Virus record (IMG/VR): IMGVR_UViG_3300048839_000230 | Coordinates: 1 to 23,882 of that record | DNA length: 23,882 bases | Source: a virus | Strand: one strand, 5' to 3' | Part shown: positions 1 through 23,882 of the stretch, in pieces | Layout of the letters: every line of letters begins with the position of its first letter | Position numbering within the stretch: position 1 is the first letter of the stretch | The notes under the pieces: generated by a model | Told to the model about the DNA's origin: nothing | Databases searched by the model: none | What the model saw: the letters and a program-made list of their open reading frames with translations, nothing else | Made by a program: the position numbers and the translations under genes

Positions 1-189
1 CTGCTAACCGACATGGCGCAGGACATCGAAAACGAAGCCTTCAACCGCTACTGCACCAGCACGGCGGAGGGCGGCTACATTATCCACCCGGCACAACAGC
101 GCCGGTATGACCGTGACACGGTGAGCGCGAAAGAGGCGCAGCAACTTGTTGGTTGGCTTCAATTAAAAAGGGAGGCGGCGGGTGTCTAA
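1..189 (+). CDS. C-terminal fragment of unknown protein
   Basis: An open frame enters from the left edge and ends at TAA 187-189, giving 62 visible residues with no start. The visible part is hydrophilic (IENEAFNRYC, then a Gly-Tyr-Ile-Ile-His-Pro stretch) and ends in a charged helical tail (KEAQQLVGWLQLKREAAGV). I do not recognise the family. The stop overlaps the GTG start of the next small gene, and the Shine-Dalgarno site for that gene (GGGAGG, 170-175) lies inside this frame, which supports both frames being real and coupled. It could belong to the early or replication region preceding the packaging module, but the sequence itself does not show that. Confidence 0.55.
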   Translation: MLTDMAQDIENEAFNRYCTSTAEGGYIIHPAQQRRYDRDTVSAKEAQQLVGWLQLKREAAGV

Positions 190-286
190 ACGACAAGCCG
201 CACTTAACAACATCACCCTTGCCTGTGCCGTCGCGTTGGCCGTCACCGTCATCATCGCCGCATTGCTTGACGGTGCAGGCGGCTGA
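182..286 (+). CDS. Small single-span membrane peptide (34 aa)
   Basis: GTG at 182 is preceded by GGGAGG (170-175) at 6-nt spacing and overlaps the upstream stop by 8 nt, so initiation is well supported despite the small size. The product has a short basic N-terminus (MSKRQAALNN), one hydrophobic helix at about residues 11-30 (rich in Ala, Val, Ile, Leu), and ends DGAGG. A basic head followed by one membrane span predicts N-in orientation. Function is not recognisable: it could be a phage membrane toxin or inhibitor, a holin-like peptide, or a simple membrane anchor. The gene ends just before a gene-free stretch with its own promoter and terminator. Confidence 0.5.
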   Translation: MSKRQAALNNITLACAVALAVTVIIAALLDGAGG

Positions 287-295
287 GGCTAAAAT
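267..295 (+). promoter_or_regulatory. Sigma70-like promoter for a candidate small RNA
   Basis: TTGACG (267-272), a 17-nt spacer and TAAAAT (290-295) form a near-consensus promoter. The -35 lies in the last codons of the 34-residue gene. Predicted transcription starts near 302, with no ATG or GTG reading frame of any length before the terminator at 387-409. Confidence 0.42.
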
Positions 296-301
296 ATCAG
301 C

Positions 302-409
302 ACCTCTTATTAATACCCCGCAGTAAAATCCTCACCCGGCAAAAGACTGGAACTTGACAGACACACGACGACTTGACGAGCAAAAGAGCGCCACACCCGG
401 CGCTTTTTT
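302..409 (+). ncRNA. Candidate ~105-nt small RNA
   Basis: The interval between the predicted start near 302 and the intrinsic terminator at 387-409 contains no ATG and no credible open frame, so promoter and terminator bracket a possible non-coding transcript. ACTTGAC occurs twice inside it (about 351-357 and 371-377), and CCGGC is also repeated. The alternative is that this is only the 3' untranslated end of the 182-286 transcript. No known RNA family is recognised. Confidence 0.33.
387..409 (+). terminator. Rho-independent terminator
   Basis: AGCGCC (387-392), a 6-nt loop ACACCC and GGCGCT (399-404) form a GC-rich stem followed by a run of six T (404-409). It insulates the left genes from the promoter at 435-463. 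Confidence 0.8.
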
Positions 410-429
410 GTTGCTTGTTTGTTGTGCTA

Positions 430-455
430 ATATGTTGACAATATAAGCAACATAT
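430..455 (+). promoter_or_regulatory. Operator: inverted repeat over the -35 box
   Basis: ATATGTTG (430-437) and CAACATAT (448-455) are perfect inverted arms separated by 10 nt. The left arm overlaps the -35 box and the right arm lies in the promoter spacer, so a dimer bound here would exclude RNA polymerase. The same ATGTTG-N10-CAACAT arrangement overlaps the minus-strand promoter at 23415-23436. Confidence 0.6.
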
Positions 456-463
456 GCTATGCT
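435..463 (+). promoter_or_regulatory. Strong sigma70-like promoter
   Basis: TTGACA (435-440), 17-nt spacer, TATGCT (458-463). The -35 matches consensus exactly. Transcription should start near 470, giving a ~35-nt leader with AAGGAG (492-497) 7 nt before the ATG at 505. Confidence 0.75.
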
Positions 464-504
464 TATTTACATATTAGGCGGAACTAAGCACAAGGAGATT
501 TGAG

Positions 505-693
505 ATGATAAAACAAGAAAAGCAGTGCGCTAAGTGCAAGGCGCAAGGTTACAAAGTCGAGGCAACCGGGCTATTCGTTGGCAAGTTTTACAACTTTACG
601 TCGGAATCAGCGATGCCGTATCGTGGCTATTTGTGCGATATGCACGCAGATGAGGCCGAAAGCGGTAAATTTGTAAAGCAAAGAGCAGGGTAG
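505..693 (+). CDS. Small Cys-rich putative zinc-binding protein
   Basis: A 62-residue protein with its own strong promoter, AAGGAG at 7-nt spacing and a terminator downstream, so it is a monocistronic, probably highly transcribed gene. The N-terminus is lysine-rich and holds CAKC (residues 8-11); a second pair is in YLCDMH (residues 43-48). The C-x2-C plus C-x2-H spacing suggests one zinc-knuckle-like site on either side of an aromatic beta segment (LFVGKFYNFTSE). Family not recognised. The operator over its promoter implies repression under some condition. Possible roles include small regulator or host-takeover protein, but function is unknown. Confidence 0.75.
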   Translation: MIKQEKQCAKCKAQGYKVEATGLFVGKFYNFTSESAMPYRGYLCDMHADEAESGKFVKQRAG

Positions 694-711
694 ATGTAAG
701 TACCTTGGTGC

Positions 712-807
712 TTGCGATATGCGCCCCACCTATGCTACACTGTGGGCGCTTATCCTCCTTTGCACGGCTGGTTCTCCTGAAAATGCGTCCAATACGGGCG
801 CATTTTT
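712..807 (+). ncRNA. Candidate ~60-nt RNA with anti-Shine-Dalgarno tract
   Basis: TTGCGA (712-717), an 18-nt spacer and TACACT (736-741) could be a promoter; the same TACACT -10 is used by the minus-strand promoter at 23405-23410. A transcript from about 748 to the terminator at 807 would carry TCCTCCTTT (754-762), which resembles the 3' tail of 16S rRNA, and no open frame. The promoter is weaker than its neighbours, and an imperfect dyad (721-729 with 742-749) overlaps it. The region could equally be untranslated trailer of the 505-693 gene. Confidence 0.2.
780..807 (+). terminator. Rho-independent terminator
   Basis: AAAATGCGTCC (780-790), loop AATAC, and GGGCGCATTTT (796-806) give an 11-bp stem with one G-U pair and a T-rich 3' side. 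It ends the 505-693 transcript just upstream of the HNH gene promoter. Confidence 0.85.
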
Positions 808-835
808 GCTTTCTGCGCATATTGACCGGGTATTG

Positions 836-841
836 TATAAT
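836..841 (+). promoter_or_regulatory. -10 box suggesting leaderless HNH transcript
   Basis: A perfect TATAAT ends 7 nt before the ATG at 849, so transcription would begin at or within a base or two of the start codon. No good -35 box is seen at 16-18 nt. The only purine stretch, GAGG (844-847), is one base from the ATG, too close to serve as a ribosome-binding site. Confidence 0.45.
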
Positions 842-848
842 GTGAGGC

Positions 849-1205
849 ATGCCAACTAAAGCCATGAAACCATGTCGCCACACAGGTTGCGCCGCTCTTG
901 TCAGTGGTGGCTATTGTGCTGCACATCAACCCGCAATCATTCGCAAGCCGGACGACCGACCAAGCGCGGCGGCACGAGGCTATGATGAGACATGGCGTAA
1001 AATCAGGGCGGAGTATTTGGTAGACAATCGATGGTGCAAGTGCGGACAACGCGCCAACCATGTGGATCACATCTTGCCATTAAGCAAGGGCGGTACGCAC
1101 GATTGGGATAACTTACAAGCTATGTGTCACTCATGCCATAGTCGCAAGACGGCTAAATTCGATGGCGCATTTGGGAATAGGGTACGGTATGACAGGTACG
1201 GGTAA
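849..1205 (+). CDS. HNH homing-type endonuclease, packaging-associated
   Basis: A 118-residue HNH nuclease of the size and position typical for HK97-like phages, directly upstream of the terminase genes. Such enzymes are known to act with terminase in cleaving DNA at the packaging site. Visible elements: an N-terminal Cys/His cluster (C9, C14, C23, H26); a conserved RGYDETWRKIR helix (residues 43-53); CKC (63-65); HVDHILPLSKGG with D73-H74; WDNLQ with N88; and CHSCHSRKT with C93, C96 and H97. The DH...N...H order is the beta-beta-alpha-metal active site, and C63/C65 with C93/C96 likely hold structural zinc. The start is ATG 849; the mRNA appears leaderless. Confidence 0.92.
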   Translation: MPTKAMKPCRHTGCAALVSGGYCAAHQPAIIRKPDDRPSAAARGYDETWRKIRAEYLVDNRWCKCGQRANHVDHILPLSKGGTHDWDNLQAMCHSCHSRKTAKFDGAFGNRVRYDRYG

Positions 1206-1229
1206 GGGGGTTTCTATCTCTGTGGCGGT

Positions 1230-1249
1230 CGCGCTCCTGACCGAGCGCG
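1230..1249 (+). other. Perfect hairpin between HNH and terS
   Basis: CGCGCTC (1230-1236) and GAGCGCG (1243-1249) are perfect inverted arms with a 6-nt loop. There is no T-tract, so it is not an intrinsic terminator. It lies in the only gap (1206-1295) of the packaging module, where cos or terminase-binding sites are often found. That role is inference. Confidence 0.35.
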
Positions 1250-1295
1250 GTAGTCAAACACACACGCAAGCAGTTACAAAGAGCGGGGGTCAACT

Positions 1296-1760
1296 GTGAC
1301 GGCCATCAAGCCGACGGCGCTTAAAAAGCTGGCGGGCAACCCCGGTGGGCGACCATTACCGCAAGACCCGGAATTTGACGACCGCAAGCCAACTTGCCCG
1401 GTACATCTCAGCGCCGAAGCCAAGGCCGAATGGAAACGCATCGTCAATACCTTGCATGAAACCGGTGTCCTAAAGTGGACAGACCGCAGCGCACTAGCCG
1501 CCTATTGTGAAGCATACGGGCGCTGGGTGCAGGCGGAAAACCTTGTACGCAAGAGTGGCCTACTCATCAAGACAAGCAACGATAATGTCATTCAAAATCC
1601 GGCGGTCGGCGTGGCTAACAAGGCGATGGCTGACATGGTAGCGTATGCTAAAGAGTTTGGCATGACGCCATCAAGCCGGGCTAAACTAGCAATGGACATG
1701 CCGAAGCAGGAAAAAGAGCCGACATTGGCGGACGTGCTATTCGAGGCCATGAATGAGTAA
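1296..1760 (+). CDS. terS: Terminase small subunit, P27 family
   Basis: A 154-residue protein opening with KPTALKKLAGNPGGRPLP (residues 5-22), the hallmark N-terminus of P27-type small terminase subunits, followed by helical segments (AKAEWKRIVNTLHETG, DRSALAAYCEAYGRW) and a C-terminal NPAVGVANKAMADMVAYAKEFGMTPSSRAKL block also typical of the family. It recognises the packaging site on concatemeric DNA and recruits the large subunit. The start is GTG 1296, with a GGGGG tract at 1285-1289 as a weak ribosome-binding site. It overlaps terL by 8 nt (ATGAGTAA), suggesting translational coupling. Confidence 0.93.
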   Translation: MTAIKPTALKKLAGNPGGRPLPQDPEFDDRKPTCPVHLSAEAKAEWKRIVNTLHETGVLKWTDRSALAAYCEAYGRWVQAENLVRKSGLLIKTSNDNVIQNPAVGVANKAMADMVAYAKEFGMTPSSRAKLAMDMPKQEKEPTLADVLFEAMNE

Positions 1761-3453
1761 GCACCCGGCGGAGCAGTATGCGGCGGATGTGGTCAGCGGC
1801 AAGATTCCCGCCGCCCGGTGGGTGAAGTTGGCGTGCCAGCGTCATGTTGACGACCTGCGAGACGGCCACAAGCGCGGGCTATGGTTTGACGAGCGGGCGG
1901 CAAAAGCGGCAATTGCATTTTATAGCGTCCTGCGTCATTGGAAAGGGGAGTGGGCAGGCGAGGTAATCAGGCTGGAACCGGCGCAACAATTTTGGTTATG
2001 GTCGCTCTTTGGCTGGAAACGCGACGACGGGACACGCCGATTCCGCACCGCGTATCTGGAAGTTGGGCGTAAGAATGCCAAGACGACCACCGCCGCCGGT
2101 ATCGGGCTATTCCTTGCGTTTGCTGAGGGCGAGGGCGGGGCAGAGGTTTACAGCGCCGCCACCAAACAAGACCAGGCCAAGATTGTCCACCGTGACGCCA
2201 CCGAGATGGTCAAGCGTTCCCCCCAACTCAAGAAAATCATTACCGTATTTCGCAACAATTTGCACAGCGTAGAAAGTGGCAGCAAATTCGAGCCATTAAG
2301 CGCCGACTATAACAGCCTTGATGGGCTGAATATACAAGGCGTCATCGCCGACGAGTTACATGCCTGGCCTTCACCGGAGCTATGGGGCGTGTTGAAAACC
2401 GGCACGGGTAGCCGTCGTCAACCGCTTATGCTTGCCATTACAACGGCGGGTGTTGACCAACAGGGCATATGCTACGCGCAGCGGGAATACTTGACGCGCA
2501 TTCTCAAGGGCATCATCGAAGACGACAGCTATTGGGGCATGATATACACGCTGGACACCCGGCAAGACTGGCCGGATTTGGAGCAAGACGACAACTGGCA
2601 AAATGAGGCTAACTGGATCAAGGCCAACCCGCTTTTAGGCGTATCGAAGAAATGGGACACCATGCGCCAAGACGCCAGAGAAGCAACCAACCGACCGGCG
2701 GAGCTTAACCACTTTCTGCGGTGGCATCTGAACATTTGGACAACCGCCGTCACGCGCTGGATTAACCCATTCCAATGGGATGAGTGCGGCAGCGTGGTGG
2801 TTAATGAGCAGGCACTATACGGTCGTTTGTGCTACGGTGGGCTTGACCTGTCCAGTACGGGCGACCTGACCGCGTTTGTACTGGTGTTCCCACCGTCAAC
2901 GCCGGGCGGCTTGTGGGAAGTTTTGTGTCGCTTTTGGATTCCTGCCGATAACATTATAGACCGGGTAAGGCGTGACCAAGTGCCATACGACCAGTGGGTA
3001 AGGGAAGGCTATATTGAAACAACGCCAGGTAATAGTGTGGATTATGACTTCATTTTGGCGCAGATAGAAAGCGACATGAGCAACTATAATATTGCTGAGG
3101 TGGCTTTTGACCCCTGGAATGCTACCCATGTTTCTAACCGGCTTATCGAAAACAACATAACTATGGTAGACTTTCGACAGGGATTTGTCAGCATGAACCC
3201 GGCAATGAAGGCGCTGGAAGTTGCCATAGCGCAGGGTGAATTGGCACACGGTGACAGCCCTGTGTTGAATTGGATGGCAGATAATTTGGTGGTACGCACT
3301 GACCCGGCGGGAAACATCAAACCAGACAAAGAGCGCAGTCGGGAAAAGATAGACGGCATGGTGGCGCTGGCAATGGCACACCATCGGGCAAGATTGACCA
3401 ATAACGCGCCGCGTCAATCGGTGTATGAAACGCGGGGAATGATGGTGGTATGA
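1753..3453 (+). CDS. terL: Terminase large subunit (packaging ATPase-nuclease)
   Basis: A full-length 566-residue large terminase, the motor that pumps DNA into the prohead and cuts the concatemer. The ATPase domain shows a Walker A-like GRKNAKTT (105-112) and Walker B GVIADE (196-201). The RNase H-like nuclease domain has three spaced acids: D365 in GGLDLSSTGD, D453 in VAFDPWNA and D534 in KIDGMVALAMA. This architecture matches the Terminase_1 / HK97-like group that partners P27 small subunits. Start ATG 1753 lies inside the terS end. Its stop overlaps the next start (ATGA, 3450-3453). All key residues seem intact, so it should be functional. Confidence 0.95.
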   Translation: MSKHPAEQYAADVVSGKIPAARWVKLACQRHVDDLRDGHKRGLWFDERAAKAAIAFYSVLRHWKGEWAGEVIRLEPAQQFWLWSLFGWKRDDGTRRFRTAYLEVGRKNAKTTTAAGIGLFLAFAEGEGGAEVYSAATKQDQAKIVHRDATEMVKRSPQLKKIITVFRNNLHSVESGSKFEPLSADYNSLDGLNIQGVIADELHAWPSPELWGVLKTGTGSRRQPLMLAITTAGVDQQGICYAQREYLTRILKGIIEDDSYWGMIYTLDTRQDWPDLEQDDNWQNEANWIKANPLLGVSKKWDTMRQDAREATNRPAELNHFLRWHLNIWTTAVTRWINPFQWDECGSVVVNEQALYGRLCYGGLDLSSTGDLTAFVLVFPPSTPGGLWEVLCRFWIPADNIIDRVRRDQVPYDQWVREGYIETTPGNSVDYDFILAQIESDMSNYNIAEVAFDPWNATHVSNRLIENNITMVDFRQGFVSMNPAMKALEVAIAQGELAHGDSPVLNWMADNLVVRTDPAGNIKPDKERSREKIDGMVALAMAHHRARLTNNAPRQSVYETRGMMVV

Positions 3454-3656
3454 TGTTCAATCGGTACTATGCGGAGCTAAAGACGGGCATCGTCAACCTG
3501 AAAAGCGGGACAGCCGTTCGGGGCGTGATTTACAAGAGGGTGGGGGCGCATCTGATTATTAAGCAGGCCACATTGTTGCCACAGGGTACGCCGATGGATG
3601 GCGAGATTTTAGTTACGCTGGCTGATATTGATTTTGTACAAATTCTGGCGGAGTAA
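3450..3656 (+). CDS. Small conserved-position protein between terL and portal
   Basis: A 68-residue protein starting in an ATGA overlap with terL. After a short N-terminus (MMFNRYYAELKTG) the chain is almost entirely beta-strand-like: IVNLKSGTAVRGVIYKR, AHLIIKQATLLP, then GEILVTLADIDFVQIL. Alternating hydrophobics with a central Gly suggest a small SH3- or Sm-like barrel. Many HK97-like phages carry an unnamed small gene here. A structural or assembly role is inferred only from position. A second ATG at 3453 could be the true start. Confidence 0.75.
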   Translation: MMFNRYYAELKTGIVNLKSGTAVRGVIYKRVGAHLIIKQATLLPQGTPMDGEILVTLADIDFVQILAE

Positions 3657-3662
3657 AATTCT

Positions 3663-5573
3663 ATGGCAACAATACAAAGCCTGGGCACAACGATAACGCA
3701 AAACGGGTGGGAGAGTTGGAATTATGCCCGGTCAGCGGTACGCATGTATGATAATTACAATCTAACCTATGCGGCGCTATACCGAGAGCAACCCAACGTT
3801 CGTACCTGTGTAGATTTTCTAGCCCGCAACATTGCCCAGCTTAACCTTCATTTCTTTCGCCGTCTTGACGAAACCGACCGCCAACGATTGACCGGCGCGC
3901 CGGTCGTGCAACTGCTTAACCGACCGTTACCGCCGCAATACAAGGTGACACGTTACCGACTATTCGAGGCCATCGTATCAGACCTGGGCGTGTATTTTAA
4001 TTCTTACTTGCTTAAGCTCAGGCAAAACGGCGAAACTGTTGGGCTGTTGCGTATTCCGCCGGAGTACATGGCAGTGGGCGGCGGGCTGATTACTACCGGC
4101 TATGAGGCAAACATAGGCGGGGTGCTGTACCAATTTGTCAATGATGAGATTATCCACTTTAAGGGCTATTCGCCCGAAAGCAGCATCCTCGGCTTGTCAC
4201 CGCTGGAAACATTGCGCCGGGTATTAGCTGAGGAAAACGCAATGGGGGAATATCGGGAGGGCTTTTGGAAAGCTGCCGCCCGTATTAGTGGCGTGATTCA
4301 CCGCCCAGCCAGCGCCCCATTGTGGAGCGAAGCCGCTCGTCAACGCTTTGCACTAGAGTTTCAAGAGCTTTACTCAGGCAACGCCAACAGCGGCAAGACG
4401 GCCATCCTGGAAGAGGATATGAAATGGGAGCCAAACTCATTCAACGCGCAAGAATCGGAATACCTCGGCGGGCGAAAATTGACGCGGGAAGAATGCGCCC
4501 GCGCCTACCATATCCCATTGCCGATGGTGGGTATTTTAGACAACGCCACATTTAGCAACATTCAGGAGCAGCATAAGCATTTATACCAAGACACATTGGG
4601 GCCAATACTGGCAATGATAGAGCAGGACATAGCCATGCAACTACTGCCTGACTTTGCCGATACGGACAACGTGTACTGCGAGTTTAATATCAATGAGAAA
4701 ATGCAGGGCGACTTTGCCGCGCAGACAAGCGCCATGCAAAGCGCCGTTGGTCGACCCTGGATGACTGCCGACGAAGCCCGCGCCCGTTTCAACATGCCCA
4801 TGCTGGGCGGTGACGCCGGGCAACTTGTCACGCCGCTTAATGTGCTAGTAGGCGGGCAAGCCTCACCTACCGACAGCGCACCACCGCCGAAGACGATAGA
4901 GGGCTATTACACCAAAGCAATCAGCACTTACAATGCAGGCATGGAAGCCAATTACCTACGCAAGTATGAAGATGTATTCACCCGGCACTACCAGCGGCAA
5001 GAGCGGGCATACAAAAGCGCAATGGGGGCAAAGGCAATGGTAGGCGATGCGTGGGTAGATAGTGAGCGCTGGAATCGGGAATTAACGGATGACCTTTTCA
5101 AGATTAACAATATGACCGCGTTGGCATGGGGCGAGATGGTGGCGTCCGAATTTGGCGCGGACGTATCAGAGAGCCGTATGCAACGCTGGCTACAACAGCA
5201 CAGCCGCATACAGGCGGAGCAGATTAACGCCTATACCGAGGAGCAATTGACCATTGCCGCCAACGACCCGGAGCCGGGCGAAGCCATTAACAAAGTATTC
5301 ACCGCCGCCTTGACGGTGTGGGCGCTCAGGCAAGCCCGCAGCGCCTTAACGACCGCCGTCAACTTTGGCAGCAACGAAGGTGCAAACGCGGCGGGCTTGC
5401 GGTCCAAAACGTGGCGCGTCAACAGCGCCAACCCACGTGACAGCCATGCTGCGCTAAACGGGGCGACGGTGGGCATACGGGAAAGATTCGCCAACGGGTT
5501 ACGCTGGCCGGGCGACCCGGACGGCAGTGCGGATGAGTTAGCCGGTTGCGATTGTACAATTACCTTTTCGTAG
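3663..5573 (+). CDS. Portal protein fused to MuF-like C-terminal domain
   Basis: A 636-residue protein. Residues 1 to about 400 are an HK97-family portal: NVRTCVDFLARNIAQLNL near the N-terminus, IIHFKGYSPESSILGLSPLETLR in the middle and a REECARAYHIPLPMVGILDNATFSNIQEQ segment. The portal dodecamer is the DNA entry channel and docks terminase and connector. After a linker (about 410-560) rich in charged helices, residues 580-636 match the Mu protein F-like minor head domain: TWRVNSANPRDSHAALNG, then WPGDPDGSADE and a terminal CDC. In most phages these are two genes; here one uninterrupted frame covers both. Start ATG 3663 has GGAG about 9 nt upstream. Confidence 0.88.
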   Translation: MATIQSLGTTITQNGWESWNYARSAVRMYDNYNLTYAALYREQPNVRTCVDFLARNIAQLNLHFFRRLDETDRQRLTGAPVVQLLNRPLPPQYKVTRYRLFEAIVSDLGVYFNSYLLKLRQNGETVGLLRIPPEYMAVGGGLITTGYEANIGGVLYQFVNDEIIHFKGYSPESSILGLSPLETLRRVLAEENAMGEYREGFWKAAARISGVIHRPASAPLWSEAARQRFALEFQELYSGNANSGKTAILEEDMKWEPNSFNAQESEYLGGRKLTREECARAYHIPLPMVGILDNATFSNIQEQHKHLYQDTLGPILAMIEQDIAMQLLPDFADTDNVYCEFNINEKMQGDFAAQTSAMQSAVGRPWMTADEARARFNMPMLGGDAGQLVTPLNVLVGGQASPTDSAPPPKTIEGYYTKAISTYNAGMEANYLRKYEDVFTRHYQRQERAYKSAMGAKAMVGDAWVDSERWNRELTDDLFKINNMTALAWGEMVASEFGADVSESRMQRWLQQHSRIQAEQINAYTEEQLTIAANDPEPGEAINKVFTAALTVWALRQARSALTTAVNFGSNEGANAAGLRSKTWRVNSANPRDSHAALNGATVGIRERFANGLRWPGDPDGSADELAGCDCTITFS

Positions 5574-5583
5574 GGAGATGAAG

Positions 5584-6141
5584 ATGAATCAAAAAACATA
5601 CTCAGCAAAAATGATGTGTGAGGGCGCAGAGGATGAAGACAACGGCGCATTCAAGGCCGTGTTTTCCACTTTTGACGTAATAGACCATCACGGTGACGTG
5701 ACATTACCCGGTGCATTTACCGACGGGCAGCAAGTGATTATTGAGGGCTGGAATCATAATTACACCATGCCCGCCGGAGTTGGTGCAATTTATTCCGATG
5801 AAAGCAAGGCATGGGTGGAAGGGCGTTTCTTTTTAGACACGGCCGTTGGGCTAGAAAACTATCGTACCGTCAAGGCGCTGGGCAATTCTGAATGGAGCTA
5901 CACCTTTGACATTCTGGCAGCGGAGCCGGGTACAAAAGACGGGCGACCCGTGCAACTGCTGAAAGCGCTGGACGTGGTAGGGGTTGCGCCGGTAACGCGG
6001 GGGGCGGGTATCGGTACGCACACAATTATGGTAAAATCCCAACAGGCACAAAACGAAGGCGAGGCCGGAGACGGTAAGCCGAGCGGTGTAGCGCCTGCTG
6101 TTTTATTGGCAAAAATTAAATTGATGGAGATGGAACAATGA
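5584..6141 (+). CDS. HK97-type prohead protease (U35)
   Basis: A serine protease that cleaves the capsid N-terminal delta domain during head maturation. From ATG 5584 the product is 185 residues. Family features are FSTFDVIDHHGDVTLPGAF (27-45), GWNHNYTMPAG with probable catalytic H58, EWSYTF with probable catalytic S105, and LKALDVVGVAPVTRGAG near the C-terminal end of the domain. An in-frame ATG at 5578 is possible, but GGGAG (5573-5577) abuts it, whereas it sits 6 nt from ATG 5584, so the latter is chosen. The stop overlaps the capsid start (ATGA). Confidence 0.92.
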   Translation: MNQKTYSAKMMCEGAEDEDNGAFKAVFSTFDVIDHHGDVTLPGAFTDGQQVIIEGWNHNYTMPAGVGAIYSDESKAWVEGRFFLDTAVGLENYRTVKALGNSEWSYTFDILAAEPGTKDGRPVQLLKALDVVGVAPVTRGAGIGTHTIMVKSQQAQNEGEAGDGKPSGVAPAVLLAKIKLMEMEQ

Positions 6142-7445
6142 ACACGAATGATTTGCATGAGCAAATGAGAAAGGCGCTGAACGACGCCGGAACCATCGCA
6201 GACCGCGCCACCGCCGAAAACCGAGACTTCACCGCCGAAGAGCGCGTAGCCATTGAAGGCTACATGAAAGAAGCTGGCGACCTGAAAGCAAAAATCAAAA
6301 GCGCCAACAGTGACAATGACCTGCGCAACCAACTGGCAGGGCTGGGCGCTGATTTGCCGCAAGCCGCAACGCCGCAAAAGAAAAGCAACGGGCCGGGCGC
6401 TCCTGCGGGCAACGGGCAAACGATTGGCGAGCGTTTTGTTAACGCCGCCGCTTACCAGCAATGGTACAAGTCGGTTGCACCTAACGGGTTGATTCCCGAA
6501 AGCCGCAAAGGGCTGTCGTCCCCCTCGGTGGACGTTGGGCACTTTGGTATGTTCCGCAAGGACTTGATTACCGGCAGCAGCGCCACCAGCGCCGGGGCGT
6601 GGATTATCCCTGACCAAAGCGGGATTTATGAACCGCTGGGGCGTTACCCGCTTAACCTGCGCAGTCTGATTTCTGTGCGCACCACCATGTCTGATAGCGT
6701 GGAATTCGTACGGCAAACAACCCAAGTCACCCAAGCCGCGCCGGTTCCTGAGGCAAACGTGACGACCTATACCGGGGCAACCGGGCAGGTGCAAGGACTG
6801 AAACCAGAAGGCTCGACAACTTTTGAACGGGTCAACGAGCCGGTCAAAACGATTGCCGTTTGGATTCCGGCAACCAAGCGCGCACTGTCCGACGCCGCCC
6901 AACTGCGAGGGCTGATTGATCAAGAGCTGCGGGAAGATTTGGCGGAAGAGTTGGAAAACCAACTGCTGAACGGTGACGGCTCTGGCGAAAACTTTACCGG
7001 GCTGGCTAACACCGCCAACACGCTGAGCCAGGCATTTACCACTGACATCATCACGACAACCCGCAAGGCTATCACTTACCTTAAGACTGCTGGAAAAACG
7101 CGCCCGACCGCGTGGCTGATGCACCCGCAAGATTGGGAAACCATTGACCTGCTGAAAGACGATCAAGGGCGTTACTATTGGGGTGGCCCGATGTCGCAAG
7201 GCGCGCAGGTTTTGCACGGCATTCCGGTCGTTGAATCCTTCTTTGTCACGCCGGGCGCGGCATGGTTGGCGAACTGGAGCAAGGCGGTGTTATGGGATCG
7301 CGAACAGGCAACTATCACGACCACCGACAGCCACAGCGACTTCTTCATCCGCAACATGGTAGCCATCCTTGCAGAAATGCGGGCGGCGTTTGGCGTGATT
7401 CGCCCCAGCGCCTTCTGTGAAGTTGATTTGTACGGGGGCAGCTAA
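6138..7445 (+). CDS. Major capsid protein, HK97 fold
   Basis: 435 residues. The N-terminal ~75 residues are a charged helical delta/scaffold domain (coiled-coil style, DLHEQMRKALNDAGTIADRA), expected to be removed by the upstream protease. A Pro/Gly/Gln-rich linker follows (about 75-95), then the HK97 core: LITGSSATSAGAWIIPDQ, PLNLRSLISVRTTMSDSVEFVR, an EPVKTIAVWIPATKRALSDA spine-helix region, LLNGDGSGENFTGL, and GIPVVESFFVTPGAAWLANW near the end. This is the canonical order and size for an HK97-fold shell protein. It overlaps the protease stop by 4 nt and is followed by only 3 nt before the glycosyltransferase gene. Confidence 0.95.
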   Translation: MNTNDLHEQMRKALNDAGTIADRATAENRDFTAEERVAIEGYMKEAGDLKAKIKSANSDNDLRNQLAGLGADLPQAATPQKKSNGPGAPAGNGQTIGERFVNAAAYQQWYKSVAPNGLIPESRKGLSSPSVDVGHFGMFRKDLITGSSATSAGAWIIPDQSGIYEPLGRYPLNLRSLISVRTTMSDSVEFVRQTTQVTQAAPVPEANVTTYTGATGQVQGLKPEGSTTFERVNEPVKTIAVWIPATKRALSDAAQLRGLIDQELREDLAEELENQLLNGDGSGENFTGLANTANTLSQAFTTDIITTTRKAITYLKTAGKTRPTAWLMHPQDWETIDLLKDDQGRYYWGGPMSQGAQVLHGIPVVESFFVTPGAAWLANWSKAVLWDREQATITTTDSHSDFFIRNMVAILAEMRAAFGVIRPSAFCEVDLYGGS

Positions 7446-7448
7446 ACT

Positions 7449-9104
7449 ATGACCGCCGTCAATGTCATTTGCCGAAACCTAAATGATGACCGGGTAATAC
7501 CGCGATTCAGCCGCTACTTGGCGGAGCGTTTGGGCTGGACATTGACGGCGGTTCCTGTACCAGATGCGGAGCTTATCTACCTGAGCGGGTATTTTGAGCA
7601 TACGCAATTACCGACATGGCCCAAAGTGCCAGTGATGGCCTACTTTACGCACTACGAAACAGCGCCGCCCAACAATGCGAAGGCGGCGCTGTTTGACAAA
7701 CTAGCAAAGCGCGTCAACCTGCGGATTGCTACCGCGCCCATGTATGCCGATTACTTGCAAGGATTCGGCGATACGATACTAATCAATCCGCCGGTGGAGC
7801 GTGACAGATTTACCATTACCCAACGACCGCAACAAATGACCATCGGCTTATCAGGCTACACATACGCCAACGGCCGTAAAGGTGAGGGCATTGCCGCCGC
7901 GCTTGCCAAGTCAACAAGTAAAGAAGCGGTGTGGCAAGCCAGCGGGCGCGGGTGGAGCGTACCGACCCGCCGCTACGATTGGGCAGAGATGCCGAACTTT
8001 TACCAATCGCTTGACGTGCTACTCGTGACCGCAACAGTGGAAGGTGTGCCTATGCCGCCACTAGAGGCGCTATCGTGCGGCGTGTCGGTTGTCATTCCGC
8101 GCGGCGTTGGCCTGCTTGACACGTTGCCCGATTTACCGGGCATTCACCGATACGAGGCCGGGCACGTTGACGGTGCAGCAAGAGCGTTACAGGATGCCAT
8201 TGACGCCCGCGCCACTGTTGACCGAGCGGCGCTGCGGGATGCCACCGCACCGTACACAATAGAGGCATGGTGTGAAGGGCACGAGGAGGCGGTAGACATA
8301 CTAATGCAACAGCAACCCAAGCCAAGAGTGAAGGCAACCAAACCAAAAATAACGACCGACATTCGCGCCAATACGCGGGGGATTTATTGCGTAGCCTTTG
8401 GTGAGCAAGCGCGGGAATGCGCCGCCATCCTCATGGCAAGCGCCCGCCAATACCTGCCAGAAATACCCATAGCCCTATGCGCTGAAACGCCTATCGGCGG
8501 TGAAGATATTTTCATTAAGCAACCTGACGCCGATGTAGGGGGACGCCGCGCCAAACTAAAGGCTTATGAGCTTGCACCGGCGGAATGGGAGCAGGTGCTG
8601 TATCTTGACGCCGATACCGAGATTACCGGCGACATTCGATTCTACTTCGATTTGATTGCCGATGGGTGGGAATTTGTTATCTGCAAAGACCCGCACTTAA
8701 TGGACACCATGCAATCGTTTAAGCGAGCCAACAATATGGAAGAGTATCACATTACCGAAAACGAGATACACACCATGAATACGCTACAATTTAACGGCGG
8801 CGTGTGGGCATTTGGGCGCAATGAACGGGTAGCCGCATTTTTCAAGCGCTGGCAATCAGAGTGGGAGCGATACGCACAGCGCGATCAGGGCGCATTGATT
8901 CGGGCTATGTATACCGACCCGCTCAAAGTGTACGTGTTGGGCAACGAGTGGAATACATTTGAGAAATATAGCCGGGGCATCACAAGCGCCGGATTGCACC
9001 ACTACCCAGGCCGGGCGCGGCGCTGGAAAGGTTATCTGCCGGGGCGCATTGATAGCCAGGCGGCGTGGCAAATTGTAGAGCAACAAAAGGTAGGCAGGCG
9101 ATGA
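7449..9104 (+). CDS. Two-domain glycosyltransferase (GT-B + GT-A fusion)
   Basis: A 551-residue fusion of two sugar transferases. Residues 1 to ~290 look like a GT-B enzyme: a Rossmann-like start (VNVICRNLNDDRVIPRFSRYL), then EGVPMPPLEALSCG (198-211) with the E-x7-E motif of retaining GT4-type donors (E198, E206). A Lys/Pro-rich linker (~290-303) leads to a GT-A, GT8-like domain: RGIYCVAFGEQARECAAILM, VLYLDADTEITGD with the DxD metal/nucleotide-sugar site at 387-389, FNGGVWAFGRN, and RDQGALIRAMY. It lies between capsid and connector genes, starting 3 nt after the capsid stop, so virion proteins are the likely targets. That is inference; a cell-surface target is the alternative. Confidence 0.85.
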   Translation: MTAVNVICRNLNDDRVIPRFSRYLAERLGWTLTAVPVPDAELIYLSGYFEHTQLPTWPKVPVMAYFTHYETAPPNNAKAALFDKLAKRVNLRIATAPMYADYLQGFGDTILINPPVERDRFTITQRPQQMTIGLSGYTYANGRKGEGIAAALAKSTSKEAVWQASGRGWSVPTRRYDWAEMPNFYQSLDVLLVTATVEGVPMPPLEALSCGVSVVIPRGVGLLDTLPDLPGIHRYEAGHVDGAARALQDAIDARATVDRAALRDATAPYTIEAWCEGHEEAVDILMQQQPKPRVKATKPKITTDIRANTRGIYCVAFGEQARECAAILMASARQYLPEIPIALCAETPIGGEDIFIKQPDADVGGRRAKLKAYELAPAEWEQVLYLDADTEITGDIRFYFDLIADGWEFVICKDPHLMDTMQSFKRANNMEEYHITENEIHTMNTLQFNGGVWAFGRNERVAAFFKRWQSEWERYAQRDQGALIRAMYTDPLKVYVLGNEWNTFEKYSRGITSAGLHHYPGRARRWKGYLPGRIDSQAAWQIVEQQKVGRR

Positions 9105-9562
9105 CCGAGGCAGTGTTAAATATTGGATGCGGCAATCGCATTATTGACGGAGCGGTCAATCATGATCGTAGCAAACACCGCGAAGAGGTGGACGTGGTGC
9201 ATGACCTGAACGTCACGCCGTGGCCGTTTGAAAACGGTGCATTTGACAAGATTGTGGCGCTGGCGGTATTGGAACATTTAGACATTGATTTGTTCGCCTC
9301 ATTTGCTGAGTGCTGGCGGATTCTAAAGCCGGGCGGCGTGTTGGTCGTCAAGCTGCCATTGGTGACAGGTAGCAACGCCTACGATGACCCAAGTCATCGG
9401 TGGTTCTTTACGCTTAAGAGCCTTGACCAATTTTGTCCCGATACGCAACGCGGCAAGGATTACGGATTTTACACGCCGTACAAATGGCGCTACATTAAGC
9501 CGCCTGCACCCAACAATGCGGCTACATCGCTTTGGGCGACATTGGAGAAAATCACGCAATGA
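9101..9562 (+). CDS. SAM-dependent methyltransferase (class I, type 11-like)
   Basis: A 153-residue Rossmann methyltransferase. Visible motifs: AVLNIGCGNRIID (motif I, residues 4-16), VNHDRS (acidic strand 2 region), FDKIVALAVLEHLD (motif IV/post-I) and ILKPGGVLVVKLPLV (motif V/VI). These are typical of small-molecule or sugar-modifying type 11 enzymes. The end (GFYTPYKWRYIKPP) may form the acceptor site. An upstream in-frame start at 9065 exists, but ATG 9101 overlaps the glycosyltransferase stop (ATGA) and begins right before motif I, so it is preferred. Sitting between two GT-like genes, it most likely O-methylates the transferred sugar; that role is inferred. Confidence 0.85.
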   Translation: MTEAVLNIGCGNRIIDGAVNHDRSKHREEVDVVHDLNVTPWPFENGAFDKIVALAVLEHLDIDLFASFAECWRILKPGGVLVVKLPLVTGSNAYDDPSHRWFFTLKSLDQFCPDTQRGKDYGFYTPYKWRYIKPPAPNNAATSLWATLEKITQ

Positions 9563-10206
9563 GCAACGGGTTAGTCATCATTGGCAACCGTGACACGGCG
9601 TTGGAAGGCAAAGCAAATGTAGCCAAGATTCCATACACCTACGCCACTTATGCCGAGCTTGTGACGCCATTCGAGCGTACCCTGATTATAAAATCAGGGA
9701 CGGCAATCTCATTTGGCTTACTGCCTGCGGCGTGGCATTTTCTGGAGCGGTGGGACGCGGCCGTTCCGTTTTGGCGCTATGGGGTGCTGGCTGCTGACCT
9801 GGGCGATGATAGCGACCGCAAGCAAACAGCCGCTATTATCCGTGACTTGCGGGTGCTAGTGCATTCGGTGGAGCTGCTTTTTGTGCGCAACAATGAGGCG
9901 GGGCGTGATTTGGTACAGTTCTGGCAGCACGAGATGGCAAGCGGGGGCGACAAACGGCTGGCATTCTTGCGGGCGCTTTATACAGTCAAGCCGCGCTTGT
10001 GTGTGTTGCCCACATCGTGGCTTAATGCTGTGGAGTTTGAAAACAAACAGGGCATCTATCAGGCGCGGCGGCAACCGATGCGCAACACCGCACCGCTGGT
10101 ACGGGTGGAGGTTGCACCGGGTAGATTTGTGCAGGTACACAAGGGCGATGAGCAACGAGCCATCGCCGCATACGAAGGAGCTAAAAATGGCCGTGCTAAA
10201 CTCTAG
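9559..10206 (+). CDS. Degenerate GT-A-like protein lacking DxD
   Basis: 215 residues from ATG 9559 (ATGA overlap with the methyltransferase). Residues 38-50 (ERTLIIKSGTAIS) align with the EQVLYLDADTEIT strand of the upstream GT-A domain, but the DAD is replaced by KSG. Residues 104-157 (VELLFVRNNEAGRDLVQFW..., FLRALYTVKPRLCVLP, SWLN) align with GVWAFGRNERVAAFFKRW..., LIRAMYTDPLKVYVLG, EWN of that same protein. So it appears to be a shortened, probably catalytically altered paralogue. The tail (residues 179-200) carries LVRVEVAPGRFVQVHKGD, a motif also found in the next gene. It could be an inactive partner or specificity subunit. Confidence 0.7.
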   Translation: MSNGLVIIGNRDTALEGKANVAKIPYTYATYAELVTPFERTLIIKSGTAISFGLLPAAWHFLERWDAAVPFWRYGVLAADLGDDSDRKQTAAIIRDLRVLVHSVELLFVRNNEAGRDLVQFWQHEMASGGDKRLAFLRALYTVKPRLCVLPTSWLNAVEFENKQGIYQARRQPMRNTAPLVRVEVAPGRFVQVHKGDEQRAIAAYEGAKNGRAKL

Positions 10207-10573
10207 CAGTTTCACACAAGATTCACCGGCAATTCGGGCAACAAAAGGCAAGCTGATTAAGGTGGAATTGGAGCCGGGGCGGTCGGTAAAAATGTACGAA
10301 GCCGATGCCATTGCACGCGGGCTTGTCAAGAGCCGCCCAGCCCAGCAAAACAAGATGATGCCACCGGCAGAAAACAAGGCGGCCGTACCTGAGCAACCAG
10401 CCGCACCCGCGCCAACAGGCGATGACTTTACAACCATTCCGGGCATTGGCAAGGCAGCAGCACGGGCGATTAACGCAGCGGGCATTACCACATTTGAGCA
10501 ATTGCGCACTGCCGATTTGAGCTTTTTAGCGCAACGGGCGCAGGAAGCAATCGAGGTTTGGAGGGCTGAATGA
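10187..10573 (+). CDS. Helix-hairpin-helix protein in head module
   Basis: A 128-residue protein from ATG 10187, with AAGGAG (10175-10180) at 6-nt spacing inside the end of the previous gene (20-nt overlap). Three parts are visible: an N-terminal beta motif LIKVELEPGRSVKMYEAD (23-40); a Pro/Ala/Gln linker (about 50-78); and a C-terminal helix-hairpin-helix FTTIPGIGKAAARAINAAGI (81-100) followed by TTFEQLRTADLSFL. HhH domains bind the DNA backbone or protein partners. Short linker-HhH proteins between capsid and connector genes occur in some phages, but no role is established. Possibilities are a capsid-associated minor protein or a contact with packaged DNA. Confidence 0.75.
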   Translation: MAVLNSSSFTQDSPAIRATKGKLIKVELEPGRSVKMYEADAIARGLVKSRPAQQNKMMPPAENKAAVPEQPAAPAPTGDDFTTIPGIGKAAARAINAAGITTFEQLRTADLSFLAQRAQEAIEVWRAE

Positions 10574-11187
10574 GTGCCAGCGAATTTACCACACGTGGCG
10601 ACGTGGAAGCCTTTTTGCAGAATGCCGGGCTGATTACTACCGGGCTTTTACAGGATAGCATTGACCGCGCATTACGCGAGGCCGATGCCGCTATTCGCAA
10701 CTACACCAACCAATACCTGTCGTTTGTGGAAGATGACACGGTGACAATTGATGGCGGCGGGCGCGTGATATTCTTGCCGCAACTGCCAGTAACAGAAGTT
10801 GTAAGTATTGAAGAGGACGGCGAGGCGTTGACCGTCACCGATGATTATATTGTCGGGCGCTACGGCGTTATCCACCGCGTGGGGCGGCGTTGGGCGACGG
10901 GCATCCAAAACATTGTCGTCACCTATTCGCACGGCTACGAAAGCATCCCGCAGGACATCACCGACATTGCCACACGAGCCGCCAGCCGCGCATATCAGGC
11001 TGGATTAAAAGCGGCTGATACTGCCGGTGTGCCGGGTGTGCAATCCAAAACGCTGGGTGATTTTAGCGTGACTTTTGCCGGTGACGGCAACATAGCAGAC
11101 GGGCTAATGGGCGCAAGCGGGGCGCGGCTGCTGCTCATGAGTGAGAAGGAAATGCTTAACCGTTACCGATTGGAGCGCCAACTGTGA
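10570..11187 (+). CDS. Head-tail connector (gp6-like adaptor)
   Basis: 205 residues. The N-terminal helix pair (TTRGDVEAFLQNAGL, LLQDSIDRALREADAAIRNYTNQYL) and a following beta region (FLPQLPVTEVVSIEEDGEAL, IVVTYSHGYESIPQDI) match phage gp6-like / SPP1 gp15-like adaptors that bind the portal ring. The ITDIATRAASRAYQAGL helix and the 'SKTLGDFSVTF' strand are also typical. It starts within an ATGA overlap with the HhH gene and its stop overlaps the next GTG start, consistent with a coupled connector operon. Confidence 0.85.
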   Translation: MSASEFTTRGDVEAFLQNAGLITTGLLQDSIDRALREADAAIRNYTNQYLSFVEDDTVTIDGGGRVIFLPQLPVTEVVSIEEDGEALTVTDDYIVGRYGVIHRVGRRWATGIQNIVVTYSHGYESIPQDITDIATRAASRAYQAGLKAADTAGVPGVQSKTLGDFSVTFAGDGNIADGLMGASGARLLLMSEKEMLNRYRLERQL

Positions 11188-11543
11188 CAATGGCCGTATT
11201 CCAATCGCTCATGAATAACAGCGTGACGTTGGTACGCCAACGTCGCACACCGGACGGGCAGGGCGGATTTGCCATTGATTACGTAGCACAGCCAACGGTA
11301 CGCGGGCGGCTGCGACCGGCAAGCAGTGGCGAGCGGGAAGTGGCTATTAAAGAAGAGCGGCAAATATCACACGTGTTGTATGTGCCTGCGACTACCGACA
11401 TCCGGCGCGGCGACATCGCCAGCGTTGACGGCTTGCAGGTGGATGTCGAGGCCATCCGCGAACCATCCCGCGCCAATGAGCATTACGAGTGCGATTGTTT
11501 GGAGCGCCAAGTGGAAGTGAATATTTTTGACGAGGGCAGCTAA
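11184..11543 (+). CDS. Head closure (stopper) protein
   Basis: 119 residues with the layout of SPP1 gp16-type head-tail joining proteins: an N-terminal VTLVRQRRTPDGQGGF with the 'D-x-x-G-G' turn, then a small beta barrel (VRGRLRPASSGEREVAIKEE, SHVLYVPATTDIRRGDIASV, LQVDVEAIREPS) and a terminal strand that holds HYECDC. It closes the portal after packaging. Start choice: GTG 11184 lies 8 nt after GGAG (11172-11175) and overlaps the previous stop; ATG 11190 is possible but poorly spaced. Confidence 0.85.
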   Translation: MTMAVFQSLMNNSVTLVRQRRTPDGQGGFAIDYVAQPTVRGRLRPASSGEREVAIKEERQISHVLYVPATTDIRRGDIASVDGLQVDVEAIREPSRANEHYECDCLERQVEVNIFDEGS

Positions 11544-11902
11544 TGATACGCAATTGGAAACCGGAAAAGCTAAAGCAAGCCATTATTGCCGAGCTAGTGG
11601 AGAACGGCCGTATTGTGGGCAAGTTTGTGGAAGAGGATGCCCGCGCCAGGCTGACCCGCATTAACGACCCTGAATGGGGCGAAGGCTACCGCACGCAGAT
11701 TGTCGGGAGGTTGTTAACAAATGAAGTCGAGATTATACAAAACGGTGTGGAGATTCGCGTTGGCGTGCGAACTCAAGGCGGCAATCGTCATCATGGTTTT
11801 TACATTGAGACCGGCAGTAGCACAGCGCGGGCGCATCCATTCTTACGTCCGGCGGTGCTTCAAAATGCGCAGCGCATTGTTGCAACGCTGGGGGGTAGAT
11901 GA
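11543..11902 (+). CDS. HK97 gp10-like neck / tail-completion protein
   Basis: 119 residues. An N-terminal helix (PEKLKQAIIAELVENGRIVG...VEEDARARL) is followed by beta strands and the diagnostic FYIETGSSTARAHPFLRPAVLQNAQRIV, where the E-x-G and HPFLRPA elements are hallmarks of the HK97 gp10 family. These proteins form the ring joining the tail tube to the head. The start overlaps the upstream TAA by one base (TAATG); the end overlaps the next start by 4 nt. Confidence 0.88.
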   Translation: MIRNWKPEKLKQAIIAELVENGRIVGKFVEEDARARLTRINDPEWGEGYRTQIVGRLLTNEVEIIQNGVEIRVGVRTQGGNRHHGFYIETGSSTARAHPFLRPAVLQNAQRIVATLGGR

Positions 11903-12306
11903 TTACGCAGGCCATTTATGACCAACTGACAGCCGACGCCACATTGACGGCGCTATTGGCAACCTATGACGGGCTGCCCGCTATTTTCACTACCGACCCA
12001 GCGCCGGGGGATGCCACATTGCCGTACATTGTCACGGCGGGGGATGTGGCAAACATCCCATTTGATACCAAAAACTGTTTAGGCGAAACCGTGACACGGG
12101 ATGTACGGTGCTACGCCAACGCCGGGGGCAGCGCGGTTGAAGTGGAGGCTATAGCGCGGCGCGTGCGGGCATTATTGCACCGCCAACCGTTGACCATTTC
12201 CGGGTATAATTGGATCATGTCTGACTGCACGGGGCCGGTGCAGGTGGATGAGAGATTTGTATACGGCCGTATTATCACCGTGAGCGTTACCGCTCAGGAG
12301 GCATAA
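11899..12306 (+). CDS. Tail terminator (DUF3168-like)
   Basis: 135 residues with the usual order for DUF3168 tail-terminator proteins: IYDQLTADATLTALLATYDG, 'LPAIFTTDPAPGDATLPYIV', a central variable strand, then VRCYANAGGSAVEVEAIARRVRALLHRQPL and a C-terminal strand RIITVSVTA. The protein caps the tail tube and sets the head-proximal end. Position between gp10-like and tail-tube genes fits exactly. It ends one base before the tube gene start, with GGAGG (12296-12300) serving that gene. Confidence 0.85.
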   Translation: MITQAIYDQLTADATLTALLATYDGLPAIFTTDPAPGDATLPYIVTAGDVANIPFDTKNCLGETVTRDVRCYANAGGSAVEVEAIARRVRALLHRQPLTISGYNWIMSDCTGPVQVDERFVYGRIITVSVTAQEA

Positions 12307-12714
12307 ATGTCTAAAAACGGAACCGATCTGATTATTTTAGTAAACACGGGCACGGATTTAGTGCCAGTGTACGAGGCTGTGGGTTGTCAGCGTGACGCCA
12401 CGATTGACCAGTCCACCGCCGCGATTGACGTGAGTTGTAAGGACAGCCGCGCCCAACGGGTGCTGCCGGGGCGCTATTCCGGCGCGCTTTCCCTTGACGC
12501 GCTGTATGTGCCGACCGGCGCTGCGTACCAGGCGCTCAATGACGCCATGCGTGACGGCAACCTGATTTTGATTGGGCGACAAGATGAAGGCGTGGTAACA
12601 GAGACTGTGCCCGCTTTGATTGAATCCATGTCCGAGACTTTCCCTGACCAAGACGCCGCCACAATCTCCATCTCTATGACGATTGACGGCTTCTGGACTG
12701 TGGTGGGCAGCTAA
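12307..12714 (+). CDS. Major tail tube protein
   Basis: 135 residues, well within the range for short tube proteins of the TP901-1/GTA-like group. It shows KNGTDLIILVNTGTDLVPVYEAVGCQ, DATIDQSTAAIDVSCKDS (the common 'T-x-x-x-I-D-V-S-x-K-D' block), SGALSLDALYVP and SETFPDQDAATISISMTIDG, all expected from the tube beta-sandwich. A strong GGAGG precedes the ATG, consistent with high expression. It is polymerised around the tape measure to form the tail. Confidence 0.9.
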   Translation: MSKNGTDLIILVNTGTDLVPVYEAVGCQRDATIDQSTAAIDVSCKDSRAQRVLPGRYSGALSLDALYVPTGAAYQALNDAMRDGNLILIGRQDEGVVTETVPALIESMSETFPDQDAATISISMTIDGFWTVVGS

Positions 12715-13043
12715 TGCGTGGCGAACAGGTAATACATCACGAGGACGGCGGCGAGACAAAACTGCTATTCACCAACCGGGCGCTGGGCGATGCCGAGCAA
12801 GCGATGGGGCGCTCCATTCTGGAGATATTCGACGCGCTGCAAAGCAACCGGGCGGGCATTCGGGAGATTGCCCAATTGGTACAATGTGGCATGGAAGCGG
12901 CGCGGCGTGATGCCCGCAGCGGCGGCAAGCCGGTGACGCTAAATGACGCATACGACACAATGGACAAAAGCACATTCGAGGCCGTTGTGTTGGCGGTGGT
13001 ATCTGGCGTGAGCGCAGTCATGGTGAAAGCCGACCCAAACTAG
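12714..13043 (+). CDS. Tail assembly chaperone G
   Basis: 109 residues, starting one base inside the tube stop (TAATG). It is acidic-basic mixed and helical (GDAEQAMGRSILEIFDAL, IREIAQLVQCGMEAARRD, FEAVVLAVVSGVSAVM), consistent with the G-type tail chaperone that sits between tube and tape measure. Its frame ends at TAG 13041-13043, immediately after a CCCAAAC heptamer that allows a -1 shift into the downstream T frame. The unshifted product should be the majority form. Confidence 0.82.
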   Translation: MRGEQVIHHEDGGETKLLFTNRALGDAEQAMGRSILEIFDALQSNRAGIREIAQLVQCGMEAARRDARSGGKPVTLNDAYDTMDKSTFEAVVLAVVSGVSAVMVKADPN

Positions 13044-13396
13044 CACAGGATAGCGATGGCGAAGGCGACGAGCTAACCATTGCTATCCTGTTACAGCAAG
13101 CCCTACGCGCCGAAATAACGGTAGCGGAGTTTTACGACATGACCCCAATGGAAACATGGCAAACAATCGAGGCGTTTGTGTGGCGTGAGAATAATCGCCA
13201 GAAACGTGAGGTGGCAATGTCATGGCGTACCGCTGCGCTATCCCGGCAAAAGCGACTACCCCCATTGGCGCGGCTGCTGATGGATACCGAGGCCAAACCG
13301 TTGACGGCTGACGAAAAAGAAAAACGCCACAATGAATTTGAGCAGATGGTTGGTGGCGTAAACTTTGACGCACTCAACAAAGCGAGGGGCGCATGA
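12714..13396 (+). CDS. Tail assembly chaperone GT fusion (-1 frameshift)
   Basis: Reading the G frame to AAC (13038-13040), slipping back one base and continuing at 13040 in the -1 frame gives a 227-residue fusion ending at 13394-13396. The T extension (118 residues) starts LAQDSDGEGDELTIAILL, contains ITVAEFYDMTPMETWQTIEAFVW (a pattern usual for T/GpT-like parts), and ends FDALNKARGA. This part has only one ATG, at 13139, without a Shine-Dalgarno site, and lacks its N-terminal 33 codons if started there. Lambda gpG/gpGT and many siphoviruses use the same arrangement; the fusion recruits tube subunits to the tape measure. Confidence 0.85.
13034..13091 (+). promoter_or_regulatory. Programmed -1 frameshift site with stimulatory hairpin
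   Basis: The heptamer C CCA AAC (13034-13040) fits X-XXY-YYZ in the G frame and is followed at once by TAG. Four bases later a 15-bp stem begins: ACAGGATAGCGATGG (13045-13059) pairs with CCATTGCTATCCTGT (13077-13091) with a single G-U pair and a 17-nt loop. Slip site, stop and hairpin together are the standard retroviral-type -1 frameshift signal seen in phage tail chaperone genes. Confidence 0.88.
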
Positions 13397-15390
13397 CGGC
13401 TTTAGGCGAGGCGTATGTTGTCATACGGGCAACGACTGACAAGCTCGGCAAAGACCTGGCGGGCGCACGCGGCACGATTGACAAGGCGATGACCAGCATT
13501 GGCGGCGGCGTGCGCGGGCTGGGCGCGTTGGCATTGGGCGGAGCCGTTGCGGGCGTGGCTGCGGTGGGCACGGCGGCGGTTGTGGCGGGGGCACGATTGA
13601 TTAACCTTGCCAGTGATGCCGAGGAGATGCAAAGCAAATTCAACGTAGTCTTTGCCAATGTGGGCGGCGAGGTAAGCCAGCAACTAGACGAGTTTGCCTT
13701 ATCTGCCGGGCGCTCAAAATTTGAATTACGGGCAATGGCCTCCACATTTGGCGACACACTGAAGCCAATGGGATTCACCGAAAGCGCAGCGGGTGATTTG
13801 TCCGTCATGCTGTCCGAGCTTGCGGTTGACCTGGGCAGTTTCAACAACATGGAAACCGACGAAGCCTTGCAACGTTTGCAAGGCACGCTCATTGGCTCTC
13901 ATGAAAACGCGCTAGCGTTTGGCGTGATTATCAACGAAAACACACTAGCGGCAGAGATGGCGGCAAATGGGTGGGACGAGCTAACTGGCGCTGAATTAGA
14001 GCAAGCCAAAGTGCAGGCGCGGATTAACCTGCTGCTAAAGGGCACGACTGACGCGCAGGGCGATGCAATCCGCACGGCTGACGGCTGGGCAAACAGCACC
14101 CGTGCATTGACGGCGCGCTTTACCGATTTTGCGACCGAGCTTGGCATGAAACTGTTGCCCATTTTTACCCCCCTACTTGCCTTGATGATGAGTTTGGCGG
14201 AGCAGGCAATGCCCGCCATTACCGCCGCATTTGATTTGGCAATCCCGATCATTGACGGCATTGTTGATTCGGTGTCGCTATTTATCGAAGCGTTGAGCGC
14301 AGGCTATGACCCATTGACAGCATTTGGTCTGGCGTGGGGCACATTAGGCCGGGCGCTAGGACTGAGCAGTGAAACCATTGCCAATGTCCGCAATGGCGTA
14401 ACCGAGCTTGTGACGGCCGTCTCTGAATTCCTCGCGCCAATTATTGCGTGGGTACAGTCGAATATTGAGTTGAATGACGTGTTGATTGCACTAGGGCTGG
14501 CAATCGCCTCGGTGGTTGTGCCTGCTATCCTGTCTATCATCGCCGCCATCGCGCCGATTGTGTTGGCGTTTGTGGCGCTGGTTGGCGTTGTGGCATTGTT
14601 GCGCACGGCATGGGAGCAAAATTGGGGCGGCATACAGGAAAAGACGGCCGCCGTCATTGCTTTTATTGTGCCGCTTGTCAATGATGCAATCGCACGGATA
14701 CAGGCATTTTGGGCGGAGCATGGGCAAGCCATAAGCGACAACACCGGCAAGGTGTGGGATTTCATCGCGCAAATTATCACGGACATTTTTGACGTGATTG
14801 ACAGCCTTGTCAAAACCTTCACCGCATTATTCAAGGGCGATTGGGAGACATTCAACGAAGAAACGCTCAACATCTGGCGCGATTTGTGGGATTTGGTTGT
14901 CAATGTTTTGGAGGGGCTGTGGGATATGCTAAAGCCAGTATTCCAGAGCGTGTGGGACAGCCTGCGGGCATGGTGGGAAGGGATTGATTGGGCACAGTTG
15001 GGGCGCGATATTATCAGCGGCATTGTGGCCGGGATGCAAGCAGCAGGCGGGGCGATTGTCACATTTTTGCAAGGGCTAATGGATAGCGCTATAGACGGGC
15101 TGAAGGCCATGATGGGTATCTCGTCACCGTCCAAAGTGATGGCAGAGTCGATTGGTGCACCAATGGCCGAGGGCGTACTCATGGGCTGGGGCAACATCTT
15201 GTCTGGCACAGCGATGGATAACGCGCTCCAGATGGCGGTGCAGCCAATGGCAATGATGGCAATGGCAGACGATGCCGGGCCAATGCAAAACGTAACGTAC
15301 TCATCTACAACCACCGTCAACACAAGCGCAGACCCTGGGCGAGTGCTGCGGGCAAGCCGTCACCTTGACGCATTGGGGGCCATGCTATGA
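13393..15390 (+). CDS. Tail tape measure protein
   Basis: 665 residues. It opens with LGEAYVVIRATTDKLGKDLAGARGTIDKAM, a standard tape-measure N-terminus, then a Gly/Ala-rich hydrophobic run (about 38-65). Central helices follow (AGRSKFELRAMASTFGDTL, AVDLGSFNNMETDEALQRLQG). A strongly hydrophobic block at about 363-398 probably spans a membrane during DNA ejection. The C-terminus has repeated Trp-rich helices (IWRDLWDLVVNVLEGLWDML) and the common GISSPSKVMAESIGAPMAEG. At about 0.15 nm per residue the tail would be near 100 nm. It starts in a 4-nt overlap with the T frame. No lytic transglycosylase or peptidase domain is seen. Confidence 0.93.
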   Translation: MTALGEAYVVIRATTDKLGKDLAGARGTIDKAMTSIGGGVRGLGALALGGAVAGVAAVGTAAVVAGARLINLASDAEEMQSKFNVVFANVGGEVSQQLDEFALSAGRSKFELRAMASTFGDTLKPMGFTESAAGDLSVMLSELAVDLGSFNNMETDEALQRLQGTLIGSHENALAFGVIINENTLAAEMAANGWDELTGAELEQAKVQARINLLLKGTTDAQGDAIRTADGWANSTRALTARFTDFATELGMKLLPIFTPLLALMMSLAEQAMPAITAAFDLAIPIIDGIVDSVSLFIEALSAGYDPLTAFGLAWGTLGRALGLSSETIANVRNGVTELVTAVSEFLAPIIAWVQSNIELNDVLIALGLAIASVVVPAILSIIAAIAPIVLAFVALVGVVALLRTAWEQNWGGIQEKTAAVIAFIVPLVNDAIARIQAFWAEHGQAISDNTGKVWDFIAQIITDIFDVIDSLVKTFTALFKGDWETFNEETLNIWRDLWDLVVNVLEGLWDMLKPVFQSVWDSLRAWWEGIDWAQLGRDIISGIVAGMQAAGGAIVTFLQGLMDSAIDGLKAMMGISSPSKVMAESIGAPMAEGVLMGWGNILSGTAMDNALQMAVQPMAMMAMADDAGPMQNVTYSSTTTVNTSADPGRVLRASRHLDALGAML

Positions 15391-16328
15391 GTTGCGATTT
15401 GATAGGGTTGACAGCGGTAAGCGCTGGACAAACATACGATCTAAACGATGGGCACAACATCCGCTTGCTAGACTATGACCTTGGGCTGGCTGCGGGGCGA
15501 CGACTGACGCAGCGCTTTCCGGGGCAGTTTGGCGAGAGTGACCTGGGCGGCATTGTGGAGCCGCGCTTTCTGGACATTTTCTGGGCAACATGGGGCGACA
15601 ATAAAGCCGACTTTCGGACCGCTCGTGAGTTGTTTTTTGAGGTATTCCGGCTGCGCCAAACTGAGCCGGTGCAGCTCATTTTTGAGTTTGAGGACGGGCG
15701 CAGACGGGCAACCAACATTAACCTCGACGGGGCGCTGACACACACCGAAGCGGTTGGTAACTTTGAGCGGGTGAGCGGCACATTTCGCGCAGCTGATTGG
15801 CGGCTATATGACCCCACATTGCAGACCGTCACATTTGGTCTTATACCTGATTCCGGCGGCTTGCCCATTCCCTTCACCGTGCCGATACCCATCGGCGGCA
15901 GCGTGTTAAATGTCATCGAGACAATCAACTATGCCGGTGGCAGTCGGTTGGCGGCTGTGGAGTACCCCGTCATTGTCATCAATGGGCCAATCGAAAATCC
16001 CATCATTGAAAACATCACAACCAACGAGCAACTAGAATTCACCGCCAACGGCGGGCTTGTGCTGACAGTTGGTCAGTATGTGACCATTGACCTGTCCGGC
16101 TTTCCCCGCCGTGACGCCAAAACCATCCGCAACCAAGACGGCGACAGCGTGACACAGTACCTGAGTGTGGATAGCGACTTGGCGACGTGGCACCTATCAT
16201 TTGCCGGTGAGCGGCTTTATAATGGCACCTATAGCGACGGCAACAACGAGATACGCATATTGGGCGACAATGTGACGCTCCAATCTAGCGCAGAGATTCG
16301 GTATTACAACCGATATGAGGCGATATAA
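15387..16328 (+). CDS. Distal tail (Dit)-like protein
   Basis: 313 residues directly after the tape measure (ATGA overlap). The N-terminal half follows the siphovirus tail-family (Dit) pattern: DLNDGHNIRLLDYDLG, RFPGQFGESDLGG, then a long FWATWGDNKADFRTARELFFEVFRLR and a strand EPVQLIFEFEDGR. The C-terminal half (about 150-313) is a beta-rich domain with YPVIVINGPIENPIIENITTNEQ and LTVGQYVTIDLS, as in Dit galectin-like domains. The protein forms the hexameric ring between tube and tip and anchors receptor-binding parts. Confidence 0.82.
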   Translation: MSCDLIGLTAVSAGQTYDLNDGHNIRLLDYDLGLAAGRRLTQRFPGQFGESDLGGIVEPRFLDIFWATWGDNKADFRTARELFFEVFRLRQTEPVQLIFEFEDGRRRATNINLDGALTHTEAVGNFERVSGTFRAADWRLYDPTLQTVTFGLIPDSGGLPIPFTVPIPIGGSVLNVIETINYAGGSRLAAVEYPVIVINGPIENPIIENITTNEQLEFTANGGLVLTVGQYVTIDLSGFPRRDAKTIRNQDGDSVTQYLSVDSDLATWHLSFAGERLYNGTYSDGNNEIRILGDNVTLQSSAEIRYYNRYEAI

Positions 16329-16330
16329 TC

Positions 16331-17107
16331 ATGACGCAAAAATCACAATTTTGGTACACAGATGGATTCACCGGCGCGATTGGCGACGGCAGCGCACCGT
16401 ACACGCAGGAGGAATTCCGCGCCTACAACGGGGCGCTGTTGGGTGAGGGTGTGGTGGCGGGCGCTGATGATGAATTGGAAGTCAAAGGCGCGGCGTCACC
16501 GTTGACCGTCGAGGCGGGGCGGGCGCAAGTTAACGGATTCCACTATTGGAATGACGCGCAGGTATCCTTGGCAGTGACTACACCATCAATCGGCACAACC
16601 GGCGGGCGGGTGGTGTTGCGGGCGGACTTTACCGCCGCAACGGTGCGGGCGGCAATCATCACAAGCGCCGACGGCACGGCGGCTTACCCGGCGCTCACCC
16701 AAAGCGTGGGCGTGACATGGGAGATAAGTCTGGCAGGCTTCACAATTACAACCGGCGGCGTGATTACGCTGGAAGATGAGCGCGAGTTTGCCACCACAGC
16801 TTTGGCTGGGATTAAACTGGCAGGGCGACAAGGTGGCGACCCTGACGACTGGCTGATTGAAGGCACAACCGATTATGCCATTCCGGGCAATGTCATTATG
16901 CAAGTGGGGGCGATTGAGCAAGCGGCTGCTGCCAATGTGACCGTCACCTTTCCGGTGGAATTTATGAATACCCCGGCGGTATTCTTTCGGCACGTGGGCG
17001 CGGCTACGGTAAGTTTGGGCGCGGTGAATGGGGCGCAACTGCAATTTTTAGCATCAGGTGGAAATGTGGACTATGTGCAATGGATGGCGATAGGCATACG
17101 GCTATAA
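16331..17107 (+). CDS. Tail-tip / fibre protein, beta-rich
   Basis: 258 residues, two bases after the Dit-like gene. It starts with WYTDGFTGAIGDGSAPYTQEEFRAYN, followed by LEVKGAASPLTVEAGRAQVNGFHYW and a strand series (GGRVVLRADFTAATVRAAIIT), an arrangement common in N-terminal parts of tail-tip proteins of environmental siphoviruses. The C-terminus (VTVTFPVEFMNTPAVFFRHVG..., YVQWMAIG) resembles the H-type beta-sandwich of fibre tips. No enzymatic motif is seen. Likely a structural or receptor-binding component; the exact family is not named from sequence alone. Confidence 0.65.
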   Translation: MTQKSQFWYTDGFTGAIGDGSAPYTQEEFRAYNGALLGEGVVAGADDELEVKGAASPLTVEAGRAQVNGFHYWNDAQVSLAVTTPSIGTTGGRVVLRADFTAATVRAAIITSADGTAAYPALTQSVGVTWEISLAGFTITTGGVITLEDEREFATTALAGIKLAGRQGGDPDDWLIEGTTDYAIPGNVIMQVGAIEQAAAANVTVTFPVEFMNTPAVFFRHVGAATVSLGAVNGAQLQFLASGGNVDYVQWMAIGIRL

Positions 17108-17108
17108 G

Positions 17109-17336
17109 ATGATTGTCAGCAGGCGGACGTTTTTGCAAGGCATGGGCATTACCGGGGCGGCGCTATTTGCTAACCGCGCCGGTTTTGGCGTGCTTGTCAA
17201 TGCGTATCAAGTGCGCAGCAATAGCAGCGGGCGATTGATTACCATGCCGTTTGCCATTGCCGGGCGCGATACGCAGCCGGGCGCAAGCCAACCGCACCGG
17301 CTGTACGTGCCATTTGTGGGGGCGGGCCATGAGTGA
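17109..17336 (+). CDS. Small protein with Tat-type signal peptide
   Basis: 75 residues. The N-terminus VSRRTFLQ (residues 3-10) matches the twin-arginine S-R-R-x-F-L-x motif, followed by a hydrophobic span (GMGITGAALFANRAGFGVLV) and a mostly polar mature part (VRSNSSGRLITMPFAIAGRD...PHRLYVPFVGAGHE). No clear A-x-A cleavage site, so it might stay membrane-anchored or be uncleaved. It begins one base after the previous stop and overlaps the next gene by 8 nt (ATGAGTGA), so it is embedded in the tail operon. A folded, exported product is an unusual prediction for a phage tail locus. Function unknown. Confidence 0.6.
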   Translation: MIVSRRTFLQGMGITGAALFANRAGFGVLVNAYQVRSNSSGRLITMPFAIAGRDTQPGASQPHRLYVPFVGAGHE

Positions 17337-18507
17337 CACCGGGTGGGAATTACACTTGCGACATTACGACCGCGCCGGTACGCTGAAGAACGGCGTCATT
17401 TTCCCATTGACCGCACGCTATACCAACAGCCTCGACGCTGACGAGCCGCTGGTATTTACCCTCAACAGCGTGACCTATGCAGAGTATGCTGAGATTGTGG
17501 AGTATGACATTGTCGAAGTCATGGTGCGCAATCTATTTTTAGGCATCCAAACGGCGGATGGCGGATTCGTGCGGGATTTTGTGGGCATTGTGCGGGGGGA
17601 TGCACAGATGGAAACGACAGCCGACGGCATCACGCTCATGACATGGATTGCACCGGAGCAAAAGCATATCCTGTCATGGCGTAAGGTGCTATGGCCTGCG
17701 GGTGTGGCAGACCGCTCCACATTCACGGCTATACCGGCAGAAACGGCCGTTAAAAATCTGATTGCCTACAATTGCACAACAGCGGCAACTACTGCCAACG
17801 GACGTTGGCGGGCTGGTGATTTGGCGGCGGGCATGGGCATTACACTGGACATCGAAGCCGATAGCGCAGACGGTGACGCGGTGTCGCTATCGTTTGCCGG
17901 GGGTAGTTTGCTGGCGTCGTTGGCGCGGGTGTGCGAGTTGGGTGGCGATTACTACCACATCGAATGGCAGGGTGGTAGCTACGGCGGGGCGCATGAGTGG
18001 AGCGTGGTATGGGGGCGCGGTGACGACAAAAGCAGCGGGGGCGACCGGGTGCTGTTTAGCACATCCAACGGCACGCTACGGCAACCGCGCCGGGCGCACC
18101 AATACGCAACTGGCACAACGGCGGTGAGCGCTGGGCAGGGCGAGGGGACGGCACGGGCGGTGTTATTGGTTGACGGTGTGGACTATGCCGCTGACAATGA
18201 CATCGAGCTATTTGTGGACGCCAGAAACGCGGCGACGGCGGCACAGCGCGAAGGGCAAGCCGAGAGCCGATTGAACGAGACACGCCAACAAACTGCTTTC
18301 GGCTTCTCCATCCTGCAAACGAGCGACACCTTCTATTCGCCAATTGACGTAACCGGGCGGCGTACCTACCGCGTAGGTGACCGGGTGCTGAGTGATTACG
18401 GCGCAAACGACATCCTGCGCATACGGCGGGCTGTGGTGACATGGGCAGATGGCAACGGCGATTTGCTACAAGTGCAACTGGAAACCGAACTATGGGCAAC
18501 GATTTAG
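17329..18507 (+). CDS. Tail hub protein (Gp37-like / Tal N-terminal type)
   Basis: 392 residues from ATG 17329; an upstream in-frame start at 17251 would overlap the Tat-signal gene almost entirely and lacks support. It starts WELHLRHYDRAGTLKNGVIF and has the strand pattern of siphovirus Gp37-like tail hub proteins: LVFTLNSVTYAEYAEIVEYDIVEVMV, FVGIVRGDAQMETTADGITLM, a central AVKNLIAYNCT, YYHIEWQGG, and a C-terminal GRRTYRVGDRVLSDYGANDILRIRRA. This fits the trimeric hub that caps the tube end beneath the Dit ring. It overlaps the next gene by 16 nt. Confidence 0.75.
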   Translation: MSDTGWELHLRHYDRAGTLKNGVIFPLTARYTNSLDADEPLVFTLNSVTYAEYAEIVEYDIVEVMVRNLFLGIQTADGGFVRDFVGIVRGDAQMETTADGITLMTWIAPEQKHILSWRKVLWPAGVADRSTFTAIPAETAVKNLIAYNCTTAATTANGRWRAGDLAAGMGITLDIEADSADGDAVSLSFAGGSLLASLARVCELGGDYYHIEWQGGSYGGAHEWSVVWGRGDDKSSGGDRVLFSTSNGTLRQPRRAHQYATGTTAVSAGQGEGTARAVLLVDGVDYAADNDIELFVDARNAATAAQREGQAESRLNETRQQTAFGFSILQTSDTFYSPIDVTGRRTYRVGDRVLSDYGANDILRIRRAVVTWADGNGDLLQVQLETELWATI

Positions 18508-19778
18508 ATTTACTATTGGGCGAGATGACCGCCAACATTTTGAGCCTTTCCCGGCGGGTGGATGAACTGGAACGGCAGGAGGCCAGCAGCAATATGCAAA
18601 TTTCCGGCGCAGGTGGACTTAATGCAACCGTGTTTCCATTTGGGGAATTTAATTCTGAGCCTCGATTAGACGACATTTCGGTGCAGTTTCAATACCCTTA
18701 CTACAACACGGATTTTGACCTAAAGCCCGCCGTCATTGTGGGCGCGGCAACGGCCGTTGTAGCCGATGGGTATTTGGAATTGACTAGCACAGGGACAGAT
18801 AGCGTTATTGTGGAGAGCAAGCACGCTATTCGATACATGCCGGGGCATAGCGGATATGGGCAATTTACAGCGTCATTTAGCGGCGCGGGAAGCGGCTACG
18901 CCGGGGTGCTAGTTGCTGATACCGATGGCTTTTACATTAAGTTGGTTGGCGGCGTGCCCCATCTGGGCTATGCCAAAGACGGCACGGAAACCAATGAGGC
19001 AGCAACCGGGCGCTACTTTCCCGGCGGCGAGATTGACATCACGACTATTGATTGGAGCAAGATCAACATATTCCGCATTATGTTTGGTTATTTGGGGGTA
19101 GCCAACCCAGCGTATCAAATTAAGTTGGGCGGGCGTTGGCAATTGCTTGGCACGCTGACAACTGAAGGCGTGCGGGAAGATACGCATATTAGCAACCCGG
19201 TGCTACCAATTACCGTCAAGGCCGAGGGTGCTATGCGCATCCGCACCGCGTCATGGAACGGCGGGCATGTTGGTATTTTGGATTCTGAAAACGGACGGCC
19301 GTTTGAGGCGTCATTGTCGCGTACCTTGTCAGGTACGAACTTGGCAACCTTTGGCACATTTCGATGCCGCTCGACTTACCAAACAGTCGCCAACCGCGTA
19401 CCAGCACGGCTTACGCGCTATCATTTCTTTATCGAGCCACCGGCAAGCGGGACGGGCGTAGTAGAGTTTCGCATTCGTAAAAATGCGACGTTGGCGGGCG
19501 TGCCGTCATGGACGAACATTGACACCAATAACTCGATTATTGAATACGATACAACCGGCACATACAGCAGCGGCGGGCGGGGCATCTTTACCGAGTACCT
19601 TGTCTACTCATCTGCACCGGGCGGGGGCGCGAAAACAGCGGGCGAGATTTCAGCCGAGGCTGGCTCATACGGGCTTTACCTGCTGCCGGGGGAGACAGCC
19701 ACCATCACGGCGCAAAATGTACAAGGCACAACTAATGTAGTGTGCCGGGTGGTATTTAATTGGCGTGAGCTATTTTAG
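18492..19778 (+). CDS. Tail fibre / receptor-binding protein with lectin-like domain
   Basis: 428 residues from ATG 18492, inside the hub gene end. A short coiled coil (NDLDLLLGEMTANILSLSRRVDELERQE) probably trimerises it. The middle, about residues 110-280, has IRYMPGHSGYGQFTASFSGAG, DGFYIKLVGGVPHLG and DWSKINIFRIMFGYLGVANPAYQI, a beta-sandwich pattern seen in phage virion surface proteins of the concanavalin-like type. The C-terminal part (about 310-428) is a second beta domain (YHFFIEPPASGTGVVEFRIRKN, LYLLPGETATITAQNV). Likely adsorption protein; the ligand is unknown. Confidence 0.7.
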   Translation: MGNDLDLLLGEMTANILSLSRRVDELERQEASSNMQISGAGGLNATVFPFGEFNSEPRLDDISVQFQYPYYNTDFDLKPAVIVGAATAVVADGYLELTSTGTDSVIVESKHAIRYMPGHSGYGQFTASFSGAGSGYAGVLVADTDGFYIKLVGGVPHLGYAKDGTETNEAATGRYFPGGEIDITTIDWSKINIFRIMFGYLGVANPAYQIKLGGRWQLLGTLTTEGVREDTHISNPVLPITVKAEGAMRIRTASWNGGHVGILDSENGRPFEASLSRTLSGTNLATFGTFRCRSTYQTVANRVPARLTRYHFFIEPPASGTGVVEFRIRKNATLAGVPSWTNIDTNNSIIEYDTTGTYSSGGRGIFTEYLVYSSAPGGGAKTAGEISAEAGSYGLYLLPGETATITAQNVQGTTNVVCRVVFNWRELF

Positions 19779-19787
19779 GAGGCGACT

Positions 19788-21401
19788 ATGCCAGACAGAG
19801 CGATAACAGGCACATTATACCGGCACAGCGGCGCGGAGTGGGATAACGCCAAATTGACATGGACGCTGCTAACCGACACGGCAACCCGACCGGGCGAGGC
19901 GTTGCCGGTGTGGAGCCGTGTCATTCGCACCGACGCAGATGGCGCAATTCCGGCGGGCTTTACGCTGGAAGTGCCCGATACCGGCGCTTGGCTATACCGG
20001 CTAAAAATTGAAAGTAACACAGCGCTAGACTTTTATCTGGAAGATGGCGCGGCGTTGATGATTGACGAGATTGTGACGCTTGCCGGGCAAGCTGGAAGTG
20101 AGGCCGGTACGCCTGCGGGTGAATTTCTACTAGACATTTATGACGGCGCACAAGACGCCGATGCCGGGCAAGTTTTGACGGCTGACGGGGCGGGAAGTGC
20201 GTCATGGGAGGACGCGGCTGCTGGCGGCATCCCGCTCATCTCCCCTGCGGTAGCGGGCAACCTTGTTGTGCAATCGGCGGGCGGGGAGTTGGAGGATGGC
20301 GGCATCTCCGTGGGGACGGCGACGACGGGCGCAGCTTTTGGAGATTCCTCTGTAACCACAACCGGGGGGGCGATGGGAAGCGGAGCGGCTACGGAATCTG
20401 GGGGGGCAATTGGGGCGGCGGCGGAATCGGTGACGGGCGGCGCGGTTGGGGCGGATGCTATAACAACAACGGGCGGAGCGGTTGGAACGTCTGCGAATGC
20501 CACAACGGGTGGAGCGGTTGGGACAGGTGCAAGAGCAACGAGCGGGTTTTCTGGCGGATCTGGAGCGGTCGGCACAGCAGATAATATCCAACTCGGCACG
20601 GGCGAAAATAACACCGCCAGCACCTTGCAGGTGTATGGTAATCAACTACTCGACGCAAGCGGCAATATACCGGCGGGGCGGATGACCGCCAATCTGGGTA
20701 CGGCGGCGGTATTGGACGCAGGCACAACCGGCGCGGATTTGGTGGAGGCGGAGACGGTTGACGATGCGCGGGATGTGTTGGGGCTGGCGGCGCTGGATTT
20801 GCCGGGATATTACTCCGATCATCGCCAATTTGTGTATAGCGCCGCAGATGTGGTAAGCGGCGGCAATGTGACGCGCGGCGCGTCTAATGTGGTGCTATTG
20901 CAATCTACCGCAACCGCAGGGGGGCGGGTGCGGGCATACGTAAACAGTACCGGGTTGTTATTAAATGAGACGGGGCGATTTGTCAGTTGGGATAAGCGAA
21001 TTACTTTTGGGGTGACAGTGCAGCGGTTGACGACATCGGCAACCGGATATTGTAACGTATTTTTCGGCCGTGAATCATCCGAGGCGTTTGGCTCGTTTGC
21101 TGGTAATTTTGTGGGTTTCGGGACACTAAACGGCCGGATTGTGGCATTGTACGCAGCGCGGGCGAGTGCGCTGACAACAATCGCGGTGTCCTCGGCATTG
21201 ATTACATCTTCGCCCCGCGCAACCATCCATATTGCTTCCGATAATGGCACGGTGAATTGGTATTTTAATGGGGTACTTTTGGGCAGTACAGCCGCCGGGC
21301 CAAATTTGACAGAGGCAGCCGGAACCATATCAATGGACATTAGCAACGGGGGCACGGCCACCAATGAATATTGGGTTTTGAGCAGTTGGAGCCAGGGATA
21401 A
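19788..21401 (+). CDS. Tail fibre with dodecapeptide repeats and C-terminal lectin-like domain
   Basis: 537 residues. GGAGG precedes ATG 19788. Residues 1-95 form a beta-sandwich-like head (ALPVWSRVIRTDADGAIPAGF, WLYRLKIESNTALDFYLEDG). Residues 179-250 carry six 12-residue repeats with consensus TTGGAVGxxAxx, comparable to YadA-type head repeats that form trimeric left-handed beta-rolls. A segment IQLGTGENNTASTLQVYG follows, familiar from fibre proteins of Firmicutes phages. The C-terminal ~180 residues look LamG/concanavalin-like (KRITFGVTVQRL, VNWYFNGVLLGS). A trimeric receptor-binding fibre is the best reading. Confidence 0.78.
   Translation: MPDRAITGTLYRHSGAEWDNAKLTWTLLTDTATRPGEALPVWSRVIRTDADGAIPAGFTLEVPDTGAWLYRLKIESNTALDFYLEDGAALMIDEIVTLAGQAGSEAGTPAGEFLLDIYDGAQDADAGQVLTADGAGSASWEDAAAGGIPLISPAVAGNLVVQSAGGELEDGGISVGTATTGAAFGDSSVTTTGGAMGSGAATESGGAIGAAAESVTGGAVGADAITTTGGAVGTSANATTGGAVGTGARATSGFSGGSGAVGTADNIQLGTGENNTASTLQVYGNQLLDASGNIPAGRMTANLGTAAVLDAGTTGADLVEAETVDDARDVLGLAALDLPGYYSDHRQFVYSAADVVSGGNVTRGASNVVLLQSTATAGGRVRAYVNSTGLLLNETGRFVSWDKRITFGVTVQRLTTSATGYCNVFFGRESSEAFGSFAGNFVGFGTLNGRIVALYAARASALTTIAVSSALITSSPRATIHIASDNGTVNWYFNGVLLGSTAAGPNLTEAAGTISMDISNGGTATNEYWVLSSWSQG
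20322..20537 (+). repeat. Six 36-nt in-frame repeats in the fibre gene
   Basis: Six tandem 36-nt units encode TTGAAFGDSSVT, TTGGAMGSGAAT, ESGGAIGAAAES, VTGGAVGADAIT, TTGGAVGTSANA and TTGGAVGTGARA. Protein similarity is high, while DNA similarity is moderate (GGCGGAGCGGTTGG-like core), with the last two or three units most alike. G-runs of up to eight occur in units 2 and 3 (about 20366-20373 and 20401-20407). Confidence 0.8.
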
Positions 21402-21413
21402 GGAGGCAACTAT

Positions 21414-21752
21414 ATGGATGATCAACAAATGGCCCTAGTCAAACGATACGCAGATGCAGAGCGAGAAACGCGGGCGGCAATGGGGCGGGTTTATAATGCG
21501 ATAGTGAAGGCGTTGGCGCTGGAGGCTGTTATGGGGCAACGGGTAAGCGGCGGCGACCTGGCAGACATGGCTGATTACCATGCAGCCAACCTTGCCAAAC
21601 TGGGCGGGGCGGATGTGTCTATTCGGCAATTGGCGGGCGGGCTTGTGGCCACAATCGAAGCGGTGCAATTGGCGGGGCTGGCACAGGGCATCAATATTTT
21701 CCCCGGCGTCAATGTGACGTTACCGGCGGAGGGGGGCGACGATGAACGCTAA
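21414..21752 (+). CDS. Small helical protein of unknown function
   Basis: 112 residues. AAGGAGG precedes the ATG at 21414. The chain is mostly alpha-helical and Ala-rich (AERETRAAMGRVYNAIVKALALEAVMG, DLADMADYHAANLAKLGG, SIRQLAGGLVATIEAVQLAGLAQG), ending in FPGVNVTLPAEGGDDER. No membrane helix stands out. It lies between fibre and holin-like genes, overlapping the latter by 11 nt. It may be a fibre-assembly chaperone or a lysis regulator; the family is not recognised. Confidence 0.65.
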   Translation: MDDQQMALVKRYADAERETRAAMGRVYNAIVKALALEAVMGQRVSGGDLADMADYHAANLAKLGGADVSIRQLAGGLVATIEAVQLAGLAQGINIFPGVNVTLPAEGGDDER

Positions 21753-21972
21753 AGAAAAAATCAAAAATGAGCCGGTCATGACGGCGGCCGGTGGCACATC
21801 GGCAACGGTGTTGGCGGTGTTTGCGCTGCTGAGTGCGTTTGGCGTCAACGTAGCGCCGGAGGTACAGGCGGCGGTGATTACATTGGCGGCGGTGATTTTG
21901 CCTCCGCTTTACGGTTGGCTTGCGCGGCAACGGGTAACGCCGGTGCGAAAATTGGAGCAGCATACCGAGTGA
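21742..21972 (+). CDS. Two-span holin-like membrane protein
   Basis: 76 residues. A short charged N-terminus (MNAKEKIKNEP) leads into two hydrophobic spans, about residues 15-36 (GGTSATVLAVFALLSAFGV) and 41-61 (VQAAVITLAAVILPPLYGWL), with a turn between them, and a basic C-terminus (RQRVTPVRKLEQHTE). This is the size and topology of class II holins. Its position at the end of the tail operon, shortly before an endolysin candidate, supports the role. Evidence is topology and context only. Confidence 0.65.
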   Translation: MNAKEKIKNEPVMTAAGGTSATVLAVFALLSAFGVNVAPEVQAAVITLAAVILPPLYGWLARQRVTPVRKLEQHTE

Positions 21973-22247
21973 CGCGAGAGATGATCCAATTCTTAACGCT
22001 GGCTGTAACGCTGGTGAATATGGGCATTCTCGTCATCATGGCACGTCAACGGGTATTGGCATGGCGCTATGCAGTGCTGCCCATGATGCTATTGGCACAG
22101 CTATGCGCTTTTTACGTGTACGTGATGATTGTCAGCCGCCCCCCGTCCGAAACCACTACCACATGGAGCGCAATTTTACGCCTGCAAACGCTATCGGCGC
22201 TGACCATCGTCTTGCTCGCCTATTGGAGAACGCACCGCCATGGATAA
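21969..22247 (+). CDS. Three-span small membrane protein
   Basis: 92 residues from GTG 21969, which overlaps the holin-like stop by 4 nt (GTGA); an ATG at 21981 is the alternative start. Three hydrophobic spans are visible: IQFLTLAVTLVNMGILVIMA, YAVLPMMLLAQLCAFYVYVMIV and SAILRLQTLSALTIVLLAYW, with a Thr/Pro-rich loop between spans 2 and 3. The three-span form resembles class I holins or antiholins. Together with the gene before it, it may form a holin-antiholin pair. Confidence 0.6.
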   Translation: MTREMIQFLTLAVTLVNMGILVIMARQRVLAWRYAVLPMMLLAQLCAFYVYVMIVSRPPSETTTTWSAILRLQTLSALTIVLLAYWRTHRHG

Positions 22248-22563
22248 CGCGGCCATCATCATTGCCACAATAAGCGCGGTGACAACCCTTGCCGGGGGCG
22301 GTATTGTGGCATGGCAACAGCTACGCAAAGATAAAGGGCAAATGTCCGTTGACATGGAACGGCTGAAAGAAGAAGCCGAGCGGGAATTGTGGGGGCGCGT
22401 CAATGCGCAGCTTGTGGTTATGCGGCAACGGCTGGATGCACAAGACCAGACGATAGCGGAGCAGGGTGTGGTGATCATGCAATTGCGGGGGCGGGTGACA
22501 ATGCTGGAGCAGGAAAACGCGCGGTTGCGGGATGAGAATGAGCGGTTGCGGGGCGGGAAGTAG
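22240..22563 (+). CDS. Membrane-anchored coiled-coil protein, possible spanin or lysis accessory
   Basis: 107 residues starting in an 8-nt overlap with the previous gene. One N-terminal hydrophobic span (NAAIIIATISAVTTLAGGGIVAWQQL, about residues 3-28) is followed by a long charged coiled coil (about 40-107) with regular hydrophobic heptads (RLDAQDQTIAEQGVVIMQLRG, MLEQENARLRDENERLRGG). The layout is Rz-like (i-spanin), or that of a XhlA-type holin-associated protein. No lipobox partner is seen nearby, so the spanin reading is tentative. The transcript ends just after at the terminator 22570-22597. Confidence 0.6.
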   Translation: MDNAAIIIATISAVTTLAGGGIVAWQQLRKDKGQMSVDMERLKEEAERELWGRVNAQLVVMRQRLDAQDQTIAEQGVVIMQLRGRVTMLEQENARLRDENERLRGGK

Positions 22564-22569
22564 GCAACA

Positions 22570-22597
22570 AAAAAGCCACCATAACCGGTGGCTTTTT
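22570..22597 (+). terminator. Bidirectional terminator ending the late operon
   Basis: AAAAAGCCACC (22570-22580) and GGTGGCTTTTT (22587-22597) form a GC stem flanked by A- and T-runs, usable in both directions. It is preceded by TAGGCAAC, repeated before the next terminator. Confidence 0.85.
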
Positions 22598-22709
22598 ATC
22601 TGCTGCTCAGGGCGGCTTATGCGGCGGATTCCTCCGGCCATGTGTTGCATTGGGATAGAGCGCCGCTTTTGACGGAACCGAATAGGTGGTGTAATTTTGA
22701 GTAGGCAAC

Positions 22710-22739
22710 AAAAAGACCGCCTGTATGGGCGGTCTTTTT
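22710..22739 (-). terminator. Bidirectional terminator, ends the minus-strand operon
   Basis: AAAAAGACCGCC (22710-22721) pairs with GGCGGTCTTTTT (22728-22739). A-run on one side and T-run on the other allow termination of both the plus-strand late transcript and the convergent minus-strand genes. The 13-nt sequence TAGGCAACAAAAA precedes both this terminator (22702) and the one at 22570. Confidence 0.85.
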
Positions 22740-22760
22740 ATTTATGGAGGGGGAAATAGA

Positions 22761-23039
22761 TTATTTCAAAATCACGCTTTGGAAGCGCTTTCCTTTCATT
22801 CCCTTTGGCATGGCGATCTCTCCATTTACATACTCTATTTTCCCATCCGCCTTCATCTCCTTCATCGCCCGACCGACAATTTGGTCAAGCTCTTTCCAGT
22901 CGTGATGGCGATCATATCCCCATTGTGTCCATGTATTCAAAACGACCTTTTCGGGGCTGGTATGCCCTGAACTTCCGGCGGATTTTACAGACCGGATAAT
23001 GATTTCTTTCGCAGATTCTAGCAACTGATTTTCGTTCAT
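22761..23039 (-). CDS. Small unknown protein, minus strand
   Basis: 92 residues. AGGAG (23050-23046) sits 6 nt before the ATG at 23039. The product is helical at both ends: NENQLLESAKEIIIRSVKSA at the N-terminus, KELDQIVGRAMKEMKADG in the middle, followed by a short beta pair (KIEYVNGEIAMP) and a basic tail (KGMKGKRFQSVILK). Helices plus a beta wing and a basic surface could be a winged-helix fold, but this is a guess. Second gene of the minus-strand pair driven from 23433-23405; it ends at the terminator above. Confidence 0.7.
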   Translation of the reverse strand: MNENQLLESAKEIIIRSVKSAGSSGHTSPEKVVLNTWTQWGYDRHHDWKELDQIVGRAMKEMKADGKIEYVNGEIAMPKGMKGKRFQSVILK

Positions 23040-23060
23040 TGTATTCTCCTGTGCCGGTAT

Positions 23061-23162
23061 CCCGGCTTTCGCTGGTTGATAATCGCCGAGGGCGATTCTT
23101 TCGCCGTTAGCGGTCGCGGTAGCGTCCTTTGGCGTGGATGGCTATTTATTCCCGGCTTTCGC
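23061..23162. repeat. Pair of 12-bp direct repeats
   Basis: CCCGGCTTTCGC occurs at 23061-23072 and 23151-23162, 90 bp apart, flanking the 106-nt gap between the two minus-strand genes. The gap also holds a 7-bp hairpin (AATCGCC/GGCGATT, about 23083-23099). No gene is seen in it. Confidence 0.5.
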
Positions 23163-23361
23163 GGATTTGCTCAATCATCTCGAGCGCCTCGCTTTCGTTC
23201 TTGCCCAGCGTCACGGGTTCCCGATTGAAGGGGCGGTAATACCAGCCGCTCTCTTCGGTACTGCCATTGTAGTGGTAGCCTTTGCGGATATCGCAGGCGT
23301 TGGCTTCGCCCTTGCTCATGATGCTTTCCAATGCTTTCCGAATCTTGCTTTTTGTTGCCAT
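23146..23361 (-). CDS. Small basic unknown protein, minus strand
   Basis: 71 residues. AAGGAG (23375-23370) lies 8 nt before the ATG at 23361. The N-terminal half is basic and helical (ATKSKIRKALESIMSKGEANACDIRKGYHY), followed by an aromatic turn (STEESGWYYRPFNREPVTLG) and a C-terminal acidic helix (NESEALEMIEQIRESRE). It is first in a two-gene minus-strand operon, expressed from a strong promoter that carries the shared inverted repeat. A DNA-binding role, perhaps autoregulatory, is possible, but no recognised helix-turn-helix is visible. Confidence 0.7.
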   Translation of the reverse strand: MATKSKIRKALESIMSKGEANACDIRKGYHYNGSTEESGWYYRPFNREPVTLGKNESEALEMIEQIRESRE

Positions 23362-23404
23362 TTTCCTATCTCCTTGCGTTAATTTTTCCTCGGCTGATGA
23401 ATAC

Positions 23405-23433
23405 AGTGTAGCTTATGTTGCCGCAACTGTCAA
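23405..23433 (-). promoter_or_regulatory. Strong sigma70-like promoter for the minus-strand pair
   Basis: Read on the minus strand: TTGACA (23433-23428), 17-nt spacer, TACACT (23410-23405). Transcription should start near 23398, giving a ~37-nt leader before the ATG at 23361. Confidence 0.72.
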
Positions 23434-23436
23434 CAT
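23415..23436 (-). promoter_or_regulatory. Operator: ATGTTG-N10-CAACAT
   Basis: ATGTTG (23415-23420) and CAACAT (23431-23436) are inverted arms with a 10-nt spacer, overlapping the minus-strand -35 box. Arm sequence, spacing and placement relative to the TTGACA box are the same as at 432-453. A second overlapping palindrome CAACATGTTG spans 23431-23440. Confidence 0.6.
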
Positions 23437-23458
23437 GTTGGCAGGGGCAATTTGTGAA

Positions 23459-23487
23459 TTGCTGCCCTCCTGCAACGAAAATATTGT
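23459..23487 (+). promoter_or_regulatory. Weak candidate promoter for the endolysin gene
   Basis: TTGCTG (23459-23464), 17-nt spacer and TATTGT (23482-23487) point toward the gene at 23516, divergent from the minus-strand promoter. An inverted repeat GCAATT-TGTG-AATTGC (23447-23462) overlaps its -35. Matches to consensus are modest. Confidence 0.3.
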
Positions 23488-23515
23488 ATCATATGGCACG
23501 GAGGAATAACGCCAC

Positions 23516-23882
23516 ATGACATCACTAATTGGCTTGCACATGACACGCAACGGCATCGGCGGCTACCCTGCCCGCATTGTAATCAGCATCAACGGCAACG
23601 GGCTGGGCGCGGGAGAGCAAGCGCCAGGGACGTTGACGATATTCCGCAACACGACGGTATACGTCGAACGGCCGTCTGACCTGTACACCCACCCTGACGC
23701 GGCCACCATGCCGTATGCGCAGTACTGGTACGATAAGCTGCGCCCGATTTGGCAACGGAACCGGGCGGACTATTACACCATCACCAACGAGGGTGTGGGG
23801 CATGACCCGGCAGAGATACACCGCCATATTGCTTACCAGCGGAATATTGCCACCCTTGCCAACCGGGACGGGTTGCGGGTGG
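23516..23882 (+). CDS. Probable glycoside-hydrolase endolysin, 5' part
   Basis: The frame opens at ATG 23516 with GGAGG (23500-23504) 11 nt upstream and stays open to the window edge (122 codons seen). The start SLIGLHMTRNG, the following strands (YPARIVISINGNG, TLTIFRNTTVYVERPSD), a YAQYWYDKLRPIWQRN helix, and then YYTITNEG with N91-E92 resemble a TIM-barrel glycosidase in which the Asn-Glu pair carries the acid/base. A helix AYQRNIATLANRDGLRV follows as expected. Together with the upstream holin-like genes this suggests a cell-wall-lysing enzyme. The rest of the gene, including the nucleophile, is outside the window. Confidence 0.6.
   Translation, partial: MTSLIGLHMTRNGIGGYPARIVISINGNGLGAGEQAPGTLTIFRNTTVYVERPSDLYTHPDAATMPYAQYWYDKLRPIWQRNRADYYTITNEGVGHDPAEIHRHIAYQRNIATLANRDGLRV

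Follow-up and report, generated by a model that had tools for sequence, protein, structure and literature searches.

Phage morons are accessory units that bring a promoter and a terminator of their own and are as a rule expressed from the prophage. In the lambda-type CI/Cro switch of temperate siphophages, which employs XRE HTH repressors, a dyad spans the −35 box of a sigma-70 promoter together with its spacer. The use of one phage repressor to switch separate units together is an already known style of phage control. In the Cluster A mycobacteriophages (L5) one repressor is matched by dispersed operators or stoperators, some of which are true operators within promoters (PMC6550527). These phages carry 20–30 such sites, which have a 13-bp core, are oriented with transcription and mostly lie away from promoters (PMC6550527). 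Our searches of the literature on dispersed phage operators turned up no closer parallel than L5.

The DNA analysed here, referred to as the window, is an entire IMG/VR record of 23,882 bases, classed as linear, from which the early region is missing. It carries the inverted repeat ATGTTG-N10-CAACAT at two predicted promoters. Both copies are, as in a CI-type phage operator, two-fold symmetric sites overlapping a promoter, and as in the lambda-type switch the dyad lies over the sigma-70 −35 box and spacer. The same operator–promoter pattern is also found at a divergent HTH_3/S24 and HTH gene pair in contig L274, to which we return below. In the lambda switch the sites cluster between repressor and cro, whereas those here are single copies at two accessory units separated by 23 kb; the window itself has no repressor gene. 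The arrangement also differs from that of L5, in that the window has only two symmetric sites, both located at promoters, and thus shows no L5-type distribution. The units are moron-like in being small and having their own promoters, and the right one sits on the opposite strand among late genes with a likely terminator of its own. In contrast to the usual prophage expression of morons, the putative operator would suggest repression.

Matching dyads at two predicted promoters

The features at the two sites, from left to right, are as follows.

379–412, plus strand: predicted intrinsic terminator, 14-pair stem and T run, just upstream of the left operator–promoter
430–455, no strand: putative left operator dyad, core ATGTTG-N10-CAACAT at 432–453, arms of 8 bp (ATATGTTG/CAACATAT)
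435–463, plus strand: predicted left sigma-70-type promoter, TTGACA at 435–440, 17-nt spacer, TATGCT at 458–463, TG before the −10 box
491–499, plus strand: left ribosome-binding site, CAAGGAGAT
505–693, plus strand: Cys-containing ORF of 62 aa, CxxC...CxxxH, no family match
22710–22739, minus strand: hairpin with T runs flanking both sides, likely terminator of the R71–R92 unit, read from the sequence
22761–23039, minus strand: R92, 92 aa, predicted winged-helix-like fold, 85% identical homologue in contig G349
23146–23361, minus strand: R71, 71 aa, directly downstream of the right promoter
23368–23376, minus strand: right ribosome-binding site, CAAGGAGAT
23405–23433, minus strand: predicted right sigma-70-type promoter, TTGACA at 23433–23428, 17-nt spacer, TACACT at 23410–23405
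23415–23436, no strand: putative right operator dyad, ATGTTG-N10-CAACAT
23431–23440, no strand: 10-bp perfect palindrome CAACATGTTG, overlapping the right dyad and giving an extra half-site there, read from the sequence
23516 to the contig end, plus strand: right-end ORF, running off the end

An exact-match scan of the 23,882-base contig located ATGTTG-N10-CAACAT exactly twice, at 432–453 and 23415–23436. The contig gene map places both copies in noncoding DNA, each in a short intergenic gap. The earlier note had proposed the same operator at two distant promoters and had named many copies within coding regions as a finding that would speak against it; the dyad is exact at both places, there is no further exact match in the contig, and neither copy is coding. 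The details given in that note also hold on recheck: the arms are identical between the two dyads (12/12) and form perfect inverted repeats in both, the N10 spacing and the register to TTGACA are shared, and the spacer sequences differ.

ATGTTG-N10-CAACAT is the sole dyad with 6-bp arms (spacer 0–14) that is repeated in the contig. A repeated dyad of some kind arose in 110 of 400 dinucleotide shuffles, which would allow for two random inverted repeats matching at two promoters by chance; the TTG of the arm moreover belongs to the −35 box, and the common register is therefore partly built in. With the gene map held fixed, however, 0 of 400 shuffles yielded a repeated dyad of which neither copy was coding, even before an identical promoter register is required; the noncoding DNA of the contig comprises only 958 bases by our own gene map. 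We regard chance as highly improbable. The two operator-like dyads form a pair that is real and not random. When up to three mismatches are allowed, the matches (22 observed, 11.4 expected in the contig) are mostly intragenic and are uninformative.

Both dyads begin three bases 5′ of a perfect TTGACA, giving the near-consensus sigma-70 pattern ATG-TTGACA-N17-TANNCT. The −10 boxes, TATGCT (left) and TACACT (right), each match at four of six positions. Overlap of the dyad with the −35 box, as previously described, is seen at both predicted promoters in the same register. The similarity extends further downstream: the two start regions can be aligned across about 96 nt, their leaders are 51 nt and 53 nt long, and within the contig CAAGGAGAT is confined to these two starts. 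Similarity of the leaders only was equalled in 26 of 2000 shuffles. The alignment, the leaders and the exclusive CAAGGAGAT are consistent with both promoters being copies of one ancestral promoter–leader cassette, in which case the dyad may be a remnant or belong to an extended promoter, with no need for a shared regulator today. The arms have nevertheless stayed identical though the inner spacer and the leader have diverged, which argues for selection on the arms; we thus consider descent from a cassette to be an unlikely account of the sites.

The late operon and the small-gene units

The late operon occupies the plus strand from an HNH endonuclease gene (849; family match) to 22563 and includes the terminase large subunit gene and genes of structural type; several of the gene names within it are our own reading of the ORF list and not family matches. 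By ORF reading, glycosyltransferase-like (7449–9104) and methyltransferase-like (9065–9562) genes are found inside the structural operon. A 75-aa ORF in the tail gene region (17109–17336) has an N-terminal twin-arginine signal (TIGR01409, above cut-off), which is unusual for a phage structural region. The earlier placement of the small-gene units at both edges of the late operon holds only approximately, as the right unit sits between the late operon and the ORF that runs from 23516 to the contig end. No relatives of this right-end ORF were found in viral contigs or phage records; a proposed kinship with a lysin-like protein of G349 was dropped (E 0.38).

In the left unit, the 62-aa protein has no relatives in viral contigs or among 298–396 genomes of the presumed host class. 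Its three Cys and one nearby His do form a CxxC...CxxxH arrangement; the description ‘Cys-rich’ is a weak label for it. A second promoter-like site, TTGACG-N17-TAAAAT, lies at 267–295 and the strong terminator at 379–412 follows about 85 nt later. To judge from these elements, the stretch 267–412, which precedes the left operator, could possibly specify a short untranslated RNA. The candidate RNA has no Rfam match, and tRNA and Rfam scans of the whole 23,882-base window were empty.

The right unit comprises two minus-strand genes (23361–22761) read from the promoter at 23433. No relatives of R71 were found in viral contigs, phage records or the 298–396 class genomes, and a structure search with R71 gave nothing significant. 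R92 is likewise without relatives in phage records or the 298–396 class genomes, and its gene is found in two contigs, G348 and G349. Positions 14681–17513 of G348 are 99% identical to 20229–23061 of the window, a stretch that holds tail-end and lysis-side genes and R92; the G348 contig itself stops short of the dyad. G348 has no similarity to the window elsewhere, and the shared stretch is, as the two sequences are read, a recent module exchange between phages. In G349 (65.5 kb) only R92 and its flanks are common to the window, and R92 there is under a different promoter.

The single-sequence AlphaFold model of R92 has the order helix-helix-helix-strand-strand with a mean pLDDT of 76. A structure search with R92 returned many winged-helix domains, none of them significant (best E 0.03). 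Such a predicted fold, together with the fact that autoregulation is common, would fit R92 as a dimeric regulator of its own unit and of the left gene. Set against this, no structure match reaches an E below 0.03, and the 65.5-kb G349 record, which has the 85% identical homologue behind its other promoter, lacks the dyad even when one mismatch is allowed. The predicted recognition helix of the G349 homologue differs at several positions, thus the G349 case against R92 is not conclusive. A regulatory role for R92 at the two dyads seems to us improbable.

Host, lifestyle and conservation in relatives

No DNA-level match to the window was found among phage records. For the terminase, identity is 67% with a counterpart in L085, a contig of a Chloroflexi MAG, and 54% with that of an Anaerolineaceae MAG; from these identities the host of the phage is likely to belong to the Chloroflexota. 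Tyrosine integrases are present in the related contigs G002, G003, G005 and G009, in other relatives and in L085. The late operon is preceded by further genes in L085 and G002, and the integrase is found a short way upstream of these. The integrases of the relatives make a temperate lifestyle likely for the phage group; the 23,882-base window itself contains none.

The paired intergenic dyad is absent from 80 related-terminase loci and from 48 full related records. The relatives, at 52–70% terminase identity, are without the paired dyad and also without both small-gene units; since the 48 records lack the small genes, their missing paired dyad is no test of the operator. Among these 48 records the core TGTTG-N10-CAACA is found only in G036 and G039, in one copy each, and in G039 without the outer T. 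The equivalent promoter in L085, which follows a terminator and precedes small genes, HNH and terminase, begins ATGTTGACA and overlaps ATGTTA-N7-TAACAT, a related dyad with different spacing. As a counterpart of the operator in the window, this putative L085 site is suggestive only.

Other elements were observed at promoters of the relatives. In G002 (about 14207), G003 (about 33326) and G005 (about 4998), a promoter lying between the late operon and the integrase side has ACAGAATAAATGTGCTA around its spacer and −10 box, followed by a hairpin-forming stretch. These sites may represent a conserved promoter that is associated with a small RNA. In G003, two ATACTAGCTAGTAT 14-bp palindromes, 24 bp apart (24488–24525), lie over the promoter of small minus-strand genes and are operator-like.

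The operator–promoter pattern elsewhere and a proposed repressor

When the −10 box is included, the pattern ATGTTGACA-N7-CAACAT-N4-TANNNT has 11 matches in viral contigs. The match in L274 falls in a divergent switch of the cI/cro kind, where it lies over the promoter that serves a 75-aa HTH gene, divergent from a 216-aa HTH_3 + Peptidase_S24 repressor gene. The match in L154 precedes a 126-aa HTH_3 gene, with an integrase less than 1 kb away. The remaining matches fall within coding sequence or next to unrelated genes. L274 and L154 are phages unrelated to the window and were chosen post hoc among the 11; they thus support a kind of regulator and do not identify it. The looser pattern ATGTTGACA-N7-CAACAT gave, among the matches listed for viral contigs, mostly coding, chance-like sites, and the tighter pattern with ANGCTA appended gave no match.

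Host genomes bear on a further possibility, that the sites are bound by a transcription factor of the host, which would couple the units to host physiology. Of the 396 genomes available from the presumed host class (that of the L085 source genome), 85 contain the bare dyad, mostly in single copy, which we estimate to be about the rate for 12 fixed bases. Exact dyads number between one and three in some Chloroflexota genomes, and across the class genomes the dyad is commoner than a reversed control when judged by eye, as a host factor would lead one to expect. That the overall frequency is close to chance speaks against it, and the two MAGs in which the nearest relatives are integrated or binned have no copy. 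The operator–promoter pattern is found in none of the 396 class genomes, which argues against a conserved host regulon. We therefore hold such a regulon to be unlikely, and give a host factor little credence as the agent at the two sites.

On balance we think it probable, if not by a wide measure, that both sites are operators of one dimeric HTH phage repressor, encoded in the early region, that would co-repress the two small units. As the closest relatives carry tyrosine integrases, a lysogeny repressor is to be expected. The earlier note had argued for a single dimeric regulator; one class of site in the same register makes this the simplest cause, while no regulator gene was found in the 23,882-base contig. 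The scheme that we infer, which extends to the repressor and its family, its binding, repression, the direction of control and the timing, would be as follows. The repressor is most likely XRE/CI-like, its gene lying in the early region that is missing from the contig. A dimer would engage half-sites set 16 bp from each other, or roughly one and a half turns of the helix, and, once bound, would cover the −35 box and spacer at both promoters, thereby excluding RNA polymerase. Loss of the repressor, at prophage induction or in early infection, would then turn on the Cys gene and the R71–R92 unit together. A wider reading, that an immunity repressor runs accessory units flanking the late operon to left and right, such that units and lysogeny form one dispersed regulon, is tentative and to our mind rather doubtful.

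To our knowledge, no repressor has been characterised for this phage group. If one shared repressor does act at the two dyads, the sites would provide a concrete operator for a phage group that is probably of the Chloroflexota, and two small-gene units would be tied to the lysis–lysogeny decision. The dyad would also provide a motif by which the early-region contig, missing here, could be spotted in the same metagenome. We note that L184, a contig of an unrelated phage, has two intergenic copies of the operator-like ATGTTGACACCGCCGTCAACAT with the same arms, at 4361–4382 and 5181–5202, 820 bp apart.

Follow-up and report, generated by a model that had tools for sequence, protein, structure and literature searches.

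We present evidence that an uncultured phage probably glycosylates its own virion by means of a small gene cassette presumably expressed together with its head operon. The DNA in question, hereafter the window, is an IMG/VR virus record, which was analyzed over its full 23,882 bases. Its cassette encodes a two-domain glycosyltransferase (GTfus), a methyltransferase (MT) and a glycosyltransferase-like protein (GTA), and is situated between the genes for the major capsid protein (MCP) and the head-tail adaptor. Self-modification of the virion had been proposed in the initial annotation of this sequence, and every genomic prediction of that proposal that could be tested had a favourable outcome. 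In more than a hundred viral contigs, an unrelated enzyme set occupies the same slot within the head operon, accompanied by hypervariable decoration genes that resemble those of bacterial capsule loci. If our interpretation is correct, sugar coats on virions would be widespread among environmental phages and would change quickly, phages could be a source of sulfated glycans, and the target proteins could be predicted with the help of sequence alone.

The head-tail module of the window is of the siphophage type, with TerL, portal, S78 protease, HK97-type MCP, connectors, tail terminator, major tail protein and tape measure; the genes and domains of this module and of the cassette for which we give coordinates are all on the plus strand. 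The upstream border of the cassette is formed by the MCP gene (6138..7445; Phage_capsid, E 8e-45; phrog_10), whose product ends in ...DLYGGS, the last residue being Ser435 (7440-7442), followed by a TAA stop at 7443-7445. The ATG of GTfus lies at 7449, leaving the 3-nt gap that had been noted previously, and the cassette genes are indeed joined by ATGA overlaps, at 9101 (GTfus/MT) and 9559 (MT/GTA). At the downstream border, the adaptor gene (10570..11187; phrog_442, E 3e-34) is found where the connector genes had been said to resume, but a gene for an HHH-domain protein (10187..10573; HHH_5, E 6e-7) had been missed. Its best start is at 10187, after a GGAG, and its end overlaps the adaptor gene at 10570. 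Promoter and terminator signals within the cassette are at chance level only and the G+C content across it is flat, at ~55%, a combination that fits its co-expression, presumably late, with the head operon. The flat G+C also led us to reject the notion that the cassette is a horizontal island recognizable by composition. The RNA elements that were looked for yielded no instance. Among the tail genes there is a small ORF (17109-17336), starting MIVSRRTFLQGMGITGAALF, which resembles a twin-arginine signal peptide.

GTfus (7449..9104) is modeled by AlphaFold, with a pLDDT of 92.9, as two domains separated by a disordered linker (residues 292-306). The N-terminal domain (residues ~1-291; 7449..8321) is a glycosyltransferase family 4-like domain, as seen from its GT-B fold, its score of 28.0 bits against Pfam Glycos_transf_1 (PF00534; cut-off 26.4) and its E198-x7-E206 motif. 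The C-terminal domain (residues ~309-551; 8373..9101) is of the GT-A, GT8-like type and bears D387-A-D389; its match to Pfam Glyco_transf_8 (PF01501), at 21.7 bits, is below the cut-off of 24.3. Both the GT-B + GT-A fusion and the positions of the two motifs had thus been correctly recognized at the outset, and none of the four residues E198, E206, D387 and D389 varies among 73 GTfus homologues sharing 39-66% identity. Foldseek searches with the model recovered the GT4-type enzymes SenB, PglA, TarM and SdgB (best E 1.8e-11) and, lower in the list, the two-domain exostosins EXT1/EXT2 (TM 0.27-0.29). In several relatives (L006, L015 and others) the GT-B and GT-A domains are encoded by separate reading frames, and their fusion is therefore probably not needed for function. 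The adjacent gene (9101..9562) encodes a short class I SAM-dependent methyltransferase of 153 aa, in agreement with the earlier assignment: it matches Methyltransf_11 (E 1e-9; 39.3 bits, cut-off 21.2), with conservation of the motifs LNxGxG (motif I), EHL and DP(T/S)H.

The third protein, GTA (9559..10206), found no match in sequence searches of Pfam, PHROG and the PDB. Its AlphaFold model is confident (pLDDT 91.7) and has GT-A proteins as structural neighbors, the nearest solved fold being A197 of STIV (E 2.6e-4, TM 0.39). By hhalign (prob 87, E 4e-6) it aligns with the C-terminal, GT8-like domain of GTfus, S-G-T taking the place of DAD, and by this profile-level relationship GTA is a paralogue of that domain. 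Its original description as GT-A-like stands on both fold and alignment; the accompanying statement that it is devoid of DxD holds for the family, as no DxD is conserved across 73 homologues, but is right in this family sense only since the window sequence itself has a non-conserved D-S-D near residue 85. Close to its C-terminus GTA displays a module of ~25 residues (10090..10200, LVRVEVAPGRFVQVHKGDE...), comprising a beta hairpin and a helix with the consensus LVRVExxPGRxVKxHxGDE. A hidden Markov model of this module, run over all ORFs of all loci, recovered 234 ORFs of GTA, 90 of the HHH protein and one overlapping GT-type ORF. In the HHH protein of the window this module lies towards the N-terminus (about 10253-10306), and the relationship between the GTA module and this protein is recovered by hhalign with prob 95 and E 3e-8. 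As the HHH protein of a cassette-free relative (L299) also keeps the module, it may have passed to GTA from this neighbor. The proposal that the DxD-less paralogue may act as a partner or targeting factor gains support from this module shared with the adjacent, head-region gene product.

Relatives of the window were drawn from IMG/VR and from MAG contigs, giving 142 loci, which are mostly metagenomic fragments with mechanical gene calls, are related rather than independent, and include a few near-duplicate contigs. GTfus lies downstream of the MCP gene in all 90 contigs holding both, with no gene between them in 84, and the order MCP, GTfus, GTA, adaptor is seen in 52 of the 52 contigs that hold all four, a recurrence beyond chance. 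A search for relatives with cassette genes far from the head genes, which the initial annotation had regarded as contrary evidence, found none: its genes are next to the MCP gene in each of the 90 contigs, and wherever the cassette is complete it lies between the MCP and adaptor genes. A second set of loci was picked by MCP similarity alone, thereby avoiding ascertainment by the glycosyltransferase; GTfus is present in 71 of its 74 testable loci, and within 300 nt of the MCP gene in 69. The cassette can be said to fill a defined slot, because cassette-free relatives (L299, L230, L233, L263, L290 and L311) run MCP-HHH-adaptor. In a more distant lineage (L014, L017, L023, L099, L154, L156-L159, L163 and L165-L169) the order is rearranged to MCP, a ~145-150-aa protein, GTA, a single GT8, GTfus and MT; one of its members, L014, adds a transketolase-like gene, a likely partner of that gene, and an epimerase. 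Two further loci have ORFs directly after the MCP gene in place of GTfus (L257, 7369-8388; L265, 4607-5209), which are endonuclease-like or zinc-finger-like and are possibly homing-type insertions into the slot. Among named phages, a tblastn search with GTfus against 50,697 phages gave no hit, GTA showed no relative, and the window MT showed one distant relative.

The contents of the slot are far less constant than its position. In 67 complete cassettes MCP and adaptor are 1.9-8.5 kb apart (median 4.1), and 51 gene orders are observed. GTA is present in all 67, GTfus in 66 and a methyltransferase of any type in 64, while a sulfotransferase is found in 28 and an extra glycosyltransferase in 17. 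Nine cassettes, that of the window included, consist of the core with no added enzyme. The window is a minimal version of the cassette, and the epithet 'compact' given to the system in the initial annotation suits it well; across the family, most cassettes are larger and their contents vary. Pfam matches among the decoration genes include Glycos_transf_2, Methyltransf_24, Sulfotransfer_4 (E 3e-32), hexapeptide acyltransferases, UDPG/GDPM dehydrogenase (E 2e-22) and epimerases. The commonest sulfotransferase type is recognized by PF13469 in 20 of its 22 members (best E 1.9e-8), though single members may miss the cut-off; one sulfotransferase that was compared with named phages had no match. Contig pairs whose GTfus proteins are 80-87% identical (L067/L077 and L051/L053) carry unlike decoration genes, as expected of antigen-like variation.

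Candidate acceptors emerged from a tabulation of the last residue of each structural protein family over deduplicated loci. A terminal Ser or Thr is present in 93/97 major tail proteins, 83/106 stoppers and 75/104 MCPs; in the other 14 structural families its frequency is 0-20%. The major tail (tube) protein of the window (12307..12714; phrog_1407, E 6e-21), a candidate glycan acceptor, ends in ...WTVVGS with Ser135 as its last residue. Major tail proteins have a terminal Ser/Thr in 76 of 78 cases with the cassette, as against 1 of 6 copies without it (Fisher 4e-6, uncorrected for kinship), and MCPs in 80 of 108 as against 5 of 14 (p 0.01); the same feature in the stopper shows no association with cassette status. 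On trees there are only 1-2 supported independent pairs, which places the association beyond phylogenetically sound testing. Several cassette-free relatives have tandem major tail protein genes (L230, 7738-8525; L288, 9376-10185; and L233).

Named phages served as controls for this feature. In Che8, the positive control, the MCP ends in TGS and the tail protein in DGS, and over Che8, Dylan, Fryberger, mEp390, Poise and Soul22, which have a gp110-type glycosyltransferase, Ser ends the MCP and the major tail protein in 12 of 12 instances. Of the negative controls, TM4 and Reyja have neither protein Ser-ended and HK022 has a terminal Ser on the MCP only. HK97 (SSGS) and Butters (ASS/PAS), both without a known or annotated glycosyltransferase, have both proteins Ser-ended. 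These two phages, and the cassette-independent Ser/Thr of the stopper, weaken the case for reading a terminal -GS as diagnostic of an acceptor; as phages free of such glycosyltransferases often share it, a terminal Ser is compatible with C-terminal glycosylation rather than diagnostic of it. With this qualification, we hypothesize that the tail tube is glycosylated at its terminal Ser/Thr and that in most members the MCP is too.

Taken together, these features suggest a mechanism in which one domain of GTfus would transfer a first sugar onto freshly synthesized virion proteins, the acceptor most likely being the terminal Ser/Thr just discussed, and the other domain would add a second sugar. 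The putative glycan would then be capped by the methyltransferase and, in the relatives, could be varied by swapped-in sulfotransferases, further glycosyltransferases, methyltransferases or acyltransferases. GTA is envisaged as transferring no sugar by itself; instead, it may bring the enzymes to the assembling head by means of the C-terminal module that it has in common with the neighboring HHH protein.

The cassette enzymes could alternatively remodel the host surface, in lysogenic conversion or superinfection exclusion, with their position in the head operon being incidental. An integrase is encoded by 7 of 17 virus records, implying that many relatives are temperate and might undergo lysogenic conversion, and surface-polysaccharide loci, too, typically contain glycosyltransferases, sulfotransferases, acyltransferases and epimerases. 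However, every contig has the cassette confined to the MCP-HHH slot, a promoter signal of its own does not rise above chance, and the shared module ties GTA to a protein of the head region. Moreover, no flippase or polymerase was encountered, and a Gtr-type membrane pathway is disfavored by the core cassette proteins, none of which has a clear membrane segment (KD19 at most 1.63). We accordingly regard a role at the host surface as unlikely. The shared module itself could be read differently, inasmuch as it points to the neighborhood of the HHH protein: only minor virion proteins, such as the HHH protein, a connector or tail fibres, might be glycosylated, with the C-termini of the MCP and tube being unrelated to the process. 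The 28 of 108 MCPs from cassette-bearing contigs that have no terminal Ser/Thr would be consistent with this. Yet the tail tube has a terminal Ser/Thr almost universally in cassette-bearing contigs, and the Che8/Corndog precedent concerns capsid and tail tube (PMC12363180), making a restriction to minor proteins decidedly improbable. Glycosyltransferases that hypermodify phage DNA are also known (Pyle 2024, as cited in PMC12619734), and the cassette enzymes might by analogy glycosylate modified bases. Against this, of the two kinds of base modifier screened for in 17 virus records, a thymidylate-synthase homologue occurs in just one record and a Tet/JBP match in none (in a search where the control matched in no genome), and sulfotransferases and sugar-nucleotide enzymes better fit a glycan; we give DNA as the substrate very little credence.

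To our knowledge, few actinobacteriophages, and no other phages, have been proven to glycosylate virions with enzymes of their own; for the mycobacteriophages Che8 and Corndog this was reportedly described by Freeman in 2023, a study considered here as related by papers that cite it. In PMC12363180, virion self-glycosylation is treated as established for Che8, Corndog and Myrna, and gp110 is named in connection with the capsid and tail-tube glycosylation of Che8. This source and PMC12619734 further place glycans on the C-termini of mycobacteriophage capsid and tail-tube proteins, with Che8 named. A glycosyltransferase with a methyltransferase is read as a sign of virion glycosylation in PMC13313380, and between them these papers (PMC13313380, PMC12363180, PMC12619734) present such systems as established or inferred in actinobacteriophages. 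The window system resembles the Che8/Corndog type in combining phage-encoded glycosyltransferases, the catalytic motifs of GTfus being intact, with a methyltransferase, and it has a terminal Ser on both MCP and tail-tube protein as in Che8. Dylan (Corndogvirus) likewise has its genes, one methyltransferase and three glycosyltransferases, inside the head operon, but in another slot (portal-MT-GT-GT-GT-protease). The Che8 set, a GT2-Methyltransf_24 fusion, a GT2-like protein and a GT25, is encoded ~50 kb from the head genes, whereas the genes of the window adjoin the MCP gene. Likewise distinct are the methyltransferase family (Methyltransf_11 in the window versus Methyltransf_24 in Che8 and Dylan), the DxD-less module-bearing partner, not seen in Che8/Corndog-type systems, and the sulfotransferases of the window's relatives, with none in the stretches of Che8 and Dylan examined. 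Homology of GTfus to Che8 gp108-gp110 was rejected, the hhalign probability being <1% for all three. As judged from these comparisons, the window system probably works along similar lines, but it is built from different glycosyltransferase families and is not a member of the Che8/Corndog type by homology.

Beyond these phages, the SdgB/TarM-type bacterial GT4 enzymes have a GT-B fold like GTfus, but are non-phage proteins with no GT8 domain and ~15% identity; SdgB structures contain an O-glycosylated SD peptide, indicating that the acceptor of SdgB is a protein Ser. The exostosins EXT1/EXT2 have the same two-domain GT-B + GT-A architecture as GTfus, but are eukaryotic enzymes of the ER/Golgi. 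They make heparan sulfate, likewise a sulfated product. The idea that the cassette yields something exostosin- or heparan-like was set aside, the likeness being an architectural analogy only and a UDP-sugar dehydrogenase occurring in only 2 of the 67 cassettes. STIV A197 is a viral GT-A protein thought to glycosylate the major capsid protein of that virus (PMC10551542); its structure (PDB 2c0n) is the closest to GTA, but at the above TM and 12% identity, and STIV is an unrelated, archaeal virus.

With respect to hosts, three of the eight MAG contigs are assigned to Anaerolineae/Anaerolineales and one to Dehalococcoidia; the others belong to Zixibacteria, Eisenbacteria, an unplaced bacterium and a 'Thermoprotei' bin. 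With four of eight in the former groups, Chloroflexota is the likeliest host phylum, binning being weak evidence. Extending the argument considerably, the window may belong to a lineage of phages that are uncultured, probably infect Chloroflexota and have a serotype-like locus in the head operon, in which a fixed glycosyltransferase core and swapped decoration enzymes would place diverse, often sulfated glycans on virion C-termini, and a catalytically dead glycosyltransferase paralogue would use a copy of a head-protein module for docking to the head; this full scenario we offer tentatively, as a possibility that is rather doubtful in its entirety. One relative (L003, IMGVR_UViG_3300026144_000006) also measures 23,882 bases, with proteins ~42-67% identical to those of the window, the equal length being a matter of coincidence or bookkeeping.
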